Assembly: GCF_029504735.1 (NCBI RefSeq)
Contig: NZ_JAQFIP010000004.1
Span: forward strand, 1-64,000
DNA from: Ereboglobus sp. PH5-10
GTDB lineage: Bacteria; Verrucomicrobiota; Verrucomicrobiia; Opitutales; Opitutaceae
Reading direction: 5' to 3'
Length of the DNA: 64,000 bases
The notes below the pieces were generated by a model. That model did no database searches and was not told where the DNA came from. It saw only the letters and a program-made list of their open reading frames with translations. Position 1 is the stretch's first letter, and each line of letters starts with the position of its first letter. Position numbers and translations under genes: made by a program. Positions 1 to 64,000 of the stretch are shown here, one piece after another.

Positions 1-55
1 CCCGCCACACAACCAACAACCCCCGAGCGCACCCTAAACACCCTCCTCGCGGGGT

Positions 56-75
56 CCCCCCCCCCCCCCCCCCCC
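56..75. repeat. Poly-C homopolymer run
   Basis: Twenty consecutive C residues lie about 60 bases before the likely start of the EamA transporter gene. A run of this length is rare in a chromosome. It could be a slippage-prone tract that changes promoter spacing, or an assembly or sequencing artefact near a contig end. The sequence alone cannot separate these. Confidence 0.9.
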
Positions 76-137
76 GCTCCCGGGGCTTGCGCCGCGATTG
101 ACGCAACACGGTGCTCGCGCGCATGGTGTTCTTTTTC

Positions 138-1088
138 ATGTCTCAAAATCCCAACCTCAATATCGCCGCCCAGCGCTCCGCATCCGACGCGGGCGGCGGC
201 GCCAACACCACGCTCGCAGGCATCGCCCTGCTCGTCGCGGCGGTGGCATGTTTCGCGTGCATGGACACCACGGTCAAATGGCTGAGCGCGTCACTGCCGT
301 CGTTGCAAATCGTCTCGATCCGCTACATCGGCAGTTTTTTGCTCACGCTCGCGCTGCTGCGCCCGGCGCCCGGCGCGCCCCTGCTGAAAGCCAAGCGCCC
401 GGGGCTGCAAATCCTGCGCTCGCTCGGCATCGTGCTCACGACCGTGTGCTCGTTCACCGCGCTGCAATACATTCCGCTCACCGAGGTGACCTCGGTCACG
501 TTTTCCTCGCCGCTTATCGTCGCCGTCATCGCATGGCCGTTGCTCGGAGAAAAAATGGGGCCGCGCCGCGTGGTGGCCGTGCTCGTCGGATTCGCCGGCG
601 TGCTCGTGATCACGCGCCCCGGAAGCCATGGCGTGCATCCCGCCATCGCACTCGCGGTTCTGGCCGCGATCACCAACGCCCTGTATGCCGTCGCCACGCG
701 CATGCTCGCCGCGCACGACTCGCCGAAAACCACCATATTTTACACGGGGCTTTGCGGCACCGTCATCATGCTCCCGATCCTGCCCTTCGCCTGGCAAACG
801 CCGACGACGATCGGAACATGGCTGGGCTTGCTGGTGACGGGTGTGTTCGGCGCGCTCGGGCACTGGCTGCTCATCCTCGCGCATCAACGCGCCACGGCGA
901 CGGTGCTCGCGCCCTTCTTCTACGCGCAGCTCGTCTTCGCGATGGGACTCGCCATGCTCTTTCTCGGCGAGCGCCCCGACGTGTGGACATTCGTCGGCGC
1001 GTCCATCGTAATGGGCTCGGGCCTGTATCTCATCTACCGCGAACGCGTGCGCAAAGTCCCCGTCCCCAGCGCCGACATGCCGGCGTAG
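138..1088 (+). CDS. DMT-superfamily (EamA) transporter
   Basis: Inner-membrane metabolite exporter of the drug/metabolite transporter superfamily; the substrate cannot be told from sequence. The 316-residue product has about ten hydrophobic segments in two repeated EamA halves (for example IALLVAAVACFACMDTTVKW near the N-terminus, LLGLLVTGVFGALGHWLLIL-like stretches later) and ends with the typical LFLGERP...GLYLIYRE pattern. The ATG at 138 is preferred over an upstream GTG at 111 and ATG at 123 because it leaves a short polar N-terminus before the first membrane helix. The two EamA halves suggest an intact gene. A 20-C tract lies upstream. Confidence 0.85.
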   Translation: MSQNPNLNIAAQRSASDAGGGANTTLAGIALLVAAVACFACMDTTVKWLSASLPSLQIVSIRYIGSFLLTLALLRPAPGAPLLKAKRPGLQILRSLGIVLTTVCSFTALQYIPLTEVTSVTFSSPLIVAVIAWPLLGEKMGPRRVVAVLVGFAGVLVITRPGSHGVHPAIALAVLAAITNALYAVATRMLAAHDSPKTTIFYTGLCGTVIMLPILPFAWQTPTTIGTWLGLLVTGVFGALGHWLLILAHQRATATVLAPFFYAQLVFAMGLAMLFLGERPDVWTFVGASIVMGSGLYLIYRERVRKVPVPSADMPA

Positions 1089-1224
1089 CGCGCAAGACCG
1101 CGCCGCTTTTGCACACGCCTCTTGAACCGGGGGCGGTTCCGTGTTTCTGTGTCCCATTGATTTTTCCGCGTTTTCGCACTTCCGCGCTTCCGCGATTGTT
1201 CTTCCACTCATAGAAAACTTTTCC

Positions 1225-3681
1225 ATGCCCATACGCACACGCGAAAAAAAGATCACGCAAGCCTGGTTCGAAGCGCCGAATCGCGGCCACATCGAACTCG
1301 CCGCCGACTGGCGCGGACGCACCCCGCCCCCGCTTTCCCTCGGCCCGGACGCCCCCGCGTTCACCTCAATCACCCCCGTCCCCTCGCTCCAATTTGCGCG
1401 GCACACCGCCTACTACATCGACCACAAAACCAACGAGATTCATTTCTGCATCTGGCCCGAAAACCTGCCCGCCGAGCCCAGGCAACCGCTCCCCCGAGTC
1501 TACCTCGTCGGCGACCACAACGAATGGCACAAAGCCGTCGGCAATCCCGAATGGGAACTCCACCTCGCGAATCACTACGGCACGGAACTTCTCACATGGA
1601 GCGGTCCCGCGGCCGACTTCATGGCGCAGCCGCCCAAACGCTTCAAGTTCGTCACCGGGCAGCATCAGTGGCTCGATGTTCCCCAGTCCGCGTTCAACGC
1701 GGTCCGCGACGACACCGGCAACCTCAACCGCCAGATCGACCCCACCCGCACCGGCCTCCACGTCTATCAATTCACACTCGACACGCCGCTCGACCTCGCA
1801 GCCAACAACCGCGCCCATTGGAACAACGACCCGCAGGCCACGCTCCGCCCCACCACCTTTTTCACGGAACACCGCACCGCCGCGCCGCTCGGCGCCATCC
1901 CCGGCAAGGACGAAACCCTCTTTCGCATCTACGCGCCGCGCGCGGGCAGCGTCGAGCTTTGCGTGATCGACGACCTCGGCCGCACCGACGAGCCCCACCG
2001 CTACCCCCTCCAGCGCAACCCCGATCACACGTGGGAAATCACCCTCTCCCAAAATCTTCACGGCTGGTATTATTGGTATCACATCGACGGCGCGCAAAAC
2101 GAGTTCACCCGCTTCAACCCCGCGCAACGCATCCTCGATCCCTACGCCCTCGCCGCCGTTGATCGCGACGGCCCGGGCATCATCATCGACCGCGCGCGGC
2201 TCACCCATCGGCGCCATCACGACCACGCGCGCTTCCAAACGCCCGCATGGCAGGACCTCGTCATCTGCGAGGCGCATGTCCGCGATCTCATAGCCCGCGC
2301 CCCCATCGACCTCGCGCCCGATGAACGCCTCACCTTCGCCGGCCTCGCCAAATGGGTCGAGCATCCCGACTTCTACCTGCACCGCCTCGGCGTCAACGCC
2401 GTCGAGCTCCAACCCGTCCAGGAATTCGACAACATCGCCCCCGGCGACTACCATTGGGGCTACATGACCAGCAACTACTTCGCTCCCGAAAGCAGTTACT
2501 CGACCGACCCCGCCCGCGCCTCGGGCATCCACGACCTCCAGCAACTCGTCGCCGCATTCCACCGTCGCGGCATGGCCGTCATCCTCGATGTCGTCTACAA
2601 CCACGTCGGCGAACCCGCCCACCTGCTTCACATCGACCAGCTCGCCTATTTCCACACCAACGCCGACGGATCCCTCTCCAACTGGTCCGGCTGCGGAAAC
2701 GACATCAACGCCGATTCCGCCATGGCGCGGCGCCTCATCATCGACAGCCTCGCGCACCTCGTCGAAACCTTCGGCGTTGACGGCTTCCGCCTCGACCTCG
2801 CCGAACTCCTCGGCATCGACGCGCTCAAGGAAATCGAAGGCGCCCTCAAGAAAACAAAACCCGACATCATCCTCATCGCCGAACCCTGGAGTTTCAAAGG
2901 CCACATCGCCGGCGCCCTCCGCGACACCGGCTGGGCTTCATGGAACGACGGCTACCGCAATTTCATTCGCGAATACGTCCGCGGCGGCTCCAGTCAGGAA
3001 TCCTACGAATACAACCTCAAGGGCTCCCCGTGGCACTTTGCCAAGTTTCCGGCGCAAACCGTCAACTACTCCGAGTCGCACGACGACCGTTGCTGGCTCG
3101 ACGTCATCACGGAAAACGCCGGCCACAACGGCAACATCCCCACCTATAAGGATCGCCGCCGCACCCGCCTCATGGCCTCCGTCCTCTGCATGTCGCTCGG
3201 CATCCCGATGTTTTCCGCCGGGCAGGATTTTCTCCGCTCCAAGCAAGGCGTGAACAACACCTATCTGCGCGGCGACCTCAACGCGCTCGACTACACCCGC
3301 ATCCTGCGCTTCCCCAGCACGCACGCCTGTTTCGCCGAATGGATTGCATTCCGTCGCTCCCCGCGCGGCGCGATCCTCCGCCACTACACCCGCCCGCGCG
3401 ACGAGTTCTTCCGCTTTTTCTTCGCCGAAAACTCCACCGCCGCCGCCACGCTCTACAACGCCGACTGCGAAATGGGCCCGCACCGCCTCCTCTTCGCGAT
3501 CAACGCCACCGAGAACGACATCACGATCAAACTCCCCCCCGAAGTCATGAAACTAAAATGGCGCCAACTCGCCGATCACGACCGTTTCTACTCCCCCGGC
3601 GACCCCGCGCACCCCTATCCCGCGCCCGCCGAAAACCTCTTCCTCCCGCCGCTGAGCTGCGTGTTGTGGGAAGCGGTGTGA
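1225..3681 (+). CDS. GH13 family alpha-glucan hydrolase/branching enzyme
   Basis: Cytoplasmic alpha-glucan-active enzyme of clan GH-H; no signal peptide is seen. The 818-residue protein has an N-terminal extension of about 230 residues, then a CBM48-like beta-sandwich (from about residue 235, FRIYAPRAGSVELCV), then a GH13 barrel. All four conserved regions are present: DVVYNH (from D455), GFRLDLAE with nucleophile D524, AEPW with acid/base E553, and SESHD with H619-D620. The YNH/ESHD pattern resembles the pullulanase, isoamylase and debranching side of GH13. A branching or transferase role is not excluded. The ATG at 1225 is chosen because the frame upstream of it has no family similarity. 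It probably takes part in glycogen or starch turnover. Confidence 0.85.
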   Translation: MPIRTREKKITQAWFEAPNRGHIELAADWRGRTPPPLSLGPDAPAFTSITPVPSLQFARHTAYYIDHKTNEIHFCIWPENLPAEPRQPLPRVYLVGDHNEWHKAVGNPEWELHLANHYGTELLTWSGPAADFMAQPPKRFKFVTGQHQWLDVPQSAFNAVRDDTGNLNRQIDPTRTGLHVYQFTLDTPLDLAANNRAHWNNDPQATLRPTTFFTEHRTAAPLGAIPGKDETLFRIYAPRAGSVELCVIDDLGRTDEPHRYPLQRNPDHTWEITLSQNLHGWYYWYHIDGAQNEFTRFNPAQRILDPYALAAVDRDGPGIIIDRARLTHRRHHDHARFQTPAWQDLVICEAHVRDLIARAPIDLAPDERLTFAGLAKWVEHPDFYLHRLGVNAVELQPVQEFDNIAPGDYHWGYMTSNYFAPESSYSTDPARASGIHDLQQLVAAFHRRGMAVILDVVYNHVGEPAHLLHIDQLAYFHTNADGSLSNWSGCGNDINADSAMARRLIIDSLAHLVETFGVDGFRLDLAELLGIDALKEIEGALKKTKPDIILIAEPWSFKGHIAGALRDTGWASWNDGYRNFIREYVRGGSSQESYEYNLKGSPWHFAKFPAQTVNYSESHDDRCWLDVITENAGHNGNIPTYKDRRRTRLMASVLCMSLGIPMFSAGQDFLRSKQGVNNTYLRGDLNALDYTRILRFPSTHACFAEWIAFRRSPRGAILRHYTRPRDEFFRFFFAENSTAAATLYNADCEMGPHRLLFAINATENDITIKLPPEVMKLKWRQLADHDRFYSPGDPAHPYPAPAENLFLPPLSCVLWEAV

Positions 3682-3733
3682 GAACAAACTCTGCTCCAAC
3701 GCCGTAACGAAAATTCTCGATCAACCAATCTTT

Positions 3734-4423
3734 ATGAAACTAAAAGGCCCCAAACTCCCCTTGATCATCGTTTGTTTTTTGACGTGCGCAGCCGCGCAGT
3801 GCGCCTCGGTCACGCTTACTACCGCCCTCAACTGGGAATCTGCCGATGAAGAATCGTATGAATTGGTGCGAAAAACCTTTCTCGATGCCTCCGAGGAAAT
3901 GCGTCCGAACCTCGTGGATTTTTCTTTGTGTGAGAGTCTAAATGCCCATGCGATGACGATGATCTTTACGCCGCCATTCGAGATCAGCAGACAGGCTTAC
4001 CTTGGGGCAATCGAAGGGCACGAAGAAGCAATCCTTAAACAAAACATGACACTCACAGGTAAAAAGCCCTCAAAGCTGGATGGACTTCCTGCAATCTGGC
4101 TGTTTGCCGAAGGGAAAAATATAGAAGTCGATATGATGATGTATAATGCCACATTATTCGTCTTTTCAAAAAAATATATTATCTCAGTTACCATAAATTC
4201 ATTTGACAGTCCCATTGATGAATCCTCGGAAGTAAGCAAAAGCTATCTTGAACGTATTAAATTGGATTCAGAGTTAGAGCCTGGAGATATTTTGAACGAC
4301 CCCATTAATAGAGACCGCACAATTGGTCGGATCATCGGATATATACTTACACCACTACTGATGTTCGGGTTGCCGATAGGCATCATTGTTATACTCCTAA
4401 AACTATTCGGAAAGCGCCCATGA
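3734..4423 (+). CDS. Hypothetical exported/membrane protein
   Basis: Not recognised. The 229-residue product starts with a signal-peptide-like segment (LPLIIVCFLTCAAAQCA). It has a hydrophilic middle domain and one strong C-terminal membrane helix (ILTPLLMFGLPIGIIVILL) followed by a basic tail, so most of it probably faces the periplasm. Base composition is clearly AT-richer than the flanking GH13 and MBL genes, and codon use is less GC-biased, which suggests later acquisition. It sits 53 bases after the GH13 gene and 31 bases before the MBL-fold gene in the same direction, but no functional link is evident. Confidence 0.7.
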   Translation: MKLKGPKLPLIIVCFLTCAAAQCASVTLTTALNWESADEESYELVRKTFLDASEEMRPNLVDFSLCESLNAHAMTMIFTPPFEISRQAYLGAIEGHEEAILKQNMTLTGKKPSKLDGLPAIWLFAEGKNIEVDMMMYNATLFVFSKKYIISVTINSFDSPIDESSEVSKSYLERIKLDSELEPGDILNDPINRDRTIGRIIGYILTPLLMFGLPIGIIVILLKLFGKRP

Positions 4424-4454
4424 TTACCCCTCTCGTCGGACAAATATCTCGCGC

Positions 4455-5180
4455 ATGATTCAAATCCACCCCATCCGCGGCCTATTTGGTTTTTCCTATC
4501 TTGTAACGGAAACTCGCGATACCGCCACGCGAGCCATCCTTATCGACGCCTGTCCCGGCTGCACTCCGCGAAAACTTTCCGCGCTCTTCGGCAAACTCGG
4601 CATTCGGCCCGGCGACCTTTGTGCGATCCAGCTCACGCACGCGCATTTCGACCACTGTGTGAACGCCGCCGCCATCCAGCGCTGGAGCGGCGCGCCCGTG
4701 CATTGTCCCGCCGCCGACAAACCCTGGCTCATCGAAAGCGCGCATTATCGCGGCCTCAACAAAATCGGAGGCGCGCTCGAAACCATCGGCCGATTCCTCT
4801 GGCGCTACAAACCGCCGGCAAATGTTCACTATTTCACCGCCTGCCAAAATTCGAAGCCGCTTCCACACTTCGAAACCATCCAAAACCTCGCGCTCCCCGG
4901 ACACACGCCCGGCCACACCGGCTATTACATTCTCTCAACCAACACGCTCATCGCAGGCGACCTGTTTGCCGAGCTCGGCATGTTCACGCAAACACCGCCC
5001 CGCATTTTTACCGACGACCGAAGGGAGGCGCTTCGCAGCATCACCAAGGCCGCCTCGCTAAACCCGTCCGAAGTTTACATCTGCCACACCACGCGAACAA
5101 ACGCCATGAGAAGGGCCGAAACACTGCATGCGCTATCCCGGCGCGCCGGGACGGTTCACCACGCCCAAAAATGCGGCTGA
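4455..5180 (+). CDS. MBL-fold metallo-hydrolase
   Basis: Metallo-beta-lactamase-fold hydrolase of 241 residues, likely binding two zinc ions. The HxHxDH motif (THAHFDHC, about residues 60-67), a second metal histidine in LPGHTPGHTGYYI, and the bridging aspartate in IAGDLF are all present in the expected order. Domain length fits the glyoxalase-II-like group, but the substrate is unknown. The ATG at 4455 follows the preceding gene by 31 bases. No signal peptide is seen, so it is probably cytoplasmic. Confidence 0.85.
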   Translation: MIQIHPIRGLFGFSYLVTETRDTATRAILIDACPGCTPRKLSALFGKLGIRPGDLCAIQLTHAHFDHCVNAAAIQRWSGAPVHCPAADKPWLIESAHYRGLNKIGGALETIGRFLWRYKPPANVHYFTACQNSKPLPHFETIQNLALPGHTPGHTGYYILSTNTLIAGDLFAELGMFTQTPPRIFTDDRREALRSITKAASLNPSEVYICHTTRTNAMRRAETLHALSRRAGTVHHAQKCG

Positions 5181-5207
5181 ACAAACCACCCCAAACCGAA
5201 CATGGTC

Positions 5208-5246
5208 CAGGCGCAAAAAAGCGCCGGCGTATGTTTCCGGCGGCGG
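5208..5246 (-). terminator. Hairpin with U-tract after tRNA 3' fragment
   Basis: On the minus strand a 6-bp GC stem (CGCCGG/CCGGCG) is followed by a T6 run at 5213-5218. It lies immediately downstream of the orphan tRNA 3' sequence (5255-5270). Its spacing and layout match the terminator that follows the complete tRNA-Ala at 52.7 kb. Confidence 0.5.
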
Positions 5247-5254
5247 TTTGAATT

Positions 5255-5270
5255 TGGTGGACCCGATCAG
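5255..5270 (-). other. Orphan tRNA-Ala 3' end fragment
   Basis: The 16 bases read on the minus strand as the last part of tRNA-Ala(GGC), including acceptor strand and CCA. They are identical to the 3' end of the complete gene at 52716-52791, with two further matching bases beyond CCA. The remaining T-arm, anticodon and D-arm are absent. This is the kind of scar left by integration at, or recombination through, a tRNA 3' end. Confidence 0.6.
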
Positions 5271-5390
5271 GGGCTGCAATTTCCCCATGAGAGAGCTTCT
5301 TGGTTTGCGCTTGCCGCGAGCGCGGCCAAAATCGCCTTGGTGCTGTTTCGATTTAAACTCTCGCGAAGAAATGCCTTTGGCCAGGGTGCG

Positions 5391-5428
5391 CCCTGGGTGA
5401 TCCGGGATGATGAACAGCTCACCCAGGG
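5391..5428. repeat. Perfect 10-bp inverted repeat (CCCTGGGTGA)
   Basis: Arms 5391-5400 and 5419-5428 are perfect complements around an 18-base loop. A smaller CCAGGG/CCCTGG palindrome precedes them. The CCCTGGGTGA core resembles hairpins in the 36.5-kb palindromic element. The rest of the gap 5181-5529 holds no convincing gene. Confidence 0.6.
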
Positions 5429-5482
5429 AAGCCTACCTCGAATAGGCTGAAATCATGAGAATTCTGATATTGTGCGAATGAA

Positions 5483-5509
5483 CCGCCCCGCGCTTCCGGC
5501 GCGGGACGG
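5483..5509 (-). terminator. Putative terminator of amtB-glnK
   Basis: An 11-bp stem with one mismatch (CCGCCCCGCGC against GCGCGGGACGG) and a 5-base loop lies 21 bases past the glnK stop codon on the minus strand. There is no long T run after it, so termination efficiency is uncertain. Confidence 0.45.
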
Positions 5510-5529
5510 ATTGTCATGATGTTTTCAGA

Positions 5530-5883
<354 letters not shown>

Positions 5884-5918
5884 TTATTGGATACGAAGAA
5901 GAGGCCGCGTCCCGCGGC

Positions 5919-7331
5919 TCAGGTGTTGATGTAGCCTTCCTCGCCGTGGTCGGAAATATCCAGGCCCTGGCGTTCGGCTTCCGGCGCCGGGCGCAGCCCG
6001 ATGACGGCCTTGACGAGATATGCGATGATGACCGTGGCGATGATGCTCCAGGCAAGCGTCACACCCACGGCCTTGAGTTGCGCGAGCAATAAGCCGTCCA
6101 TGATGCCGGCGATGCCGGGGTTGACCTCGGTCGTGGCCAGGACGCCGGTAAGAATCGCCCCGAGCGTGCCGCCCACGGCATGCACGCCGAATGTGTCGAG
6201 CGCATCGTCGTAGCCGAACACGGCCTTGAGTTTTACGACCGCGAAATACGGCACGATGCCCGCGAACACGCCGCAAATCACCGCGCCGGTCGCGTTGACG
6301 AAACCCGCCGCCGGGGTAATCACCACCAAGCCGGCCACAATGCCCGAGCAGAAACCGAGCACCGACGGTTTGCGTTTTGCAACATACTCCAGCACCCCCC
6401 AGGTGAAACCGCCCACGCCGGTGCAAAGCGTCGTTGTCATGAACGCATTCGCCGCGATGCCATCCGCGCCACCCGCGCTGCCCGCGTTGAACCCATACCA
6501 GCCGATCCAGAGTATCGCGGTGCCGACCATGCAAAGCACCATGCTGTGCGGCGCCATTTTTTCGCGTCCGAAGCCAAGGCGCGGCCCGAGAATCACACAC
6601 AGAACCAGGGCCGACCAGCCCGACGACATGTGCACAACCGTGCCGCCCGCAAAGTCGACCGCCTTGATCGCGCCCGCCGCGCCCGACATAAGGCCGCCGC
6701 CCCAAACCATGTGCGCCAGCGGATAATACACGACAAACATCCACACCGTTATGAAGGCCATGATCGCGGTGAACTTCATGCGCTCCGCAATCGCGCCCAC
6801 GATAAGCGCCGGCGTGATGATCGCAAAGGTGAGCTGAAACATCGCGAACACATTTTGCGAAACCCACGGCAACGTGCCCGTCGCGCTCGTCACGCCCTTG
6901 AAAAAGACATGGTCAAGCCCGCCTATGAACGAATTGCCCGGGGCAAACGACAGGCTGAAGCCAATCGCCCACCACAGCACCGTGGACAGCCCCGCGATGC
7001 CCAGGCATTGCGCGAGCACCGAGAGCACGTTTTTGCGGCGGACAAGCCCGCCGTAAAACAACGCCAGTCCGGGCAGCGTCATGAACAACACGAGCGCGGT
7101 GGATGTCATCATCCAGCCGTTGTGCCCCGGCCCGGGTGTCCCCGCGAGGGGGGCGTCCGCCGGGGGAGGCGCGTTGTTTATATAGGCCTCAAGCGCGCCC
7201 AGGCGCGCCTCCGTTGACAAGGGGACGGATGCCGTTCCTGGTGTTTCGGCCCGCGCAGCGAGCGCCATCAGTAATATACTAATTCCGCAAGTCACCGCGC
7301 GGAAAAGTGTGGAGAAGGAATTTGCTTTCAT
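5919..7331 (-). CDS. amtB: Ammonium transporter
   Basis: Inner-membrane ammonium channel, 470 residues. An N-terminal signal peptide (MKANSFSTLFRAV... ending ALAARA) precedes a linker of about 50 residues, then eleven membrane helices. Family segments include ALFYGGLVRRKN, DFAGGTVVHMSSGWSALVL (pore histidine region) and GVFAGIVPYFAV. The ATG at 7331 is preferred to the one at 7340 because it gives a normal basic signal-peptide start. The long periplasmic linker before helix 1 (residues about 40-75, Pro/Gly rich) is somewhat unusual. The partner is GlnK, encoded just downstream. Confidence 0.93.
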   Translation of the reverse strand: MKANSFSTLFRAVTCGISILLMALAARAETPGTASVPLSTEARLGALEAYINNAPPPADAPLAGTPGPGHNGWMMTSTALVLFMTLPGLALFYGGLVRRKNVLSVLAQCLGIAGLSTVLWWAIGFSLSFAPGNSFIGGLDHVFFKGVTSATGTLPWVSQNVFAMFQLTFAIITPALIVGAIAERMKFTAIMAFITVWMFVVYYPLAHMVWGGGLMSGAAGAIKAVDFAGGTVVHMSSGWSALVLCVILGPRLGFGREKMAPHSMVLCMVGTAILWIGWYGFNAGSAGGADGIAANAFMTTTLCTGVGGFTWGVLEYVAKRKPSVLGFCSGIVAGLVVITPAAGFVNATGAVICGVFAGIVPYFAVVKLKAVFGYDDALDTFGVHAVGGTLGAILTGVLATTEVNPGIAGIMDGLLLAQLKAVGVTLAWSIIATVIIAYLVKAVIGLRPAPEAERQGLDISDHGEEGYINT

Positions 7332-7642
7332 GCGTCGCACGGCATAGCACCCCCAACACGGGTCGCGAGGAAATTGATATTATAAGTCTATATTAGAAGT
7401 CTCGCTTACCTTTGAACCGCACACCTTAAGAAAAGCACCAATGGAAATAAACACGGTGATATAAAATTTTTAAATACAACCGGATTTATGAAATAGAATA
7501 ATTAATAAACTTTACGGGAATTATAAAAACTGCAATTCATCCAAGTGCCCGTGCGCAAGCCCCGAAATGAATGCGATATGGCATTTCGATGCCCTGAATG
7601 GCAACCAGCCCGGGCGACATCCAGACATCGCATCTTTCCCGC
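7332..7642. other. AT-rich intergenic region between trpA and amtB
   Basis: No gene is supported here. The 200 bases nearest amtB are markedly AT-rich and include a TATAAT on the minus strand near 7380, which could be the amtB -10 element, but no good -35 partner was found. A weak 7-bp hairpin (CGAAATG/CATTTCG, about 7563-7588) without a T run lies just after trpA. Confidence 0.4.
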
Positions 7643-8443
7643 TTAGCCGACCGCGGTTTTCAATTCGCGGGCGAGGGAATATGTTTTTTCCAGCAAGGCG
7701 GCGCCGGCATGGCGCTCGGTCAGCCGGATGAAGGCGCTGCCCACGATGATGCCGTCGGCAACTTGTCCGATTCGCGCGGCATCATCCGGCGTCGAAATGC
7801 CAAAGCCGACAAGGACGGGGAGCGGCGTGATCTCCTTCAGCGCGGCGACTTGGGCAGCGATGTCCCCGATGTCGTTGCGGTCGTTTTTCACTCCGGTCAC
7901 GCCCTTGACGCTGACGTAATACACAAAGCCTTGCGCATCCTTCAGGATTTTTTTCGCGCGCCGGTTGCTTGTCGCGGGCGAGACAAGCGGGATGAGCGCA
8001 ATGTCCCGCGGGCGCAAAAAACGCGTCAGCTCGCCGGATTCCTCGAAGGGCAGATCGACGACGAGCATGGCGTCGATGCCGGCGGCCTTGGCGTCGGTCG
8101 CAAGGCGTTCGAGTCCGTGTTGCAGAAGCGGGTTGAAATACGAAAAAAGCACGAGCGGAACCGTGGCGTTTTTTTTGCGAATTTCGCGCGCGATGCGCAA
8201 CGCGCCCGCGAGGGTCATTCCGTTGGCGAGCGCTTTTTGCGAGGACGCTTGAATCGCGGGGCCGTCGGCGCTCGGGTCGGAAAACGGCACGCCCAGTTCG
8301 ATGATGTCCGCGCCCGCATCAATCGCTTTCAGGATGAGCTGGAGCGATGTTTCGGCGTCGGGATTTCCAACGGTGAAGAACGCGGTGAACGCCTTTTTGT
8401 TTTCGGCGCGGAGCCGGGAGAATGTCTTGGTGAATCGGTTCAT
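7643..8443 (-). CDS. trpA: Tryptophan synthase alpha chain
   Basis: Cleaves indole-3-glycerol phosphate to indole plus glyceraldehyde-3-phosphate and channels indole to TrpB. The 266-residue TIM barrel has the signature IIELGVPFSDPSADGP with catalytic Glu and Asp, and later VVDLPFEES and GFGIS...ADGIIVGSAF for phosphate binding. It is the last gene of the trpE-G-D-C-F-B-A operon and starts 11 bases after trpB. Confidence 0.96.
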   Translation of the reverse strand: MNRFTKTFSRLRAENKKAFTAFFTVGNPDAETSLQLILKAIDAGADIIELGVPFSDPSADGPAIQASSQKALANGMTLAGALRIAREIRKKNATVPLVLFSYFNPLLQHGLERLATDAKAAGIDAMLVVDLPFEESGELTRFLRPRDIALIPLVSPATSNRRAKKILKDAQGFVYYVSVKGVTGVKNDRNDIGDIAAQVAALKEITPLPVLVGFGISTPDDAARIGQVADGIIVGSAFIRLTERHAGAALLEKTYSLARELKTAVG

Positions 8444-8454
8444 GGTCGGGAAGA

Positions 8455-10227
<1,773 letters not shown>

Positions 10228-10244
<17 letters not shown>

Positions 10245-11040
10245 TTTTCAAAAGTGCCTCAAGCGCGGCGGCGGGGCTTTGCGCCCTCATGAGCGTGGTG
10301 CCGATCAGGAATGCGTCCGCGCCGAGCGCTTGCAGGCGCCGCAATTCGGCCGCCGAGGAAAGGCCGCTTTCAGCGACGATGATTTTGTCCGCGGGAATTT
10401 TCTGAATAAGGTTTTCGGTGAGCCGCGGATGCATCGAAAAGTCTTCGAGGTTTCGGCAGTTGATTCCGATGATGGACGCGCCCGCGCGCAGGGCGCGGTC
10501 GAGTTCCGGTTCGTCATGCACTTCGCAGAGCGCGTCGAGTCGCAGCGTTTTGCAACGATGCAGGAATGCGGCGAGCTCGTGGTCGTCGAGCATTCGCGCG
10601 ATGAGCAAAACGGCCGAGGCTCCGGCGGCGCGGGCTTCGTGGATTTGGTATTCGTCCACGATGAAATCCTTTCGGAGAAGCGGAATTTTTGCGCGCCCCG
10701 CGATATCCTCAAGATAGGAGAGGCGACCCTCAAAGTAATGCGGCTCGGTCAGAATCGAAAGCGCGGCGGCTCCGTTTTTTTCAAGCGCGTCCGCCAGTTT
10801 TAGCGGCTCAAAGGGATCGCGTATCACGCCCGCCGAGGGCGAGGCGCGCTTGAGCTCGGCAATCACGCGCGGCGTTTTGCATTGCCGGCCATCGCGAAGT
10901 GCGTCCGCGAAGGACGGCGCGGGCTGGCGTGATTGCGCGGCGCGTTTTAGTTTTTCGAGCGGGACGTGTTTCTGTTTTTCCTCCAAGTCCCGCCGGGTGC
11001 GGGCGGCGATTTGGTCGAGTATGTGCGCGCGGGTTTTCAT
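10228..11040 (-). CDS. trpC: Indole-3-glycerol-phosphate synthase
   Basis: Closes the indole ring from CdRP. The 270-residue product has the expected barrel motifs: VIAELKRASPSAGVI with catalytic Lys, LRKDFIVDEYQIHEARAAGA, IIGINCRNLEDF, and VAESGLSSAAEL. It overlaps trpD upstream by 4 bases and trpF downstream by 17, consistent with translational coupling through the operon. Confidence 0.96.
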
Positions 11041-12053
11041 TGGCGGCTATAGGCGATGAGTGTGTTAAGTTTTTCGAGCGGAGCGCCGCCGCGGAGGCTT
11101 TCGTCGGCGAGCCGGACGCCTTCGCGCAAGTCGTCCGCGAGTCCGCTCGCGAAGATCGCAGCGCCGGCGTTCAGGAGGACGGCGGCTCTCGCGCCGCCGG
11201 AGATTTCGCCGGAGAGGATTCCCCTCAGGATGCCGGCGTTTTCGCGCGCGTCGCCGCCCCGGACGTCGGTTTCGGGGAAGCGTTGCCCGACAAAAAACTC
11301 GGGGTGCAGCGGGTAGGTTTTGATTTGTCCGTCGCGGAGTTCGCAGACGCGGCTTTCGGCTGCCGCGCTGATTTCGTCGAGGCCGTCCATGCCGTGGACA
11401 ACGAGGGCGCGCTTGCAGCCGAGTTCGCGCAGGGCGTGCGCGTAGATTTCCGTGAGCCCGGGCGCGAAGACGCCGAGCACATGCGTGCCGGCGCCGGCGG
11501 GATTGCAGAGCGGCCCGGCGAGGTTGAAGAGCGTGCGGATGCCGAGCTCCTTGCGGAGCGGCGCGACGCCCGCCATGCAGGGGTGCATTTTTGCGGCGAA
11601 GAGAAAACCGACGCCGATTTCCTGAATCGCGCGCTCCATTTGCACGGGCGGGCAGTCGAGGTTGAGACCGAGCTGCGCGAGCACGTCGGCGGAACCGCAC
11701 AGTCCGGAGGCGGCTCGGTTGCCGTGCTTGGCGATGACGACGCCGGCGCTCGCGGCGACAAAGGCGGAGGTGGTTGAAATGTTGAAGGTGTTTTTTCCAT
11801 CGCCTCCCGTGCCGACGATGTCGGTCGCGGATTTTCCGCCGCAATCGATGAAGCGGGCGTGCCGTCGCATGGCGCGGGCCGCGCCGAGGATTTCGCCGGA
11901 CGACTCGCCCTTGGCGTGAAGCGCGCCGAGAATAAACGCGGTTTGCGCGGGCGTCAGCTCTCCCGCGATGATGTTTTCAACGAGCGCCTGCGCCTCGTGC
12001 GCGTCGAGGTCTTTCCCGGCGGCGATTTTTTCGGCGGCGTGCTTGTGGTTCAT
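11037..12053 (-). CDS. trpD: Anthranilate phosphoribosyltransferase
   Basis: Transfers phosphoribose from PRPP to anthranilate. The 338-residue protein has the glycine-rich PRPP loop DIVGTGGDGKNTFNIST, the KHGNRAASG segment and NLAGPLCNPA, all typical of TrpD. It is not fused to TrpG, unlike the enterobacterial enzyme. It overlaps trpG and trpC by 4 bases each. Confidence 0.96.
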   Translation of the reverse strand: MNHKHAAEKIAAGKDLDAHEAQALVENIIAGELTPAQTAFILGALHAKGESSGEILGAARAMRRHARFIDCGGKSATDIVGTGGDGKNTFNISTTSAFVAASAGVVIAKHGNRAASGLCGSADVLAQLGLNLDCPPVQMERAIQEIGVGFLFAAKMHPCMAGVAPLRKELGIRTLFNLAGPLCNPAGAGTHVLGVFAPGLTEIYAHALRELGCKRALVVHGMDGLDEISAAAESRVCELRDGQIKTYPLHPEFFVGQRFPETDVRGGDARENAGILRGILSGEISGGARAAVLLNAGAAIFASGLADDLREGVRLADESLRGGAPLEKLNTLIAYSRQ

Positions 12054-12628
12054 CGGTCCGCCTCCAGTGTGCGCAGGAAATTGGCGAACTGCATTTTGCC
12101 GCCGGAACTCATTATGGATTCCGGATGATACTGCAGGCCCTCGAGTTTTTTCGCGGCGTTGCGAACGCCCATGATTTCGCCGTCGCGCGCGCGCGCGGTG
12201 ATCTCGAAACCGTCGGGAAGCGACGCCGCGTCCACCGCGAGCGAGTGGTAGCGGACGACTCGGAGCGGCGACGGGAGTTTTTCAAACGTGCCGCGTCCGT
12301 CGTGCGTGATCTCGGAGATTTTTCCGTGGCGGATTTCCTTTGCGCGGATGATTTTCGCGCCGAAAACACTGGCGATTGCCTGATGCCCGAGGCAGACGCC
12401 GAGCATGGGGATTTTGCCCGCGAATTCCTTGATGGCCGGGCAAAGGATGCCGGCGTTTTCAGGACGCCCGGGGCCGGGCGAGAGGATGATCCCGCGCGGC
12501 CGCATTTCGGCGATTTGCCCGAGCGTGACGGCATCGTTTCGCATGGTGACGACGCGCGCGCCGAGCACTTCGACGCAGTGCGCGATGTTGAAGGTGAAGG
12601 AGTCGAAATTGTCGATTATAAGAATCAT
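12050..12628 (-). CDS. trpG: Anthranilate synthase glutamine amidotransferase subunit
   Basis: Class I glutaminase that supplies ammonia to TrpE. The 192-residue protein has the nucleophile Cys in LGVCLGHQAI and the His-Glu pair in LQYHPESIMSSGG, with the N-terminal MILIIDNFDSFTFNIA. It could also serve aminodeoxychorismate synthase (PabA role), as in many bacteria with a single copy. It starts 15 bases after trpE and overlaps trpD by 4. Confidence 0.95.
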   Translation of the reverse strand: MILIIDNFDSFTFNIAHCVEVLGARVVTMRNDAVTLGQIAEMRPRGIILSPGPGRPENAGILCPAIKEFAGKIPMLGVCLGHQAIASVFGAKIIRAKEIRHGKISEITHDGRGTFEKLPSPLRVVRYHSLAVDAASLPDGFEITARARDGEIMGVRNAAKKLEGLQYHPESIMSSGGKMQFANFLRTLEADR

Positions 12629-12643
12629 GGCGGTCGGTTGTTT

Positions 12644-14119
12644 TCAGAGTGTGCTCATGTCGAGGTTTTGGACGGCGAAGCGGACGGCCTTGAACATGGC
12701 GCCGGCCTTTGCGAGGCATTCGTCCGCTTCTTTTTCGGGATCGGAATCGGCGACGATTCCCGCGCCGGCCTGAATGGTGATTTTGCCATCGCGCACGTGG
12801 AGCGTCCGGATGGTGATCGCCATGTCCATGTTGTGCGAGTAGCTGAAGTAGCCGATCGCGCCGCCGTAGGTGCCGCGCGGCCCGTCCTCGAGTTCGTGGA
12901 TGATTTCCATGGCGCGAACCTTGGGCGCGCCGCTCAAGGTGCCCGCGGGAAAAACGGCGCGGAGCAGGTCGAAGGCGTCGTTTCCGCCGTCGAGCTCGCC
13001 CTCAATCTGGCTGACGAGGTGCATGACGTGCGAGTAGCGTTCGACGTGCATGTAGTCCCGCACCTGAACGCTGCCGGGGCGGCAGACGCGCGAGAGGTCG
13101 TTGCGCCCGAGATCGACGAGCATGAGGTGCTCGGCGGTTTCCTTTTCGTCGCGGAGAAGCTCGTCGCAAAGGCGGGCGTCGTCGCGAGGCGTGTCGCCGC
13201 GTTTGCGCGTGCCGGCGATTGGGCGCAGCTCGGCCTTGCCGCGAGTCAGGCGCACCATGGTTTCCGGCGACGAACCGATCCAGTGCGTGTCTCCGATTTT
13301 TAGGAAAAATGTGTAGGGCGAGGGGTTGATGAGCCGCAGTGCGCGGTAGAGTTTGAGCGCGTCGATTTTTGCGCTCAGCGAGAATTTTTGCGAGAGCACG
13401 ACCTGAATGATGTCGCCATCCACGATGTGCCGCTTGGCGCGGTCAACTTTGCGGCAGTAGTCCTCGCGTCCGCTTTTGCTTTCGAAACGCGGCAGGGTTC
13501 CGGCGGGCGGGGGCGTTGCCGGCGCGGGCGGTTTTTCGAGCGACGCCAGTATGCCGTCGATGCGCGCGGTCGCGCTTGCGTGAGCGGCGCGGGGATTTTC
13601 AAACTCGCCGGGGCGCACGCACACAACGGCGAGAATGCTATGGCGCACGTTGTCGAAAATGAGCATTTCGTCGGCGAAGAAAAAACATGCGGTGGGCTCG
13701 CCCATGCCGTTTTTGGGCGGCGGCAGTTTTTCGAATTCGTTGACGGTTTCGTAGCCGATGTAGCCGAGGGCTCCGCCGAAGAAAGGCGGAAGCCCGTCGA
13801 TTTGCGCGGCGTTCACGCCCTTGAGCAATTCGCGCAAGGCGAGGATGCCGCCGGGCAGGTTTTCGGTGATGCCGTTTTTGGTGAAGGTCGCGCGGCCGTC
13901 GCGCACTTGGAAAAGGCCGTTGTTGCCGAGGCCGATGAAGGAGTAGCGACCGAAGCGCTCGCCGCCCTCGACGCTCTCGAAGAGGAACACGTTTTCCTCC
14001 CTTTCGAGCCGTTTGAGAATGGAGACGGGCGTCTCCAAGTCGGCGAGCGATTCCCGGAAAACGGGAATCAGGTTGTGCGTATTGCACAGTGTTTCGAATG
14101 TTTGCAGATCAGGTTTCAT
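12644..14119 (-). CDS. trpE: Anthranilate synthase component I
   Basis: Makes anthranilate from chorismate with ammonia from TrpG, the committed and normally Trp-inhibited step. The 491-residue product has the N-terminal regulatory region (LFESVEGGERFGRYSFIGLG) and the chorismate-binding domain motifs GGALGYIGYE, PIAGTRKRGDTP, DEKETAEHLMLVDLGRND and AGAGIVADSDPEKE. The ATG at 14119 is chosen because MKPDLQTFETL matches usual TrpE starts, and an upstream in-frame extension would run into the attenuator. Expression is likely controlled by the leader peptide and terminator directly upstream. Confidence 0.95.
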   Translation of the reverse strand: MKPDLQTFETLCNTHNLIPVFRESLADLETPVSILKRLEREENVFLFESVEGGERFGRYSFIGLGNNGLFQVRDGRATFTKNGITENLPGGILALRELLKGVNAAQIDGLPPFFGGALGYIGYETVNEFEKLPPPKNGMGEPTACFFFADEMLIFDNVRHSILAVVCVRPGEFENPRAAHASATARIDGILASLEKPPAPATPPPAGTLPRFESKSGREDYCRKVDRAKRHIVDGDIIQVVLSQKFSLSAKIDALKLYRALRLINPSPYTFFLKIGDTHWIGSSPETMVRLTRGKAELRPIAGTRKRGDTPRDDARLCDELLRDEKETAEHLMLVDLGRNDLSRVCRPGSVQVRDYMHVERYSHVMHLVSQIEGELDGGNDAFDLLRAVFPAGTLSGAPKVRAMEIIHELEDGPRGTYGGAIGYFSYSHNMDMAITIRTLHVRDGKITIQAGAGIVADSDPEKEADECLAKAGAMFKAVRFAVQNLDMSTL

Positions 14120-14165
14120 TGGAAAAAATATCACTTGGTTTTCGCATGGGGAAAAATCCGGGCAC

Positions 14166-14203
14166 AAAAAAGGCGGAGCAACACGGGTGCGTGTTTGTCC
14201 GCC
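14166..14203 (-). terminator. trp attenuator terminator (3:4 hairpin)
   Basis: On the minus strand GGCGGA (14203-14198) pairs with TCCGCC (14177-14172). Inside it AACACG (14195-14190) pairs with CGTGTT (14185-14180) around a CACC loop, and a T6 run follows at 14171-14166. It ends about 46 bases before the trpE start. Its 5' arm overlaps the segment that can pair with leader region 2, so it is mutually exclusive with an antiterminator. Confidence 0.85.
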
Positions 14204-14308
14204 GGACGAAAGAACGCGATTACGTCAAATGCCGCGCGTGCGGCCGCGTTCTTTTTTGTGAGCTTGAATGTCTATGCACAAAGGCTGGCTCACCGGCAGA
14301 CTTGCCGG
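14197..14308 (-). promoter_or_regulatory. trp leader alternative RNA structures (1:2 and 2:3)
   Basis: Region 1 CCGGCA (14308-14303) pairs with region 2 TGCCGG (14298-14293) around an AGTC loop. Region 2, extended to GTCTGCCGG (14301-14293), can instead pair over 9 bases with region 3 CCGGCGGAC (14205-14197), one pair being G-T. Region 3 also forms the 5' arm of the terminator. The Trp codons lie 2 bases upstream of region 1 and the leader stop codon follows region 2. A ribosome stalled on Trp would therefore cover region 1 and favour 2:3, while one that finishes would cover region 2 and favour the terminator. Confidence 0.8.
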
Positions 14309-14346
14309 CGCCACCATCGATTAGTCGTGTGCAACTGTGCGCTCAT
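14290..14346 (-). CDS. trpL: trp operon leader peptide
   Basis: An 18-codon open frame, MSAQLHTTNRWWRRQVCR followed by TGA, lies between dapF and trpE in the direction of trpE. Two adjacent Trp codons (14316-14311) sit just before the first hairpin of the attenuator, exactly where ribosome-mediated attenuation requires them. Leader peptides are not conserved in sequence, so the evidence is the tandem TGG TGG, the length, the position and the RNA folds. No strong Shine-Dalgarno precedes the ATG, but such sequences are weak across this window. A plausible -35 (TTGAAA at 14399-14394) is visible without a convincing -10. Confidence 0.8.
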   Translation of the reverse strand: MSAQLHTTNRWWRRQVCR

Positions 14347-14452
14347 GTGATGGCGCGCAAAAGGAACCGCTTTGTTTTTCGACGCAAGTATTTTTTCAAA
14401 CGGGGCGTGTTTTTCATGGCGGGAAACTTTGGACACAGCGGGTCGCGGTGTC

Positions 14453-15268
14453 TCATTTGCACTCCAGCGTGCCGATGAATTCGACGGGGCCGGTTTGTGT
14501 CGCCCGGAAGTCGGGTGTGATTTCGACCGACAAGGTGCCGCCGGGCATGTGAACGGTGATGTTGCCGTCGCACCAGCCCATGCGAAACGCGACCGCCGCC
14601 GCCGCCGAGCTGCTGCTGCCGGAGGCGAGCGTGTAGCCCGCGCCGCGCTCCCAGATTTCTATGCGAATATTGTTCCGGTCGATCACATGCAGGAACTGGA
14701 CGTTGGTGCGGTTGGGAAAAGTTTTGTGAACCTCAACTTGCGGGCCGATTTCACGGGCGAGCGCCCCGGTCGGATTTTCGACCGGGATGACGCAATGCGG
14801 ATTGCCAACCGTGGCGGCGTAAAAAGGAAGGGCGTTCCCGCCGATGAGGAGTTTTTCGCCAAGCACCTCGCGCGTCCGGCCCCGAACCGGAATGTCCCGC
14901 GAGCTGAAACTGACGCCGCCCATTGCGACGCGGATTTTGGTTTTGGAAATCACGCGCGCCTCCACCACGCCGCCTTTTGTTTCAATGAGGAAGGGTTTGT
15001 TGCCCACGAGTTTTTGGTCCCGGAGGTAGCGGGCAAAAATCCGCAATCCGTTGCCGCTTTTCTCCGCCTCGCTGCCGTCGGGGTTGAAGATGCGAAGGGC
15101 AAACGGCGCTTTTTTCGAGGGGAGCGGACCGTGGAGAATTCCGTCGGAGCCGAGTCCGAAATTGCGATGGCAGATTCTTTGGATTTGACGCGGCGCCGGC
15201 CTGGAAAATTTGCGGGCGTCGAGGACGAGGTAGTCGTTTCCGAGGGCGTGGTATTTGGTGAATTTCAT
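14453..15268 (-). CDS. dapF: DapF-like protein with both catalytic Cys replaced by Ser
   Basis: Diaminopimelate epimerase family, 271 residues, normal length. The fold motifs are kept: KYHALGNDY, NPDGSEAEKSGNG, VGNPHC and WERGAGYTLASG. In active DapF the two acid/base residues are Cys, in xCGNG and ACGTG contexts. Here they are S71 (AEKSGNG) and S216 (LASGSSSS). The gene is intact and sits 18 bases after carA. The cell makes LL-diaminopimelate through DapL (22.6 kb), so an epimerase should be needed. Either Ser works here, or this homologue has another reaction and the real DapF is elsewhere. The family is certain; the activity is not. Confidence 0.75.
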   Translation of the reverse strand: MKFTKYHALGNDYLVLDARKFSRPAPRQIQRICHRNFGLGSDGILHGPLPSKKAPFALRIFNPDGSEAEKSGNGLRIFARYLRDQKLVGNKPFLIETKGGVVEARVISKTKIRVAMGGVSFSSRDIPVRGRTREVLGEKLLIGGNALPFYAATVGNPHCVIPVENPTGALAREIGPQVEVHKTFPNRTNVQFLHVIDRNNIRIEIWERGAGYTLASGSSSSAAAAVAFRMGWCDGNITVHMPGGTLSVEITPDFRATQTGPVEFIGTLECK

Positions 15269-15286
15269 TTTTGAACAAGGCGGGTG

Positions 15287-16447
15287 TCAGCGCTGTTTGC
15301 GGTTGGCGACCATTTGGTGGAATTTTTCAAAGTTGCGCCGTCCCTCGTTGGGGCCGGGGCCGGCTTCGGGATGATATTGAACGCAGAAGACATCGCGGCC
15401 CGGCAGGCGGAAACCGGAGATGGTGTTGTCGTTGAGGTTGATTTCGGTGACAACGCCGCCGCAGCTTTTCAGGCTTTCGGGATCGACCGCGTAGCCGTGG
15501 TTTTGCGCTGTGATGATGATGACGTCGTCCTCCAGATTTTTAACCGGTTGATTGCCGCCGCGGTGTCCGAATTTCAGTTTGTAGGTTTTCGCGCCAATTG
15601 CTTTTGCGATGATTTGGTGGCCGAGGCATATCCCAAAAATCGGCAGCTTGCCGATGCAGGCGGCGACGGCCTTGTGCGCATGGGGGATGGCCGCGGGATC
15701 GCCGGGGCCGTTCGAGAGAAAAAGCGCGTCGGGGTTGAGCGCGAGGATTTGCTCCGCCGTGCTTGTCGCGGGCAGGACGTGAACGTCGAAGCCGTGCGCG
15801 TGGAGCTGGCGGAAGATGGAGCGCTTCGCGCCGAAATCGACGGCGGCGAGCTTGAAGCGTTTTGGCGGCGGCTTGTCGCGGTAGAGTGTCGTGCCGGGAA
15901 CGGTGAAGAGCGCGCGTTCGTTTTCGCCGGGCGTAAAAAGGTAGGGGCGCGCTGTTGTCACTTGCCCGACGTAATCGGCGTTTGCCGCGCCGGTTTGGGC
16001 CCGGGCGTTTTTCAGCGCCTCGGCGTCGGAAATGCCCGCGGTGCTGAGGCAGGCGCCCATCGCGCCCTTGTCGCGAATGAGTTTTGTGAGATGCCGTGTG
16101 TCGATGCCTTGGATGCCGGGCACGCCGTGGCGCGCGAGATAGCCGGGGAGCGACTCTTTTGCGCGCCAGTTGCTGACGCACGGGCTGAGTTCCCGGACGA
16201 CGAGCGCGGAGATTTTCGGGCCTTCCGATTCGCCGTCGTCGCCAGTGATGCCGTAGTTGCCGATTTGCGGCGCGGTCATCGTGACGATTTGCATGTGATA
16301 GGAGGGATCGGTGATGATTTCCTCGTAGCCGGTCATGCTGGTGTTGAACACACATTCGCCGAGGACGGTTTTTTCCGCTCCGAAGGCCTTGCCGTGAAAG
16401 AGTGTGCCGTCTTCGAGCGCGAGCACCGCTTGTTTTTCCGTGTTCAT
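15287..16447 (-). CDS. carA: Carbamoyl-phosphate synthase small subunit
   Basis: Glutaminase subunit that feeds ammonia to CarB for arginine and pyrimidine synthesis. The 386-residue protein has the N-terminal CPSase domain (ECVFNTSMTGYEEIITDPSY) and a class I amidotransferase domain with nucleophile Cys in IFGICLGHQIIAKAIG and the terminal His-Glu in VQYHPEAGPGP. It begins 6 bases after the carB stop, so the gene order is carB-carA. Confidence 0.96.
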   Translation of the reverse strand: MNTEKQAVLALEDGTLFHGKAFGAEKTVLGECVFNTSMTGYEEIITDPSYHMQIVTMTAPQIGNYGITGDDGESEGPKISALVVRELSPCVSNWRAKESLPGYLARHGVPGIQGIDTRHLTKLIRDKGAMGACLSTAGISDAEALKNARAQTGAANADYVGQVTTARPYLFTPGENERALFTVPGTTLYRDKPPPKRFKLAAVDFGAKRSIFRQLHAHGFDVHVLPATSTAEQILALNPDALFLSNGPGDPAAIPHAHKAVAACIGKLPIFGICLGHQIIAKAIGAKTYKLKFGHRGGNQPVKNLEDDVIIITAQNHGYAVDPESLKSCGGVVTEINLNDNTISGFRLPGRDVFCVQYHPEAGPGPNEGRRNFEKFHQMVANRKQR

Positions 16448-16453
16448 AAAAGT

Positions 16454-19678
<3,225 letters not shown>

Positions 19679-19841
19679 GGATGAAGTTTTTCAGTGAAAG
19701 GTTTCGGATAAAAAAAAGGGAACGCCAAAGGCATTCCCCGGTAAGTGGAGGGAGTGGAGGGCGATGCGCATTGAATCGTTTCCATTAATTTTTCCGGAAT
19801 AAAAGGGACATTGATTGAAGCCCAACGGGCTTCTGTCCGAT

Positions 19842-20021
19842 AGCCCGGGGTTGCGAGCGTGGCGAGCCACCCCGGGAATATAGCGCATAACAACCAACCC
19901 CAACGGGGTTGCGGCCTGACCGCCCGGCATGCGTTTTCAGAGGACGCAACCCTTTCAGGGTTGTGTTTTCTTTTTCACAAAACCCGGGGTGGGCGCTCGA
20001 AGCTCGCGCCAACCCCGGGCT
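19842..20021. repeat. Nested palindromic element with 12-bp terminal inverted repeats
   Basis: The element is bounded by AGCCCGGGGTTG (19842-19853) and its perfect complement CAACCCCGGGCT (20010-20021). Inside are hairpins CCCGGGGT/ACCCCGGG (19844-19876), AACCCC-AAC-GGGGTT (19896-19910) and AACCC-TTTCA-GGGTT (19948-19962), then a last hairpin from 19983. It lies between carB and glnN, which point away from and towards it. The layout matches the element at 36.5 kb. The rest of the 19679-20106 gap holds no gene. Confidence 0.75.
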
Positions 20022-20106
20022 AACAGACGCATCTCCGTTGGGGATGCGCAAGCGGTCACTTTGCATTTTCATGCCGGTGTTATTTTGCGCTTCTTATTAA
20101 AAACGC

Positions 20107-22290
20107 TCACTTGATGAACAGGAGCTCCCCGTAGGTCGGCAGCGGCCAGAAGTCGTCGGCCACCTCCATTTCGAGCGCGTCAACATCGGCGCGGAGTTTG
20201 TTTTGCTGGTTGCGGATTTTCAGCGCGTGCCTGGCCTGCGCCCCGATTTTTTCCGGGAATGTTTTCCGCAGGGTTTCGAGTTTGGAAATGTTGCCCTGCA
20301 GGCTTTCCAGCAAGGCGGAAACTTTCCTCACCGAGGCGACGGTGGACGCGCCCTTTGCGCCCGCGGCCTTTTGCGCGGCGAGTGTCCTGCCGAATTCGGC
20401 AAGCTGCCGGTTCACGGCGGGAACGATGAAGGTTTTTGCGATTTCCAGCGCGGAGTTCAGCTCGGACTTGACCGTCTTCACATAGACATCCGTGTAAATC
20501 TCGTGGCGCGATTCAAGTTCGCGCATTGAGAAGACGCCGTGCTTGACGAAGACCTCGGCGGAAACCTTGTCGAGGAGCGCGGGGAGCGCCTCGACGGAGG
20601 TTTTCAGGTTGGGCAGCCCGCGCCGCGCGGCTTCCTTCCGCCACTCCTCGGAGTAGCCGTCGCCGTTGAAGATTACCTTGCCGTGCGCGGTGATGATTTC
20701 CTTGAGCACAATCTGGATGGCTTCGTTCAGCTTGGAGCCCTTGGCCTGAAGCGCCTCGATTTTTTCGGCGATGTATTCCAGCGAGTCGGCGACAATCGTG
20801 TTCAGCGCGACGAGCGGGCCGGCGATGGATTGCCCGGAGCCGACCGCGCGAAACTCGAAGCGGTTGCCCGTGAAGGCGAACGGGCTGGTGCGGTTGCGGT
20901 CGCCCGTGTCCTTCGCAAGCGACGGGAGGGTGTCCACGCCAACGCGCAGGGTGCCTTTTCGCGCCGAGGACTTGGCGCCGCCCGCCTTGATTTGCTCGAA
21001 GATGCTGTTGAGTTGCTCTCCGAGGAAGATGGAGATGATGGCGGGCGGGGCCTCATTGGCGCCGAGCCGGTGGTCGTTCGAGGCCGTCGCCACGACCGCG
21101 CGCAAAAAGCGGCTGTGGATGGAAACGGCGCGGATGACCGCCGCGCAAAACACGAGGAATTGAGCGTTCTCGTGCGGAGTGTCGCCCGGATCGAGCAGGT
21201 TGCCCTGGTCCTTGTTGCCGAGGGAAAAGTTGACGTGCTTGCCCGAGCCGTTGACGCCCTGGAAGGGTTTTTCGTTGAGGATGGCAATCATGCCGTGCTT
21301 CCGCGCGACGCGCTTGAGTATGGATGCGACCATCTGGTTGTGGTCGGTGGCGAGGTTCGCGCTTTCAAAGGTCGGCGCGATTTCGAACTGCGAGGGCGCA
21401 ACCTCGTTGTGGCGTGTTTTGATGGGGATGCCGAGTTTGTAGCACTCGTTGTCCACCTCCATCATGAACGCCAGCACGCGCTCGGGAATGGCGCCGAAAT
21501 AATGATCCTCGAATTCCTGCCCCCTGGCCGGCGGCGCGCCAAAGAGCGTGCGGTCGTTGATGTAGAGGTCGGGGCGCAGGAAGAAGAGATTCTGGTCGAT
21601 GAGGAAGTATTCCTGCTCGGGGCCGGCGGTGGCGGTGACCATCGGGATGTTTTTGTGCCCGAAAAGTTTCAGCACCCGCCTTGCCTGCTTGTCGAGCGTC
21701 TGCATGGAGCGCAACAGCGGCGTCTTCTTGTCGAGCGCCTCGCCCGTCCATGACACGAAGGCCGTGGGAATGCACAGTGTGTTGCCGTTCGGCCCCTCGT
21801 AAATGTAGGCGGGGCTTGTCACGTCCCAAGCCGTGTAACCGCGCGCCTCGAATGTCGCGCGGATGCCGCCGGAGGGAAAACTGGACGCGTCCGGCTCGCC
21901 TTGAATAAGCGACTTGCCGGAAAAATCCGCGATCGCGGCGCCGCCGCCCGATGCGGGCGCGAGAAAGCTGTCGTGCTTTTCCGCGGTGAGTCCCGTGAGG
22001 GGAAAAAAGACGTGAGCAAAATGCGTCGCGCCCTTTTCGATCGCCCAGTTTTTCATCGCGGAGGCGACTTCGTCGGCGATTGAAACATCGAGCCGGGAGC
22101 CCGTCTCGATTGTTTTTTCCAGCTCCTTGCAAACATCCTTCGGGAGGTGGCGGCGCAGTTTCGCCAGGTCGAAGACATTTCGGCCGTAGAGATCGCCCTT
22201 AAATATCTCCGTGGCGTCAATTGCTGCTTTGCGGGGCGGAGTGTTCACCGCCGCTTGAATGGCTCCAGCACGATTTGTTATACCGTTCAT
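20107..22290 (-). CDS. glnN: Glutamine synthetase type III
   Basis: ATP-dependent glutamine synthesis from glutamate and ammonia. The 727-residue length and motifs identify GSIII rather than GSI: the N-terminal region with [53 protein letters not shown], and the core [12 protein letters not shown] and [15 protein letters not shown] helical C-terminal region of about 150 residues follows. It is divergent from dapL-gltB-gltD and near amtB-glnK, giving a nitrogen-assimilation block. No other glutamine synthetase gene is in the window. Confidence 0.95.
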
Positions 22291-22436
22291 TTTAGTGTGT
22301 TATGAAACCCGTTCCCGCCGGATCAAGAGTGGCCTTGGGGACCGCAGGGAAACGTGGGTTCGTTGCCACCGAAAACAATCAACGGGACTAATGTCAATTA
22401 TCTTGGGAAATAAATTAAATCTAATAATGAGCCCCC

Positions 22437-22576
22437 GTGATTATATAACATTTCCTAAAATCATTATCAGTCAGCGGCCTGGAATTCAGTGTATAATTGA
22501 CATGTTTATAATCCGGATCAAATCCTGCGCCGTCACCCGGCCGCCTCGGGGCAGTCGCGGGGATTTATATAATCAC
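22437..22576. promoter_or_regulatory. Divergent glnN/dapL control region with 12-bp inverted repeat
   Basis: The 287-base gap between glnN and dapL is strongly AT-rich in its middle. A perfect 12-bp inverted repeat, GTGATTATATAA (22437-22448) and TTATATAATCAC (22565-22576), brackets it. The right arm ends one base before the dapL start codon. It could be a paired operator or mark two facing promoters. No sigma-54 consensus was recognised. Confidence 0.4.
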
Positions 22577-22577
22577 A

Positions 22578-23822
22578 ATGGACTTCGAAATTCGTGAGCT
22601 TTTCGCCGACAGAATCGGAGGTGCCGCCTACGGCACTTCCACCGAGATTTATAAGTTCGAACGGATTAAACGCGCCAAGCGCGAGGCCCTTAAAAACAAT
22701 CCCGGCGGTTGTATTATCGACCTTGGCGTCGGCGAGCCGGACGCGCCGGCGTTTCCGGACGTTGTGGCGACCCTGCAACGAGAGGCTCCGAAACCCGAAA
22801 ACCGCATTTATGCCGACAATGGCTGCATGGAGTTTCGGCAAGCCGCCGCGCGCTACATGCGCGAAATTTTCAACGTGGACGGCCTCGATCCCGAAACCGA
22901 AATCGTCCACTCCATCGGCTCGAAGGCGGCGCTCTCCATTCTCCCCGCCTGCATCGTTAATCCCGGCGATTACGTCATCACGACCACGCCCGGCTACCCG
23001 GTGTTCGGCACGCACGCGCGTTACCTTGGCGGGAATATTTTCCCGCTGCCGCTTCTGCCGGAAAACAATTTCCTGCCCGCGCTCAACAGCATTCCCGGCG
23101 ACATTCTGCCGCGCGCAAAAGTGCTCCTGCTGAACTTTCCAAACAACCCGACCGGCGCCGTCGCCACGCGCGAATTTTTCGAGGAGGCGCTCGCCTTTGC
23201 AAGAAAGCACAGGCTCATCATCATCCAGGACGCCGCCTACGCGGCCCTGCCTTACGACGGAAAACCGCTTTCAATCCTGCAAATCCCCGGAGCAAAAGAC
23301 ATCGCCGTCGAGCTGCACTCGCTCTCGAAAAGCCACAACATGACCGGATGGCGCATCGGTTTCGTCGCCGGCAATCCGTGGCTCGTGCGCGCTTATGCCG
23401 ACGTGAAGGACAACACCGATTCCGGCCAGTTTATCGCCATCCAAAAAGCCGCCGTCACCGCCCTTGGCAACCGCTCGATCCCGGGACAAATCGCCGCCAA
23501 ATACGCGCGCCGTTTCGACCTTCTGCTCCCCGTCCTGAAAAAAGCCGGATTCTCCTGCGAAAAACCCAAGGCGGGATTTTTTCTCTACACCGCCGCGCCC
23601 GAAAAAGTCCTCCACTCCGACGGTTCGGAAACCCGGTTTCCGAAAGCCGCGGATTTCAGCGAATGGCTCATCAAAAACCTGCTCATCAGCACCGTGTCCT
23701 GGGACGACGCCGGACGCCACGTCCGGTTTTCCGCCACCTTTCAGGCTGCCGACGAAACCGCCGAGCGCGTCATCGCCGCCGAACTGGAAGCGCGCCTGGC
23801 CGCGTGCCGGTTCGCATTCTGA
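22578..23822 (+). CDS. dapL: LL-diaminopimelate aminotransferase
   Basis: PLP aminotransferase that converts tetrahydrodipicolinate directly to LL-diaminopimelate, bypassing succinylated intermediates. The 414-residue protein has the fold-type-I pattern GEPDAPAFP, YADNGCMEFRQAAARYM, the NFPNNPTGA loop and the PLP lysine in HSLSKSHNMTGWRIGF. The DapL assignment rests on the N-terminal MDFEIRELFADRIGG and GEPD context typical of the Chlamydiae/Verrucomicrobia type. A related class I aminotransferase cannot be fully excluded. It starts 27 bases before gltB's start region, with glutamate as the shared amino donor. Confidence 0.85.
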   Translation: MDFEIRELFADRIGGAAYGTSTEIYKFERIKRAKREALKNNPGGCIIDLGVGEPDAPAFPDVVATLQREAPKPENRIYADNGCMEFRQAAARYMREIFNVDGLDPETEIVHSIGSKAALSILPACIVNPGDYVITTTPGYPVFGTHARYLGGNIFPLPLLPENNFLPALNSIPGDILPRAKVLLLNFPNNPTGAVATREFFEEALAFARKHRLIIIQDAAYAALPYDGKPLSILQIPGAKDIAVELHSLSKSHNMTGWRIGFVAGNPWLVRAYADVKDNTDSGQFIAIQKAAVTALGNRSIPGQIAAKYARRFDLLLPVLKKAGFSCEKPKAGFFLYTAAPEKVLHSDGSETRFPKAADFSEWLIKNLLISTVSWDDAGRHVRFSATFQAADETAERVIAAELEARLAACRFAF

Positions 23823-23849
23823 AACCGCAACCCATTTCCAGCAAACACA

Positions 23850-26800
23850 GTGAATCACACATCAAACGCACTCTCCGAAAAAAAACTCCCGCGCGCGCCC
23901 ATGCCGCCGCGCAAGCAGGGACTTTACGATCCTTGGTTTGAGCACGATGCCTGCGGTGTCGGTTTTGTCGTGGACGTCAAGGGCCGCGCCAGCCACCGCA
24001 TCATCGAGCAAGGACTCAAGGTCCTGGAAAAACTCGACCACCGCGGCGCGACCGGCGCGGAAACCAACACCGGCGACGGCGCGGGCATCCTAATGCAAAT
24101 TCCGCACGAGTTTTTCGCGCGCACCTGCGCAAAAGCGGGCGTCAAGCTGCCGCCGCGCGGACACTACGGGACGGGGCTTCTTTTTCTGCCGCGCAACGCC
24201 ACCCTTCGCCGCGACAGCGAGACGCACATCGCCCGCATCATTCGCAGCGAGGGGCAGGAAATCCTCGGATGGCGCACCGTGCCGACCGACAACTCCACGC
24301 TCGGCGAAACCGCCAAGGCCTGCGAACCCTGCATCCGCCAGGTTTTCATCAACCGCCCGCCCGAACTCGCCGACGAACTCGCCTTTGAGCGCAAACTCTA
24401 CATCATCCGCAAACGCATCTCGCGCGAGCTTGCCGCAATCGCCGGCGGCGACTCCGCCTACGTCCCAAGCCTCTCCGCGCGCACGATTGTCTACAAGGGG
24501 ATGCTGCTCACAACCCAGCTCCCCGAATACTTCACCGACTTGCGCGCGCCCGACCTCGCATCGGCCATCGCGCTCGTCCACTCGCGTTTTTCGACCAACA
24601 CTTTTCCAAGCTGGAACCGCGCGCATCCCTACCGCTACATCGCGCACAACGGCGAAATCAACACCCTGCGCGGCAACGTAAACTGGATGCACGCCCGCCA
24701 GGCGCACCTCGCAAGCGAACTCTTCGGCGACGACATCAAAAAAATCCTTCCCGTAATCAATCCCCACGGCAGCGATTCGGCCATGTTCGACAACACCCTC
24801 GAACTTCTCCATCTCGCCGGGCGCTCCCTCCCCCATGCCGTCATGATGATGATTCCGGAACCGTGGACCCACCACAAGGCGATGGACCCCGCCCTCCGCG
24901 CGTTTTACCAATACCACGCCTGCCTCACCGAACCCTGGGACGGCCCCGCCGCGCTCGTGTTCACCGACGGCAAACTCATCGGCACCCAGCTTGACCGCAA
25001 CGGCCTGCGTCCCGCCCGTTATTACATCACGAAAGACGACCTTGTTGTTCTCGCCTCCGAAGCGGGCGTCCTCGATGAAATCGCCCCCGAAAACATCGCC
25101 TCCAAAAACCGCCTCCAACCCGGGCGCATGCTTCTCATCGACACCGAACAGGGCAAAATCCTCGACGATCGCGAAGTGAAACGGCAACTCGCCGCCGCCC
25201 ATCCCTACCGGAAATGGCTGGACGAATACCTCGTCACCCTCGACAAGCTGCCGCCCGCCGAAAGTCTTCCCGAAAGCAATTTCGAAACCCTCGCGCAGCG
25301 GCAAACCGCCTTCGGCCACACCTACGAATCCGAGCACGCCGTCCTCCTCCCGATGGCGCGCGACGGCATCGAGGGCATAGGCTCCATGGGCAACGACACC
25401 CCGCTCGCCGTCCTCTCCAACAAACCGCGCCTGCTCTACGATTATTTCAAGCAACTCTTCGCGCAGGTCACAAACCCGCCCATCGACAGCATTCGCGAGG
25501 AAATCATCATTTCAATCGAGACACGCCTCGGCGCGGAGGGCAATTTCTTGCAAGCGCTGCCGACAAGCTGCCGCCGCGTCGAGCTGCCTTATCCCGTCAT
25601 CACCAACGAGGAGTTCGCAAAAATCCGCCGCATGAAACAACCCGGCCTCAAAGTCGGCGTCGTGCCGATCCTCTTCCCCGTGGCGGGCGGGCCGAAGGGT
25701 CTCGAAAAAGCGCTCGACGACGTTTTCAGCCGCGCCGCAAAACTCATCGAAAACGACGAGGTAAGCGTGCTCATCCTCAGTGACCGCGGTGTGAACGCGG
25801 GCAACGCCGCCATCCCCGCGCTGCTCGCCTCCGCCGGCCTGCACCACTACCTCATCCGCACCGGGCTGCGCACAAAGGTCAGTCTCGTCCTCGAAACAGG
25901 CGAGGCGCGCGAAACGCATCACTTCGCGCTGCTCGTCGGCTACGGCGTCAGCGCAATCAATCCCTACCTCGCCTTTGAGGGCATTGAAAAACTCGCCGGC
26001 GATGGCTGGCTGCCCGGGATTTCCAGCCGGGCTGCGGCGAAAAACTTCGTGAAAGCGGCCTCGAAGGGCGTCGTGAAAATCATGACAAAAATGGGCATCA
26101 CCTCCGCGCAAAGTTATCGCGGCGCGCAAGTTTTTGAGGCGGTCGGACTGCGCGATGACGTCATCGAAAAATACTTTACCTGGACGCCTTCGCGCATCGG
26201 CGGCGTCAACCTCGAAACCATCGCCGAGGAAACGCTCATGCGCCACGACGCCGCCTTCAATCCGCGCGGCGCAATCGCCTCCGGCGACACCGCCCTTCCC
26301 CCCGGCGGACACTATCGCTGGCGCGACAACGGCGAGTTCCACCTCTTCAATCCCGAGTCGATTCATGCGCTGCAAAAGGCCGTTCGCACCGGCGACTATG
26401 CCGTGTTCAAGCAATACACCCGCCTCATCGACGACCAGGCCGCGCACCTGTGCACCTTGCGCAGCCTTCTCGACTTCAAGCCCGCCGATCCCGTTCCGCT
26501 TGAGGAAGTCGAGCCGGTTGAAAAAATTCTCCGACGTTTCAAAACCGGCGCGATGTCCTACGGCTCCATTTCGCAGGAGGCGCACGAGACGCTCGCCATC
26601 GCCATGAACCGCATCGGCGGAAAATCCAACACCGGCGAGGGCGGCGAGTCTCCCGAGCGCTTCAAGCCGCTGCCCAACGGCGACTCAAAATGCTCCGCTA
26701 TCAAACAAGTCGCGTCGGGGCGTTTTGGCGTCACGAGCGAATACCTCGTCAACGCGAATGAAATCCAGATCAAGATGGCGCAGGGCGCGAAACCCGGCGA

Positions 26801-28493
26801 GGGCGGGCAACTGCCCGGCTCGAAGGCGTATCCGTGGATTGCCAAAACCCGCCACACAACCGCGGGCGTCGGCCTCATCTCGCCGCCTCCGCACCACGAC
26901 ATTTACTCGATCGAAGACCTGGCCGAGCTCATCCACGACTTGAAAAACGCAAACCACCGCGCGCGCATTTCCGTGAAACTCGTTTCCGAAGTCGGCGTCG
27001 GCACGATCGCCGCGGGCGTCGCCAAGGCGCACGCCGATGTTGTCCTCATTTCCGGGCACGACGGCGGCACGGGCGCGTCTCCGCTCAACTCGATTTACCA
27101 CGCCGGCCTCCCGTGGGAACTCGGCCTCGCCGAGACGCACCAGACGCTCGTCCTGAACAATCTCCGCTCGCGCATCGCCGTCGAAACCGACGGGCAGCTC
27201 AAAACCGGGCGCGATGTTGTCATCGCCGCCCTGCTCGGCGCGGAGGAATTCGGCTTCGCCACCACCGCGCTCGTCTCGACGGGCTGCATCATGATGCGCG
27301 TCTGCCACCTCAACACCTGCCCCGCCGGTGTCGCCACCCAAAACCCGGAACTGCGAAAACAGTTCAAGGGCCGTCCCGAGGATGTCGTCAATTTCATGAC
27401 CTTCATCGCGCGGGAAGTTCGCGAGCTGATGGCTCAACTCGGTTTTCGCACGCTCGACGAAATGGTCGGGCGCGTTGAGCGCCTCGAATCGCGCAAGGCC
27501 GTCACTCATTGGAAAGCCCGGGGCATCGACCTCTCGAACCTTCTTTACGCGCCTGATGGCGGCGAGGAGACCGTGCGCCACTGCCGGATTCCGCAGGATC
27601 ACGGACTCGAAAAATCCTTCGATGTCACCGCGCTTCTGGCAAGCTGCCGCCCTGCCATTGAGCGCGGTGAAAAAGTCTCCGCGGAGTTTCCGATCAAAAA
27701 TATCCACCGCGTCGTCGGCACGCGCACCGGCAGCGAAGTCACGCGCAAGTGGGGCGCGAACGGGTTGCCCGAGGACACCATCGACATTCGCTTTCACGGC
27801 AGCGCCGGCCAGAGCTTCGGCGCGTTTATCCCCAAAGGCATGACATTCCGGCTTGCGGGCGACGCGAACGACTATGTCGGCAAAGGTCTTAGCGGCGGCA
27901 AAATCATCATCCATCCGCCCGCCTCCAGCACCTTCGAGCCCGCGCGAAACATCATCATCGGCAACGTCGCCCTTTACGGCGCGACATCCGGCGAGCTCTA
28001 CGCATGCGGCATGGCGGGCGAACGCTTTGCCGTCCGCAATTCCGGAGCGACCGCGGTCGTCGAATCCGTCGGCGATCACGGCCTCGAATACATGACCGGC
28101 GGGAAAGTCGTCGTGCTCGGCGCCACGGGGCGCAATTTTGCCGCGGGCATGAGCGGCGGCATCGCCTATGTCCACGACCCCGAAAACCGCCTCCCCTCAA
28201 ACCTCAACGACAGCATGGTGTTTGTTGAAAAAATCGAGGACGCGGATGAATCCGCCTCGTTGCGGCAGCTTGTCGAAAACCACGCGCGCTACACGCAAAG
28301 CGCCGTCGCCCAAAAACTCCTCGGCAATTGGGACGCCGCGCTCCCGCACTTTGTCAAAATCATGCCGAAGGATTACAAACGAATGCTCGAGGCCATCGAA
28401 AAAGCGAAAGCCGAGGGACTCGCCGGCGACCACGCCATCGCCGCCGCCTTCGAAGCCAACGCCCACGACCACTCCCGCGTCGGCGGGAATTAA
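23850..28493 (+). CDS. gltB: Glutamate synthase large subunit
   Basis: NADPH-GOGAT alpha subunit: transfers the glutamine amide to 2-oxoglutarate. The 1547-residue protein has an N-terminal Ntn amidotransferase domain whose nucleophile is C35 (HDACGVGFV), exposed after removal of a propeptide. A central domain, the FMN-binding synthase domain ([22 protein letters not shown]) and the 3Fe-4S cysteines in [13 protein letters not shown] follow, then a C-terminal beta-helix (GGKVVVLG). The GTG at 23850 is used; an ATG at 23901 (M18) would also leave the catalytic Cys. gltD follows after 76 bases. Confidence 0.96.
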
Positions 28494-28569
28494 GCGCCTC
28501 CGGCCAATAAGACCGATCCGACTGATAAGACCACTCCGACCACACGAAAAAATTTAAAATAAAAACGCT

Positions 28570-30060
28570 ATGGGAAAACCAACAGGATTTCTGGAATACA
28601 TGCGCGAGATTCCGACGGATCGTCCGCCGCTCGACCGTCTTCGCGACTGGAATGAATTTCATCATAAACTCGACGAGGAAAAACTCCGGCGCCAGGGCGC
28701 GCGCTGCATGGATTGCGGCGTCCCGTTCTGCCACACCGGAAAACTCATCTCCGGCATGGCGGCGGGTTGTCCCGTCCACAACCTCATCCCCGAATTCAAC
28801 GACCTCGTTTTCCGCGGACTCTGGAGGGAGGCCTATGCGCGCCTCGACAAAACAAACAACTTCCCCGAGTTCACCGGACGTGTCTGTCCCGCGCCTTGCG
28901 AGGGTTCGTGCGTCCTCGGTATCAATCGCCCGCCCGTCGCCATCAAAAACAACGAGTGCTCGATCAGCGAGCGCGCTTGGGGCGAAGGCTGGGTCGTGCC
29001 GCGTCCGCCGAAATTCCGCACGGGCAAAAAAGTTGCCGTCGTCGGTTCCGGTCCCGCGGGCCTCGCCGCCGCCGCGCAACTCAACCGCGCCGGCCATGCC
29101 GTCACCGTTTTCGAGCGCGCCGACCGGCCGGGCGGGCTGCTCATGTATGGCATTCCCAACATGAAGCTCGACAAGCGCGACGTTGTCCTGCGTCGCATCC
29201 GCAATATGGAAGCCGAGGGCGTCACCTTTGTTTGCAACGCCGAAATCGGCGGCGGCAGCGTCTCGGACATCGAGCCTGATGAACTGCTTGCCACCCACGA
29301 TGCGATCGTTCTTTGCATCGGCGCCACGCAGCCGCGCGACCTGCCCGTCGAGGGTCGCAATTTGGACGGCGTTCATTTCGCCGTGGATTTTCTCACAGAA
29401 AACACGAAGGCCGTTTTGTCGGGAAACAAAACCGCGCCCGCCATTTCCGCGGCAGGCAAACACGTCATCGTCATTGGCGGCGGCGACACCGGCACCGATT
29501 GCGTCGGCACCTCGCTCCGCCAAGGCTGCGCCTCCGTGCGGCAAATTGAAATCATGCCCGAATCGCCGCGCGCGCGCCAGCCCGGCAACCCCTGGCCCGA
29601 ATGGCCCAAGGTTTTGAAAACCGATTACGGTCAGGAAGAGGCCGCCGCGCGACAAGGCGCCGACCCGCGCGCATATTTGACAACCGTCAAAAAATTCATC
29701 GGCGAAAAAAGCGTGCGTGAACTCGTGGCGGTTGAAGTGAAATGGGAGAAAAATCAAAACGGACAATTCATCCCAAGGGAGCAGCCCGGCACCGAAAAAA
29801 CACTGAAGGCCGACCTCGTCCTTCTGGCGATGGGTTTTCTCGGCCCCGAGCAATCCCTGCCCGGCCAACTGAAGCTGGAAACCGACGCCCGCGGAAACAT
29901 CAAGGCCGCGCATGAGATTCACCGGACAAATCATCCGAAAGTCTTCGCCGCCGGTGACTGTCGCCGGGGCCAAAGCCTGGTTGTCTGGGCGATCAACGAG
30001 GGCCGAGCCGCCGCCCGCGAATGTGATCGCGCACTCATGGGGTCCACATTGTTGCCGTAA
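28570..30060 (+). CDS. gltD: Glutamate synthase small subunit
   Basis: NADPH-oxidising beta subunit of GOGAT, 496 residues. N-terminal Cys clusters for 4Fe-4S centres ([25 protein letters not shown]) precede an FAD fold ([17 protein letters not shown]) and an NAD(P) fold ([18 protein letters not shown]). The C-terminal [18 protein letters not shown] is typical. It passes electrons to GltB, encoded just upstream. Confidence 0.96.
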
Positions 30061-30184
30061 GGATTGCCGGGCGAACATCCCCCGCATTCTCACACAAACG
30101 ATCCGTAAGATTGGCGGGGCAAAGAGTGCCAACAACTCCGCGATGTTGCCGCGAAAATTTGCCACGGGGTATTCGTCACGGCAG

Positions 30185-30206
30185 TTCACACGATTGTAAC
30201 ATTCCC
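30185..30206 (+). promoter_or_regulatory. Pho-box-like site before pstS
   Basis: The sequence TTCACACGATTGTAACATTC starts 100 bases before pstS and holds two TNACA half-sites 11 bases apart, the spacing of PhoB direct repeats. Closely similar sequences occur at 34703, 38939 and 41104. PhoB itself is encoded at 38.2-38.9 kb. Confidence 0.65.
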
Positions 30207-30284
30207 GCCACGAATTCGCCACATGCGGCGGGCATTGTCTTGGTGTGATCCGCCGCACGCGGATGCAAAAACACCAAGACAAAC

Positions 30285-31148
30285 ATGAAATCCAGAGGCC
30301 TCCTTAAAAAATCGCCCACACCACCGGCGTTCTTTTTGCCATCTCCGCGCATCCTCGCATTCATCCTCGCGCTCGCGGCGGGCATTCCCGCCAGCGCCGG
30401 GAAAATCGTCATCAGGGGCTCCGACACGCTCGGCGCAAAACTCGTGCCCATGCTCGCCGAGCAATACAGGGCGGCCAAGCCCGGCGTCACTTTTGAAATC
30501 GCCGCCGAGGGTTCCACCACCGGCATCGCCGCCATCATCGACGGCACCGCGCAAATCGGCATGTCCTCGCGCAGCGCCAAATCCACCGAAATGTCCGCGG
30601 CTTCCGCCAAGGGCGTTGACATGAGGGCCACCATCGTCGCCTACGACGGCATCGGCATCATCGTCAACGCCGGCAATCCGCTCGCCGGCCTCACCCGCCG
30701 CCAGATCGAGCAAATCTTCACCGGCGACATCACCGACTGGTCCGCGGTCGGCGGCAAGCCGGGCAAGATCTCAATCTACACGCGCAACACCTCCTCCGGC
30801 ACCTACGCCGACTTCAAGCAGCTCGCCATGCGCAAGCGCGACTACGCCAGGTCCTCGCAAAAAATGGCCGGCAACGAACAGATCGCCGCCGAGGTTGCGC
30901 GAAATCCAAACGGCATCGGCTACGTCGGGCTCGCCTATCTCGGCAGCCCGGGCATCAAGGCGCTTTCGGCTGACGGCGCGCTTCCCACAAAACAAGCCGT
31001 GCTCGACAAAAAATATCCGCTCGCCCGCCCGACCTTCTACTACACGAACGGACAGCCGTCCGGGGAGGCCGCGGCGTTTGTCGCCTTCACGCTCGGCGAG
31101 GAAGGCCAGCGCATCGCCGAGAAAATCGGGTTCGTGCCCGTGCGCTGA
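30285..31148 (+). CDS. pstS: Phosphate ABC transporter substrate-binding protein
   Basis: Periplasmic phosphate-binding protein, 287 residues. A signal peptide (ILAFILALAAGIPASAG) is followed by the mature start KIVIRGSDTLGAKLVP. Phosphate-site segments AAEGSTTGIAAIIDGTAQIGMSSR and YTRNTSSGTYADFKQLA are present. The length is near that of short PstS proteins. It leads the pst genes and has a Pho-box-like site upstream. Confidence 0.94.
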   Translation: MKSRGLLKKSPTPPAFFLPSPRILAFILALAAGIPASAGKIVIRGSDTLGAKLVPMLAEQYRAAKPGVTFEIAAEGSTTGIAAIIDGTAQIGMSSRSAKSTEMSAASAKGVDMRATIVAYDGIGIIVNAGNPLAGLTRRQIEQIFTGDITDWSAVGGKPGKISIYTRNTSSGTYADFKQLAMRKRDYARSSQKMAGNEQIAAEVARNPNGIGYVGLAYLGSPGIKALSADGALPTKQAVLDKKYPLARPTFYYTNGQPSGEAAAFVAFTLGEEGQRIAEKIGFVPVR

Positions 31149-31166
31149 GCGCGTTTCGCGCCCGGT

Positions 31167-31339
31167 CAATGAAGAATGAAAAATGTGGAATGTAGAATTG
31201 TAGAATGAAAGCTCCCAAACCCACTTCAGAGAAAACACCCGCGGGCGAAAAACCCGCGGGCGGGGCGCCGGCTTCCGGAGGCCGTGCGGGGCGTCGGCTC
31301 GTTCCCGGTTCCTCTTTTTCCATTATGCATTCCTCATTG
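31167..31339. repeat. Short element with imperfect terminal inverted repeats at pstS-pstC junction
   Basis: The left arm (31167-31185, CAATGAAGAATGAAAAATG) and right arm (31321-31339) are inverted with 16 of 19 positions matching. The interior contains two copies of CCCGCGGG separated by 8 bases. It spans the pstS-pstC gap and the first 40 codons of the longer pstC frame, and looks like a small non-autonomous insertion. Confidence 0.45.
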
Positions 31340-32872
31340 GTCGCGCGGCTCATCCGCGCGGCGTTCGGCTCCACCGCGCTCGTCGCGCTTCTCATTCTCG
31401 CGCTCATCACGATCTTTCTTTTTCGCGAGGGGCTGCCGTTTTTTCGCGACAGCCGCAACGACCTCGTTCTCTACCGGCGCGCCGGGCTCGAATACGTTGA
31501 CATCCTTCGCCGCGCCGAGACGGAGCACGCCGCGCTCGTCCGCGAACTTTTCGACATTCGCCTTCGCGCCTTTCAACATTTTACCGATGACGCCCGTCTC
31601 CCGGTCGCCGACGCCAACGCCCGCCTGTCCGCCTTCGATGATTTCGCAGTCCGGTTCGGCGACGCCATCGGCCCGGTCCGCGAGCTGGTTTCCGACATCG
31701 GCGAAACCGCCGTCGCCATCAAGACCCGCGCGGCGCTCCGGCACGACAAGGCCGTGCAACGCCGGCAGCTCCTCGACGCCGGAAAAACCACCGAGGCGGG
31801 GCGGATAAAAATCGAGCCGGTTGATTTCCAGGCGGAAATCAAGCCCGTCCTCGATACGCTTCCCGCCTGCCGCGACGCCCTCCGCGCCACCGGCGACGAA
31901 CTGGGCGCCATCCTCTCCGCATCCGGAAACACCGGCCTCCCGCCGGCGCTCGCCAGCGGACGGATGGAAAACTTTCAAGCGCGCGTCCGCGCCTTCATCG
32001 CGAAACTCCCCGCAATCGAAAACGAGCTCGCCGGCTGGCGCGCCGACGCGCCCGTGCCGTGGCATGCGAGTGCGCGCGCGTTTTTCACCGGGCGCGAATG
32101 GACGACCGCCAGCTTTTGGCAGGACTGGTATGGAATCCTGCCGCTCCTGAGCGGCTCGCTTCTCGCGTCGCTCATCGCGCTGGCGATTGCCGTTCCGCTC
32201 GGCGTCGGCGCGGCCATCTACATCAGCCAGGTGGCGTCGCCGCGCGAGCAGCGCCTTGTCAAGCCCGCCATCGAATTCATCTCCGCGCTCCCGTCGGTGG
32301 TGCTCGGTTTTTTCGGGATCGCCGTCCTTGGCGAGCTGCTGCGCTCGCTCTCGCAAACCTCGTGGTTCGCCTGGCTCCCCGGCTTCCCGATCATCGAGCG
32401 GCTCAACGCGCTGACGGCGGGCTGCCTGCTCGCGCTCATATCGATTCCGACGATTTTCACGCTTGCCGAGGACGCGCTCACCAACGTCCCGCGCGCGCTT
32501 CGCGAAGCCTCGTTTGCGCTCGGCGCCAGCCGCCTGCAAACCACGCTCCGCATCATCACCCCCGCCGCGCTCTCGGGCATCATCTCGGCGGTGCTGCTCG
32601 GATTCGGGCGCGTGATCGGCGAAACGATGGTGGTGCTCCTCTGCGCCGGAAACCGCATCGCCATTCCCGATTTCAGCGCAGGCCCGGCGGTCGTCACGCA
32701 ACCCGTGCACACCATGACCGGCATCATCGCCCAGGAAATGGGCGAGGTTGTCCACGGCGGCATCCACTACCGCGCGCTCTTCGTCGTGGGCATGGTGCTG
32801 TTTGTCCTCTCGCTCCTCATCAACTACACGGCGCAAAAAATCCTCCTCCGCCACCGGCTTCCCGCGTCATGA
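31325..32872 (+). CDS. pstC: Phosphate ABC transporter permease
   Basis: Inner-membrane permease of the Pst system. The protein is 515 residues from this ATG, against about 300-320 in E. coli. The extra length is a region of about 200 residues after the first membrane helix (SLVARLIRAAF...FLFREGLPFF), probably periplasmic and helical. The later part has the normal permease core, with EFISALPSVVLGFFGIAVLG and the EAA loop ALREASFALGASRLQTTL. An in-frame ATG at 31205 would add 40 Ala/Pro/Gly/Lys-rich residues that lie inside an inverted-repeat element, so 31325 is preferred. It overlaps pstA by 4 bases. Confidence 0.88.
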   Translation: MHSSLVARLIRAAFGSTALVALLILALITIFLFREGLPFFRDSRNDLVLYRRAGLEYVDILRRAETEHAALVRELFDIRLRAFQHFTDDARLPVADANARLSAFDDFAVRFGDAIGPVRELVSDIGETAVAIKTRAALRHDKAVQRRQLLDAGKTTEAGRIKIEPVDFQAEIKPVLDTLPACRDALRATGDELGAILSASGNTGLPPALASGRMENFQARVRAFIAKLPAIENELAGWRADAPVPWHASARAFFTGREWTTASFWQDWYGILPLLSGSLLASLIALAIAVPLGVGAAIYISQVASPREQRLVKPAIEFISALPSVVLGFFGIAVLGELLRSLSQTSWFAWLPGFPIIERLNALTAGCLLALISIPTIFTLAEDALTNVPRALREASFALGASRLQTTLRIITPAALSGIISAVLLGFGRVIGETMVVLLCAGNRIAIPDFSAGPAVVTQPVHTMTGIIAQEMGEVVHGGIHYRALFVVGMVLFVLSLLINYTAQKILLRHRLPAS

Positions 32873-33915
32873 ATTTCCACCAACAAAACAACACCCGCCG
32901 CCGTCGCGAGGCCGCCGTTTTCGGGCTCCTTCGCGCCTCGACTTACCTGGTCCTGCTTTGCGGCGCGCTCGTGGTTGGCACGATTGTGTTCAAAGGCGCG
33001 CCGGTTCTTTTCAAGGCGGAGTTTCCCTTCATCAACATCGCGTTTTTCACCGAGGCGCCCGAGACGCTCCACGTTTTTGAACACGACGGAAAAAAGCTGG
33101 AGCTCGGCGACCGCGACTACCGCGCTTTCATGGAAAATCTCGCCGCCCCGTCCGCATCGCAACCCGCCGTCGCGCCGCGTTCCGAGCACGCCTACGTTTA
33201 TTCGGTCGGCGGCATTTTTCCCTGCATCGTCGGCACGCTGCTTCTCGTCGCGGGCTCCATGACACTGGCGCTTTTTCTCGGCGTCTGCTCGGCGATTTAC
33301 CTCAACGAATACGCGCGCCAAAACACGGTCACGCGCCTCATCCGGCTCGCGGTGCTCAACCTTGCCGGCGTGCCCTCGATCGTGTTCGGACTTTTTGGCT
33401 TCGGCCTGTTTGTGATATTTCTCGGTTGGAACGTCTCCCTTATGGCAGGCTGGTTTACGCTCGCGTTCATGGTCCTGCCCGTCGTGATCACCGCGAGCGA
33501 GGAAGCGCTTAAGTCCGTCCCGCGCGGCTACCGCGAAGCCTCGCTCGCGCTTGGCGCGACGCGCTGGCAGACGATCCGCAAAAGCGTGCTGCCCTACGCG
33601 CTGCCCGGCATCCTCACCTCGTCGATTCTCGGCATCGCGCGCGTCGCCGGGGAAACCGCGCCTATCATGTTCACCGCCGCCTACGTCGTGCGCGACCAGT
33701 TGCCCTGGCAAGTCGCGAAGCTCACCGATTTCTTTTTTCAAGGCGTGATGGCGCTCCCGTATCACATCTACGTGGTCAGCTCAAAAATCCCGCAAAACGA
33801 ATACACCGAACGCGTGCAATACGGTTCGACGCTCGTATTCCTTCTCCTCGTCGCCCTGATCGCCGCCGCCTCGATCCTCCTCCGCAACCGCCTTCGGAAA
33901 AAACATTCGTGGTGA
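32869..33915 (+). CDS. pstA: Phosphate ABC transporter permease
   Basis: Second Pst permease, 348 residues, starting at the ATGA overlap with the pstC stop. After the first helix (YLVLLCGALVVGTIVF) there is an inserted soluble stretch of about 60 residues (HVFEHDGKKLELGDRDYRAF). The permease core follows, with LAGVPSIVFGLFGFGLFVIF and the EAA loop GYREASLALGATRWQTIRKS. The extended loops in both PstA and PstC suggest they evolved together. Confidence 0.92.
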   Translation: MNFHQQNNTRRRREAAVFGLLRASTYLVLLCGALVVGTIVFKGAPVLFKAEFPFINIAFFTEAPETLHVFEHDGKKLELGDRDYRAFMENLAAPSASQPAVAPRSEHAYVYSVGGIFPCIVGTLLLVAGSMTLALFLGVCSAIYLNEYARQNTVTRLIRLAVLNLAGVPSIVFGLFGFGLFVIFLGWNVSLMAGWFTLAFMVLPVVITASEEALKSVPRGYREASLALGATRWQTIRKSVLPYALPGILTSSILGIARVAGETAPIMFTAAYVVRDQLPWQVAKLTDFFFQGVMALPYHIYVVSSKIPQNEYTERVQYGSTLVFLLLVALIAAASILLRNRLRKKHSW

Positions 33916-34016
33916 GCGTGACAGACGCCGCCGTGTGAACAGAGAACAAAAAACATTGCTTTCCATGCACGCCAATTGCGTTGAGGCCAATGGCACTATT
34001 AGTCATAAACAAGATC

Positions 34017-34478
34017 ATGAGAACGCATGTGTTGTCTTTATTTTTACTGTTATTGGCTGGCTGTTCATCGCAGCCGACGATTATTGAGTTACCATGTCCC
34101 AATTCCGGCACTTACAGTTTTAGCGAAGCTGAAGCAAAAAAGTCGGACATATTATCATTAACTCTTTCCCCGCCGCTTAAGAGTTGGCGGCGCGAGGCCT
34201 TTTTCGGCTTTGGCATTCACATTGATCGCGCAGACCAGATTTTCGTTTATAGTCCATCTTTACCTCCAGAAATTTTTGCATTTCCGTTGGATAGGCCGAT
34301 TTCTGTTACCGAGTTGAAGGAGTTGATTAATCGCTACAAATCGTTTCTTGATAGTAGGCCAGCGTCATTGCTGATTACGTCGGAAATAGATCCGAAACGC
34401 TCGGCAGTTTTTATGAAAGTGGTGGATTGGGCATTTCAACCGAGCATCCAGATATACTACAGAAAAGAAAGAGGCTAA
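34017..34478 (+). CDS. Putative lipoprotein between pstA and pstB
   Basis: Not recognised. The 153-residue product starts MRTHVLSLFLLLLAGCSS, a clear lipoprotein signal with lipobox LAGC, so it is probably anchored in a membrane. The mature part has no motif I can name. Base composition is lower in GC than the pst genes around it, and it is placed inside the pst cluster 101 bases after pstA and 287 before pstB, which has its own Pho-box-like sites. It may be an insertion rather than a Pst component. The ATG at 34017 is chosen for the signal peptide; an upstream start at 33981 is possible. Confidence 0.65.
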   Translation: MRTHVLSLFLLLLAGCSSQPTIIELPCPNSGTYSFSEAEAKKSDILSLTLSPPLKSWRREAFFGFGIHIDRADQIFVYSPSLPPEIFAFPLDRPISVTELKELINRYKSFLDSRPASLLITSEIDPKRSAVFMKVVDWAFQPSIQIYYRKERG

Positions 34479-34612
34479 GCAGCGGCCAGAGCCAATGTGA
34501 CTGCACACTGTGTGCTTACCTCGGGCTGAATTGCCCGATGTTTTGCGCGTCATGCATGTCACCATTCTCCTGTCGCCAAACGGATGCCGAAGTTTGCTCC
34601 GGGGAGCTTTTG

Positions 34613-34658
34613 TCAAAAATCAAAGCCTAAAACAGGTCGTTTTTATCAAAAATCAAAG
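34613..34658. repeat. Two direct repeats of TCAAAAATCAAAG
   Basis: Identical 13-base copies lie at 34613-34625 and 34646-34658, upstream of the pstB Pho-box-like sites. Their role is unknown. Otherwise the 34479-34765 gap holds only control sequence. Confidence 0.6.
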
Positions 34659-34702
34659 GCAATCGCGGCCTATTCTCCGCTCGCATCCGGCGCGCCCTCA
34701 TT

Positions 34703-34746
34703 TGTCACGGAATCGTAACATTCGCTTCGCCCGCTTGTAACATTGT
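34703..34746 (+). promoter_or_regulatory. Pho-box-like sites before pstB
   Basis: TGTCACGGAATCGTAACATT (34703-34722) and CTTGTAACATTG (34735-34746) lie 20-60 bases before pstB. The first matches the pstS site closely. This implies that pstB-phoU can be transcribed separately from pstSCA. Confidence 0.6.
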
Positions 34747-34765
34747 CCGCGCACACTCGCGGCGA

Positions 34766-35668
34766 ATGAATGCATGCCTGACCAAACAGATTTTGCGAAC
34801 CGAGCCGCCCGCGCCGCGTGTCACCGCGACCAACACCACCGCCACACCCGCGCCGGCCGAAGCCGTTCCTCATGCCAGTCCCGACGCCTCGCTCGAAACC
34901 GAAATCCGCGCTCCGCATTTAATAGAAATCTCCAACCTCGATTTTTATTACGGCGAAAAAAAAGCGCTCGATTGCGTCAACCTCACCATCGACGCCAACC
35001 GCGTCACCGCCTTCATCGGCCCCTCCGGCTGCGGCAAATCGACACTCCTGCGCTGCCTCAACCGCATGAACGACCTCATTGACGGAGCCGCCGTCCGCGG
35101 CGGAACAATCAAGATCGGCGACGCCGACATAAACGCGCCCGGCATCGACGCCATCGAACTCCGCAAATGCGTCGGCATGGTTTTTCAAAAATCAAATCCG
35201 TTTCCAAAATCCATTCACGAAAACGTCGCCTACGGATTGCGGATTCAGGGGATCAGGGACAGGGCCGAGATCGCCCGCCGCGTGGAACTCTCGCTTCGCG
35301 GCGCCGCTCTTTGGGACGAGGTCAAGGACCGCCTCAACGACAACGCGCTCGGCCTTTCCGGCGGGCAGCAGCAGCGCCTCTGCATCGCGCGCGCCCTCGC
35401 CGTCGAGCCGCAAGTGCTGCTCATGGACGAACCGTGCTCCGCGCTCGATCCCGTGGCCACGGGCAAAATCGAGGACCTCATCCACGAACTCAAGACGCGC
35501 TACACAATCATCATCGTCACACACTCCATGCAGCAGGCCGCGCGCGTCTCCGACAAAACCGCCTTCTTCTACCTCGGCCGCCTCGTCGAGTATGACGACA
35601 CGCGCACCATCTTCATGAACCCCGCGAACCCGCAAACCGAGGCCTACGTCAGCGGCCGCTTCGGCTGA
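34766..35668 (+). CDS. pstB: Phosphate ABC transporter ATP-binding protein
   Basis: ATPase of the Pst importer, 300 residues. Walker A is GPSGCGKST, followed by [20 protein letters not shown] as in PstB, signature [19 protein letters not shown], Walker [14 protein letters not shown], and the switch His in [19 protein letters not shown] non-conserved N-terminal tail of about 50 residues, rich in Ala/Pro/Thr, precedes the ABC domain; an internal start is possible but none is clearly better. Confidence 0.94.
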
Positions 35669-35709
35669 GCGCCGGGACAAACGGATTCGCGCACCTCTCC
35701 TCCCTTTCC

Positions 35710-36390
35710 ATGAAACGCTTTTACGACACCGAACTCGCAACCTTCCGCTCGCAACTCATTCTGATGGGCGAAAAAGTCATTGAACGCATCCGCCTCGCCC
35801 TGCGCGCGCTTGCCGAGAGCGACACTGAAATCGCCCGGCGCGTGATCGCGTCCGACGACGAAATCGACCGGCTCGAACTCGCCATCGACAACGAAGCCAT
35901 GCGTTTCATGAACCTCCGCGCGCCCATCGCCACCGAGCTTCGGCTCGTGATTGTCGGCATGAAAGCTTCGCGCGACCTTGAGCGCGCCGGCGACGAAGCC
36001 ACAGGCATCGCCAAGCGCGCCCTGCGTCTCGCCGCGGAACCGCCAATCCTCACCAACGACGACGAAGATGCGGTCCACCTCCGGCAAATGGCCGCCGTCG
36101 CCCTGGAAATGCTCCGCGAGGCGCTCGACTGCCTTCATGACTCCGAAAACAATGACAAGGCCATCGACATCGTCCGGCGCGACAAGGTGGTCGATAAGCT
36201 CAACAAGCGGCTCTACCGCGCCCTGACGGCCCGCGCCGCGGCGAATCCCGCCGAGGTGAACCGCGCCATCGAGCTCATGTTCATTTCAAAATCCCTCGAG
36301 CGCATCGCCGACCACGCCACCAACATCGCCGAGGAAATGGTTTATCTCGCGCAGGCAAAAGACATCCGGCACGCCGGCAAGCAGGGGTGA
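35710..36390 (+). CDS. phoU: Phosphate-signalling protein
   Basis: Cytoplasmic adaptor between Pst and the PhoR kinase, which also limits phosphate uptake. The 226-residue all-helical protein has the two PhoU repeats, with E/DxxxD motifs in VIASDDEIDRLELAIDNEAM and DIVRRDKVVDKLNKRLYRAL and the C-terminal ERIADHATNIAEEMVYL. It lies 41 bases after pstB and convergent to phoR. Confidence 0.93.
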   Translation: MKRFYDTELATFRSQLILMGEKVIERIRLALRALAESDTEIARRVIASDDEIDRLELAIDNEAMRFMNLRAPIATELRLVIVGMKASRDLERAGDEATGIAKRALRLAAEPPILTNDDEDAVHLRQMAAVALEMLREALDCLHDSENNDKAIDIVRRDKVVDKLNKRLYRALTARAAANPAEVNRAIELMFISKSLERIADHATNIAEEMVYLAQAKDIRHAGKQG

Positions 36391-36491
36391 AACATACCAT
36401 TTATGAGCGATGACTGATAGGACGCGTTCGCATATCCGTTTAGCATCGAGGAAAAGGCGGCAAGCTCGACGCCAAAGGCGTCAAACAACTT

Positions 36492-36655
36492 AGCCCAGGG
36501 CGAGCGCGCAGCGCGCAACCCTGGGTTGCCGACAGTATAAAGCGGCGCCCTGAAGGGGCGCTACAAATCAGGACTCATCGCATGTTGTAGCGCCCCTTCA
36601 GGGCACCGCATTCGGAAAACAAAAACCCAGGGTGTCGCAAGCTTCACCCTGGGCT
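36492..36655. repeat. Triple-hairpin palindromic element
   Basis: The element begins AGCCCAGGG (36492-36500) and ends CCCTGGGCT (36647-36655), perfect inverted ends. The centre is a perfect 19-bp inverted repeat (36547-36565 and 36586-36604). Side hairpins are at 36494-36525 and 36626-36653. It sits between the convergent phoU and phoR genes and could also act as a transcription stop. The design matches the 19.8-kb element. The rest of 36391-36848 has no gene. Confidence 0.8.
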
Positions 36656-36848
36656 AAATTGTAACACGCCCTTGGCGTGCATAGGCAGGAGCCAGTCTTT
36701 TCCTCGACGCTCCAAACAAATACGCGCCCGGCGGGCGCGCCCTACCCGTTAAAGGCCAAAACTAGCTCGTAAAGCCCCCATGTATTTTTATCTTTGCGCC
36801 TCTTGCGCCTCTTTGCGGCTATTCCAATCGTGATTTTTTTAGAAAAAA

Positions 36849-38141
36849 TCACTTCCGCTCCGGCAGCGTGAAGAAAAACGCCGCGCCCCGGCCCTGCGTG
36901 CTTTCGACACGAACCCGTCCGCCGTGCAATTGCACAATGTGCTTCACGATGCTCAACCCGAGTCCCGTGCCGCCGGTTTCGCGCGAGCGTCCCTTGTCCA
37001 CCCGATAAAAACGCTCGAACATGTGCGGCAAGTCCGCGCCGGGAATGCCCGGGCCGTTGTCGCGCACGCACACCTCCACCTCGTTCCCGCCGCCCTCATG
37101 CGCGGGCGCGGGGCGTCGCTTCGCGGTGATTGTTATGGTCGATCCGGCGGGCGTGTATTTGAGGGCGTTGTTGAGGAGATTTTCGAAAACCTGCGTGATT
37201 TTTTGCGCGTCGATGCCCGCCTCGCCGATGGCGGGATCAATGTCCGCCGTTATCCGGTGCGCCGACGCCGACGGGCGCGCGCGGTAGTCGTCCGCGATCG
37301 AATGCAACAATTGCGAAATCGAAACGCGCTCAATGTTTAACCCCGGGTTCGCCGACTCCAGCCGCGAAAGGGAAAGCAAATCCTCGATGAGCGTGGCGAG
37401 ACGCTCGCTGTGACGGTGAATCGTGCGCAAAAACCGGTCGCGATCGGCGTCGGGCATTTCACGGTGCCCGTCAACAAGCGTCTCCGCGCAACCCTTCACC
37501 AGGCTGAGCGGCGTGCGCAATTCGTGCGACACATTGGCGACAAAATCCTTTCGCACGGCCTCGAGTTTTTTCTGGCGCGTGATGTCGTGCAGAACAAAAA
37601 GCGACCACGGCTCGCCGGGCTCGTCGGGCGGCTCGATGGTCGCGCCGGTGGCCTCGACCCAGCGCGTCCCGTCCGCTGTGTCGAAGGCGATTTCGTGCTG
37701 CGGGCGGGCGGTGCCGTTGCGAACCGCCTCGACATACTCAAGAAACGCGGCGCTCCGGATGACGCGCTCAAAGCGCTGGCGGAGCGCGTTTTTCGCATCG
37801 GGAAAAAGCGACTGCAACGCCTTGTTGGCGAGAAGCACGGTGTTGTCGCTCCCGATCACGATCACCGCCTCCTGCAAGCTCCCGAGCGTGGTCTCCAACT
37901 GGGCGAGATGGCTGCTGCGCTGCCGTTGCAGGCGGCCGTTCTCGGCAAGAATCTCGTTTATCTCGTCGATCAAAACGCCCATGCCGTAATCGGGCGTCAC
38001 GCGCAACCCGCCGCGCCGGATCTCCCGCCGCTCGACAAGCGTCCGCGCCATTTCGCGCAAGCCCCCGCGCAACCTCGCCAGCCGGACCAGCGCGGCGGCA
38101 AGCGCGATCGCGAGGACAATGATGACAGTGATATAAATCAT
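36849..38141 (-). CDS. phoR: Phosphate-regulon sensor histidine kinase
   Basis: Membrane kinase that phosphorylates PhoB under phosphate limitation. From the ATG at 38141 the protein is 430 residues: one N-terminal membrane helix (YITVIIVLAIALAAALVRLA), a linker, a PAS domain (about residues 80-190), HisKA with phospho-acceptor H206 (VSHELRTPLS), and a HATPase domain with N-box NLLNNALKYTPAG, DNGPGIPGADL and GGTGLGLSIVKHI. The start is set by the membrane helix; longer frames overlap phoB. It follows phoB by 19 bases. Confidence 0.92.
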   Translation of the reverse strand: MIYITVIIVLAIALAAALVRLARLRGGLREMARTLVERREIRRGGLRVTPDYGMGVLIDEINEILAENGRLQRQRSSHLAQLETTLGSLQEAVIVIGSDNTVLLANKALQSLFPDAKNALRQRFERVIRSAAFLEYVEAVRNGTARPQHEIAFDTADGTRWVEATGATIEPPDEPGEPWSLFVLHDITRQKKLEAVRKDFVANVSHELRTPLSLVKGCAETLVDGHREMPDADRDRFLRTIHRHSERLATLIEDLLSLSRLESANPGLNIERVSISQLLHSIADDYRARPSASAHRITADIDPAIGEAGIDAQKITQVFENLLNNALKYTPAGSTITITAKRRPAPAHEGGGNEVEVCVRDNGPGIPGADLPHMFERFYRVDKGRSRETGGTGLGLSIVKHIVQLHGGRVRVESTQGRGAAFFFTLPERK

Positions 38142-38160
38142 GGCCGGTGTGTGCGCGCGC

Positions 38161-38880
38161 TCACGAGGCTTCCCGCGGCGCGTTTTCCGAAAAGCGGTAG
38201 CCGATGCCGCGAATCGTCTCGATCCACGCCGCCTCGCCGCCAAGTTTTTCGCGCAATCTGCGCACATGCGTGTCGATGGTGCGCGTTTCGATTTCGGTTT
38301 CGTAATTCCAAACGGAAACCAAGAGATGCTCGCGCGTTTGCACGCGCCCCCTGCGCTCCATGAGAAGTTGCAGCAGCCTGAACTCCGTCGCCGTCAAGCT
38401 GACGGGCGCGTCCGCGACTGTCACGACATGGCGCTCCCTGTCGAGGACAAGACGGCCCGCGTGCAATTGCGTTTGGGACGCCTCCTGATTTGCGCCGGGC
38501 GAGGCGCGCCGCAGCAACGCCCGCACCCGCAAAACGAGTTCCTTTATGCTGAAAGGCTTGCAGATGTAATCGTCGGCGCCCGTCTCAAAACCCTGCACGC
38601 GGTCATGCTCCTCCGCCTTGGCCGTGAGAAAAATGACGGGGATGCCCTTGAACGCGGGATCGGCGCGAAACATGCGGCAAAGCTGGATGCCGTTCAACTC
38701 GGGCATCATGACATCGAGGATCGCAAGGTCGGGTTTGAACGCGTGGGCGAAGCCGACGGCGGCGTTTGGGTTGTTGAGTGTTTCGACAACAAACCCCTTC
38801 GCCTTGAGATTGTAGGCGACCAGATCGGTGACGTCGGGTTCGTCATCGACAATCAGAATTTTTTTGGCGGACTCGGCCAT
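38161..38880 (-). CDS. phoB: Phosphate-regulon response regulator
   Basis: OmpR/PhoB-type transcription factor of 239 residues. The receiver domain has the acidic pair in LIVDDEPD, phospho-acceptor D56 (LAILDVMMPELNG) and the conserved Lys in VIFLTAKAEEHD. The C-terminal winged helix is intact (TATEFRLLQLLMERRGRVQT, VDTHVRRLREKLG-like). The ATG at 38880 matches family starts. It forms an operon with phoR and is expected to bind the Pho-box-like sites of this window, including one 59 bases upstream of itself. Confidence 0.94.
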   Translation of the reverse strand: MAESAKKILIVDDEPDVTDLVAYNLKAKGFVVETLNNPNAAVGFAHAFKPDLAILDVMMPELNGIQLCRMFRADPAFKGIPVIFLTAKAEEHDRVQGFETGADDYICKPFSIKELVLRVRALLRRASPGANQEASQTQLHAGRLVLDRERHVVTVADAPVSLTATEFRLLQLLMERRGRVQTREHLLVSVWNYETEIETRTIDTHVRRLREKLGGEAAWIETIRGIGYRFSENAPREAS

Positions 38881-38930
38881 AAGACAGAAACGCAGCATAA
38901 ACGCCTTTTGCGCGCCATTGCGAGCCGGTA

Positions 38931-38968
38931 GCCGCGCCGTCACACGATTGTAACACTTCCCGCGAACC
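38931..38968. promoter_or_regulatory. Pho-box-like site between phoB and thiC (repeat copy 1)
   Basis: GTCACACGATTGTAACACTTCC (38939-38960) matches the pstS site and would suit autoregulation of phoB. The 21 bases 38931-38951 are identical to 41096-41116, on the far side of thiC. A possible thiC -35 (TTGACA) is at 39066-39071 with no clear -10. Confidence 0.6.
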
Positions 38969-39117
38969 GCTCATCTCATTCCCGCAAATGCCCGCGGGTG
39001 AAAAAATAGTGCGGCGCGCGGGCATTCACACTCCGCAGCGCACGCGGTGGTGAAACTCGCGCAACTTGACAAAACACACGCGCGGGCATTGCGTGCGTTC
39101 TCACCAATTCGTTTAGG

Positions 39118-41094
<1,977 letters not shown>

Positions 41095-41095
41095 C

Positions 41096-41128
41096 GCCGC
41101 GCCGTCACACGATTGTGATGCTTCCCGC
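41096..41128 (+). promoter_or_regulatory. Pho-box-like repeat copy 2, upstream of MoxR locus
   Basis: This is a near-copy of the phoB-thiC site: GCCGCGCCGTCACACGATTGT is identical and CTTCCCGCG also matches, but the second half-site reads GTGATG instead of GTAACA. It lies about 100 bases before the MoxR gene start. It may be a working, weakened Pho box or the leftover of a duplication around thiC. Confidence 0.45.
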
Positions 41129-41173
41129 GGGCCGCTCGCCAGCCGCGTCACCCCGCCGCTTTCCACAAACAAA

Positions 41174-41216
41174 GGATGTGCTTGTCCCGCGCGGACGCAT
41201 CGGCACATCCTTTTTT
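41174..41216 (+). terminator. thiC terminator touching the MoxR start
   Basis: GGATGTGC (41174-41181) pairs with GCACATCC (41203-41210); an inner GTCC/GGAC stem adds stability and a T6 run follows. AAA/TTT flanks extend the stem. It ends one base before the MoxR ATG at 41218, so it could also limit read-through into, or translation of, that gene. Confidence 0.75.
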
Positions 41217-41217
41217 C

Positions 41218-42372
41218 ATGTCCGCCAAGCCCGTATCCCCCGCATCCGCATCCAAGAACGCCGCGCTTCAGCGTCCGGCCGCCGAGATCCTTTACGCCGA
41301 CGAACTGGCGCGCCTTGTCGAGGCCGATAAAAATCTCCCGCGCCCCGGCGGCTGGCGGCTTACCCCGCGCTCCGTGCTTCGTTTTATCATGGGCGAACCC
41401 GGCGCCGCGCCCGACTCGCCCGGCGCGCCGAAATTCGTCGGCGCGCAAAGTTTTCTCGAACGTTGCATCGTCGCGCTCGCCACCAACCGCGGCCTCATGC
41501 TTGTCGGCGAGCCCGGCACCGCGAAAAGCTGGCTCAGCGAATTGCTCGCCGCCGCCATCAGCGGCGACTCCACGCTCATCATCCAGGGCAGCGCCGGCAC
41601 CACCGAGGACGCGATAAAATACTCGTGGAACTACGCGCTCCTGCTCGCCGAGGGCCCGACCGGCCGCGCGCTCGTCCCCGCGCCGCTGCACCGCGGCATG
41701 CGCGACGGCAAGCTCGTGCGCTTCGAGGAAATCACGCGCTGCCCGCTCGAAATCCAGGACACGCTCCTCACCATCCTCTCCGACCGCGTCATGGCGATTC
41801 CCGAGCGCGAGGACGACGGCCGCACGCTCTACGCCCAGGTCGGCTTCAACATCATCGCCACCGCCAACACCCGCGACCGCGGCGTCAACGAAATGAGCGC
41901 CGCGCTCAAGCGCCGCCTCAATTTCGAAACCGTCTCGCCCATCGCGAGCCTCGCCGACGAGATGGCGCTCGTGAGCCGCGAGTCGTCGCGCCTCCTCTCC
42001 CGCGCCGGCATTCCCCTCGCGCTCCCCGCCGACCTCACCGAGGTGCTCCTCACCACGTTCCACGAATTGCGCACCGGCAAAACCGCCTCCGAAGGCAAGG
42101 CGCTCGAACCGCTCGGCACCGTGATGAGCACCGCCGAGGCGGTCTCCGTGGCCTACGCCGCCGGCCTGCACGCCTATTATTATGACGGCGGAAAAATCTC
42201 CGCCGCGCACCTCGTGCAAAGCCTGCTCGGCTCCGCGCTCAAGGACAGCCCCGACGACATCAAGCGCCTGCAACATTATTTCCACCACGTCGTGAAACCC
42301 CGCAAAAAAGGCCGCTGGCCCGAGTTTTACGACGGCATAAAATACCTGCCCCAACCCGCCGCCGAAAAGTGA
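41218..42372 (+). CDS. MoxR-family AAA+ ATPase (YehL-like)
   Basis: AAA+ ATPase of the MoxR class, 384 residues, likely remodelling a protein partner with the VWA protein encoded downstream. Walker A is [12 protein letters not shown] (about residues 95-106), Walker B/sensor region [26 protein letters not shown], and an arginine-rich [10 protein letters not shown] follows. E. coli yehL has the same family and the same partner genes (yehM, yehP, yehQ, yehI). The ATG at 41218 is chosen because the upstream frame runs through the terminator. It is the first gene of the six-gene locus. Confidence 0.85.
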
Positions 42373-42424
42373 GCGAAGCGCGCACATGACCGGCATTGTT
42401 TCATAATCGCATTTGCACATCCAC

Positions 42425-43579
42425 ATGGCTGAAACAGGGATTATAAAATACACGAGCGCGCTTGAGGCGATTCGGGCCCGGCCGGGCATGTATTTGGGAT
42501 GGCCAAATATCAAAGGATTGTGCCATTTGCTGGTGGCGTTTCTCGACGACCTGCTGGCGGATTCGGCAAATAATACGAACTCAGGGCGGGGCGAGAACAA
42601 TGATATTCCCCGCGTGGAGTTCGAATTTCATCCGGGACGGAAAAAACTCTCGATTTCAGTAATGGGAGTGAGAACAAAACCTGTTCTGGATGCCATGGGC
42701 GTTTTGGATTCAAGGCCAAAAACTCCCCTGCTATTTTATCCGGGATCGGAGGCTCGTTTTCATTTGGATCTAAGTATATTAGTCGCGGCAACCGAAACAT
42801 TTTGCGCCCGGATTTATCAAACCGATTCGCCCATGCTGAAGTTTCAGTCTCAACGTGGTAAATATACAATTGAAACAATCCATCCCGAAAAGAACACCTC
42901 CGCGGGCGATGACATCGCGAAAGGGGTGATGAAATTCGAATTTACTTTGGATTCTGAAATCTGGCACACCACGATCCTGCCTTTCGATCAAATTACCGAG
43001 GCTCTGCGCGAATATGCACTGCTTAATCCCCGCGTGACGATTGTATGCACGGACAGGCAGACGGAGGTAGTCCAACGGCGTTTTTTTCATTACAAACGAG
43101 GTATATTTGATGAGTTTGATAATATCATCTTACTAAAGAAATCTGAAAACACCGCGTGTTTGCATATTGAGGCGGAGGATTCGGGCCGCGTGTATCGCAT
43201 TGGCATATGTATTGATCCGATGCAGTGCGATGGGCGCGTTCGCTCATGGTGCGGAAGCTCTGAAACAAAAGAAGGCGGCTCGTTGATAAACGGTATTCTC
43301 GACGGCATTATTGCCGCATTCAGAAAAAATGCGAAGGATTGGCCGCACGGTATCAAAGTCTCAAGAAAATCCATCGTGGAACATGTCTTTATACTCGCGG
43401 CAGTTGGCGGCCAAATGGGCGATGTGCGCTATGCGGGGGCAACCAAGGACAAACTTGATATGCCCGCATTGCAGAAATACGTGAAACGACTGGTGCGCCA
43501 GCGCGTGGACGAATGGCTCGCCTCAGACGCGGGGCTCAAAGAACGCATAATGTGGCGTTTTCAACGCTGGAGTTCGTAA
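42425..43579 (+). CDS. GyrB-like GHKL/transducer protein without Toprim, degenerate ATP site
   Basis: The 384-residue product resembles the N-terminal half of GyrB/ParE only. Matches by eye: SALEAIRARPGMYLG (residues 11-25), the N-box position LVAFLDDLLADS, ALREYALLNPRVTIV (193-207), FHYKRGIFDEF (221-231), and GGSLINGILDGI and GATKDKLDMPALQKYV in the transducer domain. The ATP site looks dead: the N-box Asn is Asp, its Glu is Ala, and the DxGxG and GxxGxG motifs are missing, but the TK of the QTK loop remains. No Toprim domain follows. GC content is lower than in its neighbours. It lies in the MoxR locus, 52 bases after MoxR and 3 before DUF5682. Its function is unknown. Confidence 0.7.
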   Translation: MAETGIIKYTSALEAIRARPGMYLGWPNIKGLCHLLVAFLDDLLADSANNTNSGRGENNDIPRVEFEFHPGRKKLSISVMGVRTKPVLDAMGVLDSRPKTPLLFYPGSEARFHLDLSILVAATETFCARIYQTDSPMLKFQSQRGKYTIETIHPEKNTSAGDDIAKGVMKFEFTLDSEIWHTTILPFDQITEALREYALLNPRVTIVCTDRQTEVVQRRFFHYKRGIFDEFDNIILLKKSENTACLHIEAEDSGRVYRIGICIDPMQCDGRVRSWCGSSETKEGGSLINGILDGIIAAFRKNAKDWPHGIKVSRKSIVEHVFILAAVGGQMGDVRYAGATKDKLDMPALQKYVKRLVRQRVDEWLASDAGLKERIMWRFQRWSS

Positions 43580-43582
43580 CCG

Positions 43583-45964
43583 ATGCGGGAAACCAAGGCA
43601 TTTCCTTACGCCGACGCCGATCCGCGACTCTGGTCGTGCGACGGGCCGGTTGTGTTTTTTCCGGTGCGGCATCACAGCCCCGCGTGCGCGCGCTTTGTCG
43701 GCGAACTCGTTCGCCGGCTCCGTCCCGCCGCCGTTCTCATCGAGGGCCCGTCCGATTTTAATCCGCGCCTGGGCGAACTGCTCGCGCCGCACACGCTGCC
43801 GATCGCGATCTACAGCTACTTCACCGACGCCGGGCAAAACCGGCGCGGCGCGTTTTATCCGTTTTGCGAATTCTCCCCCGAGTGGGTTGCGCTCCGCGCC
43901 GCCGCCGCGCTCAAAATCCCCGCCGAGTTCATCGACCTGCCGTGGAGCGAAACCGCCGCGCTCGATCGCGCCGCCAACCGTTACGCCGACGGCGCGCTCG
44001 GCCGCTCCTCCTACACCGCGCAACTCTGCCGCAGCCTCGGTGTGGACGACTGGGACACGCTTTGGGACACGCTCTTCGAAATCGACCCCGCGCTTTCGCC
44101 GGGCGAGTTTTTGCGCCGCTGCCACGCGTTCTGCCGCAACGCCCGCCTCGCCGACGGCGGCGCGAGCGCCGCCGACCTCGCGCGCGAGGCGTTCATGCTC
44201 TCGCGCATCTGCGCCGCGCTCGCGCGCCATCCGCGCGGCCCCGTGCTCGTCGTCACCGGCGGCTTCCACAGCTCCGCGCTCTTCGACGGCCTGTATTCGG
44301 AAAACGAATACAATGAAAACGCCGCCAGCCCGCCCGACGGTGCCATCGCGCCTGAACGGCAACCGCGCCCGCCCGACGGCGGGCACGGCATCGCGCTCAC
44401 GCCGTATTCCTACGAGCGCCTCGATTCTCTCACCGGCTACGAGGCCGGCCTCGTTAATCCCGGCTTCTATCACCGTGTCTGGCTGGATCATTCGCCGGGC
44501 GCGCACGCCGCGCTCCTCGCCGCCGCCGCGCAGTCGCTCCGCGCGCGCGGGCAAACCGCGAGCACCGCCGACCTCGTCGCGGTCGAGACCACCGCCGCCG
44601 CGCTCGCCACGCTGCGCGGCCACGCAATCGTCTGGCGCACGGACCTCGTTGACGCGCTCACGGGCGCGCTTGTGAAGGAGGAAATCGCCACGGCGGCGCG
44701 CGGCTCCGGCGCGGCGCGGCATCCGTTTCTCGACGCGCTGCACGCCGTGTTTCGCGGCGACGCGCGCGGACGCCTCGCGCCCGGCACGCCGCTTCCGCCG
44801 CTCGTCGCCGACATCGCCGCCGCGCTCCGCGCGCACGACATCGAGCCGCCCTCCCAGGAACGCCGCCTCGAACTCGCGCTCGACAAGCCCGCCGACATCG
44901 CCCGCTCGCACACGCTGCACCGCCTGCGCATCCTCGAAATCCCCGGCTTCGCGCGCACGGACGGCACCGACTTTACCGGGCGCGACGACCTCTCGCGTCT
45001 CTGGGAAACGTGGGCGCTTCGCTGGACGCCCGACTTCGACGCCGCGTGCATCGAGCGCTCGCTTTACGGCGCCGCGCTGCCGGACGCCGCCGGCGCGCGC
45101 CTTGTTGAAAACGCCGCGAGGATCGAGCGCGATGCCGATGCCGCCGCGCGCCTCCTGCTCGACGCCGCGCTCGCCGGCTGGCACGCCGGTTTTGCGCGAC
45201 TGCGCGCGCGTGTGATCGAGCTGCTTCGCGCCGACGCCTCCTTCGTGAGCGTGGCGCGCGCGCTCGGCCACCTGTATTATCTTTATCGTTACAACGATTC
45301 CGTCGCCACGGCCGCAGCCGCCGCGCGCGATGAAATCGCCGCGCTGCTCACCGAGTCCCACGCGCGCGCCATCTGGCTCCTCGAGGCGCAGGCGCCCGCG
45401 GCCGACGAAGCCGCGATCAAGGGTCTGCGCGCGTTGCTCGCCGCCGTCCACACCGCCGGCAAAACGCTCGCGTGGGACACCGCCGGGCTTGTCGCCACGC
45501 TGCGCCGCCTCTGCGCGACATCATCGCATCCGCCGCTCCTGCGCGGCGGCGCGGCGGGCGCGCTCTGGTCGCTTGGCGAGACGGGCCTCGCCGATATCCT
45601 GGGCCAAATCCCCTCCGCGCCCGACAAACTCGGTGATTTCCTGCAAGGCGTCTTCGCGCTCGCTCGCGAGGAGTCGCAACGCCACCCCGACCTGCTCCTT
45701 GCGATTGACCGCCACCTGCTCGCCTACGACACGGAAATGTTTCTCGCCGCGCTGCCCGCGCTCCGCCTCGCCTTCACCTATTTCACGCCCCGCGAAAAAG
45801 ACCACCTCGCCCGCCGCCTCCTCGAGGCGACCGGCGCGACCGCCGCCGCGCCGCTCCCGGCGCTCGCCGTTTCCCCCGCCGCCGCGGCCCGCGCGCTCGC
45901 CTTCGAATCCCGCCTCCAACAAGAACTGGCCCGCCACGGCCTCCGCGCTCCCCTCGTCAAATGA
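43583..45964 (+). CDS. DUF5682 family protein (YehM-like)
   Basis: Large cytoplasmic protein of 793 residues, unknown activity. The N-terminus GPVVFFPVRHHSPACARFV followed by VLIEGPSDF and VVTGGFHSSAL resembles the TraB/TIKI/EreA-type fold, where such His and Glu residues form the active site; this is inference from motifs. The C-terminal two thirds is Ala/Leu/Arg-rich and helical. It belongs to the MoxR-VWA-SWIM gene set and overlaps the VWA gene by 4 bases. Confidence 0.75.
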   Translation: MRETKAFPYADADPRLWSCDGPVVFFPVRHHSPACARFVGELVRRLRPAAVLIEGPSDFNPRLGELLAPHTLPIAIYSYFTDAGQNRRGAFYPFCEFSPEWVALRAAAALKIPAEFIDLPWSETAALDRAANRYADGALGRSSYTAQLCRSLGVDDWDTLWDTLFEIDPALSPGEFLRRCHAFCRNARLADGGASAADLAREAFMLSRICAALARHPRGPVLVVTGGFHSSALFDGLYSENEYNENAASPPDGAIAPERQPRPPDGGHGIALTPYSYERLDSLTGYEAGLVNPGFYHRVWLDHSPGAHAALLAAAAQSLRARGQTASTADLVAVETTAAALATLRGHAIVWRTDLVDALTGALVKEEIATAARGSGAARHPFLDALHAVFRGDARGRLAPGTPLPPLVADIAAALRAHDIEPPSQERRLELALDKPADIARSHTLHRLRILEIPGFARTDGTDFTGRDDLSRLWETWALRWTPDFDAACIERSLYGAALPDAAGARLVENAARIERDADAAARLLLDAALAGWHAGFARLRARVIELLRADASFVSVARALGHLYYLYRYNDSVATAAAAARDEIAALLTESHARAIWLLEAQAPAADEAAIKGLRALLAAVHTAGKTLAWDTAGLVATLRRLCATSSHPPLLRGGAAGALWSLGETGLADILGQIPSAPDKLGDFLQGVFALAREESQRHPDLLLAIDRHLLAYDTEMFLAALPALRLAFTYFTPREKDHLARRLLEATGATAAAPLPALAVSPAAAARALAFESRLQQELARHGLRAPLVK

Positions 45965-47115
45965 GTAATGTTTCCCCGCCATCTTCCGATGAACAAACCC
46001 GCGCGCGCCAGACGCGCTGGCGGCTTGTGCTTGGCGACGGCGTCGAATCCACGCTTGGCGGGCTTTCCGGCGAGGACGCCGAGCGCGATGCCGCGCTCGC
46101 CTACCTCTACAACCGCGAATACTCCCCCGGGCGCAACGTCCGCGGCGGCCATCCCGCCGGCGATCTCGGCGAATCGCGGCTCACCGTGCCCGAGTGGATC
46201 AACCACGTTCACCGCCTCTTTCCGCAAAAGACAATCGAGCGAATCGAGCGCGACGCGCTGGAGCGTTACCAGCTTCAGGAAATGGTCACCAACCCCGACC
46301 TGCTCGCCCGCGCGCAGCCCAGCCAGACGCTCCTCAAGGCCGTGCTCCACACCAAGCACCTCATGAACGAGCAAGTGCTCGCGCTCGCCCGCGACCTCGT
46401 GCGCCGCGTCGTCGCGCAGCTCATGGAAAAACTCGCCTCCGAGGTGCGCCAGCCCTTCAGCGGCGCGCTCGACCGCCGCCGCCGCTCGCTCGTCAGGGTT
46501 GCCAAAAATTTCGACATCCGCACCACGCTCCGCCGCAACCTCAAGCACTGGCGGCCCGACGAAAAACGCCTCGTCCTCCAAACGCCGCACTTCTACTCGC
46601 GCGTGCGCCGCCAGACCGACCGCTGGCAGCTCGTCATCCTCGTCGATGAATCCGGCTCCATGCTCGACAGCGTCATCCACGCCGCGATCACCGCCGCCTG
46701 CTTCTGGAATCTCCGCGCGCTGCGCACGCACCTCGTGCTCTTCGACACCGCCGTCGTCGATGTCACGGAGCACTGCGTCGATCCCGTCGAGACGCTCATG
46801 AAAGTGCAGCTCGGCGGCGGCACCGACATCGGCCGGGCGCTCAACTACGCGCATTCGCTCATCGACAATCCGCGCCGCGCCATCGTGCTGCTCGTCACCG
46901 ACTTCTTCGAGGGCGCGCCCGTCGGGCGCCTCTACGCCGAGGCGCGCCGCATCATCGGCGGCGGCTCCACGCTCCTGGGCCTTGCCGCGCTCGACCCCGA
47001 CGCGCGCCCGCGTTACGACGAGCACGTCGCGCGCCAGCTCGCGCAACTCGGCGCGCACGTCGGCGCCATGACCCCCGGCGAGCTCGCCGAATGGATCGCC
47101 CAAAAAGTCGGCTGA
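45961..47115 (+). CDS. VWA-domain protein (YehP/CoxE-like)
   Basis: 384 residues with a C-terminal von Willebrand A domain. The MIDAS motif is DESGS at about 229-233 (VILVDESGSM), with the threonine in GGGTDIGRAL and the aspartate in LLVTDFFEG. The N-terminal half is helical. VWA proteins of this class normally work as the partner of a MoxR ATPase, which is encoded two genes upstream. No signal peptide is present, so it is cytoplasmic. Confidence 0.85.
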   Translation: MSNVSPPSSDEQTRARQTRWRLVLGDGVESTLGGLSGEDAERDAALAYLYNREYSPGRNVRGGHPAGDLGESRLTVPEWINHVHRLFPQKTIERIERDALERYQLQEMVTNPDLLARAQPSQTLLKAVLHTKHLMNEQVLALARDLVRRVVAQLMEKLASEVRQPFSGALDRRRRSLVRVAKNFDIRTTLRRNLKHWRPDEKRLVLQTPHFYSRVRRQTDRWQLVILVDESGSMLDSVIHAAITAACFWNLRALRTHLVLFDTAVVDVTEHCVDPVETLMKVQLGGGTDIGRALNYAHSLIDNPRRAIVLLVTDFFEGAPVGRLYAEARRIIGGGSTLLGLAALDPDARPRYDEHVARQLAQLGAHVGAMTPGELAEWIAQKVG

Positions 47116-47165
47116 GCAACACCGACCCAACAAAAACATTTTCCCAAATTTCAAAAACGAAACCC

Positions 47166-49202
47166 ATGCGCGCCGACCTTCTCGCACTCAACGACGACGA
47201 TCTCGCCTCGCTCGCGAACCGAGGCCTCGCCCGGCGCGCGCGCCAGGAGGCCGAATCGTCCGCGCTCGCGTGCGAGTTTGGGGAGACGCCCGCGGGCGAC
47301 ATCACCGCGCGCTGGTCGGACGGCCCCGAATGCCGCCTGCCCGCCGGCGCGCGCCTCACCGACGCGCGCTGCACCTGCCCCTCGACAACGCTCTGCCGGC
47401 ACGTCCTGCGCACCGTCATCCGTTACCAGCTTTCGCAAACCCCCGCGCCGGCGCCCAAGGGCGAAAACACGTCCGTGTCCGCGAATGCCGAATGGTCGCC
47501 CGCCGAAATCACCGACGCGCAACTCGACGCGTTTTTTTCGCCCGCCGAGCTCGCGCGCTGGCGGCGCGACTTCGAAGCCGGCCACGTCATCCAAGTCTGG
47601 ACGGGCGCGAAGCCGCGCGCGCACCTGCACACGCTTGGCTGCACGGTTAATTTTCTCGTGCCGCGCGATCCCCGCTACGCCGTGTGCGATTGCGCCGCCA
47701 CCGCGCCCTGCGGCCACGCGCTGCTCTCCATTTGGGCCGCGCGCAAAATGCCCGCCGGGCAAACCGCGGCGCTCGTCTCCACCGCGCCGGAAATTTCCGC
47801 CGCGCCCGATGACGCCGCGCTCTCCGTGCTCGGCCAGATCGAGGCGGAACTCGCCGCTTTCGCCGCCACCGGGCTCGCCCGCTCCTCGCCGCTCCAGGCC
47901 GACACCTGGCGCCGCCTTTCCACGCTCGCGCGCGACGCCGCGCTCGTCTGGCCCGCCGACGCGCTGCACGACATCGCGGAACTCCACACCGCCTACCTCG
48001 CGCGCGACGCCCGCTTCGCGCCGCGCGATTTTCTCGCGCTCGCCGCCGAGCTTCTCCAGCGCGCCAACGCCATCCGCTCGGGCGTGTCGCCGGTGCCGCC
48101 GCTTTTCATTCGCGGCACGCCGCGCGACCGCGAGACGGAAATCGCCTCCGCGCGCCTGATCGGCCTCGGCTGCGCCGCTCGCACCTGGAAAACGGGAACG
48201 GAAATTTCCGCCTACCTCCAGGATGCCGACACCGGCACCACGCTCGCCATCACGCGCGCCTTCGCGCACGAGCCGGGCGGGACGCCGAAAAGTTTTGCCG
48301 CGCTCGCCCGCACCTTCGCGCTCAAGGGCGCCACGCTCGCCGCCATCGGGCGCGGCCAGCTTCTCGTCAAGGGCGGGCGCCGCTCGCCCTCCGGCCGCTT
48401 CATCGCCGGCCGCGCGCCGGTGAGCGTGACGCCGCAGGCCTGCGCGTGGGAGACGCTCCGCGCGCCGCTGCTCGTTTCCAGTTTCGCCGCGCTGCGCGAG
48501 CAACTCCGCGCCGAGCCGCCCGCCGCGCTCGGTCCGCGCCGCGTCGCCGCGCGCCTCGCCGTGTGCCCCGTCGCGGGCGCGGGCGAGGTCGTATTTTCCG
48601 TCGCGTCGCAGGAAATCCGCGCGCGCCTCGCCGACGCCGAGGGCGGCACGGCGGTCCTCGCGCACCCCTGCGTGACGCGCGCCTCCGCCGGCAACGAGTC
48701 GCTTCTCGCCGCGTTGCGCGCCACGCCCGGCAACGTGCGTTTTGTATGCGCGCAGGCCCGGCTTGAGGGCGCGGAGCTCGTGCTCGCGCCGCTGAGCGTC
48801 GTTTTTGAAAACGCCTCCGGGCGCACCTGCATCCAGCCGTGGGTTGACGACGCGCCGCCGCAAAGCGGCCCGGACAACCGGCCCGCGACCGCCGAAAAAC
48901 TTCCCGCGTCGTTGTCAACCGCCGCAACCTCCGCCGACGCGCTGCACGATTACATCGACGAATTGCAGGAGCACCTCGCCGAGACGTGGCTGCTCGGCCC
49001 GTCCGCGACCGCCGCCGAAAGCGCGCGCCTCGCCGCGCTCGGGCGCTCGCTCGGCCTGGACGCGCTCGTGCCGGACGCGAACGGTTTTGCCAAAAACACC
49101 GGCGCGCTGCTCGCGCTCACCGTCGCCGCCGATTTTGCGTTTCGCGAATACGCGGCGCTGGAAAATTTCCGGATTCTTCCACCGCCTTTTACATCGCATT
49201 AA
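47166..49202 (+). CDS. Double SWIM zinc-finger protein (YehQ-like)
   Basis: 678 residues with two SWIM-type CxC...CxH motifs: C69-x-C71 with C77-x-H79 (CTCPSTTLCRH) and C174-x-C176 with C182-x-H184 (CDCAATAPCGH). SWIM domains bind zinc and are linked to DNA or protein binding. The remainder is Ala/Arg-rich with no catalytic motif I recognise. The ATG at 47166 avoids a 25-residue extension overlapping the VWA gene. It lies 50 bases after the VWA gene. Confidence 0.8.
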   Translation: MRADLLALNDDDLASLANRGLARRARQEAESSALACEFGETPAGDITARWSDGPECRLPAGARLTDARCTCPSTTLCRHVLRTVIRYQLSQTPAPAPKGENTSVSANAEWSPAEITDAQLDAFFSPAELARWRRDFEAGHVIQVWTGAKPRAHLHTLGCTVNFLVPRDPRYAVCDCAATAPCGHALLSIWAARKMPAGQTAALVSTAPEISAAPDDAALSVLGQIEAELAAFAATGLARSSPLQADTWRRLSTLARDAALVWPADALHDIAELHTAYLARDARFAPRDFLALAAELLQRANAIRSGVSPVPPLFIRGTPRDRETEIASARLIGLGCAARTWKTGTEISAYLQDADTGTTLAITRAFAHEPGGTPKSFAALARTFALKGATLAAIGRGQLLVKGGRRSPSGRFIAGRAPVSVTPQACAWETLRAPLLVSSFAALREQLRAEPPAALGPRRVAARLAVCPVAGAGEVVFSVASQEIRARLADAEGGTAVLAHPCVTRASAGNESLLAALRATPGNVRFVCAQARLEGAELVLAPLSVVFENASGRTCIQPWVDDAPPQSGPDNRPATAEKLPASLSTAATSADALHDYIDELQEHLAETWLLGPSATAAESARLAALGRSLGLDALVPDANGFAKNTGALLALTVAADFAFREYAALENFRILPPPFTSH

Positions 49203-49232
49203 CGCGCCGAAATCCGTTGCCTCGTGCGCATC

Positions 49233-52200
49233 ATGACCACCCGCACGTTTGAATTCTCCGACGGTTCCTCCAACAAATTCTGGACAATCACACTCGACGG
49301 CAAGGCGCACACCGTGAACTACGGACGCATCGGCACGGCGGGCCAGACGCAGACAAAGGAGTTCGCCTCCGACTCCGACGCGCAAAAGTCGTTCGACAAG
49401 CTCGTCGCCGAAAAAACGAAAAAGGGTTACGTCGAAAAAACCGCCGGCGCGCCCCTGGCGCCCGTTGCTCCCGTTGCGAAAAAAGAAAAACCCGCGCCCG
49501 TCGCGGTCGCGAAGAAGGAGGCGGTTCCCGCGCAACCGGCCGCCGCGCCGGCTGCCGCACCCGAACCGGCGCCGGCGTTTTCCACCAACGCCGCGTTGCG
49601 CCGCGAGATCGACCTTGATGCCGCCGATTGGGCGGCCGTGCCGGAGGATTTTCCGCTGCCCGACGGCGCGGTTCGCGTGCTGTCCGCCGCGCTCACACCG
49701 CCGCCGCCCGCGAAGCCGTTTGACCTGGAGGATTGCCTGAAGCGACTCGCGACCAAGGTGCGCGCGCGCTCATACGGCTGGGAGTGGGATTTTACCGCCG
49801 CGCTGCCCGACACGCAGCTTTCGCGCGAGGAGGCGGAGTTCTGGTGCTCGGTCATGCTCGCGCCGCGCAAACGCGATGAGAAACCCGCCGAGCACGCCGA
49901 AAAAATCCGAAAGGAAAACACCGTGTTCACCGGAAAGGCGCCGGCGGCGCTCGATACAAAAAACAATTATGTGCCGGCCGAGTTTGTCCGTTGCCTCGCG
50001 GTTTTGCTGACGCCCGCCGAGTTGATCGAATACATGTTCCGCCCGGTTGTGGGACGCGGCTTTGGTTTTCAAATGACGCGCATGCGCGTTTACCGCGACG
50101 GGTTTCGCAAATACGTTTTCCCGTGGCTGACCGCCGCGGAGCGCGCCGCGTGGAAGGAGGCCGCCAAGGCCGCGTGGAATTCCGCCGTGTGGCCGGCTGA
50201 TTTTTACGCCACTCCGCCGGCGGCGTTTATGTTCGGCGTGATGTTCGGCCTGCGTGACGAGGCGCGCGCGCTTGTCGAGGGCTGGGCGGACAACCTTTAC
50301 ACCGCCGACACCTCGTGGGATCACGCGCACTACCATTGCCCGCAGGAAATCGTGCTCGGCCTCGGCACGCCCGAGCTTGTCGCGTTTCACATGCGCCGCC
50401 TGAAACTGCCGCTCAACCGGCCTGTTTACATCCGCGGTTTTCTCGCGCGCACCGGGCTCACCGCGCTCGACGTCATCGCGCGCAGCATCGCCGCAATCGG
50501 CAAAAAGGAGGATGCCGAGGAATTGTTCGCCGAGTTCGCGCGCGTGCACGCGCCCGAGGCCGCGCCGCACATGCTCGACCTCGCGCACAACTCAAAAGCC
50601 CCGCGCTCCTCGCGCGAATGGCTCGACGCGCATCCCGCCGAAAGCGTGGCCGGGCTGATCCCCGTCGCCGCCGGGGGCGGCAAGGGCGCGGCGGCCGCCG
50701 TCGATTATCTCAACACGCTCAAGCGCCGCGGAGCCTCCGCGCTCATCGAGACGCAGCTCGCGCATTTCCCCGCCGACACCGTCGCACGCATCCGCGCGAG
50801 CGTGCTCGATGTCGTTGAAAAAGTTTACCCGGCGCTGCCGCCGGAAAAAATTCCCGCGTGGTGGGGCGGGGCGCTCGCCGCCGCGCCGCTTGGAAAAAAC
50901 AAGAGGCCCGCGTGGGTGAAACTGCCCGACTTGACGCCGCTCATTCTCGACATCGAGGGCGGGCAATACGCGCTCGGCGAGGCGCAACTCGGCGAGGTGA
51001 TCGCCGCGCTCCAGGCGAGCACGCCGGAGCAAAAACACCCGCTCGCCGTCGCGCTTCGCGAACACGCCGAGGCCGACAGCCTCGACGCGTTTGGTTGGCG
51101 GCTGTTCGAGCTCTGGCTCGGCGAGGGCGCGCCCGCAAAGGAGAAATGGGCGTTTCTCGCGCTCGGACTTCTCGGAGGCGACCGCTCCGTGCTCAAACTC
51201 GCGCCGCTCGTCCGCGTGTGGCCGGGCGAGTCGCAGCACCAGCGCGCCGTCACCGGGCTCGAAGTGCTGCGCGCAATCGGCACCGACACCGCGCTCATGC
51301 AGATAAACGGCATCGCGCAGAAGGTGAAATTCAAGGGCATCAAGGAGCGCGCCGCGCAGTGCATGGAGGCGATCGCGGAGACGCGCGGCATGTCGCGCGC
51401 GCAGTTGGAGGATCGCATCGTGCCGGATTGCGGACTCGATGAGCGCGGCTCGCGCGTGTTCGACTTCGGCCCGCGCCAGTTCCGCTTCATCCTCGGCCCG
51501 GAGATGAAACCGATGATCCGCCATGCCGACGGCACGATCAAATCCGACCTGCCAAAACCCGGCGCGAAGGACGACGCCACGCTCGCGCCCGCCGCCGTGG
51601 CCGAATGGAAGTTGTTGAAAAAACAAATCGCCGAGGTTGCGAAAATCCAGGCCGTGCGGCTGGAGCAGGCGATGGTCACCGGGCGCCGCTGGGCTCCGGG
51701 CGAATTCCTGCAACTGATCGTAAAACAACCGCTGATGATCAACCTCGCGCGCCTGCTGCTCTGGGGCGTTTACGACGCGCGGGGCAAACTCACCGGCGCG
51801 TTTCGCGTGACGGAGGACCAGACTTTCGCCGACGAGAACGACGCCGATTTCGCGCTTCCCGGCGACGCGGCGGGCGCGACCATCGGGCTCGCGCACCCAC
51901 TGCAAATGTCCGGGCAAAGGCAACTCCTCGACCAGTGGGGGCAGATATTTGGCGACTACGAAATCGTGCCGCCCTTCGCGCAACTCGGACGGACGATTCA
52001 CACGCTCGCGCCGGAGCACGCGCAGGGCGCGGAGATCAAGCACCTCGCCGCGCGCGGAAAACTCGTGGCGCAGACGCTTGTGTTTGGCCTGGAAAAACTC
52101 GGCTGGCAGCGCGGCATACCGCAGGACGCGGGCTGGGTGAACGAGCACACGAAGCAATTCCCCGGAGCGGACATCACGGCGGTGATCAACTACGACGAAG

Positions 52201-52388
52201 GGTTTTCGGTTGGCTATTGGGAAGGCGCGGGCGAGCAGACGATCGAGCGCGTGTTTTTTGTGCCCGGCCTTTACACGCCGCGCATGTATCCCGACCACAA
52301 AAACGCAATCCCGCTCGCGCAAGTTGACGCGCTCGTGCTCAGCGAAGTGCTCAACGACTGCGAGCTGTTGCTGATGAAGGCGAAGTGA
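49233..52388 (+). CDS. WGR-DUF4132 protein (MolR/YehI-like)
   Basis: 1051 residues. An N-terminal WGR domain (about residues 1-70, FEFSDGSSNKFWTITLDGK and YGRIGT, with Tyr in place of the W) is followed by a Pro/Ala/Lys-rich linker to about 115. A long helical HEAT-like region and a C-terminal DUF4132 domain (about 720-1050: FDFGPRQFRFILGPEM, GRRWAPGEFLQLIV, HPLQMSGQRQLLDQWGQIF) complete it. WGR domains in PARPs bind DNA ends. E. coli MolR and YehI have the same two domains. An upstream GTG at 49224 would add only three residues. It closes the MoxR locus. Confidence 0.85.
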   Translation: MTTRTFEFSDGSSNKFWTITLDGKAHTVNYGRIGTAGQTQTKEFASDSDAQKSFDKLVAEKTKKGYVEKTAGAPLAPVAPVAKKEKPAPVAVAKKEAVPAQPAAAPAAAPEPAPAFSTNAALRREIDLDAADWAAVPEDFPLPDGAVRVLSAALTPPPPAKPFDLEDCLKRLATKVRARSYGWEWDFTAALPDTQLSREEAEFWCSVMLAPRKRDEKPAEHAEKIRKENTVFTGKAPAALDTKNNYVPAEFVRCLAVLLTPAELIEYMFRPVVGRGFGFQMTRMRVYRDGFRKYVFPWLTAAERAAWKEAAKAAWNSAVWPADFYATPPAAFMFGVMFGLRDEARALVEGWADNLYTADTSWDHAHYHCPQEIVLGLGTPELVAFHMRRLKLPLNRPVYIRGFLARTGLTALDVIARSIAAIGKKEDAEELFAEFARVHAPEAAPHMLDLAHNSKAPRSSREWLDAHPAESVAGLIPVAAGGGKGAAAAVDYLNTLKRRGASALIETQLAHFPADTVARIRASVLDVVEKVYPALPPEKIPAWWGGALAAAPLGKNKRPAWVKLPDLTPLILDIEGGQYALGEAQLGEVIAALQASTPEQKHPLAVALREHAEADSLDAFGWRLFELWLGEGAPAKEKWAFLALGLLGGDRSVLKLAPLVRVWPGESQHQRAVTGLEVLRAIGTDTALMQINGIAQKVKFKGIKERAAQCMEAIAETRGMSRAQLEDRIVPDCGLDERGSRVFDFGPRQFRFILGPEMKPMIRHADGTIKSDLPKPGAKDDATLAPAAVAEWKLLKKQIAEVAKIQAVRLEQAMVTGRRWAPGEFLQLIVKQPLMINLARLLLWGVYDARGKLTGAFRVTEDQTFADENDADFALPGDAAGATIGLAHPLQMSGQRQLLDQWGQIFGDYEIVPPFAQLGRTIHTLAPEHAQGAEIKHLAARGKLVAQTLVFGLEKLGWQRGIPQDAGWVNEHTKQFPGADITAVINYDEGFSVGYWEGAGEQTIERVFFVPGLYTPRMYPDHKNAIPLAQVDALVLSEVLNDCELLLMKAK

Positions 52389-52674
52389 GGCGGGGCGGAG
52401 GCGGTCTGCCACCGCTTCCACTTTATTTCACCTCACCAGATCGGCAGCACGTTTTGTATCAGCGCGTCGCCGATGCCGATCAGCGCGGCGCCGGCAGGCT
52501 TGAGAGTCCTTTCTGTTTTTTGTTTTTTTGGGTGGGCTCACCCACGAATTACGCGCCGAAAAATGACCCACAAATACGCACACAAACCACGTTCGTTTCC
52601 TGTCAAAACGGGCCTCAAGGGGTCGCAAAGGGGGCTCGCAAATACGCAAGGCACCGCCAATGCCGCATTAGTCA
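52389..52674. other. Intergenic region after the WGR gene
   Basis: No gene is supported in this stretch. Open frames crossing it also run through the tRNA and terminator and have no family resemblance. Confidence 0.5.
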
Positions 52675-52708
52675 CAAAAAAGCACCTCCGGACACATCCG
52701 GCGGCGGC
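52675..52708 (-). terminator. tRNA-Ala terminator
   Basis: On the minus strand the hairpin GCCGCCGGA-TGTG-TCCGGAGGTGC, with one mismatch, is followed by a T6 run, starting a few bases after the tRNA CCA end. Confidence 0.65.
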
Positions 52709-52715
52709 GCACTTT

Positions 52716-52791
52716 TGGTGGACCCGATCAGAATCGAACTGACGACCTCCTCAATGCCATTGAGGCGCTCTGCCAACTGAGCTACGAGCCC
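52716..52791 (-). tRNA. tRNA-Ala (anticodon GGC)
   Basis: A 76-base cloverleaf: acceptor GGGCTCG pairs with CGGGTCC with two G-T wobbles, the D-arm contains AGCTCAGTTGGCAGAGC, the anticodon loop ATGGCAT gives anticodon GGC, the T-arm contains GTTCGATTC, and CCA is encoded. It reads GCC/GCU alanine codons. Its last 16 bases recur alone at 5255-5270. Confidence 0.97.
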
Positions 52792-52963
52792 GTAACCAAA
52801 GTGGGGCGTGAGAATCAAAGTTTCGCCGTCAAATGCAAGGACTTTTTTGCCCCATTTTTTTCTCCACGCCCCCAAGCCCCCCGCATTCGAAAAATTTCCC
52901 GCCCCTCAAACTTACTTTTTCTTGTAACGTGTCCGCCTCACCGCATATCCATTACCTTTCCCG

Positions 52964-54601
<1,638 letters not shown>

Positions 54602-54680
54602 GCGGCCCCACGGCAAGCCGGCACGCGGCGGAAGCCCGAGTGTTTCGACTGCGAAAAAGACGCCGCTTGCCCATGCAAAA

Positions 54681-54715
54681 AAACGCCGGACGCGCTTGAT
54701 GCGTCCGGCGTTTTT
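54681..54715. terminator. Bidirectional terminator between pyrG and ilvC
   Basis: ACGCCGGACGC (54683-54693) and GCGTCCGGCGT (54701-54711) form a perfect 11-bp stem with a 7-base loop. It has an A run before it and a T run after it, so it can stop both convergent genes. Confidence 0.85.
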
Positions 54716-54747
54716 GTTGAAACGATGCGATGCGCTCGCCTCCCGTA

Positions 54748-55773
54748 TTAGTAGGAGGCCTGAACGCCCTTGAGGTTTTTCTTGGACATCCAGGGCATCA
54801 TGCTGCGAAGGCGGGAGCCGGTCTTCTCGATGAGGTGCTTCTCACCCTTCTTGAGCAGCGCGTTGTATTTCTTGAGTCCGCCCTTGTATTCGGCGACCCA
54901 CTGCTTCACGAAGGTGCCGTTCTGGATTTCCTTCAGGATCTTCTTCATCTCGGCCTTCGTCTTCGCGTTCACGACGCGGGGGCCGCGGGTGATGTCGCCG
55001 TATTTCGCGGTCTCGGAAATCGAGAAGCGCATGCCGGCGATGCCGGACTCATACATGAGGTCGCAGATGAGCTTCAGTTCGTGCAAGCACTCGAAGTAGG
55101 CCATCTCGGGCTGGTAGCCGGCCTCGACGAGCGTCTCGAATCCGGCCTGGACGAGCGCGCTGGCGCCGCCGCAGAGGACGGCTTGCTCGCCGAAAAGGTC
55201 GGTTTCGCACTCTTCCTTGAAGGTGGTCTGGAGAACACCGGCGCGCGTGGAGCCGATTCCCTTGGCCCAGGCGAGCGCGGTTTTCTTGGCTTTCCTGGAC
55301 TTGTCCTGCGCAACGGCGATGAGGGCGGGCATGCCCTTCCCCTCGGTGTAAAGGCGGCGCACCATGTGGCCGGGGCCTTTCGGCGCAACCATCACGCAGT
55401 CGATCTCGGGATGCAGCTTGATGAGCTTGAAGTGGACGGCGAGGCCATGCGTGAAGATGAGCGTCTTGCCCTTCGAGAGATTCGGGAGGATGTCCTTTTC
55501 GTAAACGGCGGCCTGCTTCATGTCGGGAAGCGCGACCATGATGACGTCGGCGGTGCGAACGGCCTCGCCGGTGTCGAGCACCTTGAAACCTTGCTGCGCG
55601 GCGACGGCGCGCGACTTGCTGCCGGGATAAAGGCCGATGACGACTTTGCAACCGGAGTCCTTGAGGTTAAGCGCGTGCGCGTGGCCTTGGGAACCGTAGC
55701 CGAGAACGGCGAGGGTTTTGTTTTTGAACACGCCGAGATCGGCGTCTTTGTCGGTGTATACTTTTGCTGGCAT
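54748..55773 (-). CDS. ilvC: Ketol-acid reductoisomerase
   Basis: Second step of branched-chain amino acid synthesis, NAD(P)H and Mg dependent. The 341-residue length is class I. The Rossmann motif is [18 protein letters not shown]. The cofactor loop and metal site are seen in [21 protein letters not shown] and the acidic helices [12 protein letters not shown] and [16 protein letters not shown]. It is 54 bases downstream of ilvN. That spacer carries short GAATTAAG repeats. Confidence 0.96.
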
Positions 55774-55827
55774 GATGATGAAAATTAAGAATTAAGATTT
55801 ATGAATTAAGATGTGATAAGAGCAGGC

Positions 55828-56298
55828 TCAACGCTTCAATGCGAGCATGCCGGTGCGGGCGAGCTCGATGATGCCGAAGTCCTGGATGAGGCCGAGGAAC
55901 GCGGCCAGCTTGGTTTCGTCGCCGGTGATTTCTATGATGACGTCGCTGCGCCCGACGTTGACGATCTTCGCGCGGAAGATGCCGCAAATCTGGATGATCT
56001 CGGCGCGCGTCTTGCGGTCGGCCTTCACCTTGGCGATGAGCAGCTCGCGATTCACGGACTGGCCCTCCTCGAAGTCGATCACCTCGACGACGTTCACAAG
56101 TTTGCGCAGTTGCTTGATGACCATGTCGAGCGAGGATTCGTCGCCCATGAGGACGGCGGTGATGCGCGAAAGCGCGGGGTCGTGCGTGGGCGCGACGTTG
56201 AGCGTGTCGATGTTGAAACCGCGGCCGCTGAACATTCCGGCTACGCGCGCGAGAACGCCGAACTTGTTTTCAACGAGGACTGAGATCGTGTGTCGCAT
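55828..56298 (-). CDS. ilvN: Acetolactate synthase small (regulatory) subunit
   Basis: ACT-domain regulator of acetolactate synthase, giving valine feedback. The 156-residue product starts MRHTISVLVENKFGVLARVAGMFSGRGFNIDTL, the standard IlvN/IlvH signature, and has a C-terminal domain ending GIIELARTGMLALKR. The catalytic subunit gene ilvB, normally next to it, is not in the window; the upstream neighbour is an unrelated permease 76 bases away. Confidence 0.95.
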   Translation of the reverse strand: MRHTISVLVENKFGVLARVAGMFSGRGFNIDTLNVAPTHDPALSRITAVLMGDESSLDMVIKQLRKLVNVVEVIDFEEGQSVNRELLIAKVKADRKTRAEIIQICGIFRAKIVNVGRSDVIIEITGDETKLAAFLGLIQDFGIIELARTGMLALKR

Positions 56299-56374
56299 GA
56301 GTGTGTCGTGAACGGAGTTTGTGAAAAATGAAAACGCGCTAAATTACACGTCGCACGGCGAACATCAAGAACGC

Positions 56375-58804
56375 TTATTGGCGCGGAAACGCTTTGTTTT
56401 TTGGGAAAAGCGGACGCTCCGGACTACACGCGCCCCCGCTTTTCGCCGCCGACCCGTCGCGCCCCAGGCGCATCCATGCGAGCGCGACGCACGCCACCGC
56501 GATCACCATCAGGTGCAGGATTTCGCCGCGCGCCTCGGACAGCGGCGCGCCCATTTGCCCGAGCTTGGCGAATGCCGCGACACCCGGCATCGCCGGAACA
56601 AGCTGGCACACCGCGCGCACCGACGCCGGCATCGCCTCGGGCGGCCACGACACGCCCATCGCAAAAAACACCGGCATCGAGGTGAACGTGAAAAACTGCA
56701 ACGCCCGCTCGGTGCGATCCACAAATCCCCCCGCCAAAAACGCCACCGCGACAATGGCAAACACATACGCCACCATGTGGACAAACATCCCGCCGACATT
56801 GGCGGCGCGCGGGTAATCATGCAGCCACAGGCAGTAGCCGTTCACCCACATCGCGTTCATCAGGGCGATGAGAAACAAGGTTCCGAACATTCCCCAAAAC
56901 TCGCCCCAGTGCATCGCGGGCACGCGGACACCCGCCTCCGCCGCGCGCTGCCTGCGCCAGCCAAAGATCATGAGAATGCCAAAAATCGTCGCCTGGTGCA
57001 CGACCAGTTGCGCGACGGCGGGCACGGCAAAACTTCCATAACCCTCGCGCGTGTTAAAAAGCGGCCTCGGCACGATGCGCGCGGGCAGCATGCGCGCCGC
57101 CGCCGCGTCCGCCCCGATGCCCGCCTGCAACAGTTGCGGCTCCGCAATATCCAGCGCCGCGTCCTGCGCGGCCTCGCCAAGCGCGTTGAGCAGCACCGAG
57201 CAGCGAACGATGAACGCATTGTTGCCGTAAATCGACAGTCGTCCCGTCCGCCCCGAAAGCGCGTCGCGCCCGAAGTTTTCGTCGATCAACAAAATGCCGT
57301 CCACCTCGCGACGCTCGACCAGCCTTCGCGCGTCCTCAAAGGACGCCGGCCACGCCGCCACCTCAGCGGCTTTCAGCGCCATGACTTTTCGCAGCAGTTT
57401 CCGGCTTTGCGCGCTGTTGTCCAAATCCACCACGGCCACCGGCAAGCGCGACGAAACCTGCTCCACGTAGGCGGCGGGATAATAAAATGTATACAAAACC
57501 GTCGCGACAAACAGCAGCACGGCAACGCTGAACTCGGCCTTGATCGCCTGCGCGACAATCCGCGCGCCCCGCAAAAATCCGCCGCGCGCAATATTGTTTT
57601 TATTGTCCGCCGAAGGCAAATCCGCGTCGCCGCGCGCGCGCTTCCGGTCGCCAAACGCAAGCGACACGCGCAACGCCAGCAACCCCGCCAGCAACACGAT
57701 CATCGCGAACAGCCCGAGCTTGCACAAAAACCAAAGCGAATCACCCGGCGGCGAGCCCATTTGCATCTGCTGCGTCTGCACCTGCATGTAGGTCGTGTAG
57801 GGCATGATCTCGCTGATCAACCTGGTATACCATGGCGATGTGTTGACCGGGAAAAGGATGTCGCCAAACGAAATGCCGCCGCCCGTGTAAAAGTTGATCG
57901 CACTCAACGCAAAGAGCAGGTTCTTGCGCGCGACCCCGGCAATCAGCACGCACACCGCGCCGTTCCCAAGAAACAACAGCATCTGTGCCGCGACAATCAC
58001 GCCCATGCTTCCGTTCACCGGCCAGCCGCGCCAGCGCATCCACAACACGCCCAGCGTCCCGATCACGGTAAACACCAGCGCGTAAAAAATCACCTTGCAG
58101 ACAATCGCGAACACCATGCGTCCGCCCGCGTCCGCCACCCACGCCGCGCGCCGCTCCGGCCCCAAATCCCCGACCAGCGAAACCATCAGCGCGTTGCCCA
58201 TGATCACGAGCAAAATCACGGGGATCAGGCTTCCGCCCAGAGCCAATTCATAGCTGTTCGCCGCGTTGTATAAAAACGCGACCTGCACGGAAAGCGGCGC
58301 GCCAAACGCCTGCGCGCCATCGACCGCGCGATTCGTCACCCCGCCCGCGCGCGCCGCCGACAAGTTCGTGTTCAACTGGGAAACCGCCGACGCCAGGTCA
58401 CGCTGGATGAGGTTCGCCGACGAGTAATAAAGCGTGTTGTAATACGAGTAGATGTGAGCCTGCTCGCCGCGCGCGACATCCCGCTCCGCCCCCGCGGGAA
58501 TAAACACCGCCGCGTAAGCCTCGCGCTTGCGCACCGCCTCGCGAATGTCCTCGAAATTATCGCTGACACGCACCACGCCCGCAACCGGCGAAGCCTGCAA
58601 CAAACGCACGAGCTGCCGGCTCATCGCCGACTGGTCCGCGTCCGTAACGAGCACCGGCAACTGGCGCGGCGAACTTTCCGAAAACACAAGCCCGAACCAG
58701 ACAATCGCCACCACCGGCACCCAGGTGACCAGTGAAAGATTCCACTTGTCCCCCCTAAGAAAACGCAACTCGCGGGCGATGGAATTGAGGAATGCGGAGA
58801 TCAT
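56375..58804 (-). CDS. Tandem-fused ABC-2 type permease
   Basis: 809 residues made of two similar permease halves in one chain. Each half has a first membrane helix, a periplasmic domain of about 130-170 residues (LPVLVTDADQSAMSRQLVRLLQ in the first; LPVAVVDLDNSAQSRKLLRKV in the second), then a block of about five helices. This is the YhgE/ABC-2_membrane_3 type of drug or lipid exporter component. It works with the HlyD- and TolC-like proteins encoded upstream. No ATPase gene is nearby. The ATG at 58804 is chosen because the longer frame runs through an inverted-repeat element. Confidence 0.85.
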   Translation of the reverse strand: MISAFLNSIARELRFLRGDKWNLSLVTWVPVVAIVWFGLVFSESSPRQLPVLVTDADQSAMSRQLVRLLQASPVAGVVRVSDNFEDIREAVRKREAYAAVFIPAGAERDVARGEQAHIYSYYNTLYYSSANLIQRDLASAVSQLNTNLSAARAGGVTNRAVDGAQAFGAPLSVQVAFLYNAANSYELALGGSLIPVILLVIMGNALMVSLVGDLGPERRAAWVADAGGRMVFAIVCKVIFYALVFTVIGTLGVLWMRWRGWPVNGSMGVIVAAQMLLFLGNGAVCVLIAGVARKNLLFALSAINFYTGGGISFGDILFPVNTSPWYTRLISEIMPYTTYMQVQTQQMQMGSPPGDSLWFLCKLGLFAMIVLLAGLLALRVSLAFGDRKRARGDADLPSADNKNNIARGGFLRGARIVAQAIKAEFSVAVLLFVATVLYTFYYPAAYVEQVSSRLPVAVVDLDNSAQSRKLLRKVMALKAAEVAAWPASFEDARRLVERREVDGILLIDENFGRDALSGRTGRLSIYGNNAFIVRCSVLLNALGEAAQDAALDIAEPQLLQAGIGADAAAARMLPARIVPRPLFNTREGYGSFAVPAVAQLVVHQATIFGILMIFGWRRQRAAEAGVRVPAMHWGEFWGMFGTLFLIALMNAMWVNGYCLWLHDYPRAANVGGMFVHMVAYVFAIVAVAFLAGGFVDRTERALQFFTFTSMPVFFAMGVSWPPEAMPASVRAVCQLVPAMPGVAAFAKLGQMGAPLSEARGEILHLMVIAVACVALAWMRLGRDGSAAKSGGACSPERPLFPKNKAFPRQ

Positions 58805-58805
58805 T

Positions 58806-58918
58806 TTTGGAGTGCGGTGGCAAAGCGGAGCGGCGACACCGCTTTGAATGGTTTGCGAATTTTGCTGGCATGCGAAAACGGCGGCGCCGGGCGTCGACCT
58901 CTGCCGCCGCACTCCAAA
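58806..58918. repeat. 113-bp element with 17-bp inverted ends (GGAGTGCGG type)
   Basis: TTTGGAGTGCGGTGGCA (58806-58822) and TGCCGCCGCACTCCAAA (58902-58918) are inverted with one mismatch. An inner hairpin AAGCGG...CCGCTT follows the left end. The element sits between the HlyD-like gene and the permease gene and ends one base before the permease start codon. Confidence 0.7.
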
Positions 58919-58978
58919 GAAAAACCGCCGTGTTCATCGAACATCATTCGCAATTAATAATTCGTGATTTTCATCGCG

Positions 58979-60004
58979 TCAGCGCCCGCCTTGCGGCCAG
59001 TCGAACAGCACGCTCATGCCCGGCCTCAGTTTTCCCTTTTCGGAATCCGCGACGCTCACCGGCCGCGCGCGAATCTCAAAAGTCTTCACATCATATCCCT
59101 CCGACTGGCGCACGGCGCGCCACGTCGCAAACGCGCCCTGCGGGCTGATGAAATACACCTTAAATTGCATGCGCTTTCCGTCGAGCGCGGGCACGGAGCC
59201 CTCCACGATTTTGCCGATCTCCATTCCAGAGAATTGATTCTCGCGCACATTAAACGACACCCACAAGTCGTCGGGGTTGATCATCGAAAACACGGGAAAT
59301 CCCGGCGGCACGATTTCGCCGACATTCGCGTAACGCTTCGTGATCTGCCCGTCGATCGGCGCAGGCGTTTTCAATTCCTCCTCCAGCGATTTCACCGCGG
59401 CAACCGCGGCGCCGGCCTGCGCGACTTGCGCATCGACCGCCGCCTTGTCCTCAACGCGAGTGCCCGCAAGCGCCTTTTCGTATTGCTTGCGCGCGGCCTC
59501 CGCGGACTCGGCGGTCGCGGCCGCGTTTGCCACGGCCTCGTCGCGCTTCTGCTCCGAGATCACGCCCTCGGAAAACAATCGTTTCAACCGTTCCGCGGTT
59601 TTGGCCGCCACATCCGCGGCGGCCTGGTGCGCCTGCCAGACGGCCCTGGCCGAGGCGATGTCCTCGTCCTGCGCGCCCTTTTCCGCCTTCGCCTGAAGCG
59701 CCTTCACCGAAGTTTCGAGCGCGCTTACCTCGCGCAGCTTTGCGTCGAGCTCGGCATTGGAAAGCGTGAACAGGATTTGCCCCGCGCGAACGCTGTCGCC
59801 CTCGGCGGCGAGCACGGTTTCGAGGCGACCGGGCGCCTTGGCCGCGACACGGATTTCGTCGGTGTCGATCATGCCCTGTATCTGCCCGGGAATCGGTCTC
59901 GACGAGAGCCAAATACCGACGGCAAGTATGGCCGCGATGCCGAGAAGCAGGATCACGGCGAGCACTTTGTGGCGGGAGGGTTTTGCTGAGGCTTTTTGAG
60001 TCAT
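58979..60004 (-). CDS. HlyD-family periplasmic adaptor
   Basis: Membrane-fusion protein linking the inner-membrane permease to the TolC-like channel. 341 residues: an N-terminal membrane anchor (VLAVILLLGIAAILAVGIWL), a lipoyl half-motif (IRVAAKAPGRLETVLAAEGDSV), a long coiled-coil hairpin rich in Ala/Glu/Lys (about residues 90-215), the second lipoyl half (APIDGQITKRYANVGEIVPPG) and a beta-barrel. It follows the TolC-like gene by 24 bases. Confidence 0.9.
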   Translation of the reverse strand: MTQKASAKPSRHKVLAVILLLGIAAILAVGIWLSSRPIPGQIQGMIDTDEIRVAAKAPGRLETVLAAEGDSVRAGQILFTLSNAELDAKLREVSALETSVKALQAKAEKGAQDEDIASARAVWQAHQAAADVAAKTAERLKRLFSEGVISEQKRDEAVANAAATAESAEAARKQYEKALAGTRVEDKAAVDAQVAQAGAAVAAVKSLEEELKTPAPIDGQITKRYANVGEIVPPGFPVFSMINPDDLWVSFNVRENQFSGMEIGKIVEGSVPALDGKRMQFKVYFISPQGAFATWRAVRQSEGYDVKTFEIRARPVSVADSEKGKLRPGMSVLFDWPQGGR

Positions 60005-60028
60005 GGCAAAATATTTTGTCTTTGAACG

Positions 60029-61435
60029 TTACGGAATAATCACATCGGCCTGGCGCATGTAGGCAGAGAACTGATCCATCTGGCCGCTTGCGTGGAGGAG
60101 TTTGGCGAGCTCGAGGTCGAACTGGTAGGCGGCGACGGCGCGTTCGACGAGCACGTTGGTGAGCGCGATGCGCGCATTGGTGACATCAGTCGAAATCCCC
60201 TGCCCTTCCTTGAACGAAACTTCCTGCACGCGCAGGTTTTCGCGGGCCGATTCGAGGTTGCTTTCGAGCAACTCGAACTGGCGCAGCGCGCTGGCGAGTC
60301 CGTCGTAGGCCTGGCGCGCGCCGGCGTCGGCCAGCATGCGCGCGTGCTCGGCGGATTCGGCGGCCTCGGCGACGGTCTGCTTCGCGGCGCTGTAACTTTT
60401 TCGCCGGTCGATCTTGTCAAACACCGACCAGCGCACGCCGATGCCCGCCATCCAGTCGGTGTCGACGAGCGTCTCGCTGTCCTTGTCAAAATTGTAGCTG
60501 CCAAACGCGAGCACCTTGGGCATCCAGCGGGCGCGCTCGGCCTTCACGCCCTGCTCGGCGGCGCGTTTGAGCGATTCGATGGCGCGCACCTGCGGATTGC
60601 GCTCGCGCGCGCCGACAACAAACGTGGCGAGTGATGCGATTGGCTGTTTTATGACAAAGAGCCGCGTGGTCGGCTCGAACGGCTCGTTCGTGTGCAGGAT
60701 CGCGGACAATCCTATGCGCGCGTTTTTGACCGAGTGCTCCGCGGCGTCGTAACCGCGCTGCGCGGCATCGCATGCAACCTGCGCCTGCAGGCGCTGCGCC
60801 TTGGTGACGAGCCCGCCCTTTTCAAGCTTGATGGCGTTGTCGAGGTGCTCGCGCATTCCGTCAAGGAGCTCCTTGCGCAGCACGAGCACGCGCGACGCGA
60901 GTTGCTGGCCAAAGTAAGCCCGCACGAGTTCGAGATCGAGCGCCTCGCGCACCGCCTCAAGTTGCGCGCCGGCTTGCTCGGCGGCCGCGCTCGCCGCGCG
61001 TTTGGCCGCCGTGATTTCGCCTCCCGAGTAAAGCACCCATGACGCGGTGGCAAGCGGTTGAAGCGCGGTCTGCGAAAGCCGCGCCTCGTATGAACCCAAC
61101 CCGAGCGCCGAGAGCGGGATCGGGTTGCCGTTCACCGAAAGCGAGTCGATGTCGGCCTGTTTATTGTTGATCGTGTGCTCGTATCGGAAATAGCGCAGCT
61201 CAAGGCCAAGCTCGGGATAGTTAAGCCCCTTGAGCGAATCAGTGGTGTCCTTCTTGCCGGCGAAACGAGCCTGCGCCGCCTTGAGCGAAGGAGCGTTTGT
61301 GATGAGCTGCGCGCGCGCCTCGTCGAAAGTGAGCGGCGCGGCCGCCGGCCGGGCAACCGCGCTTGCCGCGATGCAAACGATGGCCATCGCGCAAAAAAAA
61401 CAACGAAACTGAAAATGCCTGCGTGCGAGTTTCAT
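60029..61435 (-). CDS. TolC-family outer-membrane efflux protein
   Basis: 468 residues with a signal peptide (FFCAMAIVCIAASAVARPAAA) and two OEP repeats of long helices and short strands, for example LTFDEARAQLITNAPSLKAAQ and NPQVRAIESLKRAAEQGVKAERARWMPKV. It forms the outer-membrane channel for the HlyD-like adaptor and ABC-2 permease that follow. A coiled-coil periplasmic protein gene lies 77 bases upstream. Confidence 0.9.
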   Translation of the reverse strand: MKLARRHFQFRCFFCAMAIVCIAASAVARPAAAPLTFDEARAQLITNAPSLKAAQARFAGKKDTTDSLKGLNYPELGLELRYFRYEHTINNKQADIDSLSVNGNPIPLSALGLGSYEARLSQTALQPLATASWVLYSGGEITAAKRAASAAAEQAGAQLEAVREALDLELVRAYFGQQLASRVLVLRKELLDGMREHLDNAIKLEKGGLVTKAQRLQAQVACDAAQRGYDAAEHSVKNARIGLSAILHTNEPFEPTTRLFVIKQPIASLATFVVGARERNPQVRAIESLKRAAEQGVKAERARWMPKVLAFGSYNFDKDSETLVDTDWMAGIGVRWSVFDKIDRRKSYSAAKQTVAEAAESAEHARMLADAGARQAYDGLASALRQFELLESNLESARENLRVQEVSFKEGQGISTDVTNARIALTNVLVERAVAAYQFDLELAKLLHASGQMDQFSAYMRQADVIIP

Positions 61436-61512
61436 GGTCGCGCACAGACTGGCAAAAGCGGGCGGTTTTGAGCAAACGTATTATGGCAACCCGCAGTTGC
61501 CAGCCAACGGCA

Positions 61513-62463
61513 TCAGCGCGCGCGGCGGCCGCGCATCACGCGCCCCTCGCCACCCCCGGCGCTCGTCATGAGCTCGCGCAATTGTTTCTGGTCGTTCTGC
61601 TCGGATTGCAACTGGCGTAACGCCTCAACTTGCGCCGCGCTTAAAAAACGCTGCGCCTCGATGACGACCTGGTCGGTGATTTCCACGCCGCCATAACCGC
61701 CGCCCATCATCATGGGGCCGCCTCCCCAAGGAGGTCCGCCGGGGCCGCCGCTGTCGAAGGACGCGGGCGTGTTTGCCGCCAGCAAACTGACAAGCTGTTC
61801 GCTCTGCGATTGTGTGAGCGCGTCGCTGGTGTAGCTGAGTTGTTGCTCGATCGTGCCGACCACGGCGCGCTGGCTGCCCGTCTGCTCGTAGGTTTGGTAT
61901 TGCGCGAATTTATCCGCGCCGAGCACCGAGGCGATGTTCGCGTCAATCTCGGCGCCGGTCTGCTGGATGAGCTGCCGGATCTCGCCGCGATTCGCGCGCG
62001 CGTCAAGACCCTGCTCGCGAGCCACCGACATCACGTCGCGCCCGGCGTTTTGTTTTTCAACAAGGAGATCCTTCACCTTCTCGATTTGGCCGGGCGACAG
62101 GTTGAGCTTTTTGAAGAGACCGGCATAACGCGCGTCGAGCCTGCGCCGCTGCTCCGCCGTCCGCACCTTCACGGCCTCGGGAGACTCCCACACCGCGCGC
62201 ATGTTTTCCCTGCGCTCCTCGCGCGCGGCGCGCTGCTCGTCATCGGCGACGGAAGCCTGTCCATCCTCGGGATTCTGCTGGCGCCGCTCGCTGGAGGCCC
62301 GGCGCTGGCCGCGCCCGGCGCGCTCCTCGGCGGCCTTGTTGAGCGCGGCGACCTGGGTGTCGAGCGCGTTGGCGCGCTGGTATTGCCGCCAGGCAAAAAC
62401 ACCGGCGCCAATCGTGGTGAGTGCAAGGATAACAATCGCTGCGTTTTTAATATTGGAGTTCAC
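61513..62463 (-). CDS. Membrane-anchored coiled-coil protein, possibly Spy/CpxP-like
   Basis: 316 residues, not firmly recognised. One N-terminal membrane segment (AAIVILALTTIGAGVFAW) is followed by a highly charged Arg/Glu/Gln-rich helical region with LNLSPGQIEKVKDLL-type repeats, recalling LTxxQ-like periplasmic helical proteins. A Gly/Pro/Met-rich stretch (about 240-260) and a basic C-terminus follow. Being first in the gene run with the efflux genes, it may be a periplasmic stress sensor or chaperone for them; this is inference. Confidence 0.6.
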   Translation of the reverse strand: MNSNIKNAAIVILALTTIGAGVFAWRQYQRANALDTQVAALNKAAEERAGRGQRRASSERRQQNPEDGQASVADDEQRAAREERRENMRAVWESPEAVKVRTAEQRRRLDARYAGLFKKLNLSPGQIEKVKDLLVEKQNAGRDVMSVAREQGLDARANRGEIRQLIQQTGAEIDANIASVLGADKFAQYQTYEQTGSQRAVVGTIEQQLSYTSDALTQSQSEQLVSLLAANTPASFDSGGPGGPPWGGGPMMMGGGYGGVEITDQVVIEAQRFLSAAQVEALRQLQSEQNDQKQLRELMTSAGGGEGRVMRGRRAR

Positions 62464-62507
62464 GATGAAAAAATAAGACGCGAAAAACAGGCAAAAGTTG
62501 CCCGCCG

Positions 62508-62550
62508 AAAAAACCTGTGTCGCGACGCTGGATGTCGCGACGCCGTTTTT
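62508..62550. promoter_or_regulatory. Paired GTCGCGAC palindromes with T-tracts on both strands
   Basis: GTCGCGAC occurs at 62519-62526 and 62534-62541, each self-complementary, between divergent ribF and the coiled-coil gene. Together they form an 8-bp stem with T runs on both sides (62546-62550 on plus, 62513-62508 read on minus). It could be a leader terminator or a two-site operator. Confidence 0.45.
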
Positions 62551-62605
62551 CCAGAAAATTAAAACTGGAACGCCGCCCCAATCGCGCCTCTATTGAACGC
62601 CTCAC

Positions 62606-63547
62606 ATGCCCGTCGCCCAATTTCAAAACATCGAGAATATCCGCCTGCCCGCGAAGCCGCTTCATCTCGCGATCGGCATGTTCGACGGCATACACCTCGG
62701 GCACCGCGCGGTGATCGACATGGCGATCCAATCCGCGCGGCGCAGCGGCGGACTGGCCGGCGTGCTCACCTTCGCCCCCCACCCCACCGTGCTGCTGCGC
62801 CCCGACAATCCCACGCGCCTGATCTGCAACCCCGGCACCAAGGCGCGCCTGCTCGCCGAAACGGGAGTCGACTTTGTCGCCACGCAACAATTCACACCCG
62901 GGTTCGCGCAAGTCGAGGCGGAGGACTTCATTCCGCTCCTGCTGAGGCACCTGCCGCGCCTCAACACGATCTACGTCGGCGAGAACTGGCGTTTCGGCCG
63001 CGCCCGCCGCGGCGACATGACGATGCTTGTTGCCGCGACAAAACCACGCGGCCTCACGGTGATGAGCGTGTCGCGCGTCAACGAAAACGGCGAGCCGATC
63101 AGCAGCACCCGCATACGCGCCTGCCTCGAAGACGGTGAAATCGAGGCGGCGAACATCATGCTCGGCTACAGTTATTTTGCCGAGGGCGTTGTCATGCCGG
63201 GCAAGGCGCTCGGGCGCGACCTCGGTTACCCGACGCTCAACATTCCCTGGGAACCCGGGCTCCGCCCGCGCCTCGGCGTGTATGCCGTGGAGGTTTCCGG
63301 CGAAAAAGCGCCGGGGAAATACCGCGCCGTCGCCAACTACGGCCTGCGCCCCACGGTCGAAAACAGCACCCAGCCCCGCGTTGAGGCGCACCTGCTCGGC
63401 CCGTGCCCGTTCACAGGCGGCGACCAAGTCCGCATTGACTGGCTGCGTTTCATCCGCCCCGAAATGAAATTCGCAAATGTGAACGAATTGACCGCGCAAA
63501 TCGCCAAAGACCGCGCCGAGGCGGAGGCGTTTTTTGATTTGGCATGA
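62606..63547 (+). CDS. ribF: Bifunctional riboflavin kinase/FAD synthetase
   Basis: Converts riboflavin to FMN and then FAD. 313 residues: an N-terminal adenylyltransferase domain (LAIGMFDGIHLGHRAVI, VGENWRFGRARRGDM, ISSTRIRACLEDGEI) and a C-terminal kinase domain (VMPGKALGRDLGYPTLNI, NYGLRPTVE, EAHLL, IDWLRFIRPEMKF). The length and both domains are standard. The ATG at 62606 is the first in frame. Confidence 0.96.
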   Translation: MPVAQFQNIENIRLPAKPLHLAIGMFDGIHLGHRAVIDMAIQSARRSGGLAGVLTFAPHPTVLLRPDNPTRLICNPGTKARLLAETGVDFVATQQFTPGFAQVEAEDFIPLLLRHLPRLNTIYVGENWRFGRARRGDMTMLVAATKPRGLTVMSVSRVNENGEPISSTRIRACLEDGEIEAANIMLGYSYFAEGVVMPGKALGRDLGYPTLNIPWEPGLRPRLGVYAVEVSGEKAPGKYRAVANYGLRPTVENSTQPRVEAHLLGPCPFTGGDQVRIDWLRFIRPEMKFANVNELTAQIAKDRAEAEAFFDLA

Positions 63548-63632
63548 ACTGAACCGCAAATGGACGCGAATCGACATGCATTCGCGACATGCGTCTGTTT
63601 CGCCTTTATTTGCGCCCCAAACTTTTTTGGCC

Positions 63633-64000
63633 TCAAAAATCCTGCAAGCGGCCCTCGGCTTCCACGCCTTTCTGCAGGCGGGCGAAGATTTCGCCGATCA
63701 GGTAAATCGAACCCGACACGACCACGGGGGCATGCGAATCCGAAATCGCGCAACGATCAGGCTCGGGGAATAACTCCTCGACTGTCGCGTGATAAATCCT
63801 CCCCTTAAAATCGCGCGGCACCTGCGCCTCCAACTCCTCGAACGAACACGCGCGCGCTTGATGCGGCACGACCAGGTGCAACTCGCGCGCATGCCTCGCC
63901 TCGACTTCCAGCAACGCCCGCGCGCGCAACGCGCCCAGCGCGCCCGTCACGATGACCGGCTTGCCCTCCTCGCCCCCGCCGAGTTCGGCGCGCAGGCGCG
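63633..64000 (-). CDS. folC: C-terminal part of folylpolyglutamate/dihydrofolate synthase (partial)
   Basis: The reading frame stays open to the window edge, so only the last 121 codons are seen. They match the Mur-ligase C-terminal domain of FolC: PVIVTGALGALRARALLEV, a central LHLVVPHQARACSFEELEA, and the closing APVVVSGSIYLIGEIFARL. It would add glutamate to folates. It is convergent with ribF, with 85 bases between them and no clear terminator. FolC is favoured over other Mur-type ligases because of the SGSIYLIGE ending. Confidence 0.75.
   Translation of the reverse strand, partial: RLRAELGGGEEGKPVIVTGALGALRARALLEVEARHARELHLVVPHQARACSFEELEAQVPRDFKGRIYHATVEELFPEPDRCAISDSHAPVVVSGSIYLIGEIFARLQKGVEAEGRLQDF

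Follow-up and report, generated by a model that had tools for sequence, protein, structure and literature searches.

Organization of the trp locus

The window, by which we mean the whole stretch of 64,000 nucleotides that was analysed, carries on its minus strand a trpEGDCFBA operon, upstream of which lie dapF and carAB in the same direction. These genes, except carAB, are listed below with the basis on which they were named; the product of trpE scored 515 bits against the best NCBIfam model, just under its cut-off of 517.7.

7643-8443, minus strand: trpA, named by resemblance
8455-9636, minus strand: trpB, NCBIfam-checked; it too is closest to other classes
9633-10244, minus strand: trpF, NCBIfam-checked
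10228-11040, minus strand: trpC, named by resemblance
11037-12053, minus strand: trpD, named by resemblance
12050-12628, minus strand: trpG, NCBIfam-checked
12647-14119, minus strand: trpE, first gene of the operon, coding part without the stop codon
14453-15268, minus strand: dapF, upstream neighbour, NCBIfam-checked

An ammonium-transporter-like gene (5919-7340, minus strand), also named by resemblance, follows trpA in the same direction, and a TPP riboswitch (60.9 bits) is located on the plus strand at 39105-39218.

A leader region with the following elements lies between dapF and trpE.

14290-14346, minus strand: leader peptide frame (trpL), 18 codons from an ATG (MSAQLHTTNRWWRRQVCR, then the stop codon), with tandem UGG codons at 14316-14311 and the stop at 14292-14290
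14303-14308, minus strand: region 1 (CCGGCA), 5' arm of hairpin 1:2, directly after the Trp codons
14293-14301, minus strand: region 2 (GTCTGCCGG), which pairs through TGCCGG (14298-14293) with region 1, or as a whole with region 3
14258-14293, minus strand: short hairpin GTGAGC/GCTCAC around and after the stop codon, predicted when region 1 is masked
14209-14254, minus strand: extra hairpin of 10+5 bp between regions 2 and 3, seen in every state folded
14197-14205, minus strand: region 3 (CCGGCGGAC), antiterminator with region 2; through GGCGGA it also provides the 5' arm of the terminator
14172-14203, minus strand: intrinsic terminator 3:4, GGCGGA...TCCGCC with an inner stem, -17.6 kcal/mol
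14166-14171, minus strand: T6 run of the terminator, 46 nt ahead of the trpE ATG (14119)

A preliminary description of this DNA had placed here the 18-codon frame with its two adjacent Trp codons, hairpin 1:2, a 9-bp 2:3 pairing, and terminator 3:4 with its T6 run about 46 nt before trpE, and all of these were found again where they had been described, with CCGGCA of hairpin 1:2 at 14308-14303 and the 2:3 pairing between 14301-14293 and 14205-14197. Two overlapping alternative terminators with later T-runs (-19.1 and -9.6 kcal/mol) were given by our own terminator finder. The leader terminator is missing from a simple intrinsic-terminator scan of the window, presumably because loops were limited to 3-8 nt in that scan and the stem has an internal loop. 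The sequence ahead of the leader ATG contains no Shine-Dalgarno-like stretch, and this copy of the leader is carried by one genome only; both points count against an attenuator. No match at the leader locus was obtained with Rfam 15 at the gathering threshold, and the three matches at E <= 10 (E 1.1-6.7) were to eukaryotic families and far below their cut-offs. The exact leader pattern was absent from the viral contigs searched.

Adjacent Trp codons occur in seven short frames (at most 40 codons) on the two strands of the window and are thus not rare, so an unrelated frame of this kind could have come to lie beside an ordinary terminator by chance. However, the leader frame is the only one of the seven with a terminator within 180 nt downstream, similar covarying leaders precede the same gene in other classes, and the leader ranks first in the genome for the covariance model R1 described below, so that coincidence is hardly credible as an explanation.

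Predicted folding and the proposed switch

The preliminary description had proposed folding positions 14120-14350 of the minus strand. This 231-nt stretch folded at -82.1 kcal/mol (z -3.37), better than all 200 dinucleotide shuffles, and it switches as attenuation needs when folded by state, with masked stretches representing an assumed ribosome footprint. In the free RNA, both hairpin 1:2 and the terminator formed with a probability of 1.0, and the terminator did so also with the ribosome at the stop codon. With the ribosome on the first Trp codon and RNA polymerase past region 3, the 2:3 pairing had a probability of 1.0, and after transcription of region 4 the probabilities were 0.54 for 2:3 and 0.46 for the terminator. 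With the ribosome on the second Trp codon, 2:3 had a probability of 0.999 before region 4 was made and of 0.009 afterwards, which counts against the attenuator reading; the terminator wins at equilibrium in this state, and antitermination would then rely on 2:3 forming first. The best structure predicted for the stalled ribosome has both extra hairpins (14293-14258 and 14254-14209) enclosed by 2:3, which keeps eight of its nine pairs because G14293 is taken by the short hairpin. The 2:3 complementarity in the window gave p = 0.03 against shuffles, which we also list among the points against.

With this anatomy, the leader peptide would be translated while the leader is being transcribed. When charged tRNA-Trp is plentiful, the ribosome would reach the stop codon (14292-14290) and cover region 2, region 3 would pair with region 4, and the resulting terminator would halt transcription ahead of trpE. 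When charged tRNA-Trp is scarce, the ribosome would stall at 14316-14311 and cover region 1, which would allow 2:3 to form in place of the terminator and the operon to be transcribed. We infer leader translation, stalling, termination and regulation by tryptophan from these elements, and the folding predictions, together with covariation in relatives, suggest that antiterminator and terminator are mutually exclusive and set by the position of the ribosome.

Trp leaders in other classes of Verrucomicrobiota

Genomes and loci of this analysis are referred to by G and L numbers, respectively. The sample from other Verrucomicrobiota classes comprised 109 trpE loci (L086-L194) that were selected for the similarity of their TrpE and not at random, and the counts use the 106 that have at least 300 nt upstream. 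Two or more Trp within five codons of a frame were present in 63 of the 106 loci, compared with 5 on the reverse strand and a mean of 9.65 (maximum 16) in 20 shuffle sets; for at least three Trp in seven codons, the corresponding numbers were 36, 0 and 0.9. The leaders end in SNRWQWRW, KGWRWQWRKPAMA, ARWLWRGDSPERLA, WWRWW and others. A terminator was located downstream of the leader in 57 of the 106 loci. When leaders and intrinsic terminators were scored separately over the same loci, both were present in 60, only the leader in 3, only the terminator in 6 and neither in 37, an association (Fisher p ~1e-18) that is indicative only, as the sequences are related. Furthermore, in 30 of the 63 leader-terminator pairs compared (67 less four of insufficient length), the 5' arm of the terminator was more complementary to the sequence that follows the first Trp codon than to shuffles (p <= 0.05); for independent pairs, about 3 would be expected. 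This complementarity is absent from the f51 rows (L096-L099) and some others.

The same leader peptide might act by translational or Rho-type control instead of intrinsic termination, and the 46 nt between the terminator and trpE leave room for this, but the T6-tailed terminator stands in the right register and leaders occur together with intrinsic terminators in the loci of other classes, which makes such control very improbable. With regard to an attenuator acting by intrinsic termination, the window resembles these loci (for instance L086-L089 and L106) in its Trp-rich leader and in region 3, which reads CGGCGG(A/G), the CGGCGGA of the window itself also occurring in leaders of other classes. 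The run after the terminator is TTTTTTTGTGTCCG in L087 and L106 and TTTTTTGTGCCCG in the window. The window differs in having WWRR where the leaders of other classes have WxWRW, in a linker that is about 50 nt longer and contains an added hairpin, and in having one non-overlapping terminator, whereas 24 single-leader loci of other classes have two or more.

Covariation and the covariance model R1

For the analysis of covariation, 14 leaders ending inside hairpin 1 were picked by hand, without the window, and aligned (alignment A2). For 1:2 plus 3:4, 93.5% of the cells were paired, compared with 83.9% after shuffling, and nine pairs had two-sided changes, a number reached in only 3 of 500 shuffles; eight of the nine belong to the terminator and one to the base of hairpin 1. 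For 2:3, 95.9% of the cells were paired, there were 10 two-sided cells compared with 4.2 in shuffles (0/500 as high), and the covariation score was also above that of the shuffles; the number of two-sided pairs (three; 244/500) and that of pair types (475/500) were not, which counts against the attenuator reading. Sliding either structure by 1-3 columns lowered pairing to 18-52%. These values favour the structure tested, as it was derived from the same sequences. In this family, hairpin 1 holds the last Trp codon and the following Arg codon (UGGCGG), which may be the reason why the leaders often end in WR.

A covariance model, R1, was built from A2 and thus without the window. In the window, R1 placed the leader first (23.3 bits, E 0.00046), the next match having 12.2 bits; genome-wide the leader was again first among 16 matches, weakly so (E = 0.026, next 0.19), and it is not in the list of the phylum scan at E <= 0.01; this weakness likewise counts against the attenuator reading. 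When R1 was applied to 66 of the 95 loci of other classes that lie outside the model, 36 matched at E <= 0.01, with positions that were not checked singly. Over 288 genomes of the phylum, 58 matches at E <= 0.01 were obtained, 54 from other classes, three from the own family and one from the own class, the last four being at E 2e-4 or weaker. Thirty matched loci were fetched, ten of which are sources of the model itself, and 29 were read (L282 was skipped). A Trp-rich leader was present in 26 of the 29; the remaining three have FWTWSWR in a frame other than the one read (L269, as in L116), six Leu codons (L286) or YGFVYG (L288). The weaker matches L301-L307 have no Trp leader.

R1 matches were also located ahead of trpB or TrpB-like genes, with a Trp leader in L274, L284, L287 and L295 and further in L275, L276, L278, L285, L289, L291 and L296-L300, NCBIfam having confirmed the gene type in L275, L276 and L284 only. 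Such matches occur even in genomes with no TrpE match at E <= 1e-60 (G283, G341 and G427). Leaders at trpB or TrpB-like genes, some of them in genomes without a detected trpE, look as if they served indole salvage.

Absence of the leader from the own order

The own order, as used here, includes the family Opitutaceae. The assignment of this DNA to a verrucomicrobium in the preliminary description is supported by a genome in the window's family group that sequence identity marks as Opitutaceae bacterium TAV5; over its first 8000 bases, the second contig of that genome matches CP007054.1 with 100% identity. The same description had expected a leader of this kind upstream of trpE in close relatives and had regarded its absence there as evidence against an attenuator. 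That expectation failed in the own order, where none of 63 trpE upstream regions (at least 300 nt) had a leader followed by a terminator, three having two Trp within five codons of a frame and four a terminator. In other classes, 57 of the 106 upstream regions have the leader with its terminator, and the leader covaries. R1 gave nothing below E = 0.68 at 53 own-order or family loci besides the window, a test that left out L016 and L032-L043. The leader is thus no feature of the organism's own lineage, and by the criterion of the preliminary description the attenuator would be refuted; horizontal import of the operon from another class is the better explanation of this absence.

The trp genes of the window are themselves unusual in the family. 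A TrpE match was found in 226 of 252 family genomes among the matches listed, and the TrpE of the window is 72% identical to that of G013 and, among the matches listed, at most 50% identical to those of other family members. G013, the sole close TrpE relative among the matches listed, is without such a leader, which counts against the attenuator. G002, of the same genus, has the ordinary TrpE type (48%), and no TrpE match at E <= 1e-40 was found in G001 or in G003 (65% complete), nor was a second TrpE in the window's own genome at this threshold. For TrpB, the searches gave a type of 59-60% identity in G002 and G003 but none of this type in G001 or the window's genome, and a type of 51% identity in all four. 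From these searches, the TrpE and TrpB type of the genus appears to be missing from the window's genome and a foreign set to be present. The second TrpB of the window's genome (contig C11) was considered as a displaced native copy and rejected, since G001, G002 and G003 also carry the C11 type, besides another TrpB or without one, which makes it a paralogue and no evidence of a displaced gene. G001 (99% complete, one contig) has only the 51% TrpB type, and with no TrpE it is a possible Trp auxotroph within the genus.

Source of the operon

When TrpE was compared over 387 genomes of the phylum, the best matches after the window came from other classes, from 61% identity downwards, and the first row from the own family was G218, at only 449 bits. 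For TrpB, all rows above G051 were from other classes (66-71%). In a quick maximum-likelihood tree of 85 TrpE sequences, the window and G013 were placed inside the clade of the other classes (SH-aLRT 98, 95), from which the 53 own-order sequences stand apart. The foreign affinity thus covers two of the seven trp proteins, TrpE by the quick tree and TrpB by scores, and on this basis the operon was very probably imported, together with its leader, from another class. By their taxonomy, the other classes may be Kiritimatiellia or Lentisphaeria, which we take as an assumption. In contrast to the trp genes, dapF is probably native by sequence affinity, since the own order accounts for 52 of the 60 matches, itself excluded, at E <= 1e-85 (G439, of another class, ranks fifth), so that the junction of the import probably lies between dapF and the leader. 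All 687 records from a search of TrpE against plasmids were below 60% identity, and scanning named genomes with a single protein yielded one Lachnospiraceae locus, which served as an outgroup and for nothing else. Another genome of the same order, G051, has a TrpB of the other-class type (C2:86123-87271; 66%, E 1.2e-169), behind which there is maybe a second transfer.

Promoters and the state of the switch

A promoter-like pair scoring at least 9 was found at 38 of 57 leaders, a set that includes the leader of the window, and the score was at least 10 in 27 and at most 6 in the window and five others. In 25 of the 38 leaders with such a pair, only 4-10 nt separate the end of the -10 box from the ATG, a spacing that suggests leaderless translation in many leaders of other classes; the choice of start codon favoured the promoter, and the count has no shuffled control. 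Near the leader of the window there is no sigma-70-like promoter, the best score being 6. This counts against the attenuator reading and is its main weakness: the leader could be fed from upstream or by another type of promoter, or the switch could be dying.

The last of these would mean that the attenuator arrived with the operon, lost its promoter and is now a decaying relic, the trp genes being transcribed from elsewhere. The lack of a recognizable promoter and the leaderless G013 would both fit such decay, but the frame, the two UGG codons, the position of the stop codon, 1:2, 2:3, 3:4 and T6 are all intact despite divergence from the family, and read-through from dapF or carAB would still cross the attenuator, which could therefore work without a promoter of its own. 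We consider a relic improbable. The element very likely attenuates transcription in the classical, ribosome-mediated way and serves a trpEGDCFBA operon that was acquired horizontally. The attenuator reading, already given in the preliminary description, is well supported by anatomy, predicted folding and homology to a covarying family whose model R1, built without the window, finds the leader, and we infer the regulation from these.

Comparison with known attenuators

In E. coli trpL, the stop codon is located between regions 1 and 2. The window resembles the E. coli leader in the short peptide, the adjacent Trp codons followed by Arg, the 1:2, 2:3 and 3:4 pairings and the T-run before trpE, and differs from it in that the stop codon lies after region 2, two extra hairpins lie between regions 2 and 3, and the locus has no Rfam match. 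The trp operon attenuator of E. coli and its trpL are treated in PMC13178558 and PMC1183508. According to PMC7298713, the trpLE(G) mRNA of the alphaproteobacterium Sinorhizobium meliloti begins at the leader ATG, and a Trp leader peptide with an attenuator precedes trpE, as in the window. A start of the mRNA at the leader ATG is likewise suggested by the promoter spacing in many leaders of other classes; unlike in S. meliloti, no such promoter was seen in the window. The trp attenuators of Corynebacterium and Streptomyces, as given in PMC1262725, have two or three UGG codons and a triple gGCC-rGCy-GGCC. UGG codons and complementary triples common to antiterminator and terminator are shared with the Verrucomicrobiota family, in which the triple is CCGCC-GGCGG-CCGC instead.

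According to PMC2965389, a scan published in 2010, leader-peptide systems had to its authors' knowledge been demonstrated only in Proteobacteria and Actinobacteria, apart from one atypical case; the scan itself added Firmicutes. Among the PubMed Central matches listed, no description of a trp leader in Verrucomicrobia, including the Kiritimatiellia, Lentisphaeria and Opitutaceae groups, was seen; most subscription papers lay outside this scope, as did a comparative study published in 2010 by Lopatovskaya and colleagues, which is cited in PMC4833913. As far as searched, the trp attenuator is new to its phylum, and the leader family is without an Rfam match and was not found in this literature. 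The covarying trp-leader family described here occurs in a further phylum, in several of its family groups, and the operon of the window seems to have moved from one class to another together with its regulator. As attenuators need only the ribosome, tRNA-Trp and RNA polymerase, the idea that they travel more easily than protein-based control becomes testable. It is also conceivable, and in our judgement evenly balanced, that the other classes run their Trp regulon (the trpE operon, trpB and TrpB-like genes) on one attenuator scaffold, often translated from an mRNA whose start is at or beside the leader ATG, which can double in tandem, can swap its sensing codons and moves between classes with the operon, as in the window.

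Further observations on leader loci

Two or more non-overlapping terminators were seen at 29 loci of other classes, and at 22 of these (L086-L089, L092, L094, L110, L150, L166 and others) the second terminator is located 7-26 nt past the first, ahead of trpE, with no second leader. An antiterminator belonging to the second terminator found no consistent support among the 29 loci: the 5' arm reached p <= 0.06 only in L116, L127, L134, L170 and L171, four of which are tandem-leader loci. Tandem Trp-leader attenuators precede trpE in L127, L129, L134, L170 and L171, the second leader of L129 having been read by eye. In G353, two trpE copies (on C28 and C104) have the same leader end, MKTTLCKIIFLSKAWRWR, with R1 scores of 73.7 and 75.9 bits, and could be an assembly duplicate. 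Nothing convincing was found for His or Leu/Ile/Val leaders at 25 HisG and 25 LeuA loci from 22 genomes, for which strand and start were chosen crudely and at which HisG or LeuA may not be encoded by the leading gene of the operon.

Among the R1 matches, L286 (~1475-1613, G395; 53.3 bits) has the same scaffold with a leader, MTMMLDNFLLLLLLR, in which six Leu codons stand in place of Trp, possibly a swap of the sensor codon, and it precedes a PuuR-like regulator and a gene named by resemblance as AMP-dependent ligase-like. In L288 and L303 (G528 and G441), the leader is MNIGAYGFVYGLA, with Tyr and Phe, and it precedes two different genes, the products of which both start with MEFNPLGLTS.
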